DNA of 64,000 nt from a virus: positions 1 through 64,000 of IMG/VR virus record IMGVR_UViG_3300036818_000089; one strand, 5' to 3'. Positions within the stretch are counted from its first letter, which is position 1. Each line of letters opens with the position of its first letter. The notes beneath the pieces were generated by a model, which did no database searches, was not told the DNA's origin, and saw only the letters and a program-made list of their open reading frames with translations. This document shows positions 1-64,000 of this stretch, piece by piece. The position numbers and the translations under genes were made by a program.

Positions 1-239
1 CCACTCCACGGGCGAGTCCTCGGTGACCGGCTTGTCGGCGTCGAACCCGAAGATCCGGCACATCTGCTGGCCGGTCGGCACGTCGACGCCTTCGTCCCAG
101 CGGAACACGCGCACCACGAAGGGGTCGACGTTCTCGTCGTACATGCGGACGAACTGGCCGGGACGGATGTGGATGGCCAGACGGTTGCGCCCGTGCTTCT
201 CCAACAGGTCCAGGCGGCTCACGGTCGTGGTGGTCATGT
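1..239 (-). CDS. Small hypothetical protein, 3' end outside window
   Basis: Minus-strand gene whose ATG lies at 237-239 and whose end runs off the left edge, leaving about 79 visible residues. A GGAGGA Shine-Dalgarno sits just upstream. The visible part begins MTTTTVSRLDLLEKHGRN and contains an acidic, hydrophobic-alternating stretch compatible with a small beta-rich fold. I do not recognise a family. It is the first visible member of a long minus-strand run of small genes. Confidence 0.7.
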
Positions 240-275
240 GTCCTCCAAGGACGCAGGGACGGGCGGGTGGGTGGG

Positions 276-659
276 TCAGTCGAGCGGGTCGGTGCTGGTC
301 GAGCCGCAGGCGCAGGCGCGGATGCAGCGGCAGTCGGGGTCACCGTCGAACGGCGTGGAGTCGGCCAGCGCCTGGGCGTCGACCTCGAAGGTGAACCGGC
401 GGGCCTCCGCCATCGACGTGAAGCCCAGCTGCATGCGGTCCAGCTCGTCCCACATCCACTCGCCGGTGGGCTGGTGCTGCACGGCGACCCGGCCTTCGCG
501 GACGTAGCGCCAGGTGCCGTCCTTCGAGACCCGGACGTCGCCGGCGCCGGAGGCGAGCGGGGTCTTGGGGGCAGCCTTGACGGCGGCGGTCATGGGGATC
601 TGGTTGACGCCGAGGTTGGCTGTGCCGCCTGCGGGGTGGACGGTGATCGTGGTGTTCAT
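276..659 (-). CDS. Hypothetical protein with Cys-rich C-terminus
   Basis: 127 residues. The ATG at 659 was chosen because GGAG lies 8 bases upstream, and a further-upstream in-frame ATG at 698 overlaps a recurrent regulatory motif. The N-terminus is Thr/Ala/Gly-rich. The middle carries a Trp-rich WMWDELDRMQLGF segment and the C-terminus a CRCIRACACG cluster that could bind metal. A candidate operator (inverted repeat at 711-746) and the recurrent TGTCACCACA motif lie just upstream, so it probably heads a leftward transcript. Function unknown. Confidence 0.7.
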   Translation of the reverse strand: MNTTITVHPAGGTANLGVNQIPMTAAVKAAPKTPLASGAGDVRVSKDGTWRYVREGRVAVQHQPTGEWMWDELDRMQLGFTSMAEARRFTFEVDAQALADSTPFDGDPDCRCIRACACGSTSTDPLD

Positions 660-685
660 CCGGGTTGCTCCGTGGTGCCGTTCTG

Positions 686-700
686 TCTGTGGTGACATCA
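686..700 (-). promoter_or_regulatory. Start-associated motif copy (variant)
   Basis: On the minus strand it reads TGATGTCACCACAGA, a diverged copy of CATCCGTCACCACA. It sits 27 bases upstream of the ATG at 659, with a GGAG between. Confidence 0.5.
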
Positions 701-710
701 GGCTACCGTC

Positions 711-746
711 TCTAACCTACGATAAGCAAGGTTATCGTAGGTTAGA
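711..746. repeat. Perfect 15-bp inverted repeat, candidate operator
   Basis: Arms TCTAACCTACGATAA (711-725) and its exact complement (732-746) are separated by a 6-base spacer. It is A+T-rich against a G+C-rich background and lies between divergent genes. An operator for an HTH repressor is the simplest reading. A hairpin or recombination site is also possible. Confidence 0.65.
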
Positions 747-1047
747 GGTGGAGTTGTCCACGAAATGTCCGGTCAAGCGGGTCCTATGTGCCAGCGCGCC
801 GAGGAACCCTCGACAAACCAGGGTCGATCTCCACCTCGCAGTCGACCAATCCCACCCAGTCCCCCACCGACGTCACCCACCACTCACGCAACACGCCAGC
901 ACCAGCCGTTCGCAGCGGTGAAGGTGTCCCACGTCAACGGCGCCACACGGGGCGCGTGCGCAGCGACACCGGCCGCGGGTTGCATGGTTGCCCGCCCGAC
1001 CTGGAAACCCCCAACACCCCGTCGGGCCGGGCCCGTAACCTCCGGGG

Positions 1048-1449
1048 ATGCTGCGGATGCCCGGACGGATCCTCGACGCCGTCACCACCCACTGCCGCCA
1101 CTCCCACCCCGTTGAGGCCTGCGGGATACTCGCCGGCCCGGTCGGCGGCGACCCGGACGAGGTCATCCCCATGACCAACACGCACAAGTCGAGCGTGCGG
1201 TACGGGTTCGACCCGCAGGAGCAGTTGACTGTGTGGCAACAGCTCGCCGACGCTGGCCGCGCGCCGCTGGTGATCTACCACTCCCACACCAACAGCGGCT
1301 CGACCATGTCCCGCACAGACATCGAATCTGCGGCCGAACCGGGAGCCCACTACCTGATCGTGTCTACCGCCCCGGATGCTTCGGCGGTGCGGGCGTGGCG
1401 TGTGGTGGACGGTGCCGCGGTCGAATCGCCGATCGAAGTCGTCCCGTAG
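1048..1449 (+). CDS. JAB/JAMM (M67 family) metallopeptidase-like protein
   Basis: 133 residues, the size of a stand-alone Mec+/JAMM domain. The zinc-site signature is complete: a Glu in HPVEACGIL (about residues 20-28), then YHSHTNSGSTMSRTD (about 73-87) giving His-x-His and the downstream Ser and Asp. Bacterial members of the family cleave after C-terminal Gly-Gly of ubiquitin-like or sulfur-carrier proteins or act as isopeptidases. Related domains also occur in phage tail-tip peptidases. It stands alone on the plus strand with no ThiS-, ubiquitin- or NlpC-like partner nearby, so its substrate is unknown. Confidence 0.8.
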   Translation: MLRMPGRILDAVTTHCRHSHPVEACGILAGPVGGDPDEVIPMTNTHKSSVRYGFDPQEQLTVWQQLADAGRAPLVIYHSHTNSGSTMSRTDIESAAEPGAHYLIVSTAPDASAVRAWRVVDGAAVESPIEVVP

Positions 1450-1795
1450 CCGGTACCGAACCGTCACCCAGGTTTCGTCACGGTGACAGTTCGGGTGGTC
1501 TCGCATCGGATCGTCATCGGCGAGTCCTCGCCCGCAACGGACCCGAATCGCCAGCATCCCCCACCACGCACCCAGGCGGGGACTGGCGGTTCTCGGCCGC
1601 AGTCACCGGCACCCGAAGATGCCCCACCCGCTGGCCGCTGTTCCACAGCCACCACTCCACGTCACCACCAACACCAGCCAGCATCCCGACAGCGGCGCGC
1701 TCCACCCTGCCTGCCGACGACAAACGGCGCTGATAGTCAGGAGTCCAGAGAGAAAGGGAGGCATGCCAGACTGGCAGCCCATCGTTGAGACGCGC
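1450..1795. other. Convergent intergenic region, about 345 bp
   Basis: Lies between the ends of a rightward and a leftward gene. Short frames exist on both strands, but none has a good ribosome site together with biased third positions. No clear terminator hairpin is visible. Confidence 0.45.
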
Positions 1796-1981
1796 TCAAC
1801 GGTCCACCGCGAGGATCGACATCAGAAGGTTCCCGTCTCGCTGCTCCTGTACCGCCCGCCACGGCTCGAGGTCACCTTCCGTGCCGCTCAACGGGTGCGT
1901 GAGCGCGAATTCGCGACGATCATGCGCGGCCCTCCCGGTGTCGTCCGTGAGGGCTGTGGCCCGGTCCCCGTCGTCGCTCAT
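1796..1981 (-). CDS. Small acidic hypothetical protein
   Basis: 61 residues. The ATG at 1981 overlaps the stop of the upstream gene as ATGA, the coupling seen throughout this block, which decides the start. A competing plus-strand frame from 1763 (81 residues) overlaps it, but its purine-rich Shine-Dalgarno is only one base from the ATG and its third positions are less G/C-biased. No recognisable domain. Confidence 0.55.
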   Translation of the reverse strand: MSDDGDRATALTDDTGRAAHDRREFALTHPLSGTEGDLEPWRAVQEQRDGNLLMSILAVDR

Positions 1982-2409
1982 GTCCGCCCCGTGTCGAGCC
2001 TGTAGCGCTCGGCCAGCGCGCGGATGGTGTCGCAAGGCCACGCCTCAGCCTCGTCTTCCGGCACATAGGGCACGCGGCAAGTCAGGCAATCGACATAGCC
2101 GCCAGCCCTGTGCGGCAGGTGCAGATTGAGGATCTTCCGGTCGGCTGCGCACCCGCGCAGCACGTCGGCCGGGTCGTTGTCGGCGATGTGCTCGGCCATC
2201 TCTGTGCCATCGGTCTGGAGGCCGCGCCAGTGCTTGTCCTGCTCGTACGGGGTGTGGAACTCCGGCGGCCACATGTAGACCATCTCCGGCGAGTTCCACT
2301 CTTCACTGCCGTTGCCGACGTGCCACTCCGCTGGGCATCTGACCGCTCGCGCTTTGGCGTCCTTGGCCTCGATCGCTGCGAGCAGTCGAGTCACCAGGTC
2401 ATCCGTCAT
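1978..2409 (-). CDS. DUF6221 family protein (copy 1)
   Basis: 143 residues. It shows the layout typical of DUF6221: N-terminal DLVTRLLAAIEAKDAKAR helix, central HIADNDPADVLRGC with the following ILNLH helix, and a C-terminal C..C-containing segment ending in PCDTIRALAERY. The function of the family is unknown. It is widespread in actinomycetes and their phages. A paralogue lies at 12294-12797 with the same HIADNDPADVLRGC block. The ATG overlaps the end of the upstream XRE gene by 11 bases. Confidence 0.8.
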   Translation of the reverse strand: MTDDLVTRLLAAIEAKDAKARAVRCPAEWHVGNGSEEWNSPEMVYMWPPEFHTPYEQDKHWRGLQTDGTEMAEHIADNDPADVLRGCAADRKILNLHLPHRAGGYVDCLTCRVPYVPEDEAEAWPCDTIRALAERYRLDTGRT

Positions 2410-2806
2410 GTCCGCCAGTCTCCCTGTCTGTGGCGGTGTGGTCCTCGCCAGTCGGTTCGAGCGAGACGTCCAGATCCCGCGCCACGGCCTGGAGCGCCGT
2501 GATGGCCCGACCGACCTGGGCGGCCTGTTTCGCGGACAGCAGGCGAGGACGCAGCGGCGGCGCGTAGGCGTCTCCTGTCAGCAGCCAGCGCGCATCGGTC
2601 CCGGTCGCCTCGCCGATCTGCACGACACGCTCCGCGAGGATCGCTTGGCGGCCAGCTTCGATGTTCGCCACGGACGAGCGCGTCAGGTTGAGGTGGTCGG
2701 CTAGTTCGGCCTGGGTCAGCGCTGCCGCTTGGCGTGCCTGCGCGATCCGGCCGCCGAGGTCGACTTCGTACGGGCTCGGCTCTCCCGAGACCACTTCGTC
2801 GCTCAC
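2399..2806 (-). CDS. XRE-family HTH regulator
   Basis: 135 residues. A Cro/C1-type helix-turn-helix spans about residues 18-72 (IAQARQAAALTQAELADHL, then SSVANIEAGR). The C-terminal part contains a helical segment and a disordered acidic tail and has no recognisable sensor domain. It probably controls this minus-strand block or the lysogeny/plasmid decision. Other XRE-type proteins are encoded at 17368 and 40321. The only upstream gene on this strand starts at 3083. Confidence 0.85.
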   Translation of the reverse strand: MSDEVVSGEPSPYEVDLGGRIAQARQAAALTQAELADHLNLTRSSVANIEAGRQAILAERVVQIGEATGTDARWLLTGDAYAPPLRPRLLSAKQAAQVGRAITALQAVARDLDVSLEPTGEDHTATDRETGGHDG

Positions 2807-2861
2807 GTGCCGTCGTCCTTTCGTCCGGTGTGGTCCTCGCCTGAAGGGTGGAGACGGGAGG

Positions 2862-3083
2862 TCACGACGTGCGCTCGCCGTCGCTCAGGTCGTAGATCTG
2901 CACGCAGTCCATCTCCCACGGCATGTCCTCCAGCACGCTGTGGAGGTGCCGCCCGCAGGCGAACGCGCGGACTACCGGCTGCAGGTCGTGGCCTTCGAGG
3001 TTGCAGATGGACCAGCGGGCGCGGTGATCCTTGCCGTGGTTCCTGACGCCGCATGGCTGGCCGATCTCGTCGTCGTCAGCCAT
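2862..3083 (-). CDS. Small Cys/His-containing hypothetical protein
   Basis: 73 residues. The ATG at 3083 has AAGGA upstream and overlaps the preceding gene's stop. Two Cys (PCGVRNHG, SICNLEGH) and a CGRHLH pair suggest a zinc-binding knuckle. No family recognised. Confidence 0.65.
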   Translation of the reverse strand: MADDDEIGQPCGVRNHGKDHRARWSICNLEGHDLQPVVRAFACGRHLHSVLEDMPWEMDCVQIYDLSDGERTS

Positions 3084-3291
3084 GCGTCTCGTCTTCCTTT
3101 CGCTCGCCGGCCACACCCAGACTGGCGGCGTCGTCGATGGCATCCATCCAGTAGTCGCGGTCGTCGGCGTCGAGGTCCTCCCAGGGCGTCCAGGAGTAGC
3201 CGTAGACGTGCACGTCGCGGTCGATCATCGCGGCGTCGTAGCGGTCCTTCGCCAGCCGTTCCCGGATCGCCCGGTCGAGGTCACTGGGCAC
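3076..3291 (-). CDS. Small acidic hypothetical protein
   Basis: 71 residues from a GTG at 3291, chosen because GGGAGG lies 6 bases upstream. A longer in-frame start at 3342 has no such site and would overlap the neighbour extensively. It is rich in Asp and Tyr, with WTPWEDLDADDRDYWMDAID in the middle. Strong negative charge and small size are compatible with a DNA-mimic or inhibitor protein, but nothing in the sequence proves this. Confidence 0.6.
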   Translation of the reverse strand: MPSDLDRAIRERLAKDRYDAAMIDRDVHVYGYSWTPWEDLDADDRDYWMDAIDDAASLGVAGERKEDETHG

Positions 3292-3478
3292 GGAGAGCCT
3301 CCCGTGGGACTCGGTAGGTACGCCCGCAGTTCGGGCAGTCACCGACGGTGCGACGCCGACGCCAGCCAGCGCGGCGCACGTTCTCCAACGGCGTCCGCCA
3401 CGTCACGCCCTCCAGCAGCGACGTGTCGCAGTTCGGACAACAGACCGAGCCCTCGACGATCAGCGCGAGGTCAGCCAC
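3281..3478 (-). CDS. Zinc-ribbon protein
   Basis: 65 residues with two CPNC knuckles (CCPNCDTSLLEG near residue 13 and DCPNCGRTY near residue 47), the spacing of a single zinc ribbon. The linker is basic (RRAGWRRRRT). It could be a nucleic-acid or polymerase-binding accessory factor. It is coupled by short overlaps to both neighbours. Confidence 0.7.
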   Translation of the reverse strand: MADLALIVEGSVCCPNCDTSLLEGVTWRTPLENVRRAGWRRRRTVGDCPNCGRTYRVPREALRAQ

Positions 3479-3773
3479 GGTCGTCTCCCTGCTTGGCGGT
3501 CACGTGGTAGCTGGACAGCAGCCCGTCGGCGATGTCCTCGGCTTCGGGGAACGGGTTGTGGTTGGACAGGTCGCCGATCATCTCGACCAGCGCCTCCCGG
3601 CCCACTGTCGGGGCAGGCGCGGCGTTGCGGCGGTAGAACTCGATCGCTGCTCGTGCCACGGCCTGCTCGTCGGCGATCCAGTCGCCTCGATGCGTGGTCT
3701 TCATGACCGCGTGGTTGCACGCCTGCTCGATCAGCGCCCGCTCGGCTGCTGCGGTGAGGTCATCACTGGCCAT
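3471..3773 (-). CDS. Hypothetical helical protein
   Basis: 100 residues. The ATG at 3773 overlaps the upstream stop as TGATG. Mostly helical with an early ALIEQACNHAV segment and a MIGDLSNHNPFPEAEDIADG segment. The spacing of small residues resembles phage accessory proteins of unknown function. No domain recognised. Confidence 0.65.
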   Translation of the reverse strand: MASDDLTAAAERALIEQACNHAVMKTTHRGDWIADEQAVARAAIEFYRRNAAPAPTVGREALVEMIGDLSNHNPFPEAEDIADGLLSSYHVTAKQGDDRG

Positions 3774-3997
3774 CAGGTGACTCCGTTCGCTGCTGGGATC
3801 TGGTCGCGCCTCGCCTGTATGGCGGTGAGCAGGTCGCCCAGTTCGGACGCTGCGGCGTTGGCGGCGTTCTCGATGGTGCCGTCGTCCCACATCGCCTTGG
3901 CCGCGTCGTGCTCGATGCCCTCGGCTGTCTTGAGGGCGTCGATGACCGAGTCCTCTTGTGCGGTCAGTTCCATGTAGAGCACGTCGTCATTCGCCAT
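3773..3997 (-). CDS. Small acidic helical protein
   Basis: 74 residues, acidic in its N-terminal two-thirds and predicted all-helical. It overlaps the upstream DUF1643 gene by 11 bases and the downstream gene by one. Function unknown. Confidence 0.65.
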   Translation of the reverse strand: MANDDVLYMELTAQEDSVIDALKTAEGIEHDAAKAMWDDGTIENAANAAASELGDLLTAIQARRDQIPAANGVT

Positions 3998-4550
3998 CGC
4001 CGTCCTCCTTGTCGTGTGCCTCCGTACCGGACCCAGACGAGGGAGCGGGAAATGCGATGGGCAGCACGCTGGCCGCGACGTACAGCGGATGCCACGGCTC
4101 GCCGGTCGATGTCGTCTTCAGGCAGCGGAGTCGCACGCCGAACCCGGCAAGCATGGACACGATCGTCCGACTGCGGTCATTGCGGCTGCCGTGGTTGCCC
4201 CAGGCGCATACCGTCAACGGCGACTCAGCGGATCGGCGAAGGTGCAGGTCGTTGTCTGGCCCGACCGGATCCGGGTGGTTCCACAGCGCCGCAGGATCGG
4301 TCGCCCGCAGTGCGTACAGATTGCGCACCATGATGCCCGCGTAGCCCCACGCGCGGGCGAACCCAATGCAGCGGCGGATCGTCGGGTCGTCATGCTCCGC
4401 GTCGGCCGTGGACGGATTGAGCATGATCCAGCCCAGCAGCGGTCCGTCCGCCCAGTGCCGCGTGAGCCAGTAGCGGTAGGTGCCGCACGGGCTGATGCCG
4501 GCGTCCTTCGCGGTCGCCGTGTCGATGTTGAACAGGGCTGGCTCAGTCAT
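3987..4550 (-). CDS. DUF1643 domain protein
   Basis: 187 residues, start ATG 4550 overlapping the upstream stop. The DUF1643 signature is clear: WIMLNPSTADAEHDDPTIRR (about residues 36-55), then GIMVRNLYALRATDP and VCAWGNHGSRNDR. The family is common in phages and bacteria. Its biochemical activity is not established, though conserved Asn, Asp and Trp-Gly positions suggest an enzyme or nucleotide-binding role. It lies in the accessory block upstream of small acidic genes. Confidence 0.85.
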   Translation of the reverse strand: MTEPALFNIDTATAKDAGISPCGTYRYWLTRHWADGPLLGWIMLNPSTADAEHDDPTIRRCIGFARAWGYAGIMVRNLYALRATDPAALWNHPDPVGPDNDLHLRRSAESPLTVCAWGNHGSRNDRSRTIVSMLAGFGVRLRCLKTTSTGEPWHPLYVAASVLPIAFPAPSSGSGTEAHDKEDGDGE

Positions 4551-5478
4551 CGCGCGCCTCGTCCTGTGGTTCGGGTTGGGCGGCAGGGGCGGGGGCATAG
4601 TCGTAGCTGGGCTCATCGGCCGCCTGGTCCTCGCTGACCTGCTCGTCGGTCCAGCACGTCGGATAGGAGTAGTCGGGGATGGTGCAGCCGTTGCAGCCGT
4701 TGCGGTGCGGCCAGGACGACGCCCCGATCTCCGTGACGTTCTCCCGCAGCACCACCCACGGCTTGCCGTCATCGCGCAGGACGTACGCCTCGTCGACGCC
4801 GTCCACCGTGCCGTAGGAGATCAGCCAGCCCTCCCACGAGTCGCCCTCCCACTCGTAGCGGACCCGCTGATGGGTGTGCCCGTCCGGGACTTCGCGGGTC
4901 GCGGTCACGTGCAGCGTGGTGACCTTGCTCGGCTGCTCGGCGGGTTGGGTGGCAGGAGCGGGCCAGTGGCCGGGCACGTCGCAGCGGCCATCGAACAGCT
5001 CGCCGTAGATGTGATGTGATCCCTGCTCGGTGCACGGGCCGAACGCCCGCATCGCGAAGTCGGGGCTCGGCGGCTCGGCGGGTTGGGTGGCCACACCCCG
5101 CCACGACTTGATCACCGCCGTGACCGCGGCAGGCTGGACGTGACCGTTCAACTCGCTGCGGAGCACGCCGCGGATCTGGGCGGTCGCGTCCTCGGGCACC
5201 ACCACAGCGCGGGCGAGACGGGCCTCCAGGGCATCCACACGGGCACGGGCAGCGTCTCGTTCCCGGCGGACCTCGTTCATCGCCGCCGCATTCCCACGGG
5301 CCATCTGGACGATCTGTCCGCGCGTCTCGGTGAACGTCCGGTCAACCTGGGACCGCGCCTCGTCCCGCTCGGCCAGCAGTTCGGCCAGCAGCGCCTCGTA
5401 GTCGGCGCGCAGGTTGTCGTGGCTCGTCTCCAGCACGGACCTCTGCAAGTCGCGCAGCACGTTGTCGTCGGTTGTCAT
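4543..5478 (-). CDS. Coiled-coil hypothetical protein with Pro/Glu linkers
   Basis: 311 residues. The N-terminal 120 are a long charged coiled coil (LAERDEARSQVDRTFTETRG and ARARVDALEARLARA). Two ATQPAE-type linkers divide the rest. The C-terminal half has a Trp-rich RYEWEGDSWEGWLI beta segment and a Cys-bearing NGCNGCTIPDYSYPTCW patch. No known family recognised. The ATG overlaps the upstream stop as ATGA. Confidence 0.7.
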   Translation of the reverse strand: MTTDDNVLRDLQRSVLETSHDNLRADYEALLAELLAERDEARSQVDRTFTETRGQIVQMARGNAAAMNEVRRERDAARARVDALEARLARAVVVPEDATAQIRGVLRSELNGHVQPAAVTAVIKSWRGVATQPAEPPSPDFAMRAFGPCTEQGSHHIYGELFDGRCDVPGHWPAPATQPAEQPSKVTTLHVTATREVPDGHTHQRVRYEWEGDSWEGWLISYGTVDGVDEAYVLRDDGKPWVVLRENVTEIGASSWPHRNGCNGCTIPDYSYPTCWTDEQVSEDQAADEPSYDYAPAPAAQPEPQDEARDD

Positions 5479-5675
5479 CGGCCAGCCTCCAGTTCCTTCG
5501 GATCCGGCATCCCCGGCTCGGTATCCCACTGCCGGTTCTGGATATAGGACTCGATGGCGTACAGAGATTCGTCGACGCTGTCCCAGGCGCCGGACGACCC
5601 AAATCCGATTTCGGTCCAACCCTTGTCATCGTTGGCCTGGATCGTGTACTCGATCCGGTACTCGCGTTCGCTCAC
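5475..5675 (-). CDS. Small hypothetical protein
   Basis: 66 residues, ATGA-coupled on both sides. The pattern EYRIEYTIQAND, a WTEIGFGSS turn and an ESYIQNRQWD helix suggests a small alpha/beta fold. Function unknown. Confidence 0.65.
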   Translation of the reverse strand: MSEREYRIEYTIQANDDKGWTEIGFGSSGAWDSVDESLYAIESYIQNRQWDTEPGMPDPKELEAGR

Positions 5676-6145
5676 TGCTGCTTCCCCCTCAGTGCCGCAA
5701 GGGCGGCGTCGGCGTAGTCAGCGGCAGCGATCAGCCGCCAGCCGAGCGAGCGGCCTTCCTCAGCGGACAGCGGCACCGTCGTCAGCCACGTCATCAGGCC
5801 GACACCGGGCTTGGTGTCCTCGACCCAGGCGGTCACTCGCGTGAACGTTTCGAGCTGCCCCTTCGGCATGACCCAGCTAGCGCCGTCGTCGAGTACTTCG
5901 TCGGGCGCGAGCTTGGCTTCGTCGTCCGGCTGTGCCGCTGGGGCAGCGAGCGCGGCGGCGGCCATTGCTGCGTCGTATGCGGCTTGGCGGATGGCGACGT
6001 CCACGTAGGCGTCGCGGTTGGCGCGGTTGCGCCAGCCTGCGTAGACGCTGGCGGCGATCTCACCGGCCCTCTTGTAGATGCGCTCGCGCGCTGCCTGTTC
6101 GGTTGGGTTGGGGTTGGCGGTGGGGCCAGCCGGGTCGGGAATCAT
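5672..6145 (-). CDS. Hypothetical Ala-rich protein with MIPDPAGPT start
   Basis: 157 residues. The N-terminal MIPDPAGPT is shared with the transporter at 6945-7505, and the DNA around both starts is nearly identical over 31 bases. The body is helical and Ala-rich with a central WVMPKGQLETFTRVTAW segment. Probably an accessory protein of unknown role that acquired its 5' end by duplication. Coupled as ATGA to the DpdA-like gene. Confidence 0.65.
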   Translation of the reverse strand: MIPDPAGPTANPNPTEQAARERIYKRAGEIAASVYAGWRNRANRDAYVDVAIRQAAYDAAMAAAALAAPAAQPDDEAKLAPDEVLDDGASWVMPKGQLETFTRVTAWVEDTKPGVGLMTWLTTVPLSAEEGRSLGWRLIAAADYADAALAALRGKQQ

Positions 6146-6151
6146 GCCGCG
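6121..6151. repeat. 31-bp near-identical repeat, left copy
   Basis: Matches 7481-7511 at 29 of 31 positions. It covers the first codons and ribosome-site region of the gene starting at 6145. Together with the right copy it brackets the transporter-DpdA pair. Confidence 0.7.
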
Positions 6152-6948
6152 CCTCCAAAAGGCAACTCGTCTTGCACTGAACGATGCGACGAAGCCATCT
6201 CCGCCAGCACGCTGTTACGCCAGGCCACCGCGTACCGCAGGCAGTTCGCGCAGTTCTTGTGACCCGAACACCCCGCCATCGGACCGCCCGCGCGTCGCGC
6301 CTCGAACGACCACGCCATCGAGTCCGCAGACGCCAAGTGGTGCCCGTACGTCGACAGTCCGCGGCGCTTGACACCGAACCCGTGCAGCGGGATCCCGGGG
6401 TCAACAGCGCGGATCGAGGCCATGATGTGCCCGATCTCCCCGGTAGCCTGCCGGCGGCACACCGACCCGACACCCACCACCGGGAACCGGGACAGGTCGA
6501 CACCGGCCGCGGCGTAGAGGTCCATGCACCGCAGGTAGTCGTCGCGCTGCCAGCCCTGCAGGACCGGCATGAACGGCGAGCGCGTGTCGTCGCCCCGCAG
6601 GTCTTGCAGGTGCACGAAGTTGGCGACCGTGCGGGCCTGGTGCTCGGCCACGCTCAAGCCCGTCTTGGCCAGCATGAACGGCTCGCACATCCAGTCCTGC
6701 GGCGCCGCCCACGACAGGCGGCCGATCTCGCTGTCGTAGCGGCGGACCGCGGCCACGTACTCCTGCGGGGTGGTGCGCCACTCGCTGAACAGGGACAGTT
6801 CGGAGAACCCGCCGGAGTCCAGGGCCCAGTCGGCCACGGCGCGCGGCAGGCCACGGCGCCCGGCCAGACGGCGGTGCGAGACGAACAGGGGCACGCCCGC
6901 GGTTTCCAGCCAGTGGGGCTGGTGGGTGCCCAGGTAGAAGTAGGTCAC
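6142..6948 (-). CDS. dpdA: DpdA-like tRNA-guanine transglycosylase superfamily protein (DNA deazapurine modification)
   Basis: 268 residues from a GTG overlapping the transporter stop (GTGA). The catalytic-loop signature DSGGF of TGT enzymes is at residues 44-48, with beta-barrel landmarks PQDWMCEPF, FMPVLQGWQ, VVGVGSVCRR and HGFGVKRRG in the expected order. The C-terminus has a GCSGHKNCANC cysteine cluster in the position of the TGT zinc site. Established knowledge: phage DpdA proteins exchange guanine in DNA for 7-deazaguanines and block host restriction. The short length and absent RNA-binding extension fit phage DpdA rather than cellular tRNA TGT. The adjacent precursor transporter supports the role. 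Confidence 0.85.
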   Translation of the reverse strand: MTYFYLGTHQPHWLETAGVPLFVSHRRLAGRRGLPRAVADWALDSGGFSELSLFSEWRTTPQEYVAAVRRYDSEIGRLSWAAPQDWMCEPFMLAKTGLSVAEHQARTVANFVHLQDLRGDDTRSPFMPVLQGWQRDDYLRCMDLYAAAGVDLSRFPVVGVGSVCRRQATGEIGHIMASIRAVDPGIPLHGFGVKRRGLSTYGHHLASADSMAWSFEARRAGGPMAGCSGHKNCANCLRYAVAWRNSVLAEMASSHRSVQDELPFGGAA

Positions 6949-7505
6949 GCTGCCACCGCCCCGGTTCGGGTGCCGGTGGCGCGTTGGATGGTTTCGCGGA
7001 GCAGCAGGTAGGTGCCGGTCACCCAGATCGCCTTCACCAACAGTTGCCCGGCCACGGCAGGTCCGGTGATGCCCAGACCGGACAGGCCCAGGAACATCAG
7101 GGTGTCGATGACGGCGCCGGTCCAGGTTCCGGCGATCACCGCGACACGCCAACGGCGCTGGGTGCGCAGGCGGCTGTAGACGGCCATGTCGAGCGATTCG
7201 GACACCAGGAATGTGGTGCCGGAGGCGAGCGCGATCCGCCCGGATCCGGTGGCCCACGACAGGAGCGCGCCGGCCAGGATGCAGGCGAGCACCCAGCGGC
7301 GGCCCGCCGCGTCTTGCAGCGTGTTGCGTAGCGCGATCACGCCGCCGGCGAACCACGTGCCGGCTGGGGCTAGCAGTCCGAGGCCGACGTGGGTGAGGCC
7401 GTAGCGGCTGGTGACCCAGTTCGCTGCGACGATGCCGGCCAGGTACAGGGCGGCGACGAGAATGGCTGCGCGTGGCCTGGTCGGGCCAGCCGGGTCGGGG
7501 ATCAT
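6945..7505 (-). CDS. VUT/YhhQ-type queuosine-precursor transporter
   Basis: 186 residues with five or six hydrophobic helices. Landmarks include LAGIVAANWVTSRYG, FAGGVIALRNTLQDAAGRRW and LVSESLDMAVYSRLRT, which match the VUT family (YhhQ relatives) that imports preQ0, preQ1 or queuine. It is the upstream partner of the DpdA-like gene and overlaps it as GTGA, so the two are co-translated. No QueC/D/E or FolE genes lie in the window, which implies salvage of a host or environmental precursor rather than de novo synthesis. The start shares MIPDPAGPT with the gene at 5672-6145. Confidence 0.85.
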   Translation of the reverse strand: MIPDPAGPTRPRAAILVAALYLAGIVAANWVTSRYGLTHVGLGLLAPAGTWFAGGVIALRNTLQDAAGRRWVLACILAGALLSWATGSGRIALASGTTFLVSESLDMAVYSRLRTQRRWRVAVIAGTWTGAVIDTLMFLGLSGLGITGPAVAGQLLVKAIWVTGTYLLLRETIQRATGTRTGAVAA

Positions 7506-7511
7506 GCCGCG
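7481..7511. repeat. 31-bp near-identical repeat, right copy
   Basis: Matches 6121-6151 at 29 of 31 positions and covers the transporter start codon and upstream region. Confidence 0.7.
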
Positions 7512-8743
7512 GTCCTCTCGATCAGTTCGGGCAACATCGCCCGGTACGCCAACAGGGCTTGGGCCGGCACGACGCCGTTGCCCAACAGGTGAATCTGGTC
7601 CGTCCGCGCCAGGCCAGGCACGTCCGTGACCCAGCCGGCGGGCAGGCCCATCAGCCACTCCACGAACTGGGGGCTCAACTGGCGTCCTCCACGTCGTCCC
7701 ACAACGACGGGTGCCGGTGCAGGTCGACCGAGGACGAGCTCCCAGCGTCGGACGGCGGGTCCGTAGGCTCCCCACTCCAGACCTGCCGGGCGATCCCCGT
7801 CAGCAGCAGCTCGTCCGACCCGGCACCTCCCCGTGCCGCCCTCGTCCCGTCCGCGTCCGCCACGGTCGGAGTCGGCAGCAGCGCCGCCACCTCGTTCAGC
7901 GGACGCGAGTTCTTCCCGTGCTGATTCGACGCCGACGACTTCCAGTCCCGCGCCGCGGGCGTCGGCAGCAGGTGCACCACTGTCCGCATGTCCGGGCCGC
8001 CCGTGCCGTGCGTTCCGGGGCCGTTCGTGTCCGAGGCTTTCGGGGTCGGCAGCAGCGCGATCGCGTCGTCCAGGTTCCGCTTGCCCTGCGCGAACCGCTT
8101 CGCCGCCGACCCGGTCGACATGCTCCTCGATGAGTGATCCCCATCCCTGGCCTGCGCGGTCGGCAGCAACGGCGAGGATGAAGATCCGCCTGCGTCGATG
8201 GGGAGCACCGGCGTCCGATGCCCGTACACAACGCCACTCCGCATCGAACCCGAGGTTGGCCAGGTCGGCGAGGGCTCGGCCCAGCTCTCCGAGAGGAGCG
8301 ATGCTTGCGACGTTTTCCAACAGCACGATGCGGGGTCGTAGGTCGCGAATGGCTCGCGCGACGGCCGGCCAGATGGCTCGCTCATCTTCGGTGCCCTTCT
8401 TCTTGCCGGATGTGGACCAGGGCTGGCAGGGCCATCCCGCGGTGAGCCAGTCGATACGACCGGCCCACGGCGCCCAGTCGGCGGTGGTGATGTCCCCGAC
8501 GTTCGGCACACCTGGCCAGTGGGCATCGAGGACACGGCAGGGGGTGGGCTCGGCGGGCTGCGCGAGCCAGCCGGAGTCACGCCCGTTGCCGGGAAATTCG
8601 CCGTCCTCGCCGAGGTGAGCGGCACGACATGCGGCGTCCTCACAGGCGAGAGCTGCCTCACGGGTGCAGAACGGGCACTCGTTGGGGTACCACTCGTCCT
8701 TGCGTGGCAGCGCGAGCGGGCCCTCGCGGGGGACGTCGGTCAT
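7502..8743 (-). CDS. C5-cytosine DNA methyltransferase (phage type, unusual frame structure)
   Basis: 413 residues from ATG 8743 (AGAGGA upstream). Motif IV GWPCQPWSTSG (PCQ at 105-107), motif VI ENV (143-145), motif VIII RRRRIF (183-188), motif IX QLSPQFVEWLMGLPAGW and motif X LLGNGVVPAQA are present. Two oddities. First, no FxGxGG SAM-binding motif I precedes HWPGVPNVGDI. Instead there is a Cys-rich N-terminus (CPFCTREAALACEDAAC). Second, between motifs VIII and IX another frame, open to 7675, has much stronger G/C third positions and encodes three LLPT-type repeats known from phage methylases. The native product may involve a frame change. It is coupled to the transporter gene. Confidence 0.75.
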   Translation of the reverse strand: MTDVPREGPLALPRKDEWYPNECPFCTREAALACEDAACRAAHLGEDGEFPGNGRDSGWLAQPAEPTPCRVLDAHWPGVPNVGDITTADWAPWAGRIDWLTAGWPCQPWSTSGKKKGTEDERAIWPAVARAIRDLRPRIVLLENVASIAPLGELGRALADLANLGFDAEWRCVRASDAGAPHRRRRIFILAVAADRAGQGWGSLIEEHVDRVGGEAVRAGQAEPGRRDRAAADPESLGHERPRNARHGRPGHADSGAPAADARGAGLEVVGVESAREELASAERGGGAAADSDRGGRGRDEGGTGRCRVGRAAADGDRPAGLEWGAYGPAVRRWELVLGRPAPAPVVVGRRGGRQLSPQFVEWLMGLPAGWVTDVPGLARTDQIHLLGNGVVPAQALLAYRAMLPELIERTAA

Positions 8744-8786
8744 CGGGGTGTCCTCTCGGGTCAGGGGGTCAGCCGGGCGGCGGGGT

Positions 8787-8818
8787 GCCTCGTGCCCGGG
8801 GGAAGTCGGGCACGAGGC
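8787..8818. terminator. 12-bp hairpin with GGGGAAGT loop
   Basis: GCCTCGTGCCCG (8787-8798) pairs perfectly with 8807-8818 around an 8-base loop. It lies between the tiny gene at 8826 and the methyltransferase start. No T-run follows. Attenuator, processing hairpin or terminator. Confidence 0.6.
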
Positions 8819-8825
8819 GGGTCGG

Positions 8826-8927
8826 TCACTTGCGCTTCGGGTCCTGCTGCTTGCGGTTCCACTCCTGGGCGCCGCGCACGATGCCGTCGAACATCGGGTC
8901 GCTATCGGGCTTGTCTTCCTTGGCCAT
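8826..8927 (-). CDS. Tiny basic/acidic protein
   Basis: 33 residues, from MAKEDKPDSDPMFDG to a KRK tail. The start is supported by GGAG 6 bases before the ATG (GGAGACCGAC-ATG), identical in sequence and spacing to the next upstream gene. Function unknown. Confidence 0.6.
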   Translation of the reverse strand: MAKEDKPDSDPMFDGIVRGAQEWNRKQQDPKRK

Positions 8928-8955
8928 GTCGGTCTCCTTCGGTCGGTCAGGTCGG

Positions 8956-9051
8956 CTACTTCCTGGACGGGCAGAGCGAGTTGGGGCAGGTGCCGCCGAC
9001 GGTCTTGACCGTGCCGCACTCGGGGCACTGCTCGACGGGGGGCTTGGGCAT
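8956..9051 (-). CDS. Tiny zinc-knuckle protein
   Basis: 31 residues with CPECGTVKTVGGTCPNSLC, a compact four-Cys zinc site. The ATG at 9051 has the same GGAGACCGAC leader as the neighbour. An in-frame ATG at 9114 with GAGGA upstream would add a basic 21-residue N-terminus and is an alternative. Confidence 0.6.
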   Translation of the reverse strand: MPKPPVEQCPECGTVKTVGGTCPNSLCPSRK

Positions 9052-9132
9052 GTCGGTCTCCTCGGTGTGTCGTGCTCTGCGTTCGTTGAGCGGTCGGTCT
9101 CGGCGGGTGGACATCGGGTCCTCGGTTGGGGT

Positions 9133-9163
9133 GCCGTGCTCCCTGGGGAAGCGGGAGCACGGC
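9133..9163. terminator. 11-bp hairpin with TGGGGAAGC loop
   Basis: GCCGTGCTCCC (9133-9143) pairs with 9153-9163. Same size and GGGGAAG loop as the hairpin at 8787, suggesting a repeated structural element between small genes. Confidence 0.6.
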
Positions 9164-9173
9164 GGGACAGAGG

Positions 9174-9362
9174 TCAGCGGCTAGCGGTGGACAGACAGGA
9201 CTTGCAGACGCGGAGTCCCCACGGGACGTTGCTCCGCAGGGTGAAGTCCGTCCGGCCGCACCGCGCGCGGTCCACCTGACCGTGGGCGTCGTAGTGGGCT
9301 ACGTGCGCCTTCACCTTCCGGTGAACGGCGGCCTTGCCGCGTTTGATCAGGAAGTCGGCCAT
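9174..9362 (-). CDS. Small basic protein with Cys knuckles
   Basis: 62 residues from ATG 9362 (GAGGAG upstream). The N-terminus MADFLIKRGKAAVHRKVK is basic. CGRTDFTLRSNV and CKSC near the end form a plausible zinc site. Probably nucleic-acid binding. Family not recognised. Confidence 0.65.
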   Translation of the reverse strand: MADFLIKRGKAAVHRKVKAHVAHYDAHGQVDRARCGRTDFTLRSNVPWGLRVCKSCLSTASR

Positions 9363-9673
9363 GTCGTGCTCCTCGGTACGTTCGGATCGTCGTTGACGTG
9401 CATCCACTGAGGCATGGCCGCCCGCGAGATGCCCGTGATCAGTTCCTTGGCCCTCTTGACGATCGCTTCCGGCCTTCGTTCGCCCTCGCTTCTCGGCGCT
9501 CCGACGAAGTCCGCGATCTGCGACAGAGCGGCGCGCAGTTCGCGCACCTCTGCCTCAAGGTCGGCCCTCTCTTGGCTCCCGATCTCGGCGATCACGTCCC
9601 GTGCTACGCGGTAGCGACTGGCTCGCCTGCGGGCACTGAGCCACGCGAGCCGGGTCCGATCGACGTCATTCAC
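9347..9673 (-). CDS. Coiled-coil hypothetical protein
   Basis: 108 residues. Residues about 25-55 form an amphipathic coiled coil (SQERADLEAEVRELRAALSQ). The ATG has GAGGGG upstream. The 3' end overlaps the next gene by 16 bases. Function unknown. Confidence 0.6.
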   Translation of the reverse strand: MNDVDRTRLAWLSARRRASRYRVARDVIAEIGSQERADLEAEVRELRAALSQIADFVGAPRSEGERRPEAIVKRAKELITGISRAAMPQWMHVNDDPNVPRSTTWPTS

Positions 9674-9682
9674 GGTTGCCCC

Positions 9683-9781
9683 TCAGTTGCTGTGTCGGTT
9701 GCGGTTGTGCTCGGAGTCGCGGCGGTCCTGGATGTCCTCGGCCGTCTCCCGCATCTGCTGGGCCTCTGGCGAACGGCTCAC
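9683..9781 (-). CDS. Tiny charged protein
   Basis: 32 residues, GTG start overlapping the preceding stop as GTGA. Mostly Glu, Arg, Asp and Asn (MRETAEDIQDRRDSEHNRNR), likely helical. Kept because of the tight coupling rather than any homology. Confidence 0.5.
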   Translation of the reverse strand: MSRSPEAQQMRETAEDIQDRRDSEHNRNRHSN

Positions 9782-10431
9782 GGCAGGACCGTCACGTCGG
9801 CGCGGTCGAGGTCGGCCACGGTCTCGGTGGTCCAGTCCTCCGGGTCGCGCGGCGAGGCGAACCGGACGCGCCGCTGGGACTCGTCGCCCACGTCGCAGTT
9901 CGGGTGGTGCCCGGCCTGAGGCGCACCCTCGTACGGGTACTCGCAGGTGCACTCGGGCTCGGTCACGGCGGTGATGCGGTAGACGTGCCCGGCGAGCGGG
10001 AACCGGATACGCCTGCCCACTTCGTACTTGCTGGCGGTGATGTCGTTGTTGGTCATGGCGGTGGCGTCCTCCATGTAGGTCCACTCGATGCGGGTGATCT
10101 CCACGTCCGGCGAAATGTCCTGCGCCTCGACGAAGAAGCGGCGCACGAACTCGGCGGGCGACATGCCGGGGAAGCCCTCCAAAGCCACCTCGGCGGCGGT
10201 GATGGCGTTGAGCGGTTCGCGACGCACGGCGACCACCTCGACCTCGGCGAGACGGACCAGCGGCTCACCCGGCTTGCGGCCTTGGGACTTGAGGACCAGC
10301 GTCAACCGGTCGCCGGGCAACAGCATGCGGCGGCCGTACTTGTTCTCCCACCAACCTCTGCGGCGGGTCACGGTCTTCGTGCGGTCCCGGACGGCCTGCA
10401 CAGTCATGGCGACGCTCATCAGTCTCGACAC
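9778..10431 (-). CDS. ASCH-domain protein with C-terminal extension
   Basis: 217 residues. The N-terminal 120 match the phage ASCH (PUA-like) layout: VQAVRDRTKTVTRR, GWWENKYGRRMLLPGDRL and VVAVRREPLNAITAAEVALE. ASCH domains bind RNA or modified nucleotides, and relatives are nucleoside deamidases. The last 90 residues have a separate CTCEYPYEG...HHPNC metal-like site and could be an independent gene starting at an internal ATG (MTNNDITAS) preceded by GGAGG. The frame is continuous, so I annotate one CDS starting at GTG 10431. Confidence 0.7.
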   Translation of the reverse strand: MSRLMSVAMTVQAVRDRTKTVTRRRGWWENKYGRRMLLPGDRLTLVLKSQGRKPGEPLVRLAEVEVVAVRREPLNAITAAEVALEGFPGMSPAEFVRRFFVEAQDISPDVEITRIEWTYMEDATAMTNNDITASKYEVGRRIRFPLAGHVYRITAVTEPECTCEYPYEGAPQAGHHPNCDVGDESQRRVRFASPRDPEDWTTETVADLDRADVTVLP

Positions 10432-10464
10432 TGCGGTCAGTTCTCCTCGGTCTTCGTGCGAGGC

Positions 10465-10638
10465 TCAGCGGTTCACGTCGGCGACATCCGCCCAGGCGCC
10501 GTCCGATGTCTCGCGGCTGACCAAGACAGCACCCGACGCGGCGGAACGGGCTGCCTCGTCGTGGGCGGTGTCTTCGGGTACGTCGCTGATCCAGCGGCTG
10601 TCGGGGATGCGGACGCCCCACTGTCTGGTGTCGCTCAT
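10465..10638 (-). CDS. Small hypothetical protein
   Basis: 57 residues, ATGA-coupled to the upstream membrane gene. Contains WGVRIPDSRWISDVPEDT followed by a basic-acidic helix. No family recognised. Confidence 0.6.
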   Translation of the reverse strand: MSDTRQWGVRIPDSRWISDVPEDTAHDEAARSAASGAVLVSRETSDGAWADVADVNR

Positions 10639-10751
10639 CGGGCCGTGACCAGGGTGGCGAGCCACGCGCAGAAGACAGCGGCGACCAGAACGGCCATGAG
10701 GGGTGTGGCGAACGCGCGCCAGGGGATGCCCTTTCGGGCGTGGTGGTGCAT
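10635..10751 (-). CDS. Small one-pass membrane protein
   Basis: 38 residues: a His/Arg-rich N-terminus (MHHHARKGIPWRAF) followed by one hydrophobic helix (LMAVLVAAVFCAWLATLV). First gene of this leftward transcript and preceded by the recurrent motif at 10772. Topology suggests N-in. Possible holin-like or superinfection role, unproven. Confidence 0.6.
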   Translation of the reverse strand: MHHHARKGIPWRAFATPLMAVLVAAVFCAWLATLVTAR

Positions 10752-10771
10752 GTGTGCCTGCCTTGGTTCCG

Positions 10772-10784
10772 TGTGGTGACGGTG
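10772..10784 (-). promoter_or_regulatory. Start-associated motif copy
   Basis: Minus strand reads ACCGTCACCACACGG, 21 bases upstream of ATG 10751. A TAGTAT that could serve as a -10 lies about 10 bases further upstream. The copy at 17244 has the same 3' extension (CCA-GGCAGGC). Confidence 0.6.
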
Positions 10785-10911
10785 TACCCGAATACTACAC
10801 CACCGAGGTAGGATTCGAGCAAGGCCGCCCAGCATTCACGCTGATCAACACCACACGACGGCACACCACCGTCCTATCCCCCGTCACCGACACCCACATG
10901 GAGGACCACGC

Positions 10912-11205
10912 ATGGCCCGACTCCCCGGCGAAACCGTCACCGGCACCTGGATGACGGACACCGGTGCCACCATCAGCGGGCTCCACTACACCGTGAAAGG
11001 ACTCGCCGAACTCCTGGGAACCACCGCCGAGAACGTGCACTACCACATCCGGAAAGGGCACGTCCCGACCCACAAGGTGGGCCAAGCGAGGCTCATCCCG
11101 GCAGCGGACGCCCGCCGGATCGCGCGGGGCTACACACGGAACCGGGACTGGCCCACCACCTCGAAGGACTCGCCACATGCCCCGAGAAGTCGACCGACGC
11201 CGTGA
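10912..11205 (+). CDS. MerR/excisionase-type HTH protein
   Basis: 97 residues from ATG 10912 with GGAGG 8 bases upstream. The core (YTVKGLAELLGTTAENVHYH then IRKGHVPTHKVGQARLIPAADARRIARG) is the winged-helix excisionase/MerR N-terminal fold, here followed by a short basic tail. It starts the rightward sugar-gene block and is divergent from the gene at 10751, so it may regulate either. No integrase is present to pair with as an excisionase. Confidence 0.75.
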   Translation: MARLPGETVTGTWMTDTGATISGLHYTVKGLAELLGTTAENVHYHIRKGHVPTHKVGQARLIPAADARRIARGYTRNRDWPTTSKDSPHAPRSRPTP

Positions 11206-11217
11206 ACCGGCCGAAGC

Positions 11218-12297
11218 GTGAAGGTGTACGGGTGGCCCGGCGACAACTTCGGGTGCTGCCACTACCGAATCGCCATGCCCCTCGACGAACTCGCCCGCCG
11301 CGGACACGACGCTGTGTGGAGCAGGGTCGCGGTGAAGGGCATGTTCGAGGCGATGCTCGGCGCCGACGTGATCGTCGGGCAGCGCGTGTCGGAGGGGTTC
11401 GCGTCGGCACGCTGGCAGTCGTGGGCGTTAGCGCGGCAACCCGAGTACACGCGCTGGATCAGCAAGGTCGGGCAGCAGCGGCCGGAGCTGTTGGCGATGT
11501 GGCGGCAGGCCATGTCGCGCCCGCGGCCACGTCTGGTGTTCGAGATCGACGACGACCTGTGGTCCGTGGATCCGTCGAGCCCGGTGCACGGCCAGTTGGC
11601 TCGCCAACCGGAGTGGGCCCGGCATCTCGCCACGAACGCTTCCGTAGCTGACACGGTCGTTGTGACCACCGAGCCGTTGGCGGAGATCATGCGGCGCCAC
11701 AACCCTGACGTGCGGGTCGTCCCGAACTTTGTGCCGGCCGCGCTACTCGACCACCATCCGCCGCGCCGGCAAGACGGGACCGTCACCATCGGGTGGGCCG
11801 GGTCCCCCACGCACGCCATGGACTGGGCCGTCATGGACGAAGAACTCCGGCGGTTCCTGCGGAAGACGCCACAGGCCGAGCTGCATGTGATCGGGGCGCC
11901 GGTGCAACGCTGGTCGCGGATCCCGCCCTCGCGGATGCGGTCCACCGGATGGTTCCCGTCCGTCGACGCCTACCTGCGGTCGGTGGACTTCCACATCGGG
12001 CTCGCCCCGCTCGCGCAGCACCAGTTCAACCTCAGCAAATCCCCGGTGAAAGTTTTGGAGTACGGGGCCCTCGGTATTCCCGTCATCGCCTCCGACGTCG
12101 GCCCATACCGCGACTACGTCCGCCACGGCGAAACCGGCTACCTCGTCCGCAAGCCTGGCGATTGGCTGCGGTATCTCCGCGAACTGGTCCACGACGAGGC
12201 TGCCCGCACCGAGATGGGCGCCGCCGGACGCAGACAAGCCGCCGAGAACACCATCGAGAGGAACGGACACCTGTGGGAAGCAGCGATGGCAGGATGA
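11218..12297 (+). CDS. Glycosyltransferase family 4-like protein
   Basis: 359 residues with the two Rossmann halves of a GT-B enzyme. The C-terminal half contains VTIGWAGSPTH, a FHIGLAPLAQHQFN segment and the sugar-nucleotide site VKVLEYGALGIPVIASDVGPY followed by HGETGYLV, the E-x7-E region of GT4. The N-terminal half starts with KVYGWPGDNFGCCHYR. A GTG at 11218 is the first plausible start. It is ATGA-coupled to the DUF6221 gene. Acceptor unknown: phage DNA, virion protein or host cell wall. Confidence 0.8.
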   Translation: MKVYGWPGDNFGCCHYRIAMPLDELARRGHDAVWSRVAVKGMFEAMLGADVIVGQRVSEGFASARWQSWALARQPEYTRWISKVGQQRPELLAMWRQAMSRPRPRLVFEIDDDLWSVDPSSPVHGQLARQPEWARHLATNASVADTVVVTTEPLAEIMRRHNPDVRVVPNFVPAALLDHHPPRRQDGTVTIGWAGSPTHAMDWAVMDEELRRFLRKTPQAELHVIGAPVQRWSRIPPSRMRSTGWFPSVDAYLRSVDFHIGLAPLAQHQFNLSKSPVKVLEYGALGIPVIASDVGPYRDYVRHGETGYLVRKPGDWLRYLRELVHDEAARTEMGAAGRRQAAENTIERNGHLWEAAMAG

Positions 12298-12797
12298 CCA
12301 CAGTTGATCTGGTGGTTCGCCTGAAGGCAGCGATCGAGGCGAAGGCAGCCAAGGCGCGAGCAGCGACACCCGGACCGTGGTTCACTCCCGAACCCGGCGA
12401 TATCGCGGAGTGGACGGTGTACGGGGCGCTCAGCGCCGACCGCCGCCGGGGCTGGGCCATCTTGGAGACGCGCCAGTTCCCGCGAGAGTGCATGTACAAC
12501 GAGGCATCGGGCCTGAGGATGCCCGCCATGGTCGTTGAGCACGCGAACGCGAATGCCGAGCACATCGCCGACAACGACCCGGCCGACGTGCTGCGCGGGT
12601 GCGACGCGGACATGCATATGGTCCAGCTTCACGCCGACCAGCACGAGTGCGCTGGGTACGGGCCCCGCGCATACGGCTTCCCCTACCAGGGTTGCGACAC
12701 GCTGAGGCTGATGGCCGCCCGGTACAAGATCGACGGCTGGCCAATCGATGTGGACGAGCACGGCGAGCCCCTACCGACCGACGAGGAGGACGCGTGA
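12294..12797 (+). CDS. DUF6221 family protein (copy 2)
   Basis: 167 residues, paralogue of 1978-2409. It shares the N-terminal LKAAIEAKAAKARA helix and HIADNDPADVLRGC block, and has the family C-terminus YQGCDTLRLMAARY. It carries a longer central Trp/Arg-rich insert and an acidic tail. It lies between two glycosyltransferase-block genes, coupled by ATGA and GTGA overlaps. Confidence 0.8.
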   Translation: MTTVDLVVRLKAAIEAKAAKARAATPGPWFTPEPGDIAEWTVYGALSADRRRGWAILETRQFPRECMYNEASGLRMPAMVVEHANANAEHIADNDPADVLRGCDADMHMVQLHADQHECAGYGPRAYGFPYQGCDTLRLMAARYKIDGWPIDVDEHGEPLPTDEEDA

Positions 12798-13036
12798 CGA
12801 CGAGCATCAGCGACGAGCAGGTCGTCCAAGCCTGCCGCGAATGGGCCGAGGAACCCCACACAGGGTCACTCGACCGGCTGCAGCACATCACCGGCCAGTC
12901 GGAGGAAGCCTGCGCGGCCGCGATGCACGCCACCCGCGAGCACGGCCTGATCGAGTGGGGTATCGGCATGGACACCGCGTGGCCCACGCCAGCGGGCGAG
13001 CACCTGTTCGGGCCGTCACACGACACCGCGACGTAA
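12794..13036 (+). CDS. Small winged-helix-like hypothetical protein
   Basis: 80 residues from GTG 12794. Helices EEACAAAMHATREHGLIEW followed by a short beta turn GIGMDTAWPTPAGEHL resemble a winged-helix module. Function unknown. Confidence 0.6.
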   Translation: MTTSISDEQVVQACREWAEEPHTGSLDRLQHITGQSEEACAAAMHATREHGLIEWGIGMDTAWPTPAGEHLFGPSHDTAT

Positions 13037-13071
13037 CCACCCCGCTGTCGACTGTTCGGGAGACCACCGCC

Positions 13072-13734
13072 ATGACCATCTCCACACCACCCGCCGTAGA
13101 CGACGCCATGCCGCCACGTATCGCGAAACTGCCCCGATACCGGGCCTACCCGGTCCCGTGGTTCGTCGAATGGTTCGACGGCACACCCGACTTTCGCGTA
13201 GCTGACTCGGCGAAACAGGCCGACGCAACCCGGTTCCACCTGTGCTGGGTGTGCGGCGAACGCACCGGCCGGCACGTCGCGTTCGTCATCGGCCCGATGT
13301 GCGCGGTGAACCGGGTGTCAGCCGAGCCGCCCTGCCACACCGACTGCGCCGTGTACTCGGCCACGCACTGCCCGTTCCTGGCCAACCCGAACATGACGCG
13401 CCGCGAACGCGGGCTGCCCGCTGACTATGTCGATCCGGCCGGGGTGATGCTGCTCCGCAACCCTGGCGTGGCGTTGGTGTGGGCGACCCGCGCATGGTCC
13501 ACGTTCCGCGCGCCCGGCGGCTACCTGTACGACATCGGCGAGCCGACGCAGGTGTCGTGGTTCGCCCACGGCCGACCGGCCACCCGCGACGAGGTGTTGG
13601 CGTCGATCGACACGGGGTTGCCGGCGTTGCGGGAGATGGCCGACGAGGACGGCGAGTTGGGTCGGCGGGAACTGGACAAACAACTCGCGGCGGCGATGCA
13701 ACTCGTGCCAGCGGCGACTGGGGCGACGCGGTGA
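13072..13734 (+). CDS. Conserved Cys-rich actinophage-type protein
   Basis: 220 residues from ATG 13072 with GGGAG upstream. A zinc-type cluster is visible: FHLCWVCGERTGRHVAFVIG (about residues 55-74), PMCAVNRVS, then CHTDCAVYSATHCPFL. I have seen this arrangement in actinobacterial prophage proteins of unknown function. The C-terminal half has a FRAPGGYLYDIGEPTQVSWF beta segment and a helical tail. Coupled as GTGA to the glycosyltransferase-like gene. Confidence 0.65.
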   Translation: MTISTPPAVDDAMPPRIAKLPRYRAYPVPWFVEWFDGTPDFRVADSAKQADATRFHLCWVCGERTGRHVAFVIGPMCAVNRVSAEPPCHTDCAVYSATHCPFLANPNMTRRERGLPADYVDPAGVMLLRNPGVALVWATRAWSTFRAPGGYLYDIGEPTQVSWFAHGRPATRDEVLASIDTGLPALREMADEDGELGRRELDKQLAAAMQLVPAATGATR

Positions 13735-14423
13735 TCGACAGTTTGTGTGTGTTCGTTCCGTCCAGGGGCAGGCCCGTGTCCGCGTTGGAACTCGCCGACC
13801 AGATCCGGGCCACCGCCACCGGGTACACGTGGCCTGTTCTGGTGGTGGACGAGGACGACCCGAAACGCGACGAATACATGACAACCGAAACCACCGTGCA
13901 GGTCGTCCCGCCCGGATCGGAAGGCATGGTCGGCGCCCTGAACCGGGCAGTCGCCGAGTACGCGCTCGGCGACGGCACTGCTGTTGCTTTCATGGGCGAC
14001 GACCACCGGCCACGCACGCCAGGGTGGGACACCGCCTACCTCGACGCCCTCAACCAGTTCGGCACCGGCCTGGTGTACGGCAACGACCTGATCCACGGCG
14101 CCGCACTGCCCACCCAGGTCGCGATGACCGCCGACATTCCCCGCGCACTCGGGTTCATGGCCCCGCCAGCCCTGGGTCACCTGTACGTGGACAACTTCTG
14201 GCACGAACTCGGCTCGACACTCGACCGGATGCGGTACCTGCCCGGTGTGATCGTCGAGCACATGCACCCGCTCGTCGGGAAAGCCCCAGACGACGACGGG
14301 TATCGGCGGGTCAACGCACCCGAGCGGGTGGAAGCGGACCGGCTGGCGTTCGAGCGGTACATGCACGGCCAGTTCACCGAGGACGTCGCGAAGGTGCGGA
14401 AGGTGATGGCGCCGCGTGGGTGA
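13731..14423 (+). CDS. GT-A-like glycosyltransferase
   Basis: 230 residues. It opens with SLCVFVPSRGRPVSALELAD, a GT-A nucleotide-binding strand and loop, continues with VLVVDEDDPKRDEY and GSEGMVGALNRAVAEY, and has the metal-site-like FMGDDHRP in place of the usual DxD. The C-terminus (FWHELGSTLDRMRYLPGVIVEH) matches the acceptor half of phage-encoded glycosyltransferases. Overlaps the next gene by 8 bases. Confidence 0.75.
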   Translation: MIDSLCVFVPSRGRPVSALELADQIRATATGYTWPVLVVDEDDPKRDEYMTTETTVQVVPPGSEGMVGALNRAVAEYALGDGTAVAFMGDDHRPRTPGWDTAYLDALNQFGTGLVYGNDLIHGAALPTQVAMTADIPRALGFMAPPALGHLYVDNFWHELGSTLDRMRYLPGVIVEHMHPLVGKAPDDDGYRRVNAPERVEADRLAFERYMHGQFTEDVAKVRKVMAPRG

Positions 14424-15033
14424 GTGGCAGTTGTTCGAGCCCGGCACGGTGCCGGCGCACACCACACCGGAGTGGTACGCCAGCCGGGAGCGGGCGCCGC
14501 ACGTGGACCAGGCCGAGCACCGCGGGCGCCTGGACATCGCCGCCGGGTTCGTCGGCGAAGTGGTCCGCGAGTTCGGGGTGGTGTCGCTGGCCGACTTGGG
14601 CGCCGGCGATGGTGGGCTTCTGTCGCTGGTGGTGGAGCGGATGCCGGAGATGCGCGGCGCCGTGTGGGGTTACGACCTTCAGCAGAGCAACGTCGACGGT
14701 GCCCGCGAACGCGGGATGAACGTGTTTTACGGCGACGTCGTTGACCCCGACAACGGTGGCCGCGCTCCGACCACGTGGGGCGACATCGCGGTGGCGACGG
14801 AGATGCTGGAGCACCTGGTCGACCCGCACGCTTTCGTGCGCAGGATCCGGCGGCACGCGACGTGGCTGATCGCCTCCTCCCCGCACAGCGAGCGGCCCGG
14901 CGCGGCGTACGAGTTCCACACGTGGGCATGGGACCTGGACGGCTACCGGGCACTCGTCGAACAGGGCGGGTTCGCGGTGCAGCGGCAGGAGACGTGGGGC
15001 CCGTTCCAGGTGATCCTCGCCCACCGCGCCTGA
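14416..15033 (+). CDS. Class I SAM-dependent methyltransferase
   Basis: 205 residues from GTG 14416. SAM motif I LADLGAGDGGLLS (about residues 55-67) is followed by an acidic strand end GYDLQQSN, GDVVDPDNGG and VATEMLEHLVDPHAFVR, the UbiG/type-11 arrangement. Located among sugar-modifying genes, so it may methylate a nucleotide sugar or glycan, although small-molecule or protein substrates cannot be excluded. Confidence 0.8.
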   Translation: MGEWQLFEPGTVPAHTTPEWYASRERAPHVDQAEHRGRLDIAAGFVGEVVREFGVVSLADLGAGDGGLLSLVVERMPEMRGAVWGYDLQQSNVDGARERGMNVFYGDVVDPDNGGRAPTTWGDIAVATEMLEHLVDPHAFVRRIRRHATWLIASSPHSERPGAAYEFHTWAWDLDGYRALVEQGGFAVQRQETWGPFQVILAHRA

Positions 15034-15079
15034 CGCGGGATGGCTGTGGCGGAGGGGTCGTGCACGGTGACGCCAGCCT

Positions 15080-15093
15080 CATCCGTCACCACA
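15080..15093 (+). promoter_or_regulatory. Start-associated motif copy
   Basis: Exact CATCCGTCACCACA, ending 15 bases before the GTG at 15109, with GGGAGC between. Confidence 0.65.
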
Positions 15094-15108
15094 AGCCGGG
15101 AGCGCACC

Positions 15109-16014
15109 GTGCACGTCCTCATCACCGGCCACCGCGGTTTCGTCGGGCGTCACGTGTGGCGCGCGTGCGAAGCCCGCGGGGACAGTCTCGTCGGGGTCGA
15201 CCTGGTCGACGGGCTGGACTGCCGCGAGTATTTCCGCCACGCCGCCCCGGATCGGTTCGACCTGGTCGTGCACTGCGCGGCGACGGTCGGCGGCCGCGGC
15301 ATGATCGAAGGTGCCCAGTTGCGAGTCGCCACGAACCTGTCTCTCGATTCGGAGATGTTCGCGTGGGCGGCGCGGACCCGGCAGCGGCGGGTCGTGTACC
15401 TGTCGTCCAGTGCCGTCTACCCGGTCAAACTGCAGGTCTCGCACAGCATCGGATGGCGGCTCACCGAGTCTGACCTCGACCTGCAGCGCGCCACCGAACA
15501 CGGTCTGGGTGGGATGCCGGACGCCACCTACGGGTGGGCGAAACTGTCGGGCGAAGTCCTCGCGCAGTATGCCCGCGACGCTGGGGTGCGGGTGCTGGTG
15601 GTGCGCCCGTTCTCCGGGTACGGCGAGGACCAGCACACTGACTATCCGTTCCCCGCGTTCATCCAGCGCGCCGGCCGCCGCGACCCCCAGTTCACGGTGT
15701 GGGGTGACGGCCAGCAGACGAGGGACTTCATTCACGTCGACGATGTCGTCGCAGGCATGTTGGAGATGGTCGCGCAGGACGTCGACGGTCCAGTGAACTT
15801 GTGCACCGGGCGGCCGACCTCGATGGACGACCTCGCCCGGCTAGCCTGCGCCACTGCGGGATACGAGCCTGCGCTATGGCATATACGTGATGCGCCCAGC
15901 GGCGTCGCCTACCGGGTCGGGAACCCTGCGGTGATGTCCGGCTGGTACGAGCCGAAAGTCACCCTGGAGGAAGGCGTCACGCGCGCGTTGCGGCGTTTGG
16001 GTCTGGACGTGTGA
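15109..16014 (+). CDS. NAD(P)-dependent nucleotide-sugar epimerase/reductase
   Basis: 301 residues, extended SDR. VHVLITGHRGFVGRHV gives the GxxGxxG site at residues 7-13, VYLSSSAVYPV the catalytic Ser region and YGWAKLSGE the YxxxK pair. Similarity of layout is highest to GDP-fucose-synthase/UDP-glucose-4-epimerase types, but substrate specificity cannot be read. GTG 15109 was preferred to an ATG at 15040 because GGGAGC and the recurrent motif lie directly upstream. A hairpin follows the stop. Confidence 0.8.
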   Translation: MHVLITGHRGFVGRHVWRACEARGDSLVGVDLVDGLDCREYFRHAAPDRFDLVVHCAATVGGRGMIEGAQLRVATNLSLDSEMFAWAARTRQRRVVYLSSSAVYPVKLQVSHSIGWRLTESDLDLQRATEHGLGGMPDATYGWAKLSGEVLAQYARDAGVRVLVVRPFSGYGEDQHTDYPFPAFIQRAGRRDPQFTVWGDGQQTRDFIHVDDVVAGMLEMVAQDVDGPVNLCTGRPTSMDDLARLACATAGYEPALWHIRDAPSGVAYRVGNPAVMSGWYEPKVTLEEGVTRALRRLGLDV

Positions 16015-16016
16015 CG

Positions 16017-16034
16017 GGACCACCGTGGTGGTCC
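16017..16034 (+). terminator. Hairpin terminator after sugar block
   Basis: GGACCACC and its complement separated by 2 bases, starting 3 bases after the epimerase stop. Confidence 0.6.
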
Positions 16035-16240
16035 GGTGGCCCCGCGCGGCGGTTGTGGGAGGGGTAGCGATCCGAGCGAGTATGCCTCTACGTCACGCGA
16101 AGTCGCGGGGGTTTGTGGGTGTTTCACGCTCGCCAAAACGCGATCGACCCGGATGGAGCAGTCCCCCCGCTTCGCCCCGCCTACCTACTCGCTCTTAAAA
16201 CAGCGACCGTAGCGTAGTGCTACCCGTAACCGCCACGTGG

Positions 16241-16456
16241 CTACAGAGTCCACCCCCTAGGGGGATACACCACACTGTCATCCCCCCACTCCGGGGGCAC
16301 CCGCATCACCTCGTCGGCGACCGTGACCGCCAGGTGCTGGCCAGCAGGTGACTGGGGGCCGCGTTTGCCCGCCGCCTTCGCCACACCCGCCACCACGAGC
16401 CACATCAACAGCCACAACACCGCCGCAGAGACCAGCCACGGCCACCAATCGTGCAC
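16241..16456 (-). CDS. Small membrane protein
   Basis: 71 residues from GTG 16456 (GGAGG with 5-base spacing). One hydrophobic helix near the N-terminus (LVSAAVLWLLMWLVVAGVA), then a charged cytoplasmic tail. The neighbour at 16470 is also membrane-bound, so the two may form a pair. Function unknown. Confidence 0.6.
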   Translation of the reverse strand: MHDWWPWLVSAAVLWLLMWLVVAGVAKAAGKRGPQSPAGQHLAVTVADEVMRVPPEWGDDSVVYPPRGWTL

Positions 16457-16469
16457 GAACACCTCCACC

Positions 16470-16721
16470 TCACGAACCCCCTTCCGGGTCGATCACGACG
16501 GTGCACACCGGGCGACGCCAGTGATAGCCGACGGGTATGCCAACGGCGATGTCCAGCGCGAATCCGACACCAGCGGCGGCGAGGTGGGATCCGCTGGCCG
16601 CGACAACGTCCACGAGCAACGCCGCCAGGCACAGGGCCAGCAGCGCGAACGCCGCGGCGGCAGCGCGGGCTAACGCCACGACATCCGACGTGACACCCGA
16701 ACGGACATGGATGGTGCTCAC
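16470..16721 (-). CDS. Small two-helix membrane protein
   Basis: 83 residues from GTG 16721 with GAGGC upstream. Two hydrophobic helices (about residues 14-38 and 47-66) and a short C-terminal tail. A longer upstream frame exists but lacks a ribosome site. Holin-like topology, unproven. Confidence 0.55.
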   Translation of the reverse strand: MSTIHVRSGVTSDVVALARAAAAAFALLALCLAALLVDVVAASGSHLAAAGVGFALDIAVGIPVGYHWRRPVCTVVIDPEGGS

Positions 16722-16887
16722 AACCAGCCTCACAGGACATTGAGGCTGGCCGGACGCACACGGCCTGGGGGGAAGGACCGCGGCGCCCGGCCAGCGGGAA
16801 GCGGCACCCGGATCAACCAGGCCAGCGCCGCTCAGCCACAAGCGGACACAGGCCCTCACCAGGGCCGCGGGTAACAGGAGGGTCGGG

Positions 16888-17223
16888 TCAGGCGACGCGG
16901 CGGTAGCCGGCAGCGAACGCGGCCGCCGCGACCTGGACACCGATGCCGTCGGTCAGCACACGGCTCGGGCTGTCGGCGCCGGCGAGAGCGTCCGACGCGA
17001 CCTGTGCGAGTCCGATGACCTCGTCCCGGTAGTAGCCGACCTTCCCGCGGTGGTATTCACGCGGGTCGATCTGCTCGGTGCTGTCGTCGGCGTCGAAGCG
17101 CACGTGGTGGTCGGCGGGGCGGCCGCAGGTGGGGAAGGTGCAGCGGCCGCGGTCGTCGATGGCGGGTGCGGCGCCGAGGCATCGTTTGTCGGTAATCACG
17201 ATGCGGTCAAATACGGTGTCCAT
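16888..17223 (-). CDS. Hypothetical protein with Cys pair
   Basis: 111 residues. DRGRCTFPTCGRPADHHVRF forms a CX4C knuckle followed by His-His, and the C-terminus is Ala-rich helical. The start is fixed by the recurrent motif 21 bases upstream. No family recognised. Confidence 0.65.
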   Translation of the reverse strand: MDTVFDRIVITDKRCLGAAPAIDDRGRCTFPTCGRPADHHVRFDADDSTEQIDPREYHRGKVGYYRDEVIGLAQVASDALAGADSPSRVLTDGIGVQVAAAAFAAGYRRVA

Positions 17224-17243
17224 GTTTTGGCCTGCCTGGTCCG

Positions 17244-17254
17244 TGTGGTGACGG
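17244..17254 (-). promoter_or_regulatory. Start-associated motif copy
   Basis: Minus strand reads ACCGTCACCACACGG upstream of ATG 17223, with the same CCA-GGCAGGC extension as the copy at 10772. Confidence 0.55.
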
Positions 17255-17367
17255 TTTGTACAGGCAGAACGCTACGCCCCGCACCCGACAGTGGCAACCA
17301 CCAATTTTAGGTCACATGACCGGCCACATGGCTTGCTGTCGCGAGCTAGAATCGTTAGCGTGACAAC

Positions 17368-17619
17368 ATGCCACCCAAGCCCGAACACGTCGCCAAGATC
17401 CGCGAGTGGACCACCCCCCGCGGCGGCGATCCGTCCCTCGCCAAGCAGTGGCGCGCAGCGGCCGGTCTGACCGCCACCAGCGCCGCCGGAGCGTTGGGGG
17501 TGGGCATACGGACACTCACCAGGTGGGAGACCGGCCGCGCGCAACCTCAAGGCCGCTACCTCGCCGACTACTACCGGTTCCTCAACCGGATCCGACCGAA
17601 GGAAGGTGAAAGCCAGTGA
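17368..17619 (+). CDS. XRE-type HTH protein
   Basis: 83 residues. The HTH spans about residues 24-62: LAKQWRAAAGLTATSAAGAL, then GIRTLTRWETGRAQPQ. There is no Shine-Dalgarno, but TAGAAT lies at 17347-17352, so a short or absent leader is likely. GTGA-coupled to the YqaJ exonuclease gene, so it probably regulates the recombination operon it heads. Confidence 0.75.
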   Translation: MPPKPEHVAKIREWTTPRGGDPSLAKQWRAAAGLTATSAAGALGVGIRTLTRWETGRAQPQGRYLADYYRFLNRIRPKEGESQ

Positions 17620-18653
17620 CCGCTACGCTCCCGGCGCCGCGCGAGGAGGCGTGGGACTGCCCAGCCGCCACCCTGGTGTTGCCTGCGGACGCGCCCGAAG
17701 CCGAGTGGCTCGCCGCGCGCCGCCGCGGTCTGGGTGGGTCGGACGCCTCCACGATCGCCGGACTCGCCAACCCCAACTACACGAGCCTCTACACGCTGTG
17801 GATGGACAAGACCGGCCGCAGGAAGGCGGAACGGAGCACCCGGCAGATGCGCATGGGCAAACTGATGGAACCGGTGCTCGCGCAGCTGTTCACAGAGGAC
17901 ACCGGACTGGAGATCCGCAGGCAGGGGTTGATGCGGTCGAAGGCGCTTCCGTGGATGCAGGTCACCCTCGACGGGCTGACCAGCGACGGCGGGATCATGG
18001 AGTTCAAGACGACCAACTGGCGCACCGACGACGCCCGGATCTGGCTGGGCGGCGACATCCCCGACCACGCCGAGTGTCAGAGCCAGTGGGGCATGGCCGT
18101 CACCGGCCGGTCCCACTCGTATGCGATGGGCATGGTCGACAGCGGGTGGACGTACCAGTGGAAGCGGGTCGAGCGGGACGACCAGCTGATTGACCTGCTC
18201 ATCGAGATGGGGTACCGGTTGTGGCACCACCATGTCGTCCCGGACGTCGCCCCGCCGGTGGACTCGTCGGAAGCCACTCTGACTGCGCTGAAGGCGCTGT
18301 ATGGGCAGGCCGACGAGGGCACCGAGGCGACCGGTGACGCCGGTGTCCTGGCGAAGTACCTGGAGTGGCGAGTAGCGAAGGCGGATGAGGCTGATGGGCG
18401 TGCCCGAGCCAGGGATCTGGAAGGGGTGCTGATCGACGCGTTCGGCACGGCCGACCACCTTCTGGTGCAAGGCGAAGAGATCGCCTCCCGCAAGCAGAAC
18501 GGCAAGCTCATCGAGTCTGTGTTCCGCGAGCTGTACCCCGGCCTGGCCGCCGAGTGTGTCACCACCGCACTCGACGTCGATCGCATCAAGAAGGAACACC
18601 CAGCCGCCTATGCGGCGTGCAGGGCCCGCGTCCTGCGGCCCGTCAAGAAGTAG
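17616..18653 (+). CDS. YqaJ-family viral recombinase/exonuclease
   Basis: 345 residues. The family landmarks are in order: RRRGLGGSDASTIAGL (about residues 36-51), an early GKLMEPVLAQLF, a VTLDGL strand and the catalytic IMEFKTTN, followed by QSQWGMAVTGRSHSY. YqaJ proteins are lambda-exonuclease-like 5'-3' nucleases for single-strand-annealing recombination. Its neighbour is the ATPase typically paired with such systems. GTG start overlapping the XRE gene. No RecT-like annealase is seen in the window. Confidence 0.85.
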   Translation: MTATLPAPREEAWDCPAATLVLPADAPEAEWLAARRRGLGGSDASTIAGLANPNYTSLYTLWMDKTGRRKAERSTRQMRMGKLMEPVLAQLFTEDTGLEIRRQGLMRSKALPWMQVTLDGLTSDGGIMEFKTTNWRTDDARIWLGGDIPDHAECQSQWGMAVTGRSHSYAMGMVDSGWTYQWKRVERDDQLIDLLIEMGYRLWHHHVVPDVAPPVDSSEATLTALKALYGQADEGTEATGDAGVLAKYLEWRVAKADEADGRARARDLEGVLIDAFGTADHLLVQGEEIASRKQNGKLIESVFRELYPGLAAECVTTALDVDRIKKEHPAAYAACRARVLRPVKK

Positions 18654-18656
18654 CCC

Positions 18657-18670
18657 CATCCGTCACCACA
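18657..18670 (+). promoter_or_regulatory. Start-associated motif copy
   Basis: Exact CATCCGTCACCACA in the 44-bp gap between the YqaJ and ATPase genes, 27 bases before the ATG. It lies inside an operon, which argues that the motif is not simply a promoter. Confidence 0.65.
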
Positions 18671-18697
18671 CGGTAAAGAACGGACAATCGAACAGTC

Positions 18698-19846
18698 ATG
18701 GCACAAGGCATGCGTGAGCGCGTCGAAGAACAGCGCGACCAGCAGCAGACCCCCAACCGCCCCGCGAGCCGGCCCAACCGCGGCGAACAGCGCCGCACCG
18801 ACGCCCAACGCGCCGCGTTCGTCCAGGCACCCACCATCCCCACGCTGAAGACCCGCAGGCCCACCGGTCGTGTCCCGCTGCCCCTCGTGCTGTGGGAGGG
18901 CGAGGAGAAGGCCGGGAAGTCCTGGGCGATCGCCGAACTCTCCGGCAACGAGCGTGTCGGCCGCACGTACTGGCTCGACGCCGGCGAAGGGTCCGCCGAC
19001 GAGTACGGCGCCGTCCCGGGCGCTGACTTCGAGATCATCGACCACGACGGCACGTGGGGCGACATCCTCGCCCAGGTCGAAGCCGTCCGCACGGTCGCCC
19101 AAGCCGCCGCTGCGGCCGGTGAACCCCCTGTGGTGCTGGCTATCGACTCAATGACCGACCTGTGGGAGATGCTCACCGTCTGGGCCTATGAGAGAGCAGC
19201 CCGGACCGACTCGAACAAGGCCAAGCTGGCGAAGAACCGCGACGCCGAGGTCACCGTGCACCCGACTTTCTGGAATGCAGCGAACCGGCGCCACGACCGG
19301 CTGATGACGATGCTGCGCGCGTTCCCCGGGATCGTGGTCATGACCGCGCTCGGCAAGGAGGTCGCGGTCATGGACGACCGGGGCAACCCGATCGAGGGCC
19401 GCAAGGAGTATCGGGTCGAGGCGCAGAAGAAGGTCGCCGCGAAAGCGTCGCTGTGGGTGCGGGTGTCGCGCACCGAGGAGCCGCTGGTGATCGGGGCCCG
19501 GTCGGTGAAGCACGGCGTGCGGCCCGGGAAAGATCGGCCGAAGCCGGCGCCCGGTCTCACCCTGGCCGGGGCGATCTTCGACGTGCTGGGCTGCGACCCG
19601 GCCACCGCCACCGTGCGGGATGTCCGCGAACTCACCCCGGACGACGGCCAGGAACAGCTCGCCGCGGCCCGTGACGCCGTGTGGGAGTCCGCGCAGGAGC
19701 TCGGCTGGGACAGCGGCCAGTTGGAGGCCGATTACGTCTCCTGGTGCAAGGAACCGATCCGGGGGGCCACCGCGCAGGACCTGGACAACTACTTCGACCA
19801 GATGCCGGTGCCCGACCACGGAGACGGTGAGGGGGCGCAGCAGTGA
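18698..19846 (+). CDS. RecA/Sak4-like AAA ATPase
   Basis: 382 residues. Walker A is WEGEEKAGKSW (about residues 66-76) and Walker B VVLAIDSMTDLW. HPTFWNAANRRHDRLMTML and GIVVMTALGKEV match the phage AAA_24/Sak4 group that partners YqaJ or other recombinases. The N-terminal 55 residues are Gln/Arg-rich and disordered. The C-terminal 80 residues form an extra helical domain, with DWxSW-like aromatic positions. Likely loads or drives single-strand annealing during replication and repair of the element. Confidence 0.8.
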   Translation: MAQGMRERVEEQRDQQQTPNRPASRPNRGEQRRTDAQRAAFVQAPTIPTLKTRRPTGRVPLPLVLWEGEEKAGKSWAIAELSGNERVGRTYWLDAGEGSADEYGAVPGADFEIIDHDGTWGDILAQVEAVRTVAQAAAAAGEPPVVLAIDSMTDLWEMLTVWAYERAARTDSNKAKLAKNRDAEVTVHPTFWNAANRRHDRLMTMLRAFPGIVVMTALGKEVAVMDDRGNPIEGRKEYRVEAQKKVAAKASLWVRVSRTEEPLVIGARSVKHGVRPGKDRPKPAPGLTLAGAIFDVLGCDPATATVRDVRELTPDDGQEQLAAARDAVWESAQELGWDSGQLEADYVSWCKEPIRGATAQDLDNYFDQMPVPDHGDGEGAQQ

Positions 19847-20217
19847 ATGGGTGCCCCGAAGTGCGAGAAAGGTCGTCCGGTGTGTCGCGTCTACCCGTGT
19901 GGCAAGCATGCGCGTCGGGTGTGACATCTCACGAGCTCCCCGCGCCGCCGCTGAGCAACCGGCGCGTCGAACCGACCGTCGCCGAACTGGTCGGCCAGGT
20001 GCACCGCACCGGTCTCGCCGCGAGTGACGTCCGCATCCTCCAGTTGATCGCGGACGGCCACCGCTACAGCGAGATCGGTCGGCTGGTGCACCTGTCGGCC
20101 AGCGCGGTCGGCAAGCATGCCCGCGCGATCACCGAACGGCTCGGCGGCCGGAACCTGACCCACGCTGTAGCCATCGCCTACCGGTGCGGGCTGCTGACCG
20201 CGGCGGAGGTGGCCTGA
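19843..20217 (+). CDS. LuxR-type HTH protein
   Basis: 124 residues from GTG 19843 (GTGA overlap). The C-terminal 65 residues are a LuxR/GerE helix-turn-helix: VRILQLIADGHRYSEIGRLV then SASAVGKHARAITERLGGRN. The N-terminus is short with no receiver domain, so activity is probably constitutive or ligand-independent. It is the third gene of the recombination operon. Confidence 0.8.
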   Translation: MNGCPEVRERSSGVSRLPVWQACASGVTSHELPAPPLSNRRVEPTVAELVGQVHRTGLAASDVRILQLIADGHRYSEIGRLVHLSASAVGKHARAITERLGGRNLTHAVAIAYRCGLLTAAEVA

Positions 20218-20342
20218 TGGGTAAGCGACGCTTCTACCTACCCCGTCATCTCGGCCGCGGGTGGCTTGTCCTGCTGTACGTGGCGGTCGGGCTGGCCACC
20301 GCGACGATCACCGCTGTCCTGATGTCTGGAGGTTCCCGGTGA
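20217..20342 (+). CDS. Tiny membrane protein
   Basis: 41 residues, TGATG-coupled upstream and GTGA-coupled downstream. Basic N-terminus then a hydrophobic helix (WLVLLYVAVGLATATITAVL). Function unknown. Confidence 0.6.
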   Translation: MGKRRFYLPRHLGRGWLVLLYVAVGLATATITAVLMSGGSR

Positions 20343-21418
20343 GCACCGGAATCGAGTGGACCGACGAGACGTGGAACCCAACCACCGGATGTGACCGGGT
20401 CTCCCCCGGCTGCGACCACTGCTACGCCTTGACCATGGCGAAGCGGCTCAAAGGCATGGGGTCGTCGAAGTACCAGACCGACGGCGACCCGCGCACCAGC
20501 GGCCCAGGGTTCGGTGTCGCCGTGCACCCGGGGTCGCTGGACGCGCCGCTGCACTGGCGGAAGCCGCGACGGATCTTCGTCAACTCCATGGCCGACCTGT
20601 TCCACGACAAGGTGTCGGACGAGTTCATCGCCGACGTGTTCGCCGTGATGGCGCTGGCCAGCCAGCACACGTTCCAGGTGCTCACCAAACGCCACGCGAG
20701 GATGCGGAACCTGCTGTCGCGGGCTTCGTTCGTCGAGATGGTCGCCGACCGCGTGCAGGTCCGAGACGGGATCTCCTCGCGCGACATCGCCAGTTGGCCG
20801 CTTCCGAACGTGTGGCTGGGTGTGAGCGTCGAGAACCAGCCGTGGGCGGACATCCGCATCCCGGCGCTGCTCGACACGCCGGCAGCGGTGCGGTGGCTGT
20901 CCTGTGAGCCGCTGCTGAGCCCGGTCGACCTGACCAGATGGCTGCACGAGTCGACGTGCGCACTGGCCACGGAGGGGATGTGCACCTGCTTCGAGCCGCG
21001 TGAAGTGCGCCCGGACTGGGTTGTGGTGGGCGGCGAGTCCGGGCCTGGCGCGCGGCCGATGCATCCAGACTGGGCCCGGTCGTTGCGTGATCAGTGCCAG
21101 GCCGCTGACCTGCCATTTCTGTTCAAACAGTGGGGTGATTGGGGACCGGCGCCGTGGGCGATCCGGATCTGCGACCCCGCTGTCGGATGGCAGGGCACCG
21201 AGGAGGAGTTGGAGGCTGCGAAGCGGGACGCGGAGGCGCATGCGGCGACTCACCTGATCCAGCCTTGGGGGCACCTGCACCGGCCGGTGCACAAGGCGTG
21301 GTCGATGGAGCGTGACGTGGTCGGTGACTACCCGGGTGCGATCCGCAGGTGGGGTAAGGGCGCTGCTGGTCGGGTGCTGGACGGGCGTACGTGGGATGGG
21401 TACCCGGCGGTGGGTTGA
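20339..21418 (+). CDS. Gp37/Gp68-like DUF5131 protein
   Basis: 359 residues from GTG 20339 (GTGA overlap, which rejects a longer upstream frame). The N-terminal signature WTDETWNPTTGCDRVSPGCD and HCYALTMAKRLKGMG contains the three Cys of the family's radical-SAM-like site. RKPRRIFVNSMADLFHD, QVLTKRHARM, NVWLGVSVENQ and GGESGPGARPMHPDW complete the pattern. DUF5131 proteins are common in phages and mobile elements and have no established substrate. Given a DNA-modifying gene set in this window, a nucleic-acid role is possible but unproven. A very strong hairpin follows. Confidence 0.85.
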   Translation: MSTGIEWTDETWNPTTGCDRVSPGCDHCYALTMAKRLKGMGSSKYQTDGDPRTSGPGFGVAVHPGSLDAPLHWRKPRRIFVNSMADLFHDKVSDEFIADVFAVMALASQHTFQVLTKRHARMRNLLSRASFVEMVADRVQVRDGISSRDIASWPLPNVWLGVSVENQPWADIRIPALLDTPAAVRWLSCEPLLSPVDLTRWLHESTCALATEGMCTCFEPREVRPDWVVVGGESGPGARPMHPDWARSLRDQCQAADLPFLFKQWGDWGPAPWAIRICDPAVGWQGTEEELEAAKRDAEAHAATHLIQPWGHLHRPVHKAWSMERDVVGDYPGAIRRWGKGAAGRVLDGRTWDGYPAVG

Positions 21419-21433
21419 CAGGTTGTTCGCCGC

Positions 21434-21474
21434 GATTAGGGGGACGTTTGCATGATGCAAACGTCCCCCTAATC
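21434..21474. terminator. 41-bp near-palindromic hairpin
   Basis: Two perfectly complementary 20-base arms (21434-21453 and 21455-21474) flank a single central G. The half-site begins GATTAGGGGGACGTTTGCAT. It lies 15 bases after the DUF5131 stop and is followed by CGTTTG. The stem is long enough to be a strong bidirectional terminator. Confidence 0.75.
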
Positions 21475-21627
21475 CGTTTGGGGGGAGTCGTCTACCCAAC
21501 GGAGGTAACAGCTGCAGTCGCCTTGACGACGAACCACAGAGGACAGACCGTGAACCGGTAGCGCGAGCTGTGACCAGCGGCGACGCGTCCTCGAACGACC
21601 ACAACTCAACATCGAGAGGAGTCGGTC

Positions 21628-22707
21628 ATGTGTAGTGACATGCCGACACCCCGCGTAGCTGCCCGCCAACAGTTGCGCATCGTGGGGTCACCCCACCGGG
21701 CAGCCGCGAGGCCACCCGCAGGGCCGTTCGACCGCGGCGCGTGCGGCGCCACCCGCCATGGGGACTATCTGGCGTACTCGAACCATGGATGTTTGTGTCC
21801 GGATGCGCGGTGGGACATGCGCTGCTACCGGGCGGCGTGCGCTGGGCGTGGGCTGGGTGTGGTGGTCGACGGGGTAGGCGCCGAGCGTCGGTTGCGGGGG
21901 CTTGCCCGGCAGTGGTGGGCTACCACGGACCTGTCCGCGCGGGCTCGGCTGCGTCCGCAGACGTTGTGGATGATCCGTGCTGGTGGTCGGCTGCGGGTGA
22001 AGGCCAGCACGCACCGGCAGATCGCGGACACGGCTGTTCATTTGGCGTGTGAGTCGGGCCGTTCGGGGCCTGCGTGGCGCAGCGCGCGGGATCATGCCTG
22101 GTTCCCGCAGGACGCGTGGGGTGCGTGGATCGATGATCCGTGTGCGCGACCGTATGGGGGGCATCGGCGCCGGTTGGAGGCGTTGGCGCGGTCTGGGTGG
22201 CCGTTGTGGGCGATTCATGCGGCTCACCCGGCGGTGTCGGTTGAGGATCTTGTGGAGATTTGGTTTGGGCGGCCGGCGTCGGTGGGTGCTGGTGTTGGTG
22301 TTGTGTGCGCGTATGAGGCGTTGTCGATGTCGCCGGGCCCGTCGGTTGAGTGTCGGGATTGGGCGATTTTCCGTCGTTTTGCTCCCGCTTTGGCGTGGGA
22401 TGACGACGACATCGACAACCCATTCGCCGTCGCATCTGTCGACGGGCCGGCGCTGGAAGATGAGGGCTGGGTGGATCCGATCATGGTGGAGCGGCTGCGG
22501 CTCGGGGTGAGTCATTTGGGTCCGTGGACGATTCCGCAGCGCCAGTGGCTTGTCGCGGACTTGACGGACCGGGGCCGGTCAGCTGCGGAGATCGTCAAGT
22601 TGTTGGGGGTGTCCGTTCGAACTGTGGAACGTGACCGCGCCGTTATTCAGTCGGGCCATTTGAGACAGGGGTGCCCGGCCCTGGGATCAGCGGTAATGGC
22701 TAGTTGA
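21628..22707 (+). CDS. Tandem HTH-type regulatory protein
   Basis: 359 residues from ATG 21628 (GAGAGGAG). Two copies of an actinobacterial module are visible: a Arg/Leu-rich helix pair followed by a Trp-Asp-IDxP signature, first as WFPQDAWGAWIDDPCARP (about residues 154-171), then as FAPALAWDDDDIDNPFAV. The C-terminal 40 residues hold a clear helix-turn-helix (LTDRGRSAAEIVKLLGVS, VRTVERDR). The N-terminus has a HGDYLAYSNHGCLCPD knuckle. Third positions use more T than neighbouring genes, hinting at separate ancestry. Likely a repressor. A related shorter protein is at 26709-27269. Confidence 0.65.
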   Translation: MCSDMPTPRVAARQQLRIVGSPHRAAARPPAGPFDRGACGATRHGDYLAYSNHGCLCPDARWDMRCYRAACAGRGLGVVVDGVGAERRLRGLARQWWATTDLSARARLRPQTLWMIRAGGRLRVKASTHRQIADTAVHLACESGRSGPAWRSARDHAWFPQDAWGAWIDDPCARPYGGHRRRLEALARSGWPLWAIHAAHPAVSVEDLVEIWFGRPASVGAGVGVVCAYEALSMSPGPSVECRDWAIFRRFAPALAWDDDDIDNPFAVASVDGPALEDEGWVDPIMVERLRLGVSHLGPWTIPQRQWLVADLTDRGRSAAEIVKLLGVSVRTVERDRAVIQSGHLRQGCPALGSAVMAS

Positions 22708-22710
22708 CAT

Positions 22711-22725
22711 TTTGGTGACACCAAA
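22711..22725. repeat. 15-bp palindrome TTTGGTG-A-CACCAAA
   Basis: Perfect 7-bp arms around one base, just after the regulatory gene stop. A matching half-site (TTTGGTG) lies at 22751-22757. Candidate operator for the upstream HTH protein. Confidence 0.55.
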
Positions 22726-22821
22726 GTTCCCATTTTTAGGACACGGGCGTTTTGGTGTAGATGCGTGCGTCCCGACCATCAACCAGCACGTTCCGTAGTA
22801 CGGTCGCGGACGCGCCAACCT

Positions 22822-22845
22822 CACGGTGACCACGTGGTCACCGTG
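22822..22845. repeat. 24-bp perfect palindrome
   Basis: Half-site CACGGTGACCAC followed by its exact complement. Contains the GGTGAC core that recurs in other control elements of this window. Candidate operator. Confidence 0.55.
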
Positions 22846-22929
22846 TCGCCAAGGACGGCCGCAAGTCAGTTGGTGACGCACAGTCGAAATCCGTAGGGGC
22901 AGATCGACTGGCCGCGAACACCGACACCC

Positions 22930-22952
22930 CGATCCGCCGCCCCCCGGCGGAT
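22930..22952. repeat. 9-bp hairpin with C5 loop
   Basis: GATCCGCCG and its complement around five C residues. A second GC-rich inverted structure (CCGGCC / GGCCGG type) follows at about 22972-23000. Terminator or structural element. Confidence 0.4.
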
Positions 22953-23351
22953 CACCGGGGCGCCGGCCGGGGGGTGGTAGTGCACCCTCCGGCCGGCTGC
23001 ACCCCTCCCTCAACCGCCAAGCTGTGACAAGGGTGCGCCCGCCATAGTTGCGCATCCGGCAGCGGATTACACGACCAACCTGGGTGTTGTGACCGGAACA
23101 GTGGCGGCTGGCCACCTCCGGCGACACCCATCCGGCCTATCCGATGGACTAAATGGCCGCTTTGGGTGCTCTTGTCTACCTGCCTGCACCATCAGGGGCA
23201 CCGAGCAACGGCACGCAGCACCCGTCCAGACGACTCGAAACCGCCCGACCCGTAGCACACAGTCACACCCACACCGCATACGCGGCCCATCACCCACGCC
23301 ACCACACAAAACATCTATACCCACCCAGGGTACCCGTGGCACCCTTAGCAC

Positions 23352-23627
23352 ATGCTGGAGTGGCGAGCAACCCCCGCCCCGGGCACAGGCAAAGTCCTCC
23401 GCTGGACACCAGCCGGCCCGGAGCTCGTCGGCACATCCCCCCTCCGAGTCGCCTGCCCCGTCGAATCCTGCCGGGCCGCCATCGGCGAACACTGCCGCCG
23501 GCCAGTCCCACGCCGTGGCCGCATCCGCTGCACCACCCACCAGCCGCGCATCGACGACGCAGCGGCGCTGACCGACGACCCCGTGCACCAGCCCGGCAGA
23601 CCAGCGCCGCAGCGAATCTCGGCCTAA
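23352..23627 (+). CDS. Zinc-finger-type small protein
   Basis: 91 residues. Cys and His positions CPVESCRAAIGEHCRRP followed by RIRCTTHQPRI match the short zinc-binding motif (CPxC-A-xGxxCR...H) common in actinobacterial and phage proteins. No clear Shine-Dalgarno, and the 5' end follows a low-complexity CAC-rich region, so a leaderless start is likely. Probably DNA or RNA binding. Confidence 0.6.
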   Translation: MLEWRATPAPGTGKVLRWTPAGPELVGTSPLRVACPVESCRAAIGEHCRRPVPRRGRIRCTTHQPRIDDAAALTDDPVHQPGRPAPQRISA

Positions 23628-23708
23628 CCCACCCGGCCGCGCCTCGTTGACCAGCCCCACCTGTGGTGCCAAAATCTTGGCTACCACAGACAGAACGGGG
23701 CCATTGCT

Positions 23709-23762
23709 ATGCCCAAATACGGTGCGCCCGTACGCGCCCGAACCCGCCAGACGATCGCATGA
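23709..23762 (+). CDS. Possible 17-residue leader peptide
   Basis: MPKYGAPVRARTRQTIA overlaps the next start as ATGA and has GGGG upstream. Basic, short, and possibly only a translational coupling leader. Retained as low confidence. Confidence 0.3.
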   Translation: MPKYGAPVRARTRQTIA

Positions 23763-24121
23763 CCGGGCCCGCACGCAGCGCACCCGGCCCACACGACACC
23801 GCGATCCTCAACCTCATCGCCGGCAAACAATCCCTCGCCGCCATCTACCAGGCCGGCGGCGGCCGGTGGAACAGCCTCGACGTCGCCGACGTCCTACACC
23901 GCTACCAGCTCACCATCAACCAGGGCGGCTCGATCGTCCGCGCCGACGTGCCCGCCGACCGGGTCCTGTCCGCTGGGCTGCGATCGACCAACCAGAAGAT
24001 CCGCAGCACAGCGCTGCGGGCCGAGCAGATGCTCATCGCACTGTCCCGCGAGCTGGGTGCTGAGTCCGCGCGCGCCCAGTTGCGGGTGCTGCGGGAAGGC
24101 AACGCCGGGGGTGGCCGGTGA
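23759..24121 (+). CDS. Helical hypothetical protein upstream of HNH-like gene
   Basis: 120 residues. Early AILNLIAGKQSLAAIYQAGG, WNSLDVADVLHRYQLT and a long C-terminal helix (RAEQMLIALSRELGAESA). The fold resembles a helix-turn-helix adaptor. GTGA-coupled to the downstream HNH-like gene, so probably its functional partner. Confidence 0.6.
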   Translation: MTGPARSAPGPHDTAILNLIAGKQSLAAIYQAGGGRWNSLDVADVLHRYQLTINQGGSIVRADVPADRVLSAGLRSTNQKIRSTALRAEQMLIALSRELGAESARAQLRVLREGNAGGGR

Positions 24122-24660
24122 GGCGCTCCGGGCCGCTCCCCCGCCGCACCGAACTCAAGCGGACGACCGAACTGCCGCGCGGTGTCGACCTGGTGCGGGT
24201 CACACCGCTGCGCCAGCGCGCTGTGCCGGCCACGCCCCACGCGAAACTCGCCGCGTCCGCCGAACGGGCCGCCGAGAAACTGGCCCGCGAGATCGTGGGT
24301 GAGCGGTCCGGGGGCTGGTGCGAGATCCGCATCCCCGGCGAATGCCTGGGCCGCATGTCGAACTGGTGCCACCGGATCGCCGAAGGCCAGGGCGGCCGGT
24401 GGCTCGCCTCCAACGGCGTCGGCGGGTGCGGCTCAGGCACCACCGGCTGCCACGGCTGGACCCACCGCAACCCGGCGCTGGCCGAGGCGCACGGCTGGAT
24501 CGTCGCCCCGACCTACCAGGTCGTCGATGGCCTGCGTGTCCGGCTGGACGCTGACGCGTTCCCCGCCTACCTGTGGCGGCCCGGATCCTCGGCGCCGGAC
24601 TGGATGTGGCTGGACAACCACGGCGGCGCGGTGACCGTGGACCAGGTCGACGCGGTTTGA
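24118..24660 (+). CDS. HNH/NinG-like endonuclease candidate
   Basis: 180 residues. The Cys/His pattern CEIRIPGECLGRMSNWCHRI (about residues 68-87), then CGSGTTGCHGWTHRNP (about 103-118), is a zinc-stabilised HNH-like core followed by AEAHGWIV. This resembles phage NinG/HNH recombination nucleases, which resolve or process replication intermediates. The basic N-terminus (RRSGPLPRRTELKRTTELPR) is DNA-binding-like. Located between the recombination genes and the partition operon. Confidence 0.7.
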   Translation: MRRSGPLPRRTELKRTTELPRGVDLVRVTPLRQRAVPATPHAKLAASAERAAEKLAREIVGERSGGWCEIRIPGECLGRMSNWCHRIAEGQGGRWLASNGVGGCGSGTTGCHGWTHRNPALAEAHGWIVAPTYQVVDGLRVRLDADAFPAYLWRPGSSAPDWMWLDNHGGAVTVDQVDAV

Positions 24661-24774
24661 ACTGGTGGAGATCGTCCAGCGGGACGGTGACCTGTGGCTC
24701 GTCTGACCCGGGGCGCCGCGACTGGCGGACCCCTTCGGAGGATCAGATGGTGCAGAACTGGACGGAGAAGCAGC

Positions 24775-24966
24775 GTGGGTGACTTCGTGACGACGATCGG
24801 CGTGATCCACGAACCAGGCACACCGGCAGAGCAGCGGGACGCCATCATCCGTGTCGCGCGCCGGTTCCCGCTCACCAGTCAACGGGCGGAACGGCGTCAC
24901 GTGCTGGAAGTGCTGGGTCTGCTGGATCGGATCCCGGACCTGTTCGACGTCCAGAACATCGAGTAG
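24775..24966 (+). CDS. Small hypothetical protein
   Basis: 63 residues from GTG 24775 with GGAG upstream. Contains VTTIGVIHEPGTPAEQRDAI and LGLLDRIPDLFDVQNIE. A hairpin terminator follows 18 bases after the stop. Function unknown. A 13-codon frame just upstream (24666) may be an additional tiny gene. Confidence 0.6.
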   Translation: MGDFVTTIGVIHEPGTPAEQRDAIIRVARRFPLTSQRAERRHVLEVLGLLDRIPDLFDVQNIE

Positions 24967-24984
24967 CCGCACCGGCCCGCTCGT

Positions 24985-25021
24985 CAGCGGAGAGCCCCCG
25001 AGATTGGGGTGCTCTCCGCTG
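24985..25021 (+). terminator. Hairpin terminator
   Basis: CAGCGGAGAGC pairs with 25011-25021, with four extra C:G pairs inside across a one-base bulge. It separates the recombination operon from the partition region. Confidence 0.65.
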
Positions 25022-25058
25022 TTCTGTGTGCCGACATGCCGGACGGCGGTCGCCGGGT

Positions 25059-25091
25059 GGGAACGTTTAACGTTTGTGCGATAGCGTTCCC
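25059..25091. promoter_or_regulatory. Promoter/operator of small gene at 25095
   Basis: GGGAACG and CGTTCCC arms 19 bases apart enclose two tandem AACGTTT units (25062-25075) and a TAGCGT -10-like hexamer at 25082. The ATG follows 8 bases after, so the mRNA may be leaderless. Confidence 0.5.
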
Positions 25092-25094
25092 GCC

Positions 25095-25337
25095 ATGCCG
25101 CGACAAGCCCCCTCACCTGCGTGTGTGTCGCACTCTGACCGCCGTGATCGGCTGCTCGGCTTCCGGGTGTCCGCGCAATGGCTGGCCCGCTGGCACCGCG
25201 AACTGGCCCGGATCAAAGCCGACACGGGTATCCATCCGCGCGCCCTGTCGCTGATCGTGCTCGACGTGCTGCGTGACTCGGTGCCAGCGATCCGGGCCCG
25301 CGCGATCAGCGAGTCCGATGTGTCCTCGCCACCCTGA
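25095..25337 (+). CDS. Small HTH/RHH-like protein next to partition locus
   Basis: 80 residues. Basic N-terminus (SHSDRRDRLLGFRVSAQW) and the helices LARWHRELARIKADTGIHPRA and LSLIVLDVLRDSVP suggest a small DNA-binding protein. It lies upstream of two palindromes and parA and could be a copy-number or partition regulator. Identity not established. Confidence 0.6.
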   Translation: MPRQAPSPACVSHSDRRDRLLGFRVSAQWLARWHRELARIKADTGIHPRALSLIVLDVLRDSVPAIRARAISESDVSSPP

Positions 25338-25345
25338 CATTTGCT

Positions 25346-25367
25346 GTGCACTTGTGCACAAGTGCAC
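25346..25367. repeat. Partition palindrome 1 (22 bp)
   Basis: Perfect palindrome with half-site GTGCACTTGTG. It differs from the second copy only at position 4 and its mirror position. Confidence 0.75.
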
Positions 25368-25382
25368 CTGTTGTGTCCGCCC

Positions 25383-25404
25383 GTGTACTTGTGCACAAGT
25401 ACAC
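25383..25404. repeat. Partition palindrome 2 (22 bp)
   Basis: Perfect palindrome with half-site GTGTACTTGTG, 37 bp centre-to-centre from copy 1 and 21 bp before the parA ATG. Candidate parS and operator. Confidence 0.75.
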
Positions 25405-25425
25405 ATAGATGGGAGACCACCGCCC

Positions 25426-26265
25426 ATGGCACGCAGATACGCGTTCTGCAACAACAAGGGCGGTGTCGGGAAATCCACCGAGGTCACCGACACCGCCGCC
25501 GCGCTCGCCATGCGAGACCGCAACGTCCTCGTCGTCGACTTCGACCCACAAGCCGACGCCAGCCGCCGCATGGGATTCGAGGTCAACACTGACGAGGACT
25601 GCGACACCATCGCCGACGTCATCCGCGAAGTGCACTCCAGTCGCGGCGGCGCCGTGAAAGAAGGTCTAGCGGCGAAGGTCATCCAGCAATGCCGCTGGCA
25701 GTTGCCCTACGCGCCGCGGATCCACTTCATTCCCTCCCGGTTCGACCTGGAAGACAGCGCCGCCGACACCAGCAGCGCGAATTCGTTCTTCCGGCTCGCC
25801 GACGCGCTCAAGGGCGTCGACGACCAGTACGACTACTGCCTGATCGACCTGCCGCCGTCGCTCGGCCCGCTCGCGCAGATGGGTTGGGCAGCGTGCGGAG
25901 ACCGCCAGGACGGGTTGATCGTCGTCACCCAGCCCACGTTCCCCGCGATCCGCGGTGCACGCCGCACCGTCGAACGGGTCTACGCCCGACGTTCCCGGCT
26001 GGACGTGCCCGACCTCGACGTCGTCGGCGCGGTCATCAACATGACCCGAAACACCCGCCACCACGCCCAACGCATCGCCGAGATCCGCAGCCTGTTCGGT
26101 GATCGGGTGTGGGTCGAGCAGCCGATGCGCACCGCGTTCTCCGAGCAGGACGACAAGAGCCTGCCCATCACCGCATTGCCGCCTGGCTACCCGGACCGGG
26201 AGGCCCTGTCTCGGATACCGGCGATCGTCGCCGACAAACTGATCGAGCGTGGAGAGGCAGCATGA
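25426..26265 (+). CDS. parA: ParA-family partition ATPase
   Basis: 279 residues from ATG 25426 (GGGAG upstream), preferred over a frame extending through the palindromes. Deviant Walker A NNKGGVGKST at residues 9-18, the LVVDFDPQADASRRM Walker A' segment and the YCLIDLPPSLGPLAQ Walker B segment are intact. It lacks the N-terminal HTH of P1-type ParA, making it a small type Ib-like ParA. ATGA-coupled to an RHH protein, which completes a ParA/RHH partition operon as in TP228-like plasmids. Strong evidence for extrachromosomal maintenance. Confidence 0.9.
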   Translation: MARRYAFCNNKGGVGKSTEVTDTAAALAMRDRNVLVVDFDPQADASRRMGFEVNTDEDCDTIADVIREVHSSRGGAVKEGLAAKVIQQCRWQLPYAPRIHFIPSRFDLEDSAADTSSANSFFRLADALKGVDDQYDYCLIDLPPSLGPLAQMGWAACGDRQDGLIVVTQPTFPAIRGARRTVERVYARRSRLDVPDLDVVGAVINMTRNTRHHAQRIAEIRSLFGDRVWVEQPMRTAFSEQDDKSLPITALPPGYPDREALSRIPAIVADKLIERGEAA

Positions 26266-26672
26266 CCAGCGAGGGAATCACCCCAGAGATCCGGCCACTG
26301 CCCGAACCGCCGTCCAGCACGGCGCCCCCGAGCCGCCCGAGCCGTAGTCAGCGCATGGCCGGCGAGTCACGGGACCAGCCAGCGGCGCCCCCAGTCCGCG
26401 GCGCGCTGGTGCCTCCCGAACTGGACCTGGTCGACCCGGACGCAGGCAACGCCACGGACACGGTGACGCTGCGGATGCGCAAGCAGCACTGCGACTACCT
26501 GGGTGGTCTACGTGAGGCCATCTCGATCCGATATGGGGTGTCGAAACGGGTCATCGACGAAGCGGTGGTGGTGCTGCTGCGTCAGCACAGAGGTGACCTG
26601 ATCGAACTGGTGTCGCCGATGTCGAAGCCAGACAAGGTGGTCGACGTGGACCGGTTCCTCGGCGACCAGTAG
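26262..26672 (+). CDS. RHH centromere-binding partner of ParA
   Basis: 136 residues. A disordered Pro/Ser/Arg-rich N-terminus (residues 1-60) would stimulate ParA. The C-terminus has a strand TVTLRMRKQHCDYLGGLREA followed by two helices (SKRVIDEAVVVLLRQH), the ribbon-helix-helix arrangement. Length and architecture match ParG/Omega-type partners, and the palindromes 860 bp upstream are the expected binding sites. Confidence 0.75.
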   Translation: MTSEGITPEIRPLPEPPSSTAPPSRPSRSQRMAGESRDQPAAPPVRGALVPPELDLVDPDAGNATDTVTLRMRKQHCDYLGGLREAISIRYGVSKRVIDEAVVVLLRQHRGDLIELVSPMSKPDKVVDVDRFLGDQ

Positions 26673-26681
26673 GCGTCGACG

Positions 26682-26700
26682 CGATTTACGCCGTAAATCG
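26682..26700. terminator. 19-bp palindrome between convergent genes
   Basis: CGATTTACG-C-CGTAAATCG. It is A+T-rich and lies between the partition operon and a leftward gene. Bidirectional terminator or operator. Confidence 0.55.
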
Positions 26701-26708
26701 GTGGGGGG

Positions 26709-27269
26709 TCAGGTGCAGAGGTAGGCGTGCATCGCGTGGACCACCTTCGGCGCCAGACCGGAACGGACCTGCGTTGAGTTGCGTGTCTCCCTGGCCTGTA
26801 GCAACGCGAGGGCGACGTACGCGCGTTCGATAAGGGTCAGATCGCGGATCCGCAGGCGGCCAGCGAGTCGGGCCCGCACTCGCTGGGCCATCCACGGGTC
26901 CGGTCGGCGGTGACACAGCACGTGCTGGACAGCGATCGACGTCGCCGGATCCATCACCGGGTTCGCCCACGGGTCGTCGATCGGCAGGTCCGTCCAGGCT
27001 GCCGCTGTCACCCACCGGTGGCGGATCACCCGCGCCTCGTCCGCGGGCGACAAGGGAAGCGAATGGCCGCACAGACCTAGGAACAGTTCCTCAACCACGC
27101 GGGCGGCTGCGACGGTGACCGGGCGACCGCAATGCAGCATCCGGTCGAGGTGGAACTGCGGGACCCCTGCCGCATAGAGCGCCTGCAGTCGGCGCGCCGA
27201 ACCGAGCGACGGGACCGCCCGGTTGGCGCATTGGAAGTGGCGGCGGCGCTGGTCGAGGATGGCTGCCAT
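26709..27269 (-). CDS. HTH-type regulator related to the 21628 protein
   Basis: 186 residues from ATG 27269 (GGTAGG upstream). Contains LGSARRLQALYAAGVPQFHL, VTVAAARVVEELFLGL and AAAWTDLPIDDPWANP, one copy of the module seen twice in the 21628-22707 protein. The C-terminus IRDLTLIERAYVALALLQAR is helical. Likely transcriptional regulator of the transfer module. Confidence 0.65.
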   Translation of the reverse strand: MAAILDQRRRHFQCANRAVPSLGSARRLQALYAAGVPQFHLDRMLHCGRPVTVAAARVVEELFLGLCGHSLPLSPADEARVIRHRWVTAAAWTDLPIDDPWANPVMDPATSIAVQHVLCHRRPDPWMAQRVRARLAGRLRIRDLTLIERAYVALALLQARETRNSTQVRSGLAPKVVHAMHAYLCT

Positions 27270-27330
27270 CGCGCTACCTACCCGTTCCGTCCACGAACCC
27301 ACTGGTCATCGAACAGATCATCGACCTCCA

Positions 27331-27603
27331 TCACACACCGATCATGGGACTCATGTGACTGATACCAGTGATGACGACCATGACCACGACGACGAGGCCC
27401 ACGACGACAAGTACCACCGGGAACCGGTTGCGGGGGCCGTGGTCAGCTCTGCTGGACCACTGGTCGTCGTCCAGGATGTCCGGGTCCGGGTAGGCGATCG
27501 TGTCGTCGTCGTCCGGGTGGTCGGCTGCTTCTCCGATCCGGTTCCGTGGCACCGCTGGGGTGCCCCACTCCTCATCACCCGACCGTCTGCTACGCAATCC
27601 CAT
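27331..27603 (-). CDS. Small tail-anchored membrane protein
   Basis: 90 residues overlapping the translocase stop by 14 bases. Acidic cytoplasmic N-terminus (DHPDDDDTIAYPDPDILDDDQ), then a single C-terminal helix (VVLVVVGLVVVVMVVITGI). Small one-pass proteins accompany actinomycete Tra genes as spread (Spd) factors. That role is inferred from position only. Confidence 0.6.
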   Translation of the reverse strand: MGLRSRRSGDEEWGTPAVPRNRIGEAADHPDDDDTIAYPDPDILDDDQWSSRADHGPRNRFPVVLVVVGLVVVVMVVITGISHMSPMIGV

Positions 27604-30115
27604 CCGTAAGCCCTCTTTCGGTGTTGTTTTGTTGCACGCGGGAAGAACCCTCCCCGTTTAGTCCTCGCCTGGCGTTGTGCTCATCGGTCCCATCCATGTC
27701 AGACAGTGCGACGTACCGCTGGCCCGCCTCGCCGTCGACGCGGCCCGCCCGGATCTCGACCTGCCCATCCCGCAGCGCCTGTGCCAGTTGCTGCGCCGAC
27801 CAGCCGCCGTACACGCTCGGCCACTGGGTGCGCAGCCGAGTCAGCACGTCACTGGACTTGACCTTCGGCCGGCCGCCCATCACCGTGATCACGTCCTCAC
27901 GGAATCCGTCCGATGAGTTGCCGCCATGGCCGCCGTACAGTTCCACCGCGCGGCGGGTGACCCGATGCAGGTCCTCGACCGACAGGTAGAAGAACCGCAG
28001 TAGCTCGGGGGTGGCGGTGAACCCTCGCGTCATCGCCGTCCCGACGTCACCCAGGCTCAGGTCGGTTTTCGGACGCAACCCGACGGCAGTCACCCCGGCG
28101 CGGTGGGATCCGGTGCCCAGGGTGGCGTCGTTGCTGGTGTGGTCACCGGTCGAGAAGCACGCCTTGTTCGAGGCGACGGACACCAGTTGCCGCGGGAGAC
28201 CGCCGTTGGTCGGCTCCGGCGTGGCCATGATGATGGTGTCGCCGTACTTACGGGCCGCGCTCATTAGCAGCACGATCCGTTCCTCGGCCAACTTGCCGTA
28301 CTTGGCGTGCAGGAACAGCGCCTGGCACTCGTCGATCACCAGGACCTGCGGGCGCAGCCTGCTGTCGACCTCGGCGATCTCGCGGGTCGCGGCCCGTTCA
28401 CCGCCGTGTTCCTTCAGCGCACGGCCGCGCTCTTCGAGATTGTCGTACATGGTCTGGATTCGGTCCATGCACGCACGGACGGTGTCCTCGCCGATCCCGG
28501 TTTTCAGGGTGGCCAGGCGGGGTTCTGCGGGGTCGTAATCGGCGTTGGTGGCCATGACGAAGACGTGGATGTCGACTAGCGGGTCGAGCATCGCGCCCGC
28601 GAGCAGGGCGAGGATCAGCGTCGATTTGCCACCGCCCATGATCCCGCTGAGCACGTAGTTGGCCTCGAACAGGCGAGCGTTGATCACGTTCGCGCGGATG
28701 CCGATACCGACCGGGACACCCCGGAAATAATCGGTGACGACAGTGTTGAGGTTAGCCAATAGCGGATAGGGGGGGACGGGACGGTTGAGACTGCCGCGGT
28801 CGGCGATCCACAGGTCCAGGACACTGGCCTTGTCGTCGGGTTCGGTAGCCCACACCTCCTGCTGCTTGCGTTCCAGGTTGTGGGCCAGCACGACCCGCTT
28901 GCCGACGATCATTTCGACGGGCACACCGCGTGGTAGGCGGATCTGGCAACGCCATCCGTCGCCGTCGCGGGTCGGGCGCATCGGCCACAGGCCACGGCGG
29001 GCGTATTCCTGGTCGCCCGGGTCGAGGTCCTCGGCTGGCCAGCCCTCCCGGTCCTCCCGGCCCTCCCGGGCGGCGGCGAGTTTGGGGATTCCCAGTTCCT
29101 GCAGGGAACCGATGATGGCCGCCTCGTCCGGGTCGAGGCCGGGGCGTGGCAGCAGACGGCGTCGGGGCTGCCGGGGCGCGGGAACAATCGCGGGGTCGGC
29201 CGGGGTATACGTGTCGTCGTGGTCGACACCCTCGGCGTCGACCACGGTGGCCGTGTCGTGGGGGTCCTGGTCCTCGTAGCCGGTGTCGGTGTAGTAGGTC
29301 AGGCCCTCCTCGTTGGGGCCGGTGATCGCGGGCGGCGAGGTGGTCCAGCGGCGGGTGGCGTCCGCCCTCGCCGCGGGGGCGTTGTCGTCGCTGTTCTCCT
29401 GGGCCTGCCACGCGGGGGTGGTGGCGCGGGCACGGCCCACAGCCCACAACACGATCCACACCGCCACCACGGCGACCAGCAGGAACGACGCCCACACCAG
29501 CGTGACGATCCGCACCAGGTCGGCGATGAACGCGAACACCGCGGTGAAGGGGGCGAAGATCGCGGCGGCGTCGCGGGACATGACCGACAGGGCGACCCCA
29601 ACAACCAGCAGGACCCCGGCCACGCAGCCGATGCCCAGGCCGAACGCCTTGGTCCACGCCCACGGCATGGTGGACCACCACTCGACGCGGTGGCGGTGCC
29701 GCTGCTCCCGGGCATCTTTGGCGCGGGATTCCCACTCCAGCAGGGCTTTGTTGTCGCCGCACTGTTCGGCGCGGCGTTGCATCCGCTCGTAGCGGGCGCC
29801 GCTGCGGGAGTCCCACACGCGTTGTGCCAGCACCATGGCGCCAGCGATGGGGTAGCCGATCGCGTGGCGGGCGGCGGCACCGAGGATGGCGCGGGTGCGG
29901 TGGTGGGTGGCGACGGTGCGGGTGAGACGGCCCAGGGCGGCGGCGTCGGTGACGTAGCCGTCGAGGCGGGCGCCGCGCTGGCCACGCTGGGATTCCAGTT
30001 GCGTGTAGAGCGCGACCGCGGCGGGGTCGGGCGCCGCGTCGGGGCCGATGTGGGGCAGGTGGTGCACGCTGGCCAACTCGTCTGGCCGGCCGCAGTCGGG
30101 TGGGGTTGGCATCAC
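27590..30115 (-). CDS. FtsK/TraB-type DNA translocase
   Basis: 841 residues. After a charged N-terminal 150, two or three transmembrane helices (FGLGIGCVAGVLLVVGVALS and ASFLLVAVVAVWIVLWAVG) anchor the protein. An acidic linker follows. The motor domain has Walker A GIMGGGKST (about residue 488), Walker B VLVIDECQALF (about residue 593) and an ARG-rich RKYGDTIIMATPEP strand. The arrangement of TM segments plus a single FtsK motor matches TraSA/TraB of AICEs and Streptomyces plasmids, which move double-stranded DNA between mycelial cells. GTG start 30115 or ATG 30112. Confidence 0.85.
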   Translation of the reverse strand: MMPTPPDCGRPDELASVHHLPHIGPDAAPDPAAVALYTQLESQRGQRGARLDGYVTDAAALGRLTRTVATHHRTRAILGAAARHAIGYPIAGAMVLAQRVWDSRSGARYERMQRRAEQCGDNKALLEWESRAKDAREQRHRHRVEWWSTMPWAWTKAFGLGIGCVAGVLLVVGVALSVMSRDAAAIFAPFTAVFAFIADLVRIVTLVWASFLLVAVVAVWIVLWAVGRARATTPAWQAQENSDDNAPAARADATRRWTTSPPAITGPNEEGLTYYTDTGYEDQDPHDTATVVDAEGVDHDDTYTPADPAIVPAPRQPRRRLLPRPGLDPDEAAIIGSLQELGIPKLAAAREGREDREGWPAEDLDPGDQEYARRGLWPMRPTRDGDGWRCQIRLPRGVPVEMIVGKRVVLAHNLERKQQEVWATEPDDKASVLDLWIADRGSLNRPVPPYPLLANLNTVVTDYFRGVPVGIGIRANVINARLFEANYVLSGIMGGGKSTLILALLAGAMLDPLVDIHVFVMATNADYDPAEPRLATLKTGIGEDTVRACMDRIQTMYDNLEERGRALKEHGGERAATREIAEVDSRLRPQVLVIDECQALFLHAKYGKLAEERIVLLMSAARKYGDTIIMATPEPTNGGLPRQLVSVASNKACFSTGDHTSNDATLGTGSHRAGVTAVGLRPKTDLSLGDVGTAMTRGFTATPELLRFFYLSVEDLHRVTRRAVELYGGHGGNSSDGFREDVITVMGGRPKVKSSDVLTRLRTQWPSVYGGWSAQQLAQALRDGQVEIRAGRVDGEAGQRYVALSDMDGTDEHNARRGLNGEGSSRVQQNNTERGLTDGIA

Positions 30116-30180
30116 GGTGGTCCAATCACCTGCGAAGGGATCACCCCCTTCCCGGGGGTTCGGGTTGGGCTGGGCGCCGG

Positions 30181-30201
30181 GGGAGCCCCGCCGGGGCTCC
30201 C
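30181..30201. terminator. 9-bp GC hairpin
   Basis: GGGAGCCCC and its complement around GCC, between a small membrane gene and the translocase start. Terminator or attenuator. Confidence 0.55.
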
Positions 30202-30210
30202 CCGGCGGGG

Positions 30211-30378
30211 TCAGTCCTGCGCCGGGCCGGGCACGGCGGGGGCGCTGAACACGTGGAAGTGGATGCCCTGCGTCGGCAGGTACTGGCCGATGATGTACGC
30301 GACCACGAACAGCACGCCAACCGCGACGATCAGGGACGGCATGGACATTTTCGTGCCCTTGGGCCTGGTTCCAGCCAT
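30211..30378 (-). CDS. Small one-pass membrane protein
   Basis: 55 residues from ATG 30378 (GAGG upstream). Basic start (MAGTRPKGTKM), one helix (SLIVAVGVLFVVAYIIGQYL), short extracytoplasmic tail. Spd-like by position. Confidence 0.6.
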   Translation of the reverse strand: MAGTRPKGTKMSMPSLIVAVGVLFVVAYIIGQYLPTQGIHFHVFSAPAVPGPAQD

Positions 30379-30435
30379 GGTGTTTACCTCGTTCTCTGTT
30401 GTCGTTGCTGGGGTTGCGCTGCGGGTATTGGGGGG

Positions 30436-30645
30436 TCAGATCCGCTGCGAGTGGACGGCGGCGGGGGCGGCCTCGATGTGGTAGGCGTGCTGCATGTTCA
30501 CGCCGAACGCGATGGACATCATCACGACGAGTACCGCGCCAGCGGCCCAGAGGGTCACGGCCAGTGGCGTGTTCTTCGGGCGCTTCGTCGTCGACGACCT
30601 AGTGGTGGACCGGGTGGGGACGCTGCTACCGGGCATGTTTTCCAT
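30436..30645 (-). CDS. Small one-pass membrane protein
   Basis: 69 residues: Ser/Thr/Arg-rich basic N-terminus (TRSTTRSSTTKRPKN), then LAVTLWAAGAVLVVMMSIAF helix. AGGAAG ribosome site. Same topology as the neighbour, so they may form a pair in the transfer complex. Confidence 0.65.
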   Translation of the reverse strand: MENMPGSSVPTRSTTRSSTTKRPKNTPLAVTLWAAGAVLVVMMSIAFGVNMQHAYHIEAAPAAVHSQRI

Positions 30646-30691
30646 GATTGGCTTCCTGCCTTTTCTCTGGACGGTTTCAGGGTTCCTGATT

Positions 30692-30874
30692 TCAGGAGGT
30701 CACTTTGAATTCTTGCTTGGCGTGGATGTAGCCGCCGTCGCCGTTGCTGAACTCCACGAAGACTCCGTTGTCATCTGTGAAGGCCTCGTCCACGGTGGCC
30801 GTTCGGCCGTTGCTGAACTTCACCTCGTCACCGGCGTGCAGTTCGCTGGCTTTCACCACGGCATATTTGGCCAT
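30692..30874 (-). CDS. Small beta-rich protein
   Basis: 60 residues from ATG 30874 (AAAGGA). The sequence KYAVVKASELHAGDEVKFSN, then a TATVDEAF turn, looks like a SH3/OB-type small beta barrel. Function unknown. Confidence 0.65.
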   Translation of the reverse strand: MAKYAVVKASELHAGDEVKFSNGRTATVDEAFTDDNGVFVEFSNGDGGYIHAKQEFKVTS

Positions 30875-30894
30875 GTCGGTAATTCCTTTCGTTG

Positions 30895-31482
30895 TCAGGC
30901 TTCTGCGCGGTAGCGGGCGGCGCGGGCCTCGACCTCGCGCACGTACCAGCCAGCGTGGTTGTAGGCGAAGTACGCCCGGTAGGGGCTGTGGGAGAACCCG
31001 TCGTCGCACAACTTGTGGGCGGCGGCGTGGATGGCGTCGTGGAGGCTGTAGATGTTCGGGCCGATGTCGGGGTGGCGGTAGCGGACTGCGGCGAACGTGC
31101 CGGGCTCGAACTGCATCGGGCCGCGGGCGCCCGCGTAGTTCGCGCCGGAGTGCACCCCGGGCAGGTGGGACTGGCCGTGGTTGGTTTCCACCGCGCCGAT
31201 CCCGGCGAGGGCGGCCCAGTCCAGGCCTGGGCAAGTGCGCCCGTATTCGCGGTAGTAGGCCAGCGCTGTCGCGGGGATGCCGGGCATCGACGACGGGCCC
31301 AACCCGGACGTTCGGTGTGTGGCGGGCCCGGCACCCAGGGCGGGACCGATGGCGTCCTCGGTGATTCCGCTGTTGCCGAGCGCCTCGACCACGGCGGGCC
31401 GGTAGGTGATGTACGCGCCCAGCGCGGCCATCACGACCGTGCCGCACACGGCGGCGCAGGCCACGTTGACGATGCGAGACAA
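30895..31482 (-). CDS. Membrane-anchored lytic transglycosylase (SLT domain)
   Basis: 195 residues from TTG 31482 with GGGAG 7 bases upstream. One N-terminal anchor helix (CAAVCGTVVMAALGAYIT), then an SLT-like domain with the catalytic Glu in AGIGAVETNHGQ and GPMQFEPGTF downstream. Such enzymes open peptidoglycan for conjugation or virion exit. Position inside the transfer cluster favours a conjugation role. The separate DUF1906 endolysin is with the virion genes. Confidence 0.75.
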   Translation of the reverse strand: MSRIVNVACAAVCGTVVMAALGAYITYRPAVVEALGNSGITEDAIGPALGAGPATHRTSGLGPSSMPGIPATALAYYREYGRTCPGLDWAALAGIGAVETNHGQSHLPGVHSGANYAGARGPMQFEPGTFAAVRYRHPDIGPNIYSLHDAIHAAAHKLCDDGFSHSPYRAYFAYNHAGWYVREVEARAARYRAEA

Positions 31483-31584
31483 TGTGGTTCTCCCGGTTCC
31501 CGAGGTGTTGTGGGTGCTGGGTGGGTCCGGTCGGTGGCGGGGTGCAACTTGGCAAGGTGGCGCCGCCCCGGCCGGACGTTTGTG

Positions 31585-31890
31585 TCAGGCGGTGACCTGG
31601 CTGGCCTCCTCGCCTTCGGTGGGCTGCTCGACGACGGGCCGGTCGGTGGTGCCGGCGGTGATGCACAGCGCGCGGCGCGCGGCGCGGCGGCGGCGGGCCA
31701 GCCGCCATTCGTGCAGCGCCCACCACGCGGCGACCAGGATCGCCACGAAGGTGAAGACCGGGGAGACCGTGACGCCTAGGACCGCGGGGACTGTGACGCC
31801 AGCCAGTTCGATCAGGTGGTAGCCGACCCACTCGACGACACCGTTGGTGTCGCGTTGGGTCGGGTTGATGGTGTCAGGCGGCGTAGGCAT
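31585..31890 (-). CDS. Membrane protein with amphipathic tail
   Basis: 101 residues from ATG 31890 (AGGAGG). Two hydrophobic stretches (LAGVTVPAVLGVTVSPVFTF and VAILVAAWWALHEW) and a basic Arg-rich C-terminal helix (RRRRAARRAL). Spd-like by position. Confidence 0.6.
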   Translation of the reverse strand: MPTPPDTINPTQRDTNGVVEWVGYHLIELAGVTVPAVLGVTVSPVFTFVAILVAAWWALHEWRLARRRRAARRALCITAGTTDRPVVEQPTEGEEASQVTA

Positions 31891-32152
31891 GGACGCGGTC
31901 CTCCTGTCGAACGGGTGCGGCGATGAATTCGGGTGCAGTGGCGTAGGTATTGACGCGACGCATCGAGGCCTCGATGACGCGGACCGCAAGCAGTAGCGGC
32001 GCCCGGATCAGGTGCAGCGCGAGGAACAGCAGCAGCGTCCCGGCGAACCGCGCCATGGCTGGCATGCCTTGGCTGTTGAGGATGTCGAACAGGTTCACCA
32101 TCGGTGTCGTTTCGTGGTCGATAGGCGCTGTCGCTGTATTCTGGGTGGGCAC
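31874..32152 (-). CDS. Small membrane protein
   Basis: 92 residues from GTG 32152 (AGGAGG). One strong helix (AGTLLLFLALHLIRAPLLLA) between a Thr-rich N-terminus and a charged tail. Overlaps the next gene by 17 bases. Confidence 0.6.
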   Translation of the reverse strand: MPTQNTATAPIDHETTPMVNLFDILNSQGMPAMARFAGTLLLFLALHLIRAPLLLAVRVIEASMRRVNTYATAPEFIAAPVRQEDRVHAYAA

Positions 32153-32181
32153 GTCGGGCCTCCTAGAAGGGCTCGGTGTTG

Positions 32182-32214
32182 GAGGCCCTGCCGGGTGTAA
32201 GCCGGTGGGGCCTC
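32182..32214. terminator. 7-bp hairpin upstream of the small membrane gene
   Basis: GAGGCCC pairs with 32208-32214 around a GC-rich loop. Possible leader hairpin. Confidence 0.4.
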
Positions 32215-32269
32215 GTTCTGTGTCGGGTACGTGCGGGATCGTTACGTGCGACCAGGGGAAACGGGTGGT

Positions 32270-32402
32270 GTGGAGCATCGGATCGGTGATCTGCTCCACA
32301 GCGGGTTTGCTGCTCCACCGCAGGTCAGGTCGCGTAGCAGACGTGGAGCAGCAGCGGAGCATGTGGTGACGTGGGCGGCTGGCTGCTACGTAGGTGCTCC
32401 AC
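32270..32402. repeat. Five-copy TGCTCCAC operator array
   Basis: The octamer GTGGAGCA or its complement occurs at 32270, 32292, 32311, 32343 and 32395 in a region without genes (32153-32451). Copies at 32270 and 32292 form an inverted pair. Typical of a multi-site repressor-binding region, for example for a Tra regulator. Confidence 0.65.
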
Positions 32403-32451
32403 CGTCCGCTCCTATCTGCAGCAGACGTGTTTTGGCTGGTCAGCGTAGTAA

Positions 32452-32769
32452 TCACCGCGGCCACCTCCCCGCTGATGCACTGGCCACTGCTTCACCGGTG
32501 TTTTCGCTGTTCAGGGCCGATATCGCCTGGCGGCAGTAGTCCACGAGCCCCTGAGCGATGCGGGCGGCGAGGTCAGGGTTCACCGACCGCAAAATCAGGA
32601 TGCTGCGGAGCTGCGCCGAGGAGACCGCCACCAGATCAACTGGCGTGCACGCGACGGCTAACTCCTCCTCGAAGCGTGCGGCCCGCCGGGCAAGCCTCTG
32701 CATGGCTTGGGTCGGCACCACGGCCGTCCCCATGGCCGCTGCGGTCCGTGCCCGCTGGCCTGCCATCAC
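32452..32769 (-). CDS. Helical hypothetical protein
   Basis: 105 residues from GTG 32769, GTGA-coupled upstream. Long amphipathic helices (AMQRLARRAARFEEELAVAC and RIAQGLVDYCRQAISALN). First gene downstream of the TGCTCCAC array side. Function unknown. Confidence 0.6.
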   Translation of the reverse strand: MMAGQRARTAAAMGTAVVPTQAMQRLARRAARFEEELAVACTPVDLVAVSSAQLRSILILRSVNPDLAARIAQGLVDYCRQAISALNSENTGEAVASASAGRWPR

Positions 32770-33044
32770 GACACCGCCCAGGCGCCGTCGGTGGCGCTAC
32801 TAGCGCTTGTGGCGGGAGGCGCTACTAGCGGTGTGGCGGTGGCGCAAGTAGCGGCGCCAGTAGCGCCACCGTTTGCGGCGCCAGTAGCGGCCGGTAGCGG
32901 CGTAGCGGTAGCGCCCGGACGTAGCGCCTCAGCAGCGCTACCCCGAACCGCGTCCGCTACCCACTCGGCGACATCCTGGCCCGCCACTAGCGCGGAGATG
33001 CGCGCGACGAGATAAACGTCGCCGGACAGGTTGACGGCGGTCAT
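32766..33044 (-). CDS. Small protein with Ala/Thr-rich low-complexity tail
   Basis: 92 residues from ATG 33044 (ATGA overlap). A folded N-terminal 40 (TAVNLSGDVYLVARISALVA) precedes a low-complexity tail encoded by clustered GTAGCGC-type repeats (32794-32941). The tail looks like a by-product of DNA-level repeats rather than a protein-level motif. Confidence 0.55.
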   Translation of the reverse strand: MTAVNLSGDVYLVARISALVAGQDVAEWVADAVRGSAAEALRPGATATPLPAATGAANGGATGAATCATATPLVAPPATSASSATDGAWAVS

Positions 33045-33517
33045 CGGGTGCCCTCCGTCCGCTGCTCGGACAGGTCGCCGCTCCACTCGGCGAGCTTGGC
33101 CCGCCCGAAACTGGCAGTCGCCCCAGCCGCCCTGGCCAGCGCCGCACCGGTCAGCTGGTGAACGGTGCCGTCCTTGACGGCCCGGTCGAACATGTGGCGC
33201 ATGACCGCTGTCTTGTCGCCAGCCGCTGTCTTGGCCGCTACGCCAGCGAGCGGACGGGTGCGGCGGCGGTGCTGCTGGATGCGCGCTACTGGCGCTGGCG
33301 CTACCCGCAACTGGCGCGCTACCTCGACGGGTTCGGGTAGCGCTTCCGGGGCGCTAGTAGCGGGGGCTAGTGGCGCCTGTTCGGTGGCGCCAGTGGCGCT
33401 GGTCGGCTCCCACGGGGAGCGCAGCGGTAGCGCCGCCAGTAGCGCTGCCGATCGCTGCACCGCCAGCTCGGCCAACAGGCGCTCGCGCAGTTCGGGGTCG
33501 TGCGCTACTCGCGCTAC
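32794..33517. repeat. Fourteen-copy GTAGCGC/GCGCTAC cluster
   Basis: Copies begin at 32794, 32819, 32860, 32908, 32921, 32935, 33283, 33298, 33316, 33337, 33427, 33439, 33502 and 33511. They fall in two groups within adjacent coding genes of the transfer module. Candidate recognition sites for the translocase (clt/TRS-like or KOPS-like). Confidence 0.6.
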
Positions 33518-34225
33518 CCGAAGCGCCCGCGACAGGCGGCCGGTGCGCCACAGTGCGCGGTCCGCCAGCGCCAGCCGGGCGGCGCGGGTGACTGCCCGCT
33601 CCCGGGTGCGGGTGACAGCGTCCCGGTCGTCGTCGGCCAGGCCGAGCCGGGACAACCCACGCTCCCGAAGCTCACCGGTGACGCGTGCCCACAGGCCGGT
33701 CTGGATGCCGGCGCGGCGGCGGATCTCGATACCGAGCGCCAGGTGCAGCATGACCAGGCTGAGGATCGGGCCCAGTGCTACGCGGGCGGCGCCGTCGACC
33801 GGGCCGGACAGCACCACCGCGGCGTAGCCGGACAGGCCACACAGTGCCCACGCGACCAGACGAGGTGCGCCCGGCGAACCAGGCCGGCCGGTCGCGGGGT
33901 CGAGGTGGCGGACGTTGGCGCGCATACCGACCGCGCACGCGATCAAGGCCAGTTCGACCACCGAGAACATGACCACCCGCTCGGCGCCGGTGACACCGAG
34001 CCGGTCCCCGAAGAACCGCCACGACGTGTTCAAGCTGACCGACAGGCCACCTGCGGCGCCGGCGTAGTACCACCACGGCGTGCCCTGGGGCAGTCGCCGG
34101 GCGAACCGGACAGCGAGCGTTCCGAGCGCCACGACCACCAGAAGCGCCACCAGCGCGGCCGCGACCAGCGTCGGGCTCACGGTGGATGTCCAGGCGATGG
34201 ACTGGGCTTGGTTGCCGGGCTGCAT
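33041..34225 (-). CDS. Multi-pass membrane protein of the transfer region
   Basis: 394 residues from ATG 34225 (AAGGA). The N-terminal 190 carry four or five hydrophobic helices (LVAAALVALLVVVALGTLAV, MFSVVELALIACAVGM, LVAWALCGLSGYAAVVLSG). The C-terminal 200 are cytoplasmic and charged with Arg-rich helices. The arrangement recalls membrane proteins beside TraB-like genes in actinomycete elements. I cannot assign a named family with confidence. Confidence 0.65.
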   Translation of the reverse strand: MQPGNQAQSIAWTSTVSPTLVAAALVALLVVVALGTLAVRFARRLPQGTPWWYYAGAAGGLSVSLNTSWRFFGDRLGVTGAERVVMFSVVELALIACAVGMRANVRHLDPATGRPGSPGAPRLVAWALCGLSGYAAVVLSGPVDGAARVALGPILSLVMLHLALGIEIRRRAGIQTGLWARVTGELRERGLSRLGLADDDRDAVTRTRERAVTRAARLALADRALWRTGRLSRALRVARVAHDPELRERLLAELAVQRSAALLAALPLRSPWEPTSATGATEQAPLAPATSAPEALPEPVEVARQLRVAPAPVARIQQHRRRTRPLAGVAAKTAAGDKTAVMRHMFDRAVKDGTVHQLTGAALARAAGATASFGRAKLAEWSGDLSEQRTEGTR

Positions 34226-34260
34226 CTGTCTGCGTCCTTCGGGGGTTCGTACTGCGGTGG

Positions 34261-34449
34261 TCAGTTCGAGTGGCCGGGTTCGGTGGCGGCGTCGGCGATG
34301 CCGTCCCACGCGGCGCGGATCGCAGGCTCGTCGGCGCGCTGTTCGGCGTCGCGCAGCGCCGGGATCAGCAGCGCCAACCGGTGGCTGGTGGTGGAAGCGG
34401 GCTGGGCGCTGGTGACGGCACAGCGTCCAGCCCGGGTCTGTGCGGACAT
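34261..34449 (-). CDS. Small hypothetical protein
   Basis: 62 residues, start coupled by TGATG. C-terminal half is helical (ALRDAEQRADEPAIRAAWDG). Function unknown. Confidence 0.6.
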   Translation of the reverse strand: MSAQTRAGRCAVTSAQPASTTSHRLALLIPALRDAEQRADEPAIRAAWDGIADAATEPGHSN

Positions 34450-34754
34450 CACTGCAATCCCGCCATCCGCAGAGCCAGGCGGCCCTTGTCGGTGATGGTG
34501 TTGCCGGCCATCAGTTCGTAGCGGCGCAGTTCGGCCAGCGGCTCGGCAGTCCACGGGTCGGACTGGTCGGGCTGGTACGGGGTTCGGCGGGTGGCTTTGG
34601 CTGCTGCGACGAGGACGTCCCAGTGGAACGAGTTCAGTTCCAGCACCGGGACCGCTACGACGACGAACGGGGTGCCGTTGTCCTGGACAGAGACGAGGAC
34701 GGATGCGGCAGCGGTGGGCGTGTGACGTGCTGGCCGCTGATTGGACCTGCTCAT
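34449..34754 (-). CDS. Winged-helix-like hypothetical protein
   Basis: 101 residues. Beta strands SVLVSVQDNGTPFVVVAVPV and the helix-turn-helix-like AELRRYELMAGNTITDKGRL suggest a small DNA-binding regulator. ATGA-coupled to its upstream gene. Confidence 0.6.
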   Translation of the reverse strand: MSRSNQRPARHTPTAAASVLVSVQDNGTPFVVVAVPVLELNSFHWDVLVAAAKATRRTPYQPDQSDPWTAEPLAELRRYELMAGNTITDKGRLALRMAGLQ

Positions 34755-34942
34755 GACGCCTCGTCCAGGTCGCTGAGTGCCTCGGGTGCGGTGATCACGC
34801 GGGCGGCGTACCGCTCGCGGGCGGCGATGAGCTTCTTGCGGTTGCGGGAGCTGGGCCTCTCGCGGACCGCGAACTCGGCGTAGATGAGGACGGTCTGCGG
34901 GTCGGCGGCCTTCCGGGACCGCGCGTTGCGTCGGCTGGCCAT
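34751..34942 (-). CDS. Small basic protein
   Basis: 63 residues, Arg/Lys-rich helices (SRRNARSRKAADPQ and SSRNRKKLIAARERYAAR). Preceded by ACGGAGGCC and a copy of the recurrent motif at 34965. Probable nucleic-acid binding. Confidence 0.65.
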   Translation of the reverse strand: MASRRNARSRKAADPQTVLIYAEFAVRERPSSRNRKKLIAARERYAARVITAPEALSDLDEAS

Positions 34943-34964
34943 TGCTGGCCTCCGTTCAGGTTTC

Positions 34965-34978
34965 CGGTGGTGACGGAT
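34965..34978 (-). promoter_or_regulatory. Start-associated motif copy
   Basis: Minus strand CATCCGTCACCACC, 22 bases upstream of ATG 34942, followed by ACGGAGGCC. Confidence 0.65.
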
Positions 34979-35001
34979 GGGGTGGAGCGGTGAGCGGTGG
35001 G

Positions 35002-35307
35002 TCAGGTCTGTCGCTTGAGGTTGCGGCGCTGCCGTTCGGACAGGCCGCCCCAGATCCCGAACCGTTCGTCATGGGTCAGGGCGTAGGCGAGGCAGTCCGC
35101 CCGGACGTCGCAGCCCTGGCAGATGCGTTTCGCTTCGCGCGTTGAGCCGCCCTTTTCGGGGAAGAACTCCTCGGGGTCGGTTTGCGCGCACAGCGCCCGG
35201 TCCTGCCATTCCTCGACGTCGGAGGGCACGAGATGTTCGACGAAGTCGGCGAACGCCTGCGCACGGGTGGGGATGGTGTTGACGGGGGCGGCCGTGGTGA
35301 TGGTCAT
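35002..35307 (-). CDS. WhiB-family iron-sulfur regulator
   Basis: 101 residues from ATG 35307. The four cluster Cys are in the WhiB pattern: DRALCAQTDPEEFF (Cys about residue 39), then CQGCDVRADC (C-x2-C-x5-C), followed by the FGIWGGLSERQRR turn that ends with a basic helix. WhiB proteins are actinobacterial [4Fe-4S] transcription factors, and phage copies can override host development. Two recurrent motifs and an inverted repeat precede it. Confidence 0.9.
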   Translation of the reverse strand: MTITTAAPVNTIPTRAQAFADFVEHLVPSDVEEWQDRALCAQTDPEEFFPEKGGSTREAKRICQGCDVRADCLAYALTHDERFGIWGGLSERQRRNLKRQT

Positions 35308-35331
35308 TGGCGTGGCCTCCGTTGTGTGCCG

Positions 35332-35345
35332 TGTGGTGACGGATG
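35332..35345 (-). promoter_or_regulatory. Start-associated motif copy
   Basis: Exact CATCCGTCACCACA on the minus strand, 24 bases before the whiB start. Confidence 0.7.
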
Positions 35346-35364
35346 GGGCTGGGGGTGCTCGTGT

Positions 35365-35378
35365 TGTGGTGACGGACG
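35365..35378 (-). promoter_or_regulatory. Start-associated motif copy (second for whiB)
   Basis: CGTCCGTCACCACA on the minus strand, one mismatch from consensus, 33 bp from the neighbouring copy. Confidence 0.55.
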
Positions 35379-35387
35379 GGTGATCTT

Positions 35388-35422
35388 GTTGACTCTCACG
35401 GTTTTCAGTGAGTGGGGTCAAC
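35388..35422. promoter_or_regulatory. Inverted repeat between divergent regulators
   Basis: GTTGAC-x-CTCAC and its near-complement in GTGAG-xxx-GTCAAC, between the WhiB gene and the HTH/sensor gene. Likely shared operator. Confidence 0.5.
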
Positions 35423-35516
35423 ATCGAGATCGAACGTAGCACGCGGACGACCTCCCATCAACCCCCAGCAACACTCCACCTTGCGGAACCCCCCTCAACC
35501 TTGCATGATGTGGGGC

Positions 35517-36359
35517 ATGCCCGACATTGAGGAGGTCCAGGCCCTTGACGACCCGTGGGAGCGGATGCGTCGCGCACACGAGCAGGTCGTCTATCACCAG
35601 ACGCAGGGCGGCGAGTACGCGAGGATCCGGCGTGAAGCGATCGAGGACCTGATCGGCCGGAAGGTCAAGCAGGCCGACATCGCTCGGATGCTGGGAGTGA
35701 GCTCGTCGCGGATCAGCCGCCTGCTGTCCTCGGCCCCCAAGGTCGAGCGTGCGCTACTGGGCACCGGGCCTGTCACGATCTCCGTCGGCGGCAAGTGGGA
35801 AGCGGCCAAGGAAAAGCCTGAGGCGGTTGTGTCGCGGCCCATGATGCGGGCCTGCACGCTGCTGGGTTCCATGTGCGTCGACTACGAACTGGGGTTGGCG
35901 GCCGAGGACTACGAGGTCGTCCCGCCGCCGGGTCACGTGCGTTTGAACAGGGACAACTTGATCGTGATGGGCAGCCCGCGGATCCTGCCGCTAGTCGGCC
36001 AGGTCCTCGAAAGCGACGAACACCTGGCTTTCGGGTGTGGCCCCGACGGCTGGTACCTGGTCGACCAGGACAGCGACACCCCTTACCGCTCGCCCAGCGA
36101 CCGCGGTGAGGCAGCGGACTACGGCTACATCGGACGCCTGCCCCGCCCGGACGGTCGGGGAACGTTCCTGTACCTGGCCGGCATCCACGCGATGGGCACC
36201 CTCGGAACCGTGCAGTACCTGGTCAGCAACATCGAGGACCTGTATCGCGAGGTCAAGACCCACCGATGGTCAACGATCGTCGAGACCAGATACAACCCCG
36301 CCGACGGCACGATCGTCGCTGCTGAACGCGTCACACCCATCCACGTCGTTCGACAGTAA
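35517..36359 (+). CDS. HTH protein with C-terminal sensor-like domain
   Basis: 280 residues. ATG 35517 was chosen because upstream frame sequence reads through a non-coding operator. HTH near residues 43-65 (KVKQADIARMLGVSSSRISR). The C-terminal 160 (HVRLNRDNLIVMGSPRILPL, AYLGxLP-type YGYIGRLPRPDGRGTFLYLA, GTLGTVQYLV) match a domain found with PP2C-like phosphatases in actinomycetes. It precedes such a phosphatase, so the pair may sense a signal and control expression. Function is inferred. Confidence 0.7.
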   Translation: MPDIEEVQALDDPWERMRRAHEQVVYHQTQGGEYARIRREAIEDLIGRKVKQADIARMLGVSSSRISRLLSSAPKVERALLGTGPVTISVGGKWEAAKEKPEAVVSRPMMRACTLLGSMCVDYELGLAAEDYEVVPPPGHVRLNRDNLIVMGSPRILPLVGQVLESDEHLAFGCGPDGWYLVDQDSDTPYRSPSDRGEAADYGYIGRLPRPDGRGTFLYLAGIHAMGTLGTVQYLVSNIEDLYREVKTHRWSTIVETRYNPADGTIVAAERVTPIHVVRQ

Positions 36360-36374
36360 AAGGGGGCAACTTGC

Positions 36375-37325
36375 GTGTTCTTCACCGGAGTAACTGATGC
36401 CGGCCAGCCGGGCAACCCAAACGAGGACTGGGTGTCGGTGACGTCCGATCTTGTCGTGGTGCTGGACGGGGCGACCGTCCGCACCGACACCGGCTGTCTA
36501 CACGGAGTCGCCTGGTACACGAGGCACCTGGGCATGGCCATCCTCGCGGCCGCATCGGACCACACGCTTCCCCTGCGCAGCATGCTGGCCGCCGCGATCG
36601 ATCACGTCGCGGGCCTGCACCCGGAGTGCGACCTTGCCCATCCGGGGACGCCGTCCGCCGCGGTGGCCATCGTTCGGATCGATGTAGACGCGGTGCGGTA
36701 CGCCGTACTCGGCGACGCCACCGTCGTCCTCGAGTCGACCGCCGGGATCGCAACGGTCAGCGACGACCGCATCTCCCGGACCGCCGCCCTCGAGCGCGCC
36801 GCGGTCGACAAGCACCCGATCGGCTCACCCGAGAAGCGGGACGCGATGGTCGCGATGAAGCACGCCGAGCTGGCAGCCCGCAACAAACCGGACGGCTATT
36901 GGATCGCAGCCGCCGACCCTGCCGCCGCAGCGCACGCGCTCGAGGGTGAGGTGCCGCTCGAGGAGGTGCGGCGGATGGCTGTGATGACAGACGGCGCAGC
37001 TCGGATTGTCGACATGTTCCACCTGGGGGACTGGCTGCATGTCCTCGACCTGCTGGGGCACCGCGGGCCGGGTGCGCTCATCCACCGGGTGCGGAAAGCG
37101 GAAGCGGACGACCCGGACGGCGAGTTCTACCGGCGAAACAAGACCTCCGACGACGCCACCGTGGTGTACGCCGCAGCTGGTGTCTGTGCTGCGCCGCGCA
37201 GCCGCGTTGAAGCCAGGGGCGCAGCAGACATGCCTGCCCTGGAGATGTTCGAACTGGTCAACTCAGGACGGCTGTACGGATCCTGCCCGACGGTCGACGG
37301 TCGATATTTCGGAGGCAGACGATGA
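36375..37325 (+). CDS. PP2C-like Ser/Thr phosphatase
   Basis: 316 residues from GTG 36375. Metal-site motifs are visible: NEDW (about residues 16-19), LVVVLDGATV, AVLGDATVVLES, a central MTDGAARI and a late DDATVVYAA. The order fits the PPM/PP2C fold with a shortened loop. Partner of the HTH/sensor protein 15 bp upstream. It may dephosphorylate a host regulator during establishment. Confidence 0.75.
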   Translation: MFFTGVTDAGQPGNPNEDWVSVTSDLVVVLDGATVRTDTGCLHGVAWYTRHLGMAILAAASDHTLPLRSMLAAAIDHVAGLHPECDLAHPGTPSAAVAIVRIDVDAVRYAVLGDATVVLESTAGIATVSDDRISRTAALERAAVDKHPIGSPEKRDAMVAMKHAELAARNKPDGYWIAAADPAAAAHALEGEVPLEEVRRMAVMTDGAARIVDMFHLGDWLHVLDLLGHRGPGALIHRVRKAEADDPDGEFYRRNKTSDDATVVYAAAGVCAAPRSRVEARGAADMPALEMFELVNSGRLYGSCPTVDGRYFGGRR

Positions 37326-37335
37326 CCATCACGGA

Positions 37336-37482
37336 GTGGGAGTAGCTGGGCACTCGGTGACGGGTCAGGGTGCTATCCAGATCGTCCAGGACATCGCCGC
37401 CCAGATGCGCCGGCCACGGGGAGATCGGCGACACGCGGCCCAGCCTGGACCAGAGGAACCGGAGGAAGGGGAACACTCCTAG
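37336..37482 (+). CDS. Small hypothetical protein
   Basis: 48 residues from GTG 37336, or 41 from GTG 37357. Contains GAIQIVQDIAAQMRRPRGD and an acidic PEEPEEGEHS tail. A strong terminator follows 8 bases after the stop. Low evidence beyond position. Confidence 0.45.
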   Translation: MGVAGHSVTGQGAIQIVQDIAAQMRRPRGDRRHAAQPGPEEPEEGEHS

Positions 37483-37489
37483 AGACACC

Positions 37490-37520
37490 TCAGGCCCGGA
37501 GATGTCATCTCCGGGCCTGA
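37490..37520 (+). terminator. 14-bp perfect hairpin terminator
   Basis: TCAGGCCCGGAGAT pairs exactly with 37507-37520 around GTC. Ends the HTH/PP2C operon. Confidence 0.75.
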
Positions 37521-37590
37521 TACGAGGCGCCGCTTAACCGGAACCACCACGAACCAGTTCAGCCAAGGCGATCAGTCAGCCCTACAAGCA

Positions 37591-37620
37591 ACCAACTAGC
37601 TCACTAACTCACTAACTCAC
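37591..37620. repeat. ACTAACTC tandem repeats
   Basis: Two exact ACTAACTC units (37603-37618) with flanking partial copies, in an A+T-richer gap upstream of the replication gene. Possible DNA-unwinding or regulator site. Confidence 0.45.
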
Positions 37621-37731
37621 GCGGCCTAAGGCAAGGCCCCGCAACTAACTTCACGCGACATGGCGAGTGTACTGGGCGCCGCTGACGTCCACCAGCGCCC
37701 TGCCGCGTGTCGAGAGGAATGACACGCCGCT

Positions 37732-38832
37732 ATGAGCCAATCGGGCCCCCGCCGCAAGGCGAACGCCGCCTACGTCCGCAAGGACCCCGCCCAGTGGATG
37801 CACGCCGGCTGGACCAGCACACCGAACTCCATCACCCGCGACCCGGACGTCCCGCCCGATGAATGCTGGGCCTGGACGTGGTTGGCCAGCATGGACGGCG
37901 AGTTCGAGGTCAGCGGCAAGAAGCTGTGGGAGGCGAAGAAGTCCCTCGCTCGCAACCGGGCCTACGACCTGCTGAACGCGTTGGAGAAGCGCGGCCTGCT
38001 GCTGCGCACCAACGAGTACGACCCGGTCGCGCAAGTGCCCTACGTCCAGTACGACCTGCAGCCGGTGCCGGTACCGGAGGAGGAGCGGACGTGGAAGCCG
38101 ACCAAGGCGACCCCCCGGCGCCGCGGCCCGCATCCGGGTTCGAAGGCGGCCCGCGAGGCGACTTCGACCTCTGCTGAAGCTGTGGACAACCCCGAAACCG
38201 CAGGTCAGGGCGGATTCCCGGCAGGGCGGGAATCCGCAGGTCGGCAGCGGACTCCCGACAGGCCGGGAATCCCTTCTGACCAGGACTTTCCCGCCCTGCC
38301 GGGAAGTAGGGTGGATTCCCGACAGGCCGGTTCCCGACAGGCCGGGAATCCCTATAAGGAAGAGAAGAAAAGTAGAGAAGAAAATCCATCTATCGAGGCG
38401 GCGGGCCACGGGCAGGCGATGGACGGATCGACGGAATCGTCGAACGAACGGGAACCGAGCCCGGCGGCGCTGGACCTGGTCCTCGGCCTGTCGTACGGGT
38501 CGCACACGCACCCCACCCAGGGCCAGGCGCGTCAGCTGGCGCTGCTCGTCGATGCGGCCCTCGCTGGCGGGCATGATCTGCGGTCGATCCGGCGTCACGC
38601 TCAGGGCAAGGTCAACCAAGCGAGGCGCAACGCTGTCGCCTACCTCACGTGCGGCCTGAGCGCCGATCAGCTCCCAGCGGTCCGGATGGACTCCCCACAG
38701 CCCGCTAGGCCCGTCACGGCGCCGTCAGGGGCCAAACCGGCGACCCTGATCGAGTCGCAGGACGACCTTTTGGCCCGTGGACTGCCCACCCAGTTCCTGC
38801 CGACCCGGCTGAAGGCAGCTGCGGGTGCGTAG
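37732..38832 (+). CDS. Replication initiator (winged-helix, lambda-O/DnaD-like)
   Basis: 366 residues from ATG 37732. The N-terminal 115 is a winged helix with DECWAWTWLASMDGEFEVSG and RNRAYDLLNALEKRGLL. A Pro/Arg-rich linker (about residues 115-225) encodes five palindromic iterons, immediately followed by an A-rich tract. The C-terminal helical part (LDLVLGLSYGSHTHPTQGQA) would contact a helicase loader. Overall architecture is that of lambda O and its relatives, in which the initiator gene contains the origin. It is the only replication-initiator candidate in the window. Confidence 0.75.
   Translation: MSQSGPRRKANAAYVRKDPAQWMHAGWTSTPNSITRDPDVPPDECWAWTWLASMDGEFEVSGKKLWEAKKSLARNRAYDLLNALEKRGLLLRTNEYDPVAQVPYVQYDLQPVPVPEEERTWKPTKATPRRRGPHPGSKAAREATSTSAEAVDNPETAGQGGFPAGRESAGRQRTPDRPGIPSDQDFPALPGSRVDSRQAGSRQAGNPYKEEKKSREENPSIEAAGHGQAMDGSTESSNEREPSPAALDLVLGLSYGSHTHPTQGQARQLALLVDAALAGGHDLRSIRRHAQGKVNQARRNAVAYLTCGLSADQLPAVRMDSPQPARPVTAPSGAKPATLIESQDDLLARGLPTQFLPTRLKAAAGA
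38212..38396. other. Candidate replication origin: iterons plus A-rich tract
   Basis: Five palindromic iterons of the TTCCCG-N6-CGGGAA type lie at 38212-38235, 38251-38273, 38288-38305, 38314-38330 and 38331-38352. The last two share TTCCCGACAGGCCGG in direct tandem. A purine/A-rich tract (38353-38396, AAGGAAGAGAAGAAAAGTAG) follows immediately, like an unwinding element in an otherwise G+C-rich gene. Confidence 0.75.
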
Positions 38833-38882
38833 CGGCGATGGGATCCTCCCGAACCGGCACCTCGGCGGTCGCCCGGCAGGTC

Positions 38883-38899
38883 GGCGGCTAATAGCCGCC
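38883..38899. terminator. 8-bp hairpin after initiator gene
   Basis: GGCGGCTA-A-TAGCCGCC, 50 bp after the initiator stop. Confidence 0.5.
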
Positions 38900-39065
38900 A
38901 GGCGGCTGAACGTAAACCCGCAGGTCGGACCCAAACAGCCGCGAGGCGGCCGGACGGTGAGCCCAGCGGCAGCGGTGATGGATCTTCAGGTCGCGCTATG
39001 CTGTCCACGCCGCCTTATCTGCGGCCTTTCGGGGCCGACGCTCGGGTTTGATGACCCGTTCTGTT

Positions 39066-39079
39066 TGTGGTGACGGATG
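39066..39079 (-). promoter_or_regulatory. Start-associated motif copy (orphan)
   Basis: Exact CATCCGTCACCACA on the minus strand. No convincing gene lies directly downstream. Confidence 0.55.
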
Positions 39080-39090
39080 GGATGGCAATG

Positions 39091-39126
39091 GCGGCCCCAG
39101 CGAGCGAACCTAGGCGCTGGGGCCGC
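39091..39126. terminator. 12-bp hairpin terminator
   Basis: GCGGCCCCAGCG pairs with 39115-39126. It lies just beyond the end of the leftward glycosyltransferase gene. Confidence 0.65.
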
Positions 39127-39149
39127 TCCCACGCCCACCGTGTGCGGGA

Positions 39150-39764
39150 TCAGTCGGTGGCGTCTCCCTGACCGTGCATGCCGCTGGTGTTGCGGCCGTG
39201 GTGGTACCACCACCATGTGCGTTGCGGCACGTGCACGATGCGGGCGTTTTTGGCGACGCAGCCGAGCGTGAAGGCGAAATCCTCGCCGTACCGCTGGCCG
39301 CCGATCGACTCGTCGACGGGCGGCGGGTGGAACCCGACGGCTTGGGCGAGCTCGGTGCGGACCAGGGTGGTGATGGTGGTTTGGTGCGGGTCGCTCGGGT
39401 CGAACGGTTTCCCGAAATGGCCGAGCGGGTCGGCTGTGCTGTCGCGGCCGGAGGCGTCGCGCACCTGGTAGTAGGAATACACGTAATCGGCGCCCTGCTG
39501 GGCTGTCCCGGCGAGCGCCTCAAGGTGGTCTCTCATCCATTCGTCATCGGAGTCAAGAAACGCCACCCACGGCGCCCGAACAGCCTGCAGGCCCTGGTCT
39601 CTCGTGCGCCACGCGCCGGCGCGGTGCCGGTCAACCACCACATGCAGCTCGGCCGGCTGAAGGGTCTGCGCCCACACCGACGCCACCGCCCGATCGAGCA
39701 TCCCGTTGCGGACGCGCGCCGGGTGGGCGGGGATGACAACAGCGATGTCTCCGATGTCCAACAC
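39150..39764 (-). CDS. GT2-like glycosyltransferase
   Basis: 204 residues from GTG 39764 with AGAAGGG upstream. AVVIPAHPARVRNG and ASVWAQTLQPAELHVVVDRH open the GT-A fold, and WVAFLDSDDEW provides the DxD metal site. ESIGGQRYGEDFAFTLGCVA follows as in GT2 enzymes. It lies outside the sugar block at 11-16 kb, so it could act on a different acceptor, perhaps tail glycosylation. Preceded by a hairpin and the recurrent motif. Confidence 0.8.
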   Translation of the reverse strand: MLDIGDIAVVIPAHPARVRNGMLDRAVASVWAQTLQPAELHVVVDRHRAGAWRTRDQGLQAVRAPWVAFLDSDDEWMRDHLEALAGTAQQGADYVYSYYQVRDASGRDSTADPLGHFGKPFDPSDPHQTTITTLVRTELAQAVGFHPPPVDESIGGQRYGEDFAFTLGCVAKNARIVHVPQRTWWWYHHGRNTSGMHGQGDATD

Positions 39765-39796
39765 GTCGTGCCCTTCTGTCCGGTGTCGGGTACAGA

Positions 39797-39833
39797 ACGG
39801 TCCCGCGTCCGACGGAAGGGGACGCGGGACCGT
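39797..39833. terminator. 14-bp hairpin in leader of the GT2 gene
   Basis: ACGGTCCCGCGTCC pairs exactly with 39820-39833 around a 9-base loop. It lies between the recurrent motif at 39858 and the GTG at 39764, so it could be an attenuator. Confidence 0.6.
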
Positions 39834-39857
39834 GTGTCGCCCTGGAGGGGCGGTCCG

Positions 39858-39871
39858 TGTGGTGACGGATG
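39858..39871 (-). promoter_or_regulatory. Start-associated motif copy
   Basis: Exact CATCCGTCACCACA on the minus strand, 93 bases before the GT2 start. Confidence 0.6.
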
Positions 39872-39932
39872 CAGCTGTGGTGGTTCCTGGACTGAGCCAA
39901 TCACGGCGGTCCGCCACCGGTCAGGGTGCTGG

Positions 39933-40061
39933 TCAGATCGCGTCGTAGGTGCGGTGCCAGCAGGCGGGGTGTGCGTAGAGCTGCTCTCGTGTGCCGTCCA
40001 GACCCGAGGGCATCATGGGCTTGCCCTTCCGGATCAGGTCGGGGCATTCGGAGCAGGGCAT
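39933..40061 (-). CDS. Small zinc-knuckle protein
   Basis: 42 residues: CSECPDLIRKGKPMM followed by AHPACWHRTYDAI gives a C-x2-C, His, Cys site. No good Shine-Dalgarno, so the start is uncertain. It may be a tiny nucleic-acid-binding protein. Confidence 0.45.
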   Translation of the reverse strand: MPCSECPDLIRKGKPMMPSGLDGTREQLYAHPACWHRTYDAI

Positions 40062-40248
40062 GTCGCGAGGTGCGGCGGGCGCATCACCGGGGGTGTTTGA
40101 CGCGCCCGCCGCGGTCTCGGATCGGCTCACGCAGCGGCCGAGCAGGGTAAGCGCGGGCGCGCGGTGTGCCGCCAAAGCGGCGAAGGCAACATGGGGCGAG
40201 GCCTCCCGGCAGGCGTCGGCTGTGGTGGTTCCTGTAACCAGTCTTCGG

Positions 40249-40296
40249 TTACGGATACACCCTGTCAACACTCCACGCGAGGGATCTTTACGGATA
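40249..40296. promoter_or_regulatory. TTACGGATA direct repeats
   Basis: Exact copies at 40249-40257 and 40288-40296, 39 bp apart, upstream of an XRE gene. The second overlaps a TTTACG -35-like hexamer (40287-40292). Confidence 0.5.
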
Positions 40297-40314
40297 GCGG
40301 GGAGCGGCTACGCT
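40287..40314 (+). promoter_or_regulatory. Promoter of the XRE-DUF5753 gene
   Basis: TTTACG (-35), 16-base spacer and TACGCT (-10) place the transcript start at or next to the ATG at 40321, so a leaderless mRNA is likely. Confidence 0.55.
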
Positions 40315-40320
40315 GGTTAC

Positions 40321-41160
40321 ATGGCTGGAACCGGTGACACACCCCGCGCGCATCAGCTAGGTGCGGAAATACGGGATCTGAGGCTTGTCGCCGGTATCGG
40401 CTTCCGCGAGCTAGCCAGACAATTGGGCTACACCCACACAAAACTCAGCCACATTGAATCCGGGCGTCGAGCACCAACACCTGAAGACACCGCCACAATC
40501 CTCGCCCACCTCGGCGTCACCGACGACAAACGTGAAGAACTCCTGGCCCTGGCCCGCGCAGCAGCCGACCCCGACTGGGTAGCGCCCGGCGTCGGCAAAA
40601 CACTGGCCGCGCTGCTGGAATACGAACGCACCGCGAAACTGATCACCGAAGCCAACCAGGCCCTCATCCCCGGTCTCCTGCAAACCAGGGACTACGCCCG
40701 CTCGATCATGCTCAGTTCAGGTGCCACCACCGGGGAGGCCGACCATCGGGTAGCGATCAGGATGAGCCGCCGCGACGTCCTCGACCGCGCCGACCCGGTC
40801 ACGCTCCGCGCACTGGTCGGCGAGTACGCTCTGCGCTACCCCGCCTGCGACGCATCGGTCATGTCCGACCAGATGCGGCATCTACTCAAATGGGGAGAAC
40901 GGGAAAACGTAGAAATACGTGTCATCCCGATCGCCAGCCAATGGACACCCGTCCACAACGGGCCATTCGTGCTGATCGAATTCGAACGCCCCAACCCTGT
41001 GGTCCACCTCGAAAACTACAGGTCAGCTGTCTTCGTCACCGACAAGCGTGACGTGCGCGATTACCAGAACGCGGCGGAGAACCTCCGCCGGGCGGCGATG
41101 AACCCCGCAGCCACAACGGGGCTCATCACCGAATTGCTGAACCGATGGGAGGAGCAATAA
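40321..41160 (+). CDS. XRE-DUF5753 family regulator
   Basis: 279 residues, start ATG 40321, rejecting a longer frame from 39991. N-terminal XRE HTH (RDLRLVAGIGFRELARQLGY, then KLSHIESGRRAPT). The C-terminal DUF5753 part is recognised by KLITEANQALIPGLLQTRDY, a MSRRDVLDRADP helix and QWTPVHNGPFVLIEF. Such proteins act with a DUF397 partner, here immediately downstream, in actinomycete developmental control and toxin-like systems. Confidence 0.85.
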   Translation: MAGTGDTPRAHQLGAEIRDLRLVAGIGFRELARQLGYTHTKLSHIESGRRAPTPEDTATILAHLGVTDDKREELLALARAAADPDWVAPGVGKTLAALLEYERTAKLITEANQALIPGLLQTRDYARSIMLSSGATTGEADHRVAIRMSRRDVLDRADPVTLRALVGEYALRYPACDASVMSDQMRHLLKWGERENVEIRVIPIASQWTPVHNGPFVLIEFERPNPVVHLENYRSAVFVTDKRDVRDYQNAAENLRRAAMNPAATTGLITELLNRWEEQ

Positions 41161-41162
41161 GG

Positions 41163-41333
41163 GTGACAGACACAATACGCTGGCGTAAGTCCACGTGTAG
41201 CAACTCCACGTCATCATGCGTCGAACTGGCACCGGAAGGTCTCGTGCGGGACAGCAAGAACCCGCACGGCCCGATACTGAAGATCCGGTGGGATGGTCTG
41301 ATCGTGGCCATCCAGAACGGCACGATCAGCTAG
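41163..41333 (+). CDS. DUF397 protein (partner of XRE-DUF5753)
   Basis: 56 residues from GTG 41163 with GGAGGAG upstream. WRKSTCSNSTSSCVELAPEG then VRDSKNPHGPILKI is the DUF397 signature. Family pairs with the upstream XRE protein. A different-frame ATG at 41145 was not chosen because it would overlap the regulator. Confidence 0.85.
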   Translation: MTDTIRWRKSTCSNSTSSCVELAPEGLVRDSKNPHGPILKIRWDGLIVAIQNGTIS

Positions 41334-41344
41334 GACGAAACGGC

Positions 41345-41370
41345 GCCCCCGGCCGATGCTGGCCGGGGGC
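41345..41370. terminator. 10-bp hairpin terminator
   Basis: GCCCCCGGCC pairs with 41361-41370 around GATGCT. It separates the rightward DUF397 gene from the leftward tail fibre gene and can serve both. Confidence 0.7.
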
Positions 41371-41391
41371 ACCGTGTTCGAGTACAGACGG

Positions 41392-42681
41392 TCACCCGCT
41401 CGGCCCATAGTTGACCATGTCGACCTGGCCCGGGATCGACTCCGACCCCCACACGTGCGCACCCTGAATCAGGAACATCAGCGAGAACGACCCATCCACT
41501 GCCAGGTCGGTTTCCTGCACGATCCACCGTGCGCTGGGTCCGTGAACGTGCCCGAAATCGCCGGACACATAGAAGCCGGAGTGCCCGTTCGGGTCCTGGC
41601 TGGGACCGTAACCGTCGGACAGATAGTTCACCAGGGCACCGTCGACCAGGCTGGCCAGATCGCATTGCGAGTCACTCCCAGTGGAGATCATGTTCAGGTC
41701 CCACACCACCAGATGGCCAGCCGCGACCTTCCCCGCGGGCAGTGTCAGCACCGTCCACGACGGCGCCTGAGTCGTCGGGGTAAGACCGCCGCCGGCAGGC
41801 CCGAACGTCAGCTTCTGCGGGCCGCTCGTCACGAACACCGGGGAGAAACCCGAACCACCGCCGCCGGCGTCCCGCCAGTCGACCCCGTCCGGGGCGGCCG
41901 CGTTGGCGGTGAGCACCTGGTTGTCGGAGCCCACCGGCAGCCGGGCCACAGTGCCTGCCCCGGACGCGACGACCAGGTCACCTTTGGTGGTGACCGTGTC
42001 GAGCGGAACCAGGCCCGCTTCGGCTGCCTCGGCACGGTCGGTCTCGGACGTCAGGTCGCCTGTGCTGGCTTTCCCGGCCAACGCAGTGGCTGTGGACGAC
42101 GCGAGCACGGCGAGGTCTGCGGCGTTCGCCTTATCTGCCTCGGCTGCCTCCGCGCGAGCGACCTCCCCTGCCAGGTCAGCCGCGGTGGCCTTGTCGCCCA
42201 GCGCGGCCGTCAAGCCGGCGACCGCAGCTTGCGGCAGCGTGCCGTCCTCGCCCAACGGCCCGGCCGGGCCGCCTGGCTGGCCGACAGAGGTCAGCGGCAC
42301 ATACAACGTGGCCGGTGGCGGCGGGTTGGGGACAGCCAAGCTGTGGATCCGGGCCAGCGTGGTCGTCGACGGGCTGGCCGGCAGAGGCGCGTGGAACCGC
42401 TCCGTCCACACATCGGTTTGGATCGACCACTCGTACAGCCAGTTTTGCTGGCTGAAGTCGGGGTCGTCCGTGGCGGGCAGGCTCGGCGGGTCACCGACGA
42501 ACACGCCGTCGCTGATGACGAACGTCACGGCTTCGCCCGGGCCGAGGACGTACCCGTCGACGGGCACGTCCAAGGCCACGGGGATCGCGGCCCGCGCGGT
42601 GCCGGTAGCCAAAGCACCGGTCACCGGGTGGGCGATGATGCCGCCCACGGTGACCCGGGAGATCGACGGTGGCTCCGACAC
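41392..42681 (-). CDS. Tail fibre / receptor-binding protein
   Basis: 429 residues. The N-terminal 140 residues are beta-rich. A short collagen-like GQPGGPAGPLGEDG is followed by helical repeats (DKATAADLAGEVARAEAAEA and DKANAADLAVLASS). The KGDLVVASGAGTVARLPVGS segment is typical of phage tail fibres. The C-terminal 180 are beta-rich and are the likely receptor-binding head. Last gene of the virion module on this strand. Confidence 0.7.
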   Translation of the reverse strand: MSEPPSISRVTVGGIIAHPVTGALATGTARAAIPVALDVPVDGYVLGPGEAVTFVISDGVFVGDPPSLPATDDPDFSQQNWLYEWSIQTDVWTERFHAPLPASPSTTTLARIHSLAVPNPPPPATLYVPLTSVGQPGGPAGPLGEDGTLPQAAVAGLTAALGDKATAADLAGEVARAEAAEADKANAADLAVLASSTATALAGKASTGDLTSETDRAEAAEAGLVPLDTVTTKGDLVVASGAGTVARLPVGSDNQVLTANAAAPDGVDWRDAGGGGSGFSPVFVTSGPQKLTFGPAGGGLTPTTQAPSWTVLTLPAGKVAAGHLVVWDLNMISTGSDSQCDLASLVDGALVNYLSDGYGPSQDPNGHSGFYVSGDFGHVHGPSARWIVQETDLAVDGSFSLMFLIQGAHVWGSESIPGQVDMVNYGPSG

Positions 42682-42762
42682 GGCGGCCTGCCCTTCCTTA
42701 TGCGACGTCGGGGTCTTGTGGTGGCCAGTCCGGGGCGACGCGCCGCAGGCTGGGTAACCGTG

Positions 42763-43176
42763 CTAGCGCTGGTCGGGGATCTCGTCCCCACCGGACAGGC
42801 GGGATCCGGCGGGTGGAGTCGACGTCGATCGGGACCCAGGTACCGGAGATGCTTCGATACCCGGGCCCGGTCGGTCCGACCGTGCTGCGGTGTAGACGGG
42901 TGCGGCCGCGTAACCCAACGCGAGGGTGATGAGCCATCCCGGGACGCGGGGTTCCAGCCACCGCCACAGCCCGTACCACCCGGCGGTAAGGACCGCCGTC
43001 ATCGCGGCGACGACCAGGTCGTGCACGCGGGCCAACACGATCAGCGGCAGGCCGAGCCCGACCAGCCACGACACGGCGAAACCCCACGCCACTGGAACGA
43101 CGGTGCGGATGAGGCTGATGGCCCCATCGGACAGCGGCTGGTCCGGGTCCGGCCCGGCGATGTGCTGCGACATCAC
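42763..43176 (-). CDS. Holin candidate
   Basis: 137 residues, GTGA-coupled to the endolysin. Three hydrophobic helices (WGFAVSWLVGLGLPLIVLAR, LVVAAMTAVLTAGWYGLW and WLITLALGYAAAPVYTA) and a disordered Arg/Ser-rich C-terminus fit a type I holin. A charged tail of 40 residues would lie in the cytoplasm. No sequence family recognised. Confidence 0.65.
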   Translation of the reverse strand: MMSQHIAGPDPDQPLSDGAISLIRTVVPVAWGFAVSWLVGLGLPLIVLARVHDLVVAAMTAVLTAGWYGLWRWLEPRVPGWLITLALGYAAAPVYTAARSDRPGPGIEASPVPGSRSTSTPPAGSRLSGGDEIPDQR

Positions 43177-44177
43177 GACGCTCCCTTCGGGGTGACCAAC
43201 ACGTTGAACCCGTTTCCGAGGTAGACCTCCATGTCCTTCGCGACCTCGTCGGCCATCGCCGCGACCTGCGCGTCGGATACCTCAACGTCGGGCGCGGCGA
43301 GCGCGGCCTGTAGGGCAGCGACCTTGGTTGCCAGATCAGCCAGCGCGTTCTGCTGGGACTGGTCGAGGGCGATGTCCTGCTTGATCAGCGTCGACAGCGT
43401 GGACACGGCGGAGGCGAGTAGGCCGCGGAACGCGAAGATCTCGGCGTTCGTGCGTCCCTGCGGGTTGCCGCCTGGGGTGGAGTTGCCGACCAGCAGGTCG
43501 TGTGCGGCCGATGCGATCTCGGCGGACTGCTGCGCGGTGAGCTTGTTGATGGGACTGGTCACGGTTGGCTCCAGAGTGAATAGTCGGTTGGACAGGTCGC
43601 AGGTGACGCCGCCGATCACGCGGGTGACGGGTGTCGCCGGGCCGTCGGCTGCGGTAGCGGGTCCGCCCTGGCGCTGCCAGAAGGTGGCGACGTCAGCGGT
43701 GCCGGTGCGCGAGGGCGCGGGCCCGGCCTGCCAGGCGATCGGCGCGAGCCCGGCCTTGGCGCACGCGGCGAGGAACGCCCCGAACCCGTACGGGCCGACC
43801 GTGAACCGGAACGGGGTGAGGACGTCGTGGAAGCCCTTCACGTACTCGATGTCGGCTTGGTTGAACCCGGGCTTGTCGTTGGCGGCGAACACCATCGTGA
43901 CGGGTGGCTGTCCGGCAGTGATGTTCCGCAGGTCGGTCAGGGCGATCGCTGCGTTGGCCCGCCCGGTGGCGTACCCGCCGTCGGCGTCGGTGGTGGTGCG
44001 TTCGACAACGGCGATGGTTTTGCGGCCGTGCGCGAGGTGGTCGGCGTACTCGGCGTGGGTGAGGCGTTTGCCGCTGCCGCCGAGCCCGACGTAGCGGATG
44101 GCGCCTTCGATCCCGGCCGCCCGCATGGACGCGCCGGACACGGTGCCGCCGCTGTAGTCGATCCACACTGTGGTCAC
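43173..44177 (-). CDS. Endolysin, DUF1906 glycoside-hydrolase-like
   Basis: 334 residues from GTG 44177 (GGGAGGC). The N-terminal 210 match the DUF1906 TIM-barrel: WIDYSGGTVSGASMRAAG, AAIRYVGLGGSGKRLTHAEY and TTMVFAAND-type strands, with PIAWQAGP near the end. It acts on peptidoglycan. The C-terminal 120 is a long helical region (LLASAVSTLSTLIKQDIALD, LADLATKVAALQAALAAP) that may oligomerise or anchor. Confidence 0.8.
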   Translation of the reverse strand: MTTVWIDYSGGTVSGASMRAAGIEGAIRYVGLGGSGKRLTHAEYADHLAHGRKTIAVVERTTTDADGGYATGRANAAIALTDLRNITAGQPPVTMVFAANDKPGFNQADIEYVKGFHDVLTPFRFTVGPYGFGAFLAACAKAGLAPIAWQAGPAPSRTGTADVATFWQRQGGPATAADGPATPVTRVIGGVTCDLSNRLFTLEPTVTSPINKLTAQQSAEIASAAHDLLVGNSTPGGNPQGRTNAEIFAFRGLLASAVSTLSTLIKQDIALDQSQQNALADLATKVAALQAALAAPDVEVSDAQVAAMADEVAKDMEVYLGNGFNVLVTPKGAS

Positions 44178-44308
44178 GGCGCCTCCCGTGCGGGAGCGCG
44201 ACGCCAGGAGACACGGCCGTCGAGGAATTCGAACGCCAGCCAGTCCGGGCCTTCGGCGTGCACGAGCACGTCGTGCCCGTCCTCGCGGCGGATCGTCGGC
44301 GCGGCCAT
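44174..44308 (-). CDS. Small hypothetical protein
   Basis: 44 residues coupled on both sides (TGATG and GTGA). Sequence VLVHAEGPDWLAFEFLDGRV suggests a beta hairpin. Function unknown. Confidence 0.6.
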   Translation of the reverse strand: MAAPTIRREDGHDVLVHAEGPDWLAFEFLDGRVSWRRAPAREAP

Positions 44309-45108
44309 CAGCTCACCCGCTTCACGGTCCAGAAGTCCGAGGACAGCCGCGAGTCGGTCAGGTAGGCGTAGGGCAGCGTGAACAGCCCGCCCTTGCCCCA
44401 CCCGGTGCCCCACGAGTTGCGGCAGATCCACCGCTGGATCGCGTCGTCGTAGCCCACCGCGACAACGCAGTGCCCGCCGAGCTGCTCCTCATCCCGGCTG
44501 GGCATCGGGACGGTGCCGGTTTCGGCGACCTGCCGGGACTCGAAACTGGCGTACACAGTGAACCCGAACACGACCGGTGTGCCACCGGCCAGCACCGCCT
44601 TGATCTGGTCCGCCTGCTGCGGCACGCGTTCGTACACGACAGCCTCGGTGCCCGATGCGGCCGCGTAGCACGCCGAGGTCGGCTTCTGGCCGGCGCGGTG
44701 CCCAGCCGGCCACGACCCGTCGCTGTTGGCCGCCTCGCCGTCGTAGGGCCACTCGGCTTCTGGGCACACGCCCTGCTTCGCGACCGAGCGGACACCATCG
44801 CGGATCTGCGCGCCGGAGTCCGAGCCGACGCTCTTCTCCATCGCGCGCTCGTTGTAGTAGATGAACAGGCGCGACGGCATGAAGTCGGCGAGGTTCTGCT
44901 TGCGCATCTCGTACTCGACTGCCGCGCCGATGCCGTTCGCCGTGCACGACCCGATCTGCTGCTGGTCGTAGATCGGCGGCATCGCAGGGTCGGTGGACAG
45001 GTCCGCCGCTGCGGGCAGGTGGGCCAGCGTCTCTGGCGCTGCCGTGCGTACGCGGTCGCGGTGGTCGGGTAGATCCGCGACCCAGCCGTATCGTCTGTCG
45101 GTTCGCAT
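44308..45108 (-). CDS. Papain-family (C1) cysteine peptidase
   Basis: 266 residues. The catalytic Cys is in QIGSCTANGIGAAVEY (Cys55), the His in GGHCVVAVGYDD and the Asn in RNSWGTGWGKGG, all in papain order. A RYGWVADLPDHRDR segment precedes. No signal peptide. Papain-like enzymes in tailed phages are uncommon. Location between the lysis and fibre genes suggests a role in virion maturation, host-wall protein digestion or lysis. Preceded by an exact start-associated motif. Confidence 0.8.
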   Translation of the reverse strand: MRTDRRYGWVADLPDHRDRVRTAAPETLAHLPAAADLSTDPAMPPIYDQQQIGSCTANGIGAAVEYEMRKQNLADFMPSRLFIYYNERAMEKSVGSDSGAQIRDGVRSVAKQGVCPEAEWPYDGEAANSDGSWPAGHRAGQKPTSACYAAASGTEAVVYERVPQQADQIKAVLAGGTPVVFGFTVYASFESRQVAETGTVPMPSRDEEQLGGHCVVAVGYDDAIQRWICRNSWGTGWGKGGLFTLPYAYLTDSRLSSDFWTVKRVS

Positions 45109-45128
45109 GCCTGGTGTCCTTTGGTGGT

Positions 45129-45142
45129 TGTGGTGACGGATC
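45129..45142 (-). promoter_or_regulatory. Start-associated motif copy
   Basis: GATCCGTCACCACA on the minus strand, ending 20 bases before ATG 45108, with AAAGGA between. Confidence 0.65.
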
Positions 45143-45500
45143 AGGGGGATGGGGGTAACTGCTGGGACATCGTCTTGACCTGCAGGCGCAGGAAGTTCAG
45201 TTCGGTCTGGGCGTCGGCCAGCTTCGAGTTCAAGTCCTCGGCTCTGGCGTTCGCGGACCGCAGTTGGCCGGTCATGTCGCGGATGGTGCGTTCGGCGCCG
45301 GAGAGCTTCGACTCCAACTCCTCCACCCGCTCCCGGTAGGGCTTGAGGAGTTCCACCGCCGACTTGACCACAAGGCGGTCGCCTTCGTCGGCCTGCTGGT
45401 CCCGCTCGGCGCGGCGTTTACGCCAGCCGTCGACGATGCCCCACAGGCCGGGGATCCACGCGGCCGCGCCGATCAGGCCGATCAGCAGCACGGCGTTCAC
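45141..45500 (-). CDS. Membrane-anchored coiled-coil protein
   Basis: 119 residues from GTG 45500 (GTGA overlap). One N-terminal helix (VLLIGLIGAAAWIPGLWGIV), then a coiled coil to the end (RERVEELESKLSGAERTIRD and NARAEDLNSKLADAQTELNF). Topology resembles inner-membrane spanin or holin-antiholin partners. It sits in the lysis cassette. Confidence 0.6.
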   Translation of the reverse strand: MNAVLLIGLIGAAAWIPGLWGIVDGWRKRRAERDQQADEGDRLVVKSAVELLKPYRERVEELESKLSGAERTIRDMTGQLRSANARAEDLNSKLADAQTELNFLRLQVKTMSQQLPPSP

Positions 45501-45910
45501 GGCTTGTTCTCGCTTAGCGTGCGTCTGATGTCGCCGCTGATCTGCCGGTACCGCGCAGTGCAGGCGATCGCGAGCCCGACGATGACCGCGGTACCTGGCG
45601 AAGATGTCCAGCCGGCCACGACCACGACCTCAGCCTCGTAGGCGACCAGGAGGATGCCGATCATCAGGACGGCGCCTCGTTCGACGTACAGCGACCACAG
45701 CCACTTTGTGAGCGCGCCCGTGAGGCACAGTGCCAGCCCGAACGAGATGCTGGCCGCCCACACGTACACGTTCCACCGCGGCATCGCGTTGAGCGCCTTC
45801 GACCCGGACGTCGAGGGGCTGATGATGATGCTGAGGCAGCCGACCAGAAGCGCCGTGAGAATCCATATCTCGAACGGCGACTTGCTGGTGTGCACGATGT
45901 TGCGTGTCAC
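45497..45910 (-). CDS. Four-helix membrane protein, holin-like
   Basis: 137 residues from GTG 45910. Hydrophobic helices at about residues 15-32, 49-68, 76-100 and 103-118. Neighbours are lysis and tail genes, so a second holin or antiholin is plausible. No family recognised. Confidence 0.6.
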   Translation of the reverse strand: MTRNIVHTSKSPFEIWILTALLVGCLSIIISPSTSGSKALNAMPRWNVYVWAASISFGLALCLTGALTKWLWSLYVERGAVLMIGILLVAYEAEVVVVAGWTSSPGTAVIVGLAIACTARYRQISGDIRRTLSENKP

Positions 45911-45978
45911 GGTGTTTGGACCCCTGTCGCTGTGGTTGCGGCAGCCGCTGCGTGCACCTTCGCAGCGACCTCCGCCAC
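45907..45978 (-). CDS. Tiny Ala-rich protein
   Basis: 23 residues from GTG 45978, GTGA-coupled to the next gene. Sequence AEVAAKVHAAAAATTATGVQ is helical. Similar short frames occur upstream of phage lysis genes. Kept at moderate confidence. Confidence 0.45.
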   Translation of the reverse strand: MAEVAAKVHAAAAATTATGVQTP

Positions 45979-45979
45979 G

Positions 45980-47242
45980 TCAGATCGCTTGGTAGGTGCC
46001 GGACAGCGGGTACGAGTACTGGTCGCTGGTGTTGCCGTAGTCGAGGCGCAGCGTGCCGTCCGTGTCCACGTTGAGCACCCCGACACCGGCCGCCGGGTTG
46101 GATCCGTGGGTGACCGCGTAGAAGCGCCGCTTCGGTGGCCACGCCGCGGCGACGGGCAGCGAACCGACCACCTGGTGCCCGTTGGCCACCAGGATGCCGC
46201 CGGCCGGTGGGATCACGTCGCCGTCCACCGTGACGGAGTTGCCGTCCACGGTGAAGGTCGGCGGGAACGCGGAGTTCGCGGTCCATCCGCCGGTGAGGGT
46301 GACCGGTGTTGCGGCCACGTGCGCCCGCGAGTTGTTGGCGACCGTCGTGTTGGTGCGGTCCCACGTGATCGTGGAGATCGGCTGCTGCCCGGTCCCGTCG
46401 TAGCCGCGGATCGTGTTGCCGGTGACCGTCGCCGACGCGCCCGACGCCCCGATCCCGGCCAGGAAGATCCCGATGTCCGCAGGGACCCGGCAGCCGGTCG
46501 AGTCGATGGCGTTCCCGGTGACCGTGCACCCGGTGGGTACCGTCAGCCGCCCCGCCGCCCCCGTCACCAGGGCGATCGACCGACGGGTCGCGGTCACCGT
46601 GTTGCCTGCGACGGTGATGCCCAGGCCGCCGTGCGTGTCGATGCCCTCCCAGTCGATCTGGTGGACGCGGTTGCCGATCGCGGTGCAGTACCGGGAGCGG
46701 GCTGCCTCAGCGGCTACCGGGTTGGTGTTGGGGTCCAGGTCGGTGAAGGCGATGCCGTACACGGACACCCCGCCGCCCGGCACCAGGTGACCGTCGGAGA
46801 TGGAGTTGTGGGACACATCGACCCGGTTTCCGGAGATCACGGTGACACCGGAGTCGATGTAGTCGCTGATCGCGTTGCCGCGGGCTGCCGAGTCGACGCA
46901 CCATTCGAGCCAGATGTTGATGCCGCGTGACCCGGACAGGGTGCAGTCCTTGACGCGCACACCGGACAGCGGCGCGGACTGGGTGCCCAGGGCGTAGATC
47001 AGCTTCTGGTTGTTGTCGCTGACCGCGTCACCCGGCCCGGCCGCGGTGACGTGTTCGATAGTGACGTCCGACGTACCGATCTCGAACAGCGGGCTCGTGG
47101 GGCACACGAACGTGCCGCCCCGAAGCCACGTCGGCAGGCCCACGGACAGCGGCGAGTCGACCTCGATGGTGACGGTCGGGTCGACGTCGATGACACCGCC
47201 GTCGAGCAGGGCTGCCTGCAGATCCGCCAAATTAGTGATCAC
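45980..47242 (-). CDS. Beta-helix tail protein (tailspike-like)
   Basis: 420 residues from GTG 47242, with GGGGAGC upstream. The sequence is dominated by short repeats of the right-handed beta-helix type (VTIEHVTAAGPGDAVSDNNQ, CTVTGNAIDSTGC, ATVTGNTIRGYDG). No catalytic triad is obvious. It could bind or depolymerise a surface glycan. The C-terminus (VLNVDTDGTLRLDYG) is a beta-rich cap. Confidence 0.7.
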   Translation of the reverse strand: MITNLADLQAALLDGGVIDVDPTVTIEVDSPLSVGLPTWLRGGTFVCPTSPLFEIGTSDVTIEHVTAAGPGDAVSDNNQKLIYALGTQSAPLSGVRVKDCTLSGSRGINIWLEWCVDSAARGNAISDYIDSGVTVISGNRVDVSHNSISDGHLVPGGGVSVYGIAFTDLDPNTNPVAAEAARSRYCTAIGNRVHQIDWEGIDTHGGLGITVAGNTVTATRRSIALVTGAAGRLTVPTGCTVTGNAIDSTGCRVPADIGIFLAGIGASGASATVTGNTIRGYDGTGQQPISTITWDRTNTTVANNSRAHVAATPVTLTGGWTANSAFPPTFTVDGNSVTVDGDVIPPAGGILVANGHQVVGSLPVAAAWPPKRRFYAVTHGSNPAAGVGVLNVDTDGTLRLDYGNTSDQYSYPLSGTYQAI

Positions 47243-47258
47243 GATTCGCTCCCCGTCT

Positions 47259-47936
47259 TTACCGGCCGCACATGAAGACGCCGACACATGTACAGGCGAT
47301 CTGATCGGTCGAAGTTGTGTTCACCTGGGCCGTGAGACTGACCCCCACGTTTTCGGAGCCGAATACCGTGACCGCTGTGACATCAAGTTGGCCCGTATCG
47401 AACGTGCCGAAAGTGGTCTGCGAAAAGGTGTCCACCAGAGCACCGTTCACATACAGCCGATACGTGGGTGTCGACGTGGCGCCGCTGGCCCTGCCGATGA
47501 CGCAGCGCATACCGATGTTCGGGTGCAACACCTGGGGGATGATGCCCCTCCACAGCTCCGTTTCCGTGGTGATGTGCGAGGCGCCGATCAGGTACTCGCC
47601 CAGGCCATCGGTGCCGCCACGGATACCGCCGCCGTTCCAGTCAGCCATCATCGGGACAGACAGGAACGGTGTGGACAGGCCTTCACCGGTTGTGCCGTCA
47701 GCCGAGAAGACGATGTTTCCGTTGCCGTCCCTGATGTGGCCGCCAGTAGCGAGATTGATGTCACCGCCGTTTTGAAAAGTGATGCTGCCGCCGTCGATGG
47801 TGATGCCACCCGAGCCGATCGCAGCGGCCGCAAGGGTCCTGTTGGAAAGGTTCGCGAGCGCTTTTTCCAGCCTGGCTACTCGCTGCTGGAGAGCATCATA
47901 CTGTGACCCGGGGATATGCGGCGGTGTGGTAACCAT
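47259..47936 (-). CDS. Minor tail protein with N-terminal coiled coil
   Basis: 225 residues. The N-terminus (YDALQQRVARLEKALANLSN) is a coiled coil. The middle carries beta repeats (GGITIDGGSITFQNGGDI) and the rest is beta-rich with Gly-rich loops. TGATG-coupled to the upstream gene. Probably part of the tail tip or fibre base. Confidence 0.65.
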   Translation of the reverse strand: MVTTPPHIPGSQYDALQQRVARLEKALANLSNRTLAAAAIGSGGITIDGGSITFQNGGDINLATGGHIRDGNGNIVFSADGTTGEGLSTPFLSVPMMADWNGGGIRGGTDGLGEYLIGASHITTETELWRGIIPQVLHPNIGMRCVIGRASGATSTPTYRLYVNGALVDTFSQTTFGTFDTGQLDVTAVTVFGSENVGVSLTAQVNTTSTDQIACTCVGVFMCGR

Positions 47937-49090
47937 CAGTCCTCCATTGTTTGGAGAAGGTGAACGACCTGTCCCTGCTCGGACCCGTTCTGCAGACCCA
48001 AAATGCGCTGCGTGTACAGGCCGTCGAGCAGCCAGCAGTGCTCCTGCACGTTGTAGATGCCGGTGGCGCCCGCGTCGTAGCTGCCGAACGGGTAGTCGGC
48101 GTCGTCTTGGGCGACAGCCACAGCCCAGGTGGCGATCGGGCGGCCGGTGAGGGCTTGGGTGCCGTCTGACCAGGACTGGAGGGTCGCTTGGACGGTTTCA
48201 CCGGAGTGGCTGGTATCCACGTTCTCCAACAGCGGCCAGCCGTCGTCGGTGAGGCTGGGGTCGCTGGACCGTGCCCAGAGGGTGGCGTACTCGATACCGC
48301 CACCCTTTTCGTAGGTGGTGGTCGACAGATTCGAGCCGTCGTCTGTGGGCAAGATCGATACCGCGTTACCTGGATAGTCGAACACCAACGGGCGCCCGGA
48401 TGTGGCCAGCGTGGGGTTGCCGATCAGCGCCTGGTGGCGGACATGCCCGTCGCCGGTCAGGTAGGGCTTGAGCAGGATGTCCGGGCCACCTTCGCCCTGG
48501 GTGAGTTCCTGCAGGCGTTGACCAGCCGAGATCAGTTCGTAGCCGAAGTAGGTTTGGGTGGCCGTCCCGCCGATCGGGCCCGGCAGGTCCAGCGGATAGG
48601 GCTGCCGGGCGAGTGCGTTGGTGAGGATCGCGACGGCGATGCCCTGCAAACTGGACGTGTAGGTGGTGTCCGCGCCGCCGGCCTGCGCCAACGACACCCC
48701 CGGCCAGGTCGATGCGATCTGCGCGAGCTTCCGCAGCAGCGGCCAAAACCCGGTGCCCCCGATTTTCAGGATCGGTGGCTGCTCACTCACCAACTGGCAG
48801 GCCGTGAGCGGCCCGGCCTGGCACACATAGTCGGTGCCCGACCCGTCGCCCCAGCAGATCGCTACGGAATGACGCCACTTGTCGGTGACCGCATGCAACT
48901 CGGTCTTAGTTTTGCCTGACGAGCCGTCGTCCGGGCCGATCTGGGTGGTGATCGACCAGGTGCCGTCCGCGTCGATGGTCTGGTTCCACTGCGGCATGGC
49001 CTGCAACGGGATCTCGTCCACGATCCGGCCGCTGACAGTGAGGTAGACCAGGGCGTAGTAGCCGACCTCGACGTCGATGGCGGAGGTCAC
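47936..49090 (-). CDS. Tail hub protein (Gp37-like siphophage tail)
   Basis: 384 residues from GTG 49090 (GTGA overlap). N-terminal YYALVYLTVSGRIVDEIPLQ and the middle region LILSAGQRLQELTQGEGGP-type positions match siphophage hub/tail-needle-base proteins. The C-terminal half is beta-rich (ATWAVAVAQDDADYPFGSYD). Order between distal tail and fibre genes supports the role. Confidence 0.7.
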   Translation of the reverse strand: MTSAIDVEVGYYALVYLTVSGRIVDEIPLQAMPQWNQTIDADGTWSITTQIGPDDGSSGKTKTELHAVTDKWRHSVAICWGDGSGTDYVCQAGPLTACQLVSEQPPILKIGGTGFWPLLRKLAQIASTWPGVSLAQAGGADTTYTSSLQGIAVAILTNALARQPYPLDLPGPIGGTATQTYFGYELISAGQRLQELTQGEGGPDILLKPYLTGDGHVRHQALIGNPTLATSGRPLVFDYPGNAVSILPTDDGSNLSTTTYEKGGGIEYATLWARSSDPSLTDDGWPLLENVDTSHSGETVQATLQSWSDGTQALTGRPIATWAVAVAQDDADYPFGSYDAGATGIYNVQEHCWLLDGLYTQRILGLQNGSEQGQVVHLLQTMED

Positions 49091-50223
49091 GCCGGTTGCG
49101 ATTCGGTGTAGGGATTGGCAGCCGTCGCGGTGCCACCGCCGGACTCATGCCACAGCAGGAACATGTTGTATGTCGACCCGGGTGTCAAACCGGTCACGGT
49201 CCTGGACCTGTAGCCGGGCAGCACAGATTGGCCGTTGGCCTGCAGGCTTGACGCGTCTGTGATGGCGGACACCACTGTCCCGGACCCGACCGTTGAACCC
49301 TGAGCGACAGATGCGCCGATGAACATCGTGGAACCGCTGGCCAGCGAGTGGAAACAGTTGGCGCCCCACCCGATGCGCACGGTGCCCGAAGCAGGCGCGA
49401 TGAACGAGTGGCCGACTACTGCGGCGCTCACCGTCATTGCCGCGTTGGCAGAGTTCGTGGTGGTGGCGTTCCCGCTCACCGGAACGTTGTGCACCGACGC
49501 GCCGGTCAGGTCGGTGACGCGCACCCAAACGCGGTTGGCGGCGTCCCACCGGTCGATGGTGAAGCCGCCGATCGCTACGGTGTCGCGCATCTCGCCGACC
49601 ATGAACCCAGGGTCGGTGAGCAGATCCCCTTCCAGCAGGGGCCGTATCGTGCCGCGCAACGCGGTCGACTTCCGCTTGAAACTGATCATGCCGGTGGTCA
49701 CGGTCGAGGTGGTCGCCGGGAGCAGCACCTGCGCCAAGGGAATCGAGTTGGCAGGCGCAGCCGGCACCGCAGGTGTCCCGGACGCCACCCCGGTGGTCAC
49801 CACGATCTGGGTCAGCGACACGCCACCGTTATCGCCGAGCGCGCCGTCCAACACCTGCAAGTCGACCCGGTCGATGCGAGAGTTGGTGGCGTCGGCCGTC
49901 GCGAGCGTGACCGGCACCGAGGTTTCGCTGACTACCACGTACGAGCCGACCTTCGTGGTCCGCTCAACCACGGCGACACCGGCGCGCACAGTGCAGGTCA
50001 AACCGCTGGACGGTTCCAGCACCCAGCAGGTCGGGTTAGGGAATCCGCTGTCGGACGGCCCGACCAGGCAGCCGGGTCGGGAGGTCGCCATATTGGTGAG
50101 CGACCCCTCCGCCAGGAATCCGAGGTCGTGGAACCGGCCGCCCTGCGCGGAGTTGGTGGATTGGATGGTCCACGTGACACCGGGGTGCGTGCTGCCGATT
50201 ACCCCGTTGACTGCGCCTGCCAT
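49087..50223 (-). CDS. Minor tail / baseplate protein
   Basis: 378 residues. The N-terminus (VNGVIGSTHPGVTWTIQSTN) and following beta-rich segments (VAVVERTTKVGSYVVVSE, IDRVDLQVLDGALG) fit siphophage upper baseplate proteins. The C-terminal 130 residues form a beta-sandwich (SYHS-type NAAMTVSAAVVGHSFIAPA). Located directly downstream of the distal tail gene. Confidence 0.65.
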   Translation of the reverse strand: MAGAVNGVIGSTHPGVTWTIQSTNSAQGGRFHDLGFLAEGSLTNMATSRPGCLVGPSDSGFPNPTCWVLEPSSGLTCTVRAGVAVVERTTKVGSYVVVSETSVPVTLATADATNSRIDRVDLQVLDGALGDNGGVSLTQIVVTTGVASGTPAVPAAPANSIPLAQVLLPATTSTVTTGMISFKRKSTALRGTIRPLLEGDLLTDPGFMVGEMRDTVAIGGFTIDRWDAANRVWVRVTDLTGASVHNVPVSGNATTTNSANAAMTVSAAVVGHSFIAPASGTVRIGWGANCFHSLASGSTMFIGASVAQGSTVGSGTVVSAITDASSLQANGQSVLPGYRSRTVTGLTPGSTYNMFLLWHESGGGTATAANPYTESQPA

Positions 50224-50238
50224 GCGTTTTCCCCCGGC

Positions 50239-51138
50239 TTAGTAGGCGTCCGATGCGGACACGGTGAGGGTGGGTGTACCGGCCGATGTGCCCTGGAACT
50301 GCACTGTCACGGAGGACTGCGCAGGCAGTGACCACCATTGGGCGACGGTCAGGTTGGGGCGGAACGGCACGTTGTTTTTGGTGACGGCCCGGTTGATCGG
50401 GTTGGACCGCAGCACGACCGTGTCGCTGGCCGCGAGGGTGTCGGTGAACACCAGTTGGCGGCCGTCGGGTCCGACGATGGTCGGGTTGGTGACCGGCCCG
50501 ACGATCGTGAAGGTGGGCCACGTCTTGACTTGGCCGTTGTTGGTCAAGGTGATCAGGCCGAGCGACGTGACCGTCCCCCAGTCCAGGCCGCCCGTGCTGC
50601 CACCGGTCCAGTCGAGGCCGCCGCCGGTGGACCAGTCCAGGCCACCCGACCCGGACGGCAGCCCCGTGGACTGGCTCACCAGCGCCCCGTACAGCGACGG
50701 GTCGACGGCAGACAGGGTGAGTTGCCAGTCGAACTCGCCCGCCGACGCCGGCGTCGCCTTAGGCTGCCCGGCGCGTTCAACCAGCGCAGTGAGAGTCAGG
50801 CCGTCCAGGTAGGTGACGGTCAGCGTGTCCTGGCCGCCGTTGACCAGCAGATTCACAAAAGCGCGGCGGGACGCCTCGGTGCCGGCGACCGACGAACCGC
50901 GGGCCCACCCGGAGATGGTCATCTGGCGGGGGATGCGGAAGTTCCGGGACCGTTGGGCGCCGTCAGCGTTCGGGAACGGCGACTGGTTGAGCCGCACATC
51001 GGGGCCGTCGAAGATCCCGGTGGTGCCGGGCCGCACAGCCCATGTGGTGCCGTTCGCGTCCGTCACACCCGTGTCGCCGGCGGACCAGGCGCCGAGCACG
51101 TAGAGCGGACTGGACAAGGCCACGGTCATGTCAGCCAC
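50239..51138 (-). CDS. Distal tail protein (Dit-like)
   Basis: 299 residues, GTG 51138 or ATG 51129. The central SGWARGSSVAGTEASRRAFV and VTYLDGLTLTALVERAGQ, with a DWQLTLSAVDPSLYG strand, fit the siphovirus-type tail component family. Glycine-rich linkers (GGLDWSTGGGLDWTGGSTGG) join its domains. Lies immediately after the tape measure gene, as expected. Confidence 0.75.
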   Translation of the reverse strand: MADMTVALSSPLYVLGAWSAGDTGVTDANGTTWAVRPGTTGIFDGPDVRLNQSPFPNADGAQRSRNFRIPRQMTISGWARGSSVAGTEASRRAFVNLLVNGGQDTLTVTYLDGLTLTALVERAGQPKATPASAGEFDWQLTLSAVDPSLYGALVSQSTGLPSGSGGLDWSTGGGLDWTGGSTGGLDWGTVTSLGLITLTNNGQVKTWPTFTIVGPVTNPTIVGPDGRQLVFTDTLAASDTVVLRSNPINRAVTKNNVPFRPNLTVAQWWSLPAQSSVTVQFQGTSAGTPTLTVSASDAY

Positions 51139-54100
51139 CCACCGACGTCATCAGGTCCCACTGGGTCTGCGCAGATACGCGGTGCGCCAGCTCGTAGGCG
51201 GAGTCGTTGTCCCGCACCGAGATGTGGTTGTGGATCTCTACCGAGGTCGTCTTCGTCGTGCCGGTCGAGACGCCCTGGTTCGCGGCGGCTGCGGCGATCA
51301 GCGACCGGGAGCGTTGCGACCCGTCCAGCGGGGCGAAAAGTTCCGGTTTGGTCATGTTGTCGCCGATGACGCGCCACGTGTCCGGCGGCACCACCGTGGC
51401 CACCGACCCGGACATGGGGGTCAGGCCCTGCGCTGGGACGTCAACGTTGCCGACAGCGTTGGGCTGGATCAGGCCGCCGTGCGCGAACCCCGAGCCGGGA
51501 CCGGCGTGGATCTGCCCGGTCGACACGTTCACCCGGATCGTTTTGCCTGAGTTGGTGCGGATGATCTGGTTGACCGCTGAGGTGACCGCGTCATGCGCGG
51601 TGACTGTGACCGTGCCGTTGGGCAGGTGGGTCACGTCGAACCCGAGCGTCTTGAGCCGTGCTTCAGCGGCCGCAGTCAGTCCGGTCACAGTGACCGGTGT
51701 GTTCGGCGGCAGGTTCTCCAAGGACCGCTGGACCTGCCCAATGTTCTGGAACGCCAGCGTCGCACCGGGAGTGGTGATAGCGGTAGCGACCTGGGAGGGG
51801 ATCCCGCCGTAGGCTTCGATCAGGTCGAGCGCATGCTGCCTGGATATCCCCAGGCTCTTGGCCAGCGGGCCGACCAGCTCGTTCACCAGGTCCTGCGTCT
51901 TGGAGGTGACCTGTTGCTGCGTGTCGCCCTGGTTGGCCAGGGCCGATGCGTAGGTGCCGATCTGGTCCACGACCTGCTTGATCGCGTCCCGAGCGACCTG
52001 GCCCTTCTGCGACCACAGGTCCAGGCCACCCTGAGCGTTGAACAGTGGCCCCTTAGTGCCGGACAGTTGCGTCGACAGATCCTGTACGGCTTTCGCCGCG
52101 CCCTCGATCGCGTCGTCGGCGGTCTCGGCGCCGCCCTCGGCCATCTGGTGCATCTGGTCCAGCAGCGCCTGCAGCTTCGCCGACGCCGTCGACGAATCGT
52201 CGCCGAGGACCTTGGTGTCCGCGCCGATCTGCTCGATCTGCCCGGACAGACCAGGCAGGAACCCGGTCTGCTGCTCCCAGATGGCGGTCTGAATCTGTTG
52301 CGCGGCTGCCGACCCGAGGAACGCGTTCCGCAGGCCACCGAGGTGGTTGGCCAGCACGTCCGCCGCCTGCGAGTTGGCCTGCTGGGCGTCGGTGCTGTTA
52401 CCGGTCGCGTTGTACTGCTGCTGCACGCCGGCGATGTAGTCCTGCAGTCGCCCCTTCACCGAGTCCAGCGCGGTCCCGCCCTGTTCAACGGCGGACGCGA
52501 ACGTGGCCTGTGAAATCCCGGACGCGGCGAGCACGTTGGCCAACTGGACGTGCGTGAAAATCTGGTCACCCGTGGCCGCGGTGTTGAGCACCGTCTGGGT
52601 GTGCTGCAGCACCGCCGAGTTGATCTGTGTTGTGGTGGCGTCCTCAACGCCTCGCAGCGCGGTGTCCAGGTCGTCGCTGGACGATGCCTGCTTCTGTGTG
52701 GCGGCTGCGGCCTTGTCCTGCTGATCGGACAACACCCCGGTCAACGCGGACAGGCCAGCCACGGCGATACCGACATAGGGCAGGCCGCGGGCCAGCCCAC
52801 CCAGGCCGCCGGTGATGCCGGTCGTGGACTCGATCAACCGGTTCGCGCCGCCCAGCAATGCGCTGGACTCCAACGACACAGCCCAGCCCTCTGTCGCGGT
52901 CTGCAGCGCCCGAAACACGGGCACACCGATCGCGGCGGCCGCGGCCATCGCACCGACTTCGGGTCCGATCGGGCCCAGCACCGATTCGGCGTCGTCGAGG
53001 GTGCCGACCACCGTGTGCAGGACACCGTCCAGCGCGGGCAACGCGCCCTGCGCCAAGTTCGCGGTGATCCCGACGAGGTCGCCGATGCCGTGACCGACCG
53101 TGCCGACGATCTGCCCTACTTCTGACAGGTCGGAGCCGATAGCGCCCGACGACGACGCCGTCTGGTTAGCGACGTCCGCGATCGCGTTACCGATGCTGCG
53201 TTCGACATCGGCGAGGCCCTGCGCGATCGGCTGCGACCGGGCCAGCGCGTTGTCCAGCGCCGGCAGCGTGGTCTGCGCCAGTCCGACGAGGCCGTCGGTG
53301 AGCGGCTTCACATCTTGCGCGGCGTGCTCGAACATCGACGACAACCGCGGCTGCTCACCGACAACGAGATCATCGATCCGTGTCAACGCGCCCTGGATCG
53401 GGGGCACCATCGACGTGGCGGCATCCGTGGCCGCCGACTTCGCGTCCTGGGACAGTGATTGCCACCCGGCCTGGATCTGGGTGTTGCCCTTCTCCAGGTA
53501 GGCACCCAGCGCGGTCAGCCCGATCGACGTGCCGGCGATCAGCGCGCCACCAATGAGGGGGCCGCCTGCGATGACGGCCAGCCCGATCGCGGAGGCCAGG
53601 GCAGATCCTGTGGCGGAGCCGGTCTTCTTCACAGCGTCCTGGTCCAGCACGGGTTCGACGGGGATCTGGGCCTGGACCTCGGCTCGGACCTCCTCCGCGA
53701 GCGCCAGCACCTCTGTTTTGAACCGGTCACCTGCAGCCATCTGGACCGGGATGTCCTGGTGCACGGCGGATTCGATCTCGCCGATCGCGATCAGAACCTG
53801 CTCGCGGTACTCCGCCATCTCCGGGTTGACCGGAAGGTTCACCGCGTCAGCGGAAATCCCTTTCAGTTCGGCTTTGACCCTCGCCCGCCACGCCTCGGTG
53901 ATCGGATCCTCGGCCTCGGTTGGTACCTCAACCGCGGGCAGGTTCTCGATCATTTCGCGGGCCTTCTCGTACCGCACTTCCCACGAGTCCGTGGACAGCA
54001 CGGTCGGCACCAAGATCGGCACACCGGTCGAGATCCGAACCCTGGCCTCGTCGACCTTCCGCTGGCCAGGCTCGCCGAGCTCCGTGGGCACATCCGCGGG

Positions 54101-54784
54101 GTCTTCGCCCTCCAACGCCGCGCGGGCACGATCCACCGGCGTCTCGGAAGGCCGTTCAAGCTGGGTCGGCACCTGGAACGCTGGCTCGGCTTGGAGGGCC
54201 GCCCGTTCGGTCTGGATAGCGGCCTGCGACGGCGTACCAAGCTCGGTCGGCAGTTGCAGAGGAGGCTCGCGGTCCAGGTCAGACTGCAGGTCCCGGACCT
54301 CGGACTCGGTGGGTGCGCCGAGCTCCGTGGGGATCGACAGCGGCCCCGAGCCGGAGACGCTGCTGCGGGCTTCCTCCACCACCTGCCCGCCTGGGGTGCC
54401 CATGGAGGTGGGGATCTGGATCGGCGGTTCATGCTGTACCTGCTCACGGATCGCATCCAGGCCGGCCGTGTCCGGCAGGTCCAGTTGGGTGCGCACGTCG
54501 AGCGGCGCTTCACCTTCGATCTCGGCGCGGACCTCGGTCAGCCGCACCGTGTCGGGGAGTTGAAGTTCGGTGCCGAGTTCGATCGGTGCTTCGTCGGACA
54601 GCCGGGTGCGTACGGCGTCGATCTGGGCGGTGTCGGGGTCGGACAGCGACGTCCGCAACTGGATCGCCGGTTTCGCGGCGAGTTCGTCGTGGATGCGTTC
54701 GTAGTCGGTCTCGGTGCTGTCTTCGAGCCGGATCTCCACATAGCCTTCGGCGATCTTGAACCCGTCTGGCATGTGTGCTGTCAC
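51131..54784 (-). CDS. Tape measure protein with N-terminal repeats
   Basis: 1217 residues. A distinctive N-terminal region (about residues 35-270) has at least seven tandem repeats of roughly 30 residues carrying a PTELGTP-type turn, for example LSIPTELGAPTESEVRDLQS and LQLPTELGTPSQAAIQTERA. The middle has long hydrophobic helices (GSALASAIGLAVIAGGPLIG) that suit membrane insertion, and the rest is coiled coil and helical (DDLDTALRGVEDATTTQINS). The length predicts a tail of roughly 180 nm (1.5 angstrom per residue). GTGA-coupled to the chaperone extension. Confidence 0.85.
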   Translation of the reverse strand: MTAHMPDGFKIAEGYVEIRLEDSTETDYERIHDELAAKPAIQLRTSLSDPDTAQIDAVRTRLSDEAPIELGTELQLPDTVRLTEVRAEIEGEAPLDVRTQLDLPDTAGLDAIREQVQHEPPIQIPTSMGTPGGQVVEEARSSVSGSGPLSIPTELGAPTESEVRDLQSDLDREPPLQLPTELGTPSQAAIQTERAALQAEPAFQVPTQLERPSETPVDRARAALEGEDPADVPTELGEPGQRKVDEARVRISTGVPILVPTVLSTDSWEVRYEKAREMIENLPAVEVPTEAEDPITEAWRARVKAELKGISADAVNLPVNPEMAEYREQVLIAIGEIESAVHQDIPVQMAAGDRFKTEVLALAEEVRAEVQAQIPVEPVLDQDAVKKTGSATGSALASAIGLAVIAGGPLIGGALIAGTSIGLTALGAYLEKGNTQIQAGWQSLSQDAKSAATDAATSMVPPIQGALTRIDDLVVGEQPRLSSMFEHAAQDVKPLTDGLVGLAQTTLPALDNALARSQPIAQGLADVERSIGNAIADVANQTASSSGAIGSDLSEVGQIVGTVGHGIGDLVGITANLAQGALPALDGVLHTVVGTLDDAESVLGPIGPEVGAMAAAAAIGVPVFRALQTATEGWAVSLESSALLGGANRLIESTTGITGGLGGLARGLPYVGIAVAGLSALTGVLSDQQDKAAAATQKQASSSDDLDTALRGVEDATTTQINSAVLQHTQTVLNTAATGDQIFTHVQLANVLAASGISQATFASAVEQGGTALDSVKGRLQDYIAGVQQQYNATGNSTDAQQANSQAADVLANHLGGLRNAFLGSAAAQQIQTAIWEQQTGFLPGLSGQIEQIGADTKVLGDDSSTASAKLQALLDQMHQMAEGGAETADDAIEGAAKAVQDLSTQLSGTKGPLFNAQGGLDLWSQKGQVARDAIKQVVDQIGTYASALANQGDTQQQVTSKTQDLVNELVGPLAKSLGISRQHALDLIEAYGGIPSQVATAITTPGATLAFQNIGQVQRSLENLPPNTPVTVTGLTAAAEARLKTLGFDVTHLPNGTVTVTAHDAVTSAVNQIIRTNSGKTIRVNVSTGQIHAGPGSGFAHGGLIQPNAVGNVDVPAQGLTPMSGSVATVVPPDTWRVIGDNMTKPELFAPLDGSQRSRSLIAAAAANQGVSTGTTKTTSVEIHNHISVRDNDSAYELAHRVSAQTQWDLMTSVGG

Positions 54785-55110
54785 CCCCTCCCGAAGCTGA
54801 TGACCGTGGACAGGACCGGGTCGGCCGCTACCGCAGCCGCCGTGGCGGGCACCTCACGGACCGCCGGATCGCGTGGTGCCGCAGGCTGCGGCACCGGTTG
54901 GGCTGGCGCAGGCGCCGCGTTGGCGACGTGTTGGGCATGCCCGGCCGCACGCACCGCGCCCGGGTAGTGGACGAGCAACTCGGCCAACATCACGAGCCGT
55001 ACCGCCTCGACGTCCTCGATCCGGTCGATGCGGTGCAGCACGGAGAAGTCGGACCGCAGTTCGTCCAGGTGCCCCACGAACAGCGGCAGCAGCTGCTGCA
55101 GCCGCTGCAC
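54781..55110 (-). CDS. Tail assembly chaperone, frameshift extension (T part)
   Basis: 109 residues read as a stand-alone frame, but most likely expressed as a -1 extension of the upstream gene from the slippery site at 55122-55128. The helical sequence LRSDFSVLHRIDRIEDVEAV and a Pro/Ala-rich tail are typical of gpGT C-termini. The joint product would be 248 residues. Immediately upstream of the tape measure gene. Confidence 0.8.
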   Translation of the reverse strand: MQRLQQLLPLFVGHLDELRSDFSVLHRIDRIEDVEAVRLVMLAELLVHYPGAVRAAGHAQHVANAAPAPAQPVPQPAAPRDPAVREVPATAAAVAADPVLSTVISFGRG

Positions 55111-55115
55111 GAGGG

Positions 55116-55526
55116 CTACGCTTTTGGGTCCGTGCGCCGCAGAATCCGGGCCAGGATCTGGTCGCGGATCCAGTGCATCTGCTGGTCGGTGAGGTTGCGC
55201 ACCTTCCGCAGGTCCCGGTAGCTGCGCTCACCCAGCCCAGCCGAGAACGCGAAGTCGATGGCGGCCTCCGTGCCGGCCCGCGCCGCGAGGTAGTTGAACT
55301 CCAGGGTGATCGATCCGGGGAACGCCAGGGGGATCGTGTATGCGTTGCCGTCGATGAAGAACAGCGGCTCGCGGGTGGTGAACCGCGGGTCGGTGTCCTG
55401 CGAGGTGTCCAGCTGCAGCGGGACGAGCCCCGCGGTCTGTACCGGGGGCACTGTCTCGTCGACGTCGCTGTCCGGAACCACAGCGGGTTCGCTTGGCTTG
55501 GCCTTTTTCCGTGTGGCGGTGGTCAT
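55116..55526 (-). CDS. Tail assembly chaperone (G part)
   Basis: 136 residues. An acidic disordered N-terminus is followed by FFIDGNAYTIPLAFPGSITL and AIDFAFSAGLGERSYRDLRK, the usual core of these chaperones. It ends shortly after the slippery CCCAAAA. In related siphophages G and GT bind the tape measure during tail-tube growth. Confidence 0.8.
   Translation of the reverse strand: MTTATRKKAKPSEPAVVPDSDVDETVPPVQTAGLVPLQLDTSQDTDPRFTTREPLFFIDGNAYTIPLAFPGSITLEFNYLAARAGTEAAIDFAFSAGLGERSYRDLRKVRNLTDQQMHWIRDQILARILRRTDPKA
55122..55128 (-). promoter_or_regulatory. -1 ribosomal frameshift slippery site
   Basis: On the minus strand the zero frame reads GAC-CCA-AAA-GCG-TAG, giving the heptamer C-CCA-AAA. 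Slippage by -1 continues into the downstream helical frame for another 109 or so codons. Confidence 0.8.
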
Positions 55527-55611
55527 CTACTGACCCCTTCTTTCGAATGGGCGGTGGTCAGCGGGCCAGCCGCAGCGCTCTACACGCCACGGCTGGCCTG
55601 CCGTGTCGCGG

Positions 55612-56184
55612 TTACGCGGTCTGGTCGACGACGTGAATGGGCGCGGTCGTGGGTGACACGTAGTGGGCGCCGAGCACTACGGGCACGAATGTCTGCTTGT
55701 CCTTGGCGTAGGTCATGTCGACTTTGCCGGTGTTCAGCACCCGCCTCATGATCACGCGCCGTCGGGCGTTGGGCACGGATGCGGGGGCGAAACCGTCGAG
55801 CATCGCCGCGATGTACGGAAGCTGGCTGGTCGCAGTGCCGGAGAACACTGGCTCGTAGACGGCGAAGTTCGCGCCCGTCGCCCCCACCGTGCTGTTGAGC
55901 GACAACGCCAAGTTCGCCAGGGTCGGCTCGGCGAGGTTGGAGGTGAGCGTGATGTCCCGGGCCGTGAGGCGGCGTCCGACGGTGTCGACGACCTGGTCGC
56001 ACGACAGCACGGTCAGGGTCTGGTCGACCTCCAACATCAGCCCGGAGTCCGTGGCGCCGGCGTCGGTCCACGCCGACGCGGCGGGCGCGGCGTTGACGGC
56101 GGCATCGGCCGGTTCGGTGGCGCCGAACGCGCCGGTGTACAGCACACCCGGACCCATGATCAGGTTCGCGACGGTGACGGACAC
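55612..56184 (-). CDS. Major tail tube protein
   Basis: 190 residues from GTG 56184. Beta-rich with landmarks MLEVDQTLTVLSCDQVVD, LTARDITLTSNLAEPTLANL and MRRVLNTGKVDMTYAKDKQ. Position between connector genes and the chaperones and its size fit the HK97/lambda tail tube family. No Ig-like decorating domain is present. Confidence 0.8.
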   Translation of the reverse strand: MSVTVANLIMGPGVLYTGAFGATEPADAAVNAAPAASAWTDAGATDSGLMLEVDQTLTVLSCDQVVDTVGRRLTARDITLTSNLAEPTLANLALSLNSTVGATGANFAVYEPVFSGTATSQLPYIAAMLDGFAPASVPNARRRVIMRRVLNTGKVDMTYAKDKQTFVPVVLGAHYVSPTTAPIHVVDQTA

Positions 56185-56234
56185 GAGGTCCCTCCCTCTG
56201 TGTGGCCCAGGCGTCTACCGCCCGGGCGCGGTGA

Positions 56235-56618
56235 TCACTTCTTCTTGCCCCGGGTGGTGCGGGTGACAGCGATGCCCGGGTAGCGAGCCGCTACCCGGCC
56301 TTGGACCTGCTTCTTCTGCGCGGGCGTCCCGTTTTGTGCGACGCGGACGAGCGCGTTGCGGGCGTGGGCGGCGTCGTCGATGCGGTACTTCTTTGCGCCG
56401 GGCAGCCCGAAGTCGTTGCCGCCCATCTGGGCGCGGCCGGTTTTGGTGTTGCGGCGCCGGTTCGTCTTCGCCGACAGCCCCGACTTGCCGGTGGGCGCCG
56501 GGCTTTTGCCCTTCGCCGCCGTGGTCTTCTTCGCGCTGCCCGACGACTTGCCGCCGCTGCGGTTCGCGGTCAGGCGCTTGTCGGCGCCCGTGCCGCGGCT
56601 CGGCTTGCCGCCCATCAC
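56235..56618 (-). CDS. Basic structural/accessory protein
   Basis: 127 residues from GTG 56618 (GTGA overlap) or ATG 56615. A strongly basic N-terminal half (KRLTANRSGGKSSGSAKKTT) precedes a compact helical domain (KYRIDDAAHARNALVRVAQN) that recurs in phage head proteins. Probably a DNA- or capsid-associated accessory protein. Confidence 0.65.
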   Translation of the reverse strand: MMGGKPSRGTGADKRLTANRSGGKSSGSAKKTTAAKGKSPAPTGKSGLSAKTNRRRNTKTGRAQMGGNDFGLPGAKKYRIDDAAHARNALVRVAQNGTPAQKKQVQGRVAARYPGIAVTRTTRGKKK

Positions 56619-56872
56619 GACCCCCTCCGCGGATCCCGGAACTGGCTGCGGTCCAGTTCGCCGTTCGGGCCCCACCGCACGGCCGCGAAGTCCGGCATCC
56701 GATGAAGCGGGAAACACTGGTCATCCGGCACCGTGGGCGGGATCTCGCGGGCCTCGATACCGGGCACCAGGAACTCGGCCTGGCCGGCGTCGTGGTGGGC
56801 GATGATCCGACCGAAATAGGTGAGGAAGTCGCGGGTATTCCGCGGCTCGTACAGCCCGTACCGGCGGCTCAC
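56615..56872 (-). CDS. Small structural protein
   Basis: 85 residues from GTG 56872 (GTGA overlap). LYEPRNTRDFLTYFGRIIAH and a beta-like EFLVPGIEAREIPPTVPDDQ. It sits between connector and tail tube genes, so it may be a neck or tail-completion component. Confidence 0.6.
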   Translation of the reverse strand: MSRRYGLYEPRNTRDFLTYFGRIIAHHDAGQAEFLVPGIEAREIPPTVPDDQCFPLHRMPDFAAVRWGPNGELDRSQFRDPRRGS

Positions 56873-57321
56873 AGCTGCACCCACTTGAGCTGCAGGTCGA
56901 GGATGAAGTGGGCGTAGTCCCCGGCGTCCGCGTAGGCGCGCCGCGGCGGGGACAGCACCCACGCGCCGCTGACACGGGCGGGCGGGTAGCTGCCGGACAA
57001 GGTGACGTCCCGTGCTGGTGCGCTGCGGTCATGGGCGTGTAACCAGATCGCCGACGCGAGATTGTTGGCGGCGTTCCACGGCGGCCGCGCCGACGTCGCC
57101 GAATACGAGTACACGTCGACCGTGACCACCGGCCCGTTGAGCTGGTAGTCCGGGTTGTCCGCGCCGCCGACCGTGCGGGCGGTCACGAAACCCTGCTTGT
57201 CCGCCCACGCCGCCGGGGCCGGCAGGACAGCGCCGACCATGTCCGCGGTGATGCCGGGCACGGTGGCCAGCCACGCCTGCGCGACCAGGTCGGTGTTCGC
57301 GTACAGCGTCGGCGCGCTCAC
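56869..57321 (-). CDS. Tail terminator-like protein
   Basis: 150 residues from GTG 57321. The pattern LVAQAWLATVPGITADMVGA, VVTVDVYSYSATSARPPW and GDYAHFILDLQLKWVQL agrees with small tail-terminator or tail-completion proteins (gpU/DUF3168-like), which cap the tail tube. Order in the head-to-tail cluster supports this. Confidence 0.65.
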   Translation of the reverse strand: MSAPTLYANTDLVAQAWLATVPGITADMVGAVLPAPAAWADKQGFVTARTVGGADNPDYQLNGPVVTVDVYSYSATSARPPWNAANNLASAIWLHAHDRSAPARDVTLSGSYPPARVSGAWVLSPPRRAYADAGDYAHFILDLQLKWVQL

Positions 57322-57644
57322 AGCGACCGCTCCCGGAACAACGCCGGCTTCATGTACGGCTGAGGCGGCTGGAACCGGCCGGTGCGCACCTTCACCCCGG
57401 ACGTGTTGACGTAGACGATCTCGTGGCCTTCCTCCACATACACCGAGTAGTCCTTGTCGGTCGACCCGACCCGGGTGGTGGTGTCATCGGTGCGGCCCCA
57501 GGTCAGGGACTCGTCCAGCGCTCCGGTGTCGATCGGGACGAGGACGTGCATGTCGGTCAGCACGTTGCGCGACACCTGGTCCTGCTTGTCCTGGCCGATC
57601 TTCAGCACGTGGTCGTGCCAGTCGCGTTCCTCAACGATTCGCAT
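57318..57644 (-). CDS. HK97 gp10-like tail component
   Basis: 108 residues. IVEERDWHDHVLKIGQDKQD and LVPIDTGALDESLTWGRTDD, then DYSVYVEEGHEIVYVNTSGV and a C-terminal QPYMKPALFRERSL, are the recognised landmarks of the gp10/minor-tail-completion family, which bridge the connector and the tail. Confidence 0.75.
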   Translation of the reverse strand: MRIVEERDWHDHVLKIGQDKQDQVSRNVLTDMHVLVPIDTGALDESLTWGRTDDTTTRVGSTDKDYSVYVEEGHEIVYVNTSGVKVRTGRFQPPQPYMKPALFRERSL

Positions 57645-57650
57645 GGCCAG

Positions 57651-58010
57651 TCACCCGCCCTGCTGGCTGAGGTCGATGCGCTTGAGTTCCACGTTCAGGT
57701 CGGAGGTCCAGGCCCAGCCGCCGCCCTGCGAGGAGGAGGTGACCTGGAAGGTGCGGCCGCCGGGCCCGTCTTCAACCAGGACGTCGTTGGTGCGCAGGTC
57801 CGTGTCCGACTGGACTGAGCACTCGTAGGTGCGGACCACCCGCACTGTTTGGGTGGCGGGGTCCCACGCACGTTTGGTGGTCTCCTGGATCGACACCAGC
57901 ACCCCAGCTGCGACCCGGTCGCTGGGATCGATCGACGCGACCTCGTCACCGAAAGCGGTTTCGGTGGTGCCGCGGTAGATGGCTGCGGTGCCGGTGGCGA
58001 GGGAGTACAT
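57651..58010 (-). CDS. Head-tail connector (stopper-like) protein
   Basis: 119 residues from ATG 58010 (TGATG overlap). Beta-rich with SVQSDTDLRTNDVLVEDGPG and FQVTSSSQGGGWAWTSDLNV, as in head-closure proteins such as SPP1 gp16. Inferred from order. Confidence 0.65.
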   Translation of the reverse strand: MYSLATGTAAIYRGTTETAFGDEVASIDPSDRVAAGVLVSIQETTKRAWDPATQTVRVVRTYECSVQSDTDLRTNDVLVEDGPGGRTFQVTSSSQGGGWAWTSDLNVELKRIDLSQQGG

Positions 58011-58486
58011 CAGCCCCACCCCGCAGCCATCGGCGACCACGACTCGTAGGCGTCGTTCGCTGACGAGTCGGGGTCCGGGGAGATCGGGGACATACCGTCC
58101 TGGAACGGGGTCCGCACATGCAGGCTGCGGGATTTGAGCCAGGAGACGCGGCGCAGCGCCATCTTGGCCATCGGCGCGAGCATCAGCGACAAGTCCTTGA
58201 CGCCGATCGACCGGCGGCCTTCGGTGATGGCCTGGACATCCAGGCGGGTGAAGAAGTCCGGCTGCCCGGTGATCCACACGGCCTCGAACACCACGGCCCG
58301 CTTCATCCACTCCAGGTCCCGTGCACCGGTGCGCGGCGCGGCGATGGAGTAGATGCGGCCACCCAAAATTTCGATGACCGTGTTGGCGGTGCCGACGATC
58401 TCGTCGGTCACCTCCTGGCCGAGCAGGGCGAGTACGTCAGCCGGAGTCGCCCACGTCGCCTGCGTCGTCGGCTGCGTCACGGTCAC
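58010..58486 (-). CDS. Head-tail adaptor
   Basis: 158 residues. ATPADVLALLGQEVTDEIVG and TGARDLEWMKRAVVFEAVWI fit the helical gp6/gp15 adaptor family. GTG 58486 overlaps the upstream gene by 50 bases, unusually long, so a start further downstream is possible. Confidence 0.7.
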   Translation of the reverse strand: MTVTQPTTQATWATPADVLALLGQEVTDEIVGTANTVIEILGGRIYSIAAPRTGARDLEWMKRAVVFEAVWITGQPDFFTRLDVQAITEGRRSIGVKDLSLMLAPMAKMALRRVSWLKSRSLHVRTPFQDGMSPISPDPDSSANDAYESWSPMAAGWG

Positions 58487-58976
58487 CCCCCGACCGGTGG
58501 ATCACCTTCGGGGTGATGGTGTCCTGCGGGGCGGTGTCGATCGACGCGGGGACCACGGCCACCTCGTAGGTGAGGTCCGTGAACTGGGAGCGCCGCACGC
58601 CGGACGCGTTGAGCGGTTCGTCGTGCTCCTCGACGCGGGTCAGATACACGTCGCCGCGGGCGTGCAGACCGCGCTGCATCGCCTCCTGGACGACACCGAC
58701 CGCGTTCGCCGTGTGCAGCTCGTCGCCGTCCGCCGGAGCCAACCGGCCGATGCGGATCGTCTTCACGAACCGGCCCGGTGACTGGCCGTCCGGGGACCGC
58801 TTGGCGATCTCCCGTTCGCGCCCCTCGTCGGTGCCGTCCGTGGCCGGGAACTGGCCCGGCTTCCCCTCAACCGGAAGGTTCGGCAACTCCGGTGACATGT
58901 CCAGGTCGTCAGCCCCACCGTCGGGCTTGGCCGTCCTGGCGCGGCTCGTACGCCGTGTGCTCCCGGTTGCTGCCAC
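58437..58976 (-). CDS. Small structural protein (head region)
   Basis: 179 residues. A basic, disordered N-terminus (TGSTRRTSRARTAKPDGG) is followed by a helical-acidic middle and a beta-like DLTYEVAVVPASIDTAPQD. Position between the major capsid and the adaptor suggests a capsid-stabilising or connector role. GTG 58976 has AAAGG upstream. Confidence 0.55.
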   Translation of the reverse strand: MAATGSTRRTSRARTAKPDGGADDLDMSPELPNLPVEGKPGQFPATDGTDEGREREIAKRSPDGQSPGRFVKTIRIGRLAPADGDELHTANAVGVVQEAMQRGLHARGDVYLTRVEEHDEPLNASGVRRSQFTDLTYEVAVVPASIDTAPQDTITPKVIHRSGGDRDAADDAGDVGDSG

Positions 58977-59065
58977 TGTCCTGGACCTTTCCGATCGTCA
59001 CCGCTGGCTGGGGTGGTGGTGGGCGTGAGCGACCACCCCACGCACGCCCACCACCGCTCGGGGAT

Positions 59066-60124
59066 TCAGCTGCCGGAGTTGTCCTCGAAGATCGAGAACG
59101 CGTTTTCGTGGCCGGGCGCGAAAGCGCGGCGGGAACGCATCTTGAGGATCGATTCGTCGGTCAGCGCGGCCAAACCGTTGCGGCCGTCGATGAACACCGA
59201 CTCCGGGCCGGAACGCACGCCCAGCAGGAGGAACATCCTGTTGCAGATGATGAACAGCGGGTTCCCGGCTGGGGTGCTCGTCGGGGCGGGCGACGTGCGG
59301 GCGCCCAGCGACCAGTGGATGGTGTAGCCGAACACGCGGTCCGGGGTTGCGCCCTGGCCGCCGCCGGGGAACCCGCCGGAGCCCTCCTGGAAGATCGGGC
59401 GCCCGTTGGTGTCCTTGATGCCGCGGAGCTTCCGCTTGTAGCGGGGGTGGGCGACGACCAGCGATTCGCCCTCGTCCCAGTAGTCGCCCTCTTCGACCTT
59501 GCCGACCGCGGTGTTCAGGCCGTCATAGCCGGTGCCCGCGCTCCCGGACTGGGTGATGTTGGCGTTGGCGGTGTAGCCGGTCGCGGAGTCGGTCTGGGAG
59601 AGGATGTAGTACAGGCTGTCGAACGCGCAGCCGGTGGTGCCCTTCGCTGCGGTGACCGCGAGACCGGCGTTGTCGAGGCCCTTGGCGTAGGCGGTGGCCC
59701 AGTCGGACATCTTGGTGTTGATGATGTCCGCCAAGCTGTCGTCGATGTCCTCCTCGGCGACGCGGACGGCCTTGCCGAACTTCTGCACCGCCAAGATCAC
59801 CTGGTCGTTGGTGGAGGTGTCCTCGCCGTACGTGCCGCCCTTCGACACGATGTCCACACCCACACCACCGCTGCGCGGGGTGGATCGGGTCTGGGTGTTC
59901 ATCGACACCCGCTGCGCGTACGCCTCCAACGCGGAACTCTGGCGCACCTTCGTGATCACATCGGATCCGAACTCCTCCGGGATCCAGGCGTCGAAGTTGT
60001 CGCGGGCACCGCCGCCCACACTGCGGATCGGACGCCCGTCCGGGGTGAAACCGATGACATCCCCGGCGTCGACATCAGGGACTCGCGGGTCGAACAGGGT
60101 GCGGGAACGAAGGGTCGCGGACAC
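59066..60124 (-). CDS. Major capsid protein (HK97 fold)
   Basis: 352 residues from GTG 60124. The layout matches HK97-type capsid proteins: an N-terminal arm, IVRSVGGGARDNFDAWIPEE-like helix region, long E-loop-type NQTRSTPRSGGVGVDIVSKG, GKVEEGDYWDEGESLVVAHP in the P domain and GGFPGGGQGATPDRVFGYTI in the A domain. Surrounded by scaffold and connector genes. Confidence 0.85.
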   Translation of the reverse strand: MSATLRSRTLFDPRVPDVDAGDVIGFTPDGRPIRSVGGGARDNFDAWIPEEFGSDVITKVRQSSALEAYAQRVSMNTQTRSTPRSGGVGVDIVSKGGTYGEDTSTNDQVILAVQKFGKAVRVAEEDIDDSLADIINTKMSDWATAYAKGLDNAGLAVTAAKGTTGCAFDSLYYILSQTDSATGYTANANITQSGSAGTGYDGLNTAVGKVEEGDYWDEGESLVVAHPRYKRKLRGIKDTNGRPIFQEGSGGFPGGGQGATPDRVFGYTIHWSLGARTSPAPTSTPAGNPLFIICNRMFLLLGVRSGPESVFIDGRNGLAALTDESILKMRSRRAFAPGHENAFSIFEDNSGS

Positions 60125-60363
60125 GGCTGGGCGCCTCTCGGGATGGTGACGGGGGACTGGCGTCCGCGTCCCATCCGGGGCGCCGGGCGGTTACACGTCC
60201 CCGGCGCGTGGCCGGGGTGGTGCCCATCCGGGCGTTCAGTTGTCTTCCCCGTGCGGCGTGCCCATCCGGGCGGCTTGTCGGGGTTCGACTGGTGGAACCG
60301 TAGATCGGGGTTCCGTCACGCTGCTGAGCAGCGGAAATCTATGTGCGGGTGGGGCCGGGCTGG
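60125..60363. other. Intergenic region between capsid and accessory genes
   Basis: About 240 bp with three CCCATCCGGG copies (60172, 60223, 60261 region). No convincing coding frame. Could hold a leader or processing structure for capsid expression. Confidence 0.4.
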
Positions 60364-60714
60364 CTATCCGTTGGTGTCGCGGACACCGCAGTTGTCCGGG
60401 AAGTGCCACGTGCCGCCCGCGCGGTCGTCCTCGTCCTGCTGGGCGTCGTTGAAGAACATGCCGGTCGGGTTGAGCACGACGAGCGCGCACATGGCGGGCT
60501 CGTACTCCTGGATTTCGCCGCCGGACAGCAGGCCGCCGCCCTGCTGCGGGTAGACCTCAGCCACGACCGCGGCACGGCACTGCGACGTGAATGCTTGGCC
60601 GCCGTCCGGTTGGACGGGTGTGCCGTGGGCTACGTAGTGCACGGGGGTGTTCAGCCGCAACCGGGCGGGCCGGTCGTCGGGGTCGGGTGTGGCGACAGCG
60701 GTCGGGACGTCCAT
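60364..60714 (-). CDS. Conserved head-region protein
   Basis: 116 residues from ATG 60714 (GGAGGCC). RLRLNTPVHYVAHGTPVQPD and FNDAQQDEDDRAGGTWHFPD suggest a compact beta fold. Such proteins commonly lie between scaffold and capsid genes and may be decoration or head-completion proteins. Family not certain. Confidence 0.6.
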   Translation of the reverse strand: MDVPTAVATPDPDDRPARLRLNTPVHYVAHGTPVQPDGGQAFTSQCRAAVVAEVYPQQGGGLLSGGEIQEYEPAMCALVVLNPTGMFFNDAQQDEDDRAGGTWHFPDNCGVRDTNG

Positions 60715-60793
60715 GGTGGCCTCCGGTTGTGGCGGGTCGAGGTCGTCGAGCCAAGGATCTCGACGGGCTTCTTGCGGAACGTGCGTGCGGCGC

Positions 60794-61609
60794 TCAATGC
60801 CGTGCCCGTTCGTTCATGGCCTGGACGTGCTTGTCGCCGGTGGTCTTCGGCGCCGGCTTGTCGTTCTTGCGGTCCGCCCCCGTGATCCGCCCCGCACGGC
60901 GACGCGGACGGTCCCGGTCCTTCGCGTCATCCTCGGCCGCTGGCTCGGTGAACAGTTCAGGGAACTCATCCACCAAGTCGGCGATCTGGTCATCGAGGCC
61001 GTCGACCTCCCCGGTCTCCAGATCGACGTCCAGGTCGTCCATTTCCAGCCGCCGGATCATGCGGGTCAGCCGGGCATCGGTCGGGTTCTGGAACTTCGCC
61101 TTGTGCAACGCCGTTGCGGCGGCCGCGCGGACCGCGACCGGCTTGAACTTGGCCATGGCTGCCTGCTCTGCCTTCTCTGCGGCTTCAGCGGCGTCGGCAT
61201 CCTGCTTGTCGCCGGACTGGTCGGCGGTGCGCTGTGCGGTGCGCTTATCCCGGCGGGCTTTCTGCGCTGCCTCGCGGTGCTTCTTCGCCTCGGCGTTCGC
61301 CGACTTCAGCGCGTCCTGGACCTTGGTCCACTCCTCTTTCGACGGCGGCTTCCACTCCTCTTCGTCCTCGTCGTCGCCGTCGTCCGCGTCTTTGTCCTCG
61401 TCGTCACCATCGTCGCCATCGTCGTCGGTCTTCTTCTTGCCGCCCTTGCCGCCGCCTTCGAGGTCCATCCCGGTGTCGTCGTCATCGTCGTCCTCAGCCG
61501 CGCCCAGCACGGGCCACACCGGGCGTCCGGCGACGTAGCCGATCGCCGCTAGCCCGGTGACGGGGTGGACAGGCATCAGGCTGCCCGGTGGGAGGGTGGT
61601 GGTGGTCAT
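60794..61609 (-). CDS. Capsid scaffold protein
   Basis: 271 residues. Extremely acidic residues 40-90 (DDGDDGDDEDKDADDGDDE) precede a coiled coil (TKVQDALKSANAEAKKHREA) and a basic C-terminus (DRPRRRAGRITGADRKN) that would contact capsid protein. Position directly upstream of the small head gene and capsid is standard for a scaffold. Confidence 0.8.
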   Translation of the reverse strand: MTTTTLPPGSLMPVHPVTGLAAIGYVAGRPVWPVLGAAEDDDDDDTGMDLEGGGKGGKKKTDDDGDDGDDEDKDADDGDDEDEEEWKPPSKEEWTKVQDALKSANAEAKKHREAAQKARRDKRTAQRTADQSGDKQDADAAEAAEKAEQAAMAKFKPVAVRAAAATALHKAKFQNPTDARLTRMIRRLEMDDLDVDLETGEVDGLDDQIADLVDEFPELFTEPAAEDDAKDRDRPRRRAGRITGADRKNDKPAPKTTGDKHVQAMNERARH

Positions 61610-61623
61610 GGTGGGGGGCCCTT

Positions 61624-62736
61624 CTACTTCGCGGTGACGGAACGTCGGGGGCGTGGGCGGGGTTGCGGGCCGAACGCGCCGCGGGCGATGGCGATGCGGG
61701 CACGCTGCTGCACCGACTTCGGCAGATCAGTGCCGCGGGCGAGCAGGTTTCGGGCTGCGACGAGCCGCACGGATTCGGATTCGGACGGCAGCCGCCAGCC
61801 GGTGAGGATGGACCGTTCGGCTTCGCGTCGGAGCGCTGTGGGCAGGTCGGGGCCGTTGTAGCCGGGCACGGAACCGCGCCAAACCTCTGCGCGGCATCGG
61901 CACCATGGGTGCCGCGGGGGTTGCCACAGGGCGGTGCCGGCCGGCCAGACGGCGAGCGGGCGGGTGCCGTAGGTGGCATCCCCGTCGAACGCGGCGTCGA
62001 CCGACACGGTCCCTGACAGTGCCAGACAAACTACGCACGCGTTGCGTTCTGCTACCCAAACCCGCCCAAACCCCAGTCTCCGGGCAGTGTCCCTGCTGCC
62101 TTGGTTCGCGGCGTAGTTCACCACCCAATGCGCGATCCGCTCCGCCCCGGTCGCAGCCGACATCGCGCGGGTCACGATGTCCGCGACCTCCGACCAGCGG
62201 CCGATCTCACCCAGCCCATACGCTTCGTGCGCGGCTTGGGAGAGCCGGTCCCGCATGGATGGCTCGATCCGCGACAGTTCGCGGCGCACCAGCGCGTCCA
62301 ACTGCTGGCCCAGATCGACGTGCCGGCGGATGTCGTCGACCTCGGCCGACAGATCCACACCCGGGTAGGCGTCGATGGCGGCCAGTTCGTCGAGGGTCTG
62401 CCGCCACCCAGTCTCCGCGGCCTTCACGGTCGCGGCCTCGACGCGCGACGCCACACCAGTCGGGTCGAGGTCCTCCAAACCGCGCAGCACATCGGCGGTG
62501 ATGATGGCCATCTCGATCGGGTTGGCCTGCTCGTGCAAACCACCGGTGGTGCGGACCCAGGTGGCCATCATGCGGCGCGTGAACCGCTGCAACTGCAACC
62601 GGAACGGCGCCAACGCGCGGCGGGCGGTCTCCTCGATCGCCAGGATTTCCGCGGCACGCTCAGCGAGGTGTTCCCAGCCCGGCGGTGTACGCGGAGGCTG
62701 CGGAACAGGCTGCTGAGCGGGCGTGGTGGTTGCCAT
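61624..62736 (-). CDS. MuF-like head morphogenesis protein
   Basis: 370 residues. The MuF signature includes WVAERNACVVCLALSGTVSV and HPWCRCRAEVW with the paired Cys motif. The long helical N-terminus fits the minor head protein that bridges portal and capsid. It immediately follows the portal gene. Confidence 0.8.
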   Translation of the reverse strand: MATTTPAQQPVPQPPRTPPGWEHLAERAAEILAIEETARRALAPFRLQLQRFTRRMMATWVRTTGGLHEQANPIEMAIITADVLRGLEDLDPTGVASRVEAATVKAAETGWRQTLDELAAIDAYPGVDLSAEVDDIRRHVDLGQQLDALVRRELSRIEPSMRDRLSQAAHEAYGLGEIGRWSEVADIVTRAMSAATGAERIAHWVVNYAANQGSRDTARRLGFGRVWVAERNACVVCLALSGTVSVDAAFDGDATYGTRPLAVWPAGTALWQPPRHPWCRCRAEVWRGSVPGYNGPDLPTALRREAERSILTGWRLPSESESVRLVAARNLLARGTDLPKSVQQRARIAIARGAFGPQPRPRPRRSVTAK

Positions 62737-62739
62737 GCG

Positions 62740-64000
62740 CTACCGGCTGCCGAGGGACACGTCATCAGCCAGCGACGGAGGCGGCGCCCCTTGGCCGCTG
62801 GCGGGTTCGAACGCGGGCGACCCATCGGTCTCGCCGCCGGTGTCGATGCCGACCTCACCGAGGAACGCCACGATGACCGTGCGGATCTCTTCCTCGCTGA
62901 ACATGCCGGTGGCCGCGGCCGCGGAGAACGCCTGCAGGGCGCCTGCGATCTTGATGAGCTGGTCGACCTTCTCCGGGATGTCGTCGCCCGGGTCGTCGCC
63001 GAACCACTCGTCGACCTGGTCCTTCAGATACCCGGCCTCCAGGAACGCCTGCTTGACCGGCATCCCCGCGTTGATCTTCGCGACGACGACCTGCCAGCCC
63101 TCGACATCGTCCACGATCGACGGGGACTTCCACTGCACGTCGACCTTCACGTGCTCCCACTTGCCCGGCATCTCCGGGTGGTCGGGGTTGCGGCCAGCGA
63201 TCCGCAGCGCGAACTCCAACTGCTGGCGCAGGGTCGCGCCGAACGACAACTGCAGACGCCGGATCTTCTTCGTGAACGGGCCGTCCTCGCGGCGTCGCGC
63301 TTCACCGGACGGCGGGTTCTGGCCTTCCGGGTCCATCAGGTACATGGGGGTTTCGCTGATCTGGGCGCCACCCCGAAGGTAGAGTTCGATCGGCTTAAGG
63401 AACGTGTCGGGGTCGGCCTCGGCGAACTGGCCGACCGACTTGACCCGCTGCAGCCACCACAACGCCCCCGGCTCCCCAGACAACTGAGACTGGGGGTCGC
63501 CGCCGACATGGGTCGTGGCGCCCGTGTCGAGGGGGATGGCGAACTCGTCCTCGTCGAGGCTGGCGATCTCGGACGAGTCGGCGTCTTCCGCGCCGATCGC
63601 GTACCGCTGCGGAAGCGACTGGTAGTCGACCCCCGACATGTGGCTGATGATCAGCTTGTGGATGGCGTCCTGCGCGCCGTAGAAGTCCACGTGGACCGGC
63701 CGGCCGTAGGGGCGTGCGGTGCGGTAGTGGAAGACGGGGATCTCGCCGAACGGGTTGTCGATCGTGGAGTCCTGGTCGTCGCCGTCGAACTCCTCCAGCT
63801 CGTGCGCTTTCGGGGCCAGCACACCCGGCTTGGAGATGTAGCGTTCGATCCGGTCCGGGTAGTACAGGTCCACGCGGACTCGTTTGACGTTCGACAGCAT
63901 CCACCGTTTGATCGCGAACGCCTTACGGCGCGGCTTCTCCGGGTCGTAGAACAGGCGCACCGACATCGGGGAGTTGTAGAACATGTCCACATTGAGGTAG
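62740..64000 (-). CDS. Portal protein (5' end outside window)
   Basis: At least 419 residues visible; the frame remains open at base 64000. Landmarks include FAIKRWMLSNVKRVRVDLYY and HKLIISHMSGVDYQSLPQRY, and a C-terminal tail rich in Asp/Gly. The order portal-MuF-scaffold-capsid is that of SPP1-like phages. The terminase should lie just beyond the window. Confidence 0.85.
   Translation of the reverse strand, partial: YLNVDMFYNSPMSVRLFYDPEKPRRKAFAIKRWMLSNVKRVRVDLYYPDRIERYISKPGVLAPKAHELEEFDGDDQDSTIDNPFGEIPVFHYRTARPYGRPVHVDFYGAQDAIHKLIISHMSGVDYQSLPQRYAIGAEDADSSEIASLDEDEFAIPLDTGATTHVGGDPQSQLSGEPGALWWLQRVKSVGQFAEADPDTFLKPIELYLRGGAQISETPMYLMDPEGQNPPSGEARRREDGPFTKKIRRLQLSFGATLRQQLEFALRIAGRNPDHPEMPGKWEHVKVDVQWKSPSIVDDVEGWQVVVAKINAGMPVKQAFLEAGYLKDQVDEWFGDDPGDDIPEKVDQLIKIAGALQAFSAAAATGMFSEEEIRTVIVAFLGEVGIDTGGETDGSPAFEPASGQGAPPPSLADDVSLGSR

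Follow-up and report, generated by a model that had tools for sequence, protein, structure and literature searches.

The locus raises a question of supply: where would a phage that carries a predicted DNA guanine transglycosylase (DpdA) obtain the base to be inserted, and is this the task of the transporter gene next to it? The window, a 64 kb stretch of DNA, belongs to a 75,796-base virus record in which tail tape-measure, minor tail and head genes of a tailed phage are present. The host is likely an actinobacterium, since the sole isolate matches of one structural protein are Streptomyces phages. The best reading of the pair, and one that is probably correct, is a two-gene salvage module that combines import of a precursor with base replacement in DNA.

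Operon and flanking repeats

Four genes lie head to tail on the minus strand between 5672 and 8743, joined by three successive 4-nt stop/start overlaps. They are, in order, a C5-cytosine DNA methyltransferase (7502–8743; 413 aa), a VUT/YhhQ-family membrane transporter (6945–7505; 186 aa, ATG start), dpdA (6142–6948; 268 aa, GTG start) and an ORF of 157 aa (5672–6145) whose ATG overlaps the dpdA stop and which has no family match in Pfam or PHROG. Positions 6142–7505 of the minus strand are therefore exactly two genes, VUT and dpdA. A mechanically called ORF at 6142–7356 carries the dpdA frame too far, into VUT; comparison with relatives places the start at 6948. The stop of the methyltransferase and the ATG of VUT share ATGA, and the stop of VUT and the GTG of dpdA share GTGA, which upholds the co-translation of the two genes proposed in the initial annotation. 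The cytosine methyltransferase claimed there as coupled to the pair is likewise recovered (PF00145, E 4e-28; phrog_363, E 5e-49; PCQPWS and ENV motifs). Some 1.4 kb beyond the end of dpdA, also on the minus strand, follows a gene of the DUF1643 family (PF07799; 3987–4772).

The two genes are bracketed exactly by a 33-nt direct repeat on the minus strand, with one copy at the methyltransferase/VUT junction (7479–7511) and the other at the junction of dpdA and the 157-aa ORF (6119–6151). The copies are 94% identical, and their 23-nt core is expected 0 times by chance. Each copy contains a stop/ATG overlap, and VUT and the 157-aa ORF start with the same nine residues, MIPDPAGPT, encoded in the repeats. 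The simplest reading is that VUT and dpdA were gained as one unit at a repeat junction. Elsewhere in the window, a near-palindrome, GTGCACTTGTGCACAAGTGCAC, occurs in two copies 37 nt apart (25346–25404), and is possibly an operator or replication site.

Relatives of the methyltransferase lie near VUT-dpdA in several Pseudonocardiales loci, and the best four share 37–43% identity over most of the length. Within codons ~190–330 of the window gene, GC content by codon position points to the +1 frame (LLPTPT motifs, ORF 7675–8661) as the coding one. Both ends are in frame 0, and only the middle shifts to the +1 frame. The GC3 signal is lost at the same place in one relative (L155). Either compensating frameshifts or overprinting may account for the pattern.

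Folds of the two proteins and the predicted active site of DpdA

The dpdA product belongs to the DpdA family PF23859 (E 6e-117, 390 bits with a cut-off of 27) and to phrog_1279 (E 7e-117). The DSGGF motif is intact at residue 44, as had been noted in the initial annotation along with the TGT-superfamily assignment. Ten residues (D44, S45, G46, F48, Q84, D85, Q131, G159, G161 and D209) are invariant in 39 DpdA sequences; among these, by analogy with TGT, D209 is the predicted nucleophile and D44 the predicted acid/base. The AlphaFold (AF2) model has a pLDDT of 92.5 and forms a TIM barrel of the TGT type. Against solved structures it scores Z 19.2 with the archaeosine TGT 1iq8, 18.8 with 7ui4, the DpdA that inserts preQ0 into DNA, and ~18 with the Z. 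mobilis TGT. The structural comparison with DpdA, proposed earlier as support, thus bears out the TGT fold; the scores to TGTs and to 7ui4 tie, and structure therefore cannot separate DNA enzymes from tRNA enzymes. A PDB sequence search found no relative, whether with the single protein or with the profile, and none of the hhalign comparisons with one sequence each (E. coli TGT, CAjan DpdA, Aoka gp40) aligned confidently. The argument for TGT-likeness therefore rests on the fold.

Profiles and motifs lean towards DNA as the substrate. In the Pfam scan the dpdA product has no match to PF01702 (tRNA TGT) at E<=1, while the positive control, E. coli TGT, scores 560 bits. When a profile of the PF23859-type family was run in a six-sequence search, it recovered CAjan DpdA at E 1e-4 and a Rosebush-type DpdA at 2.5e-4, but not E. 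coli TGT (0.45). CAjan and Rosebush have dPreQ0 in their DNA (PMC6884629). The window motifs DSGGF, HGFG and DSMAW have their counterparts in the DSGAF, HAFG and DSSSW of CAjan DpdA, and in the DSGAF, HGWG and DSSGW of the Rosebush-type DpdA of Arbiter, a close relative used as a stand-in for Rosebush. E. coli TGT has DSGGF, but GIDMFDC instead of the DSxxW motif. Grouping with tRNA TGTs, which would speak against the initial annotation, is thus not what profile and motif indicate: there is no PF01702 match, and the DSxxW of proven phage DpdAs is present.

The VUT protein matches PF02592 (Vut_1; E 3e-9, 37.8 bits, cut-off 27.2) and phrog_4899 (E 1e-34), in agreement with the transporter type assigned from the initial annotation. 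Its AF2 model (pLDDT 88.6) has as top structural neighbours the S-components of energy-coupling (ECF) transporters, at Z 8.5–11.1, including binders of riboflavin, biotin, B12, thiamin and folate. This result comes from the VIA-align comparison; Foldseek alone gave weak matches. Among NCBIfam models, VUT falls below the equivalog cut-off of the YhhQ preQ0/preQ1 transporter NF008406 (39.6 vs 252 bits) and below that of the queuosine precursor transporter TIGR00697 (32.6 vs 50.95 bits), and its cargo is therefore deduced from the neighbouring gene.

Recurrence of the pair and possible supply of the precursor

The pairing of VUT with dpdA is not unique to this phage and recurs widely. A sample of 80 loci with the window type of DpdA was fetched from IMG/VR. 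One very close contig, IMGVR_UViG_3300036855_000067, was rejected as independent support since it is the same virus, leaving 79. VUT lies within 6 kb of dpdA in 13 of these, always on the same strand, upstream in 12 and downstream in one; the genes are separated by ~0.5–0.7 kb in two loci and abut or overlap in the rest. A search of whole records found VUT in 10 other DpdA records, beside dpdA every time. Similarly, 16 of 80 dpdA loci from bacterial genomes have VUT upstream on the same strand, ending at the dpdA start, and adjacent VUT and DpdA matches occur on plasmids of Nocardia sp. NBC_01377 and Embleya sp. NBC_00896. VUT is missing from the vicinity of dpdA in some four fifths of the PF23859 loci sampled.

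The linkage can also be seen from the side of the transporter. Isolate phages seldom carry VUT, which at E 0.01 matches 75 of their 50,697 records, and all eight phage records examined for its neighbours have a TGT/DpdA-like gene within ~2.5 kb, usually adjacent. The neighbour belongs to phrog_1279 in phiLM21, to phrog_887 in N3_2, X2_30, Pam5 and CAjan, and to phrog_15826 in Aoka, ReqiPine5 and GreaseLightnin; a neighbour of the phrog_15826 type also occurs in two viral contigs retrieved through VUT only. Although labelled as of unknown function, phrog_15826 looks like a short DpdA-like family (DNGC and DSADG motifs), a name given only by the annotators of Aoka. Its genes beside VUT are at L085:5563-6174 (GreaseLightnin), L086:5841-6467 (Aoka) and L087:5489-6109 (ReqiPine5). 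Distances among VUT proteins correlate with those among DpdA proteins over 27 pairs (Mantel r 0.49, p 2e-4), host relatedness not being factored in. Comparative genomics thus makes a functional coupling of VUT and DpdA likely.

Conjugative elements carry the pair as well. In Pseudonocardiales the cassettes adjoin type IV secretion genes (PrgI, a TrbC/VirB2-type pilin, a TraC/TraG-like ATPase), a serine recombinase, and DNA methyltransferases of the N4/N6 and C5 types. An ICE-like stretch of 8.7 kb with VUT-dpdA is 99.99–100% identical in Prauserella endophytica, Amycolatopsis marina and A. roodepoortensis (L161, L167, L168), and this identity in three species indicates a recent transfer.

Synthesis genes for a 7-deazaguanine precursor were sought by profile. 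Consistent with the absence of QueC, QueD, QueE and FolE claimed at the outset, no match to QueC (PF06508), QueD (PF01242), radical SAM/QueE (PF04055) or FolE (PF01227) was found in the 75.8 kb record, which is possibly a fragment, so a synthesis gene may lie in a missing part. In a relative, record G021, the place just upstream of a PF23859 dpdA that VUT usually takes is filled by QueC and QueD, as though making the precursor could stand in for importing it. No FolE turned up close to these three genes, and no radical SAM gene in that record. The arrangement suggests that the PF23859 clade uses a base of the preQ0 type. Another record, G022 (locus L184), has a FolE-QueE-QueD-QueC set with a Rosebush-type DpdA and a second DpdA, of the PF23859 type, ~6 kb away; with two DpdAs, the PF23859 clade may do something additional, or have diverged in function. 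The idea that VUT is confined to hosts without QueC was rejected, for QueC is present in 7 of 15 host genomes with VUT and in 12 of 35 without, and there is no anticorrelation. QueC is on the same contig as the cassette in only one VUT-bearing bacterial genome, ~94 kb apart.

Possible roles of the pair and known systems

A salvage module would work as follows. VUT would insert in the host membrane and import a 7-deazaguanine base of the preQ0 or preQ1 class, supplied by other soil bacteria or by leakage from queuosine/preQ0 metabolism. DpdA, for which Asp209 is the predicted nucleophile and Asp44 the predicted acid/base, would release selected guanines from DNA by cleaving their N-glycosidic bond and put the imported base in place of guanine. 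DNA modified in this way would no longer be cut by host restriction enzymes, and the co-translated cytosine methyltransferase would add a second, independent mark. Here we infer the cargo, DNA as the substrate of this clade, the insertion of 7-deazaguanine as the activity of DpdA, and the protection. Several observations count against salvage: most relatives lack VUT, QueC shows no anticorrelation with it, VUT scores below the cut-offs of the named transporters, G022 has a PF23859 DpdA in addition to a complete Rosebush-type set, the fold fits DNA and tRNA enzymes equally well, and mycobacteriophage Orion, which has a singleton DpdA, carries no 7-deazaguanine in its DNA when propagated on M. 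smegmatis, in which the pathway is missing (PMC6884629). The unmarked DNA of Orion is consistent with lack of the precursor, and also with an inactive or different enzyme.

Alternatively, the pair may salvage a queuosine precursor for tRNA, VUT importing it and the TGT-like enzyme inserting it in host or phage tRNA, and so tune translation during infection. VUT family proteins such as YhhQ serve queuosine salvage in bacteria, the PHROG label reads 'queuine tRNA-ribosyltransferase', and the fold is that of a TGT, with tRNA TGTs scoring as high as DpdA. Nevertheless, this use of the genes is unlikely, given the lack of a PF01702 match, a family profile that favours CAjan and Rosebush-type DpdA over E. 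coli TGT, DSxxW in place of the GIDMFDC of TGT, and the linkage to DNA methyltransferases on mobile elements. The imported base may also be a different one, purine-like or vitamin-like, giving an undescribed DNA mark that is neither preQ0 nor preQ1. The named preQ0 transporters are only remote relatives of VUT, the PF23859 DpdAs are a family of their own that one phage (G022) adds to a complete preQ0/DpdA set, and no known mark is present in Orion (PMC6884629). However, the PF23859 dpdA of G021 directly follows QueC-QueD, and CAjan, a dPreQ0 maker, carries a VUT gene too; an undescribed base is thus rather improbable.

That VUT and dpdA are two unrelated accessory genes, brought together by accident or decaying, with no joint function, would agree with the many PF23859 loci without VUT and with the unmodified DNA of Orion (PMC6884629). 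Intact frames, conserved catalytic residues, a same-strand adjacency repeated in many divergent viruses, bacteria and plasmids, and the fact that VUT accompanies DpdA-like genes of three distinct families speak against such an accident, and we regard it as highly improbable. Salvage of a precursor for DNA modification is the preferred reading.

Phages with DpdA only were described in 2019 as 'group 3' (e.g. Mycobacterium phage Orion and Salmonella phage 7-11; Hutinet 2019, PMC6884629). They made up the largest group of DpdA phages surveyed there, and whether their DNA is modified was considered hard to foresee (PMC6884629). Uptake of an exogenous precursor was suggested in the same work, and phage YhhQ homologues were noted, with no correlation with a group (PMC6884629). 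For bacteria, the GATOR-GC study of 2025 reported YhhQ in ~9% of dpd islands and proposed preQ0 salvage for islands without synthesis genes (PMC11888242). Published work thus already covers phages with DpdA alone, YhhQ in phages, and salvage by dpd islands that carry YhhQ (PMC6884629, PMC11888242). In the literature searched, we found no description of a recurring VUT-DpdA operon, of its occurrence with three DpdA-like families or of copies on actinobacterial conjugative elements. A broader proposal, for which the balance is about even, is that VUT and DpdA form a mobile cassette, often with DNA methyltransferases, which phages, plasmids and conjugative elements share in actinobacteria and beyond and which makes DNA protection hang on an environmental metabolite and supplies many orphan DpdAs. 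The recurrent pairing suggests that many orphan DpdAs may live on imported precursor. It points to a possible precursor source for DpdA-only phages, and turns the question into a feeding experiment. If true, the secretions of neighbouring bacteria would govern how far such elements modify their DNA and withstand restriction.

The window phage resembles the group 3 phages in having DpdA without preQ0 synthesis genes, and its DpdA is ~58–65% identical to most of those in 391 mycobacteriophage records with this DpdA family. Unlike them, it has VUT co-translated with dpdA; the mycobacteriophage VUT matches examined belong to another phage group, with a different DpdA-like family. Its VUT shares the PF02592 family with the E. 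coli YhhQ / COG1738 preQ0 transporter, but scores far below the equivalog level. With the YhhQ-bearing bacterial dpd islands (dpdA-K), the likeness lies in the preQ0 salvage proposed where synthesis genes are absent; the window DpdA differs in being shorter and of a separate family, and the Pfam scan of the immediate neighbours of the cassette showed neither dpdB or dpdC nor a restriction operon. Seuratvirus CAjan likewise has DpdA and a VUT-family (putative preQ0) transporter in one neighbourhood, with the same active-site motifs, whereas it makes its own preQ0 (FolE, QueD, QueE, QueC) and has a DpdA of phrog_887.
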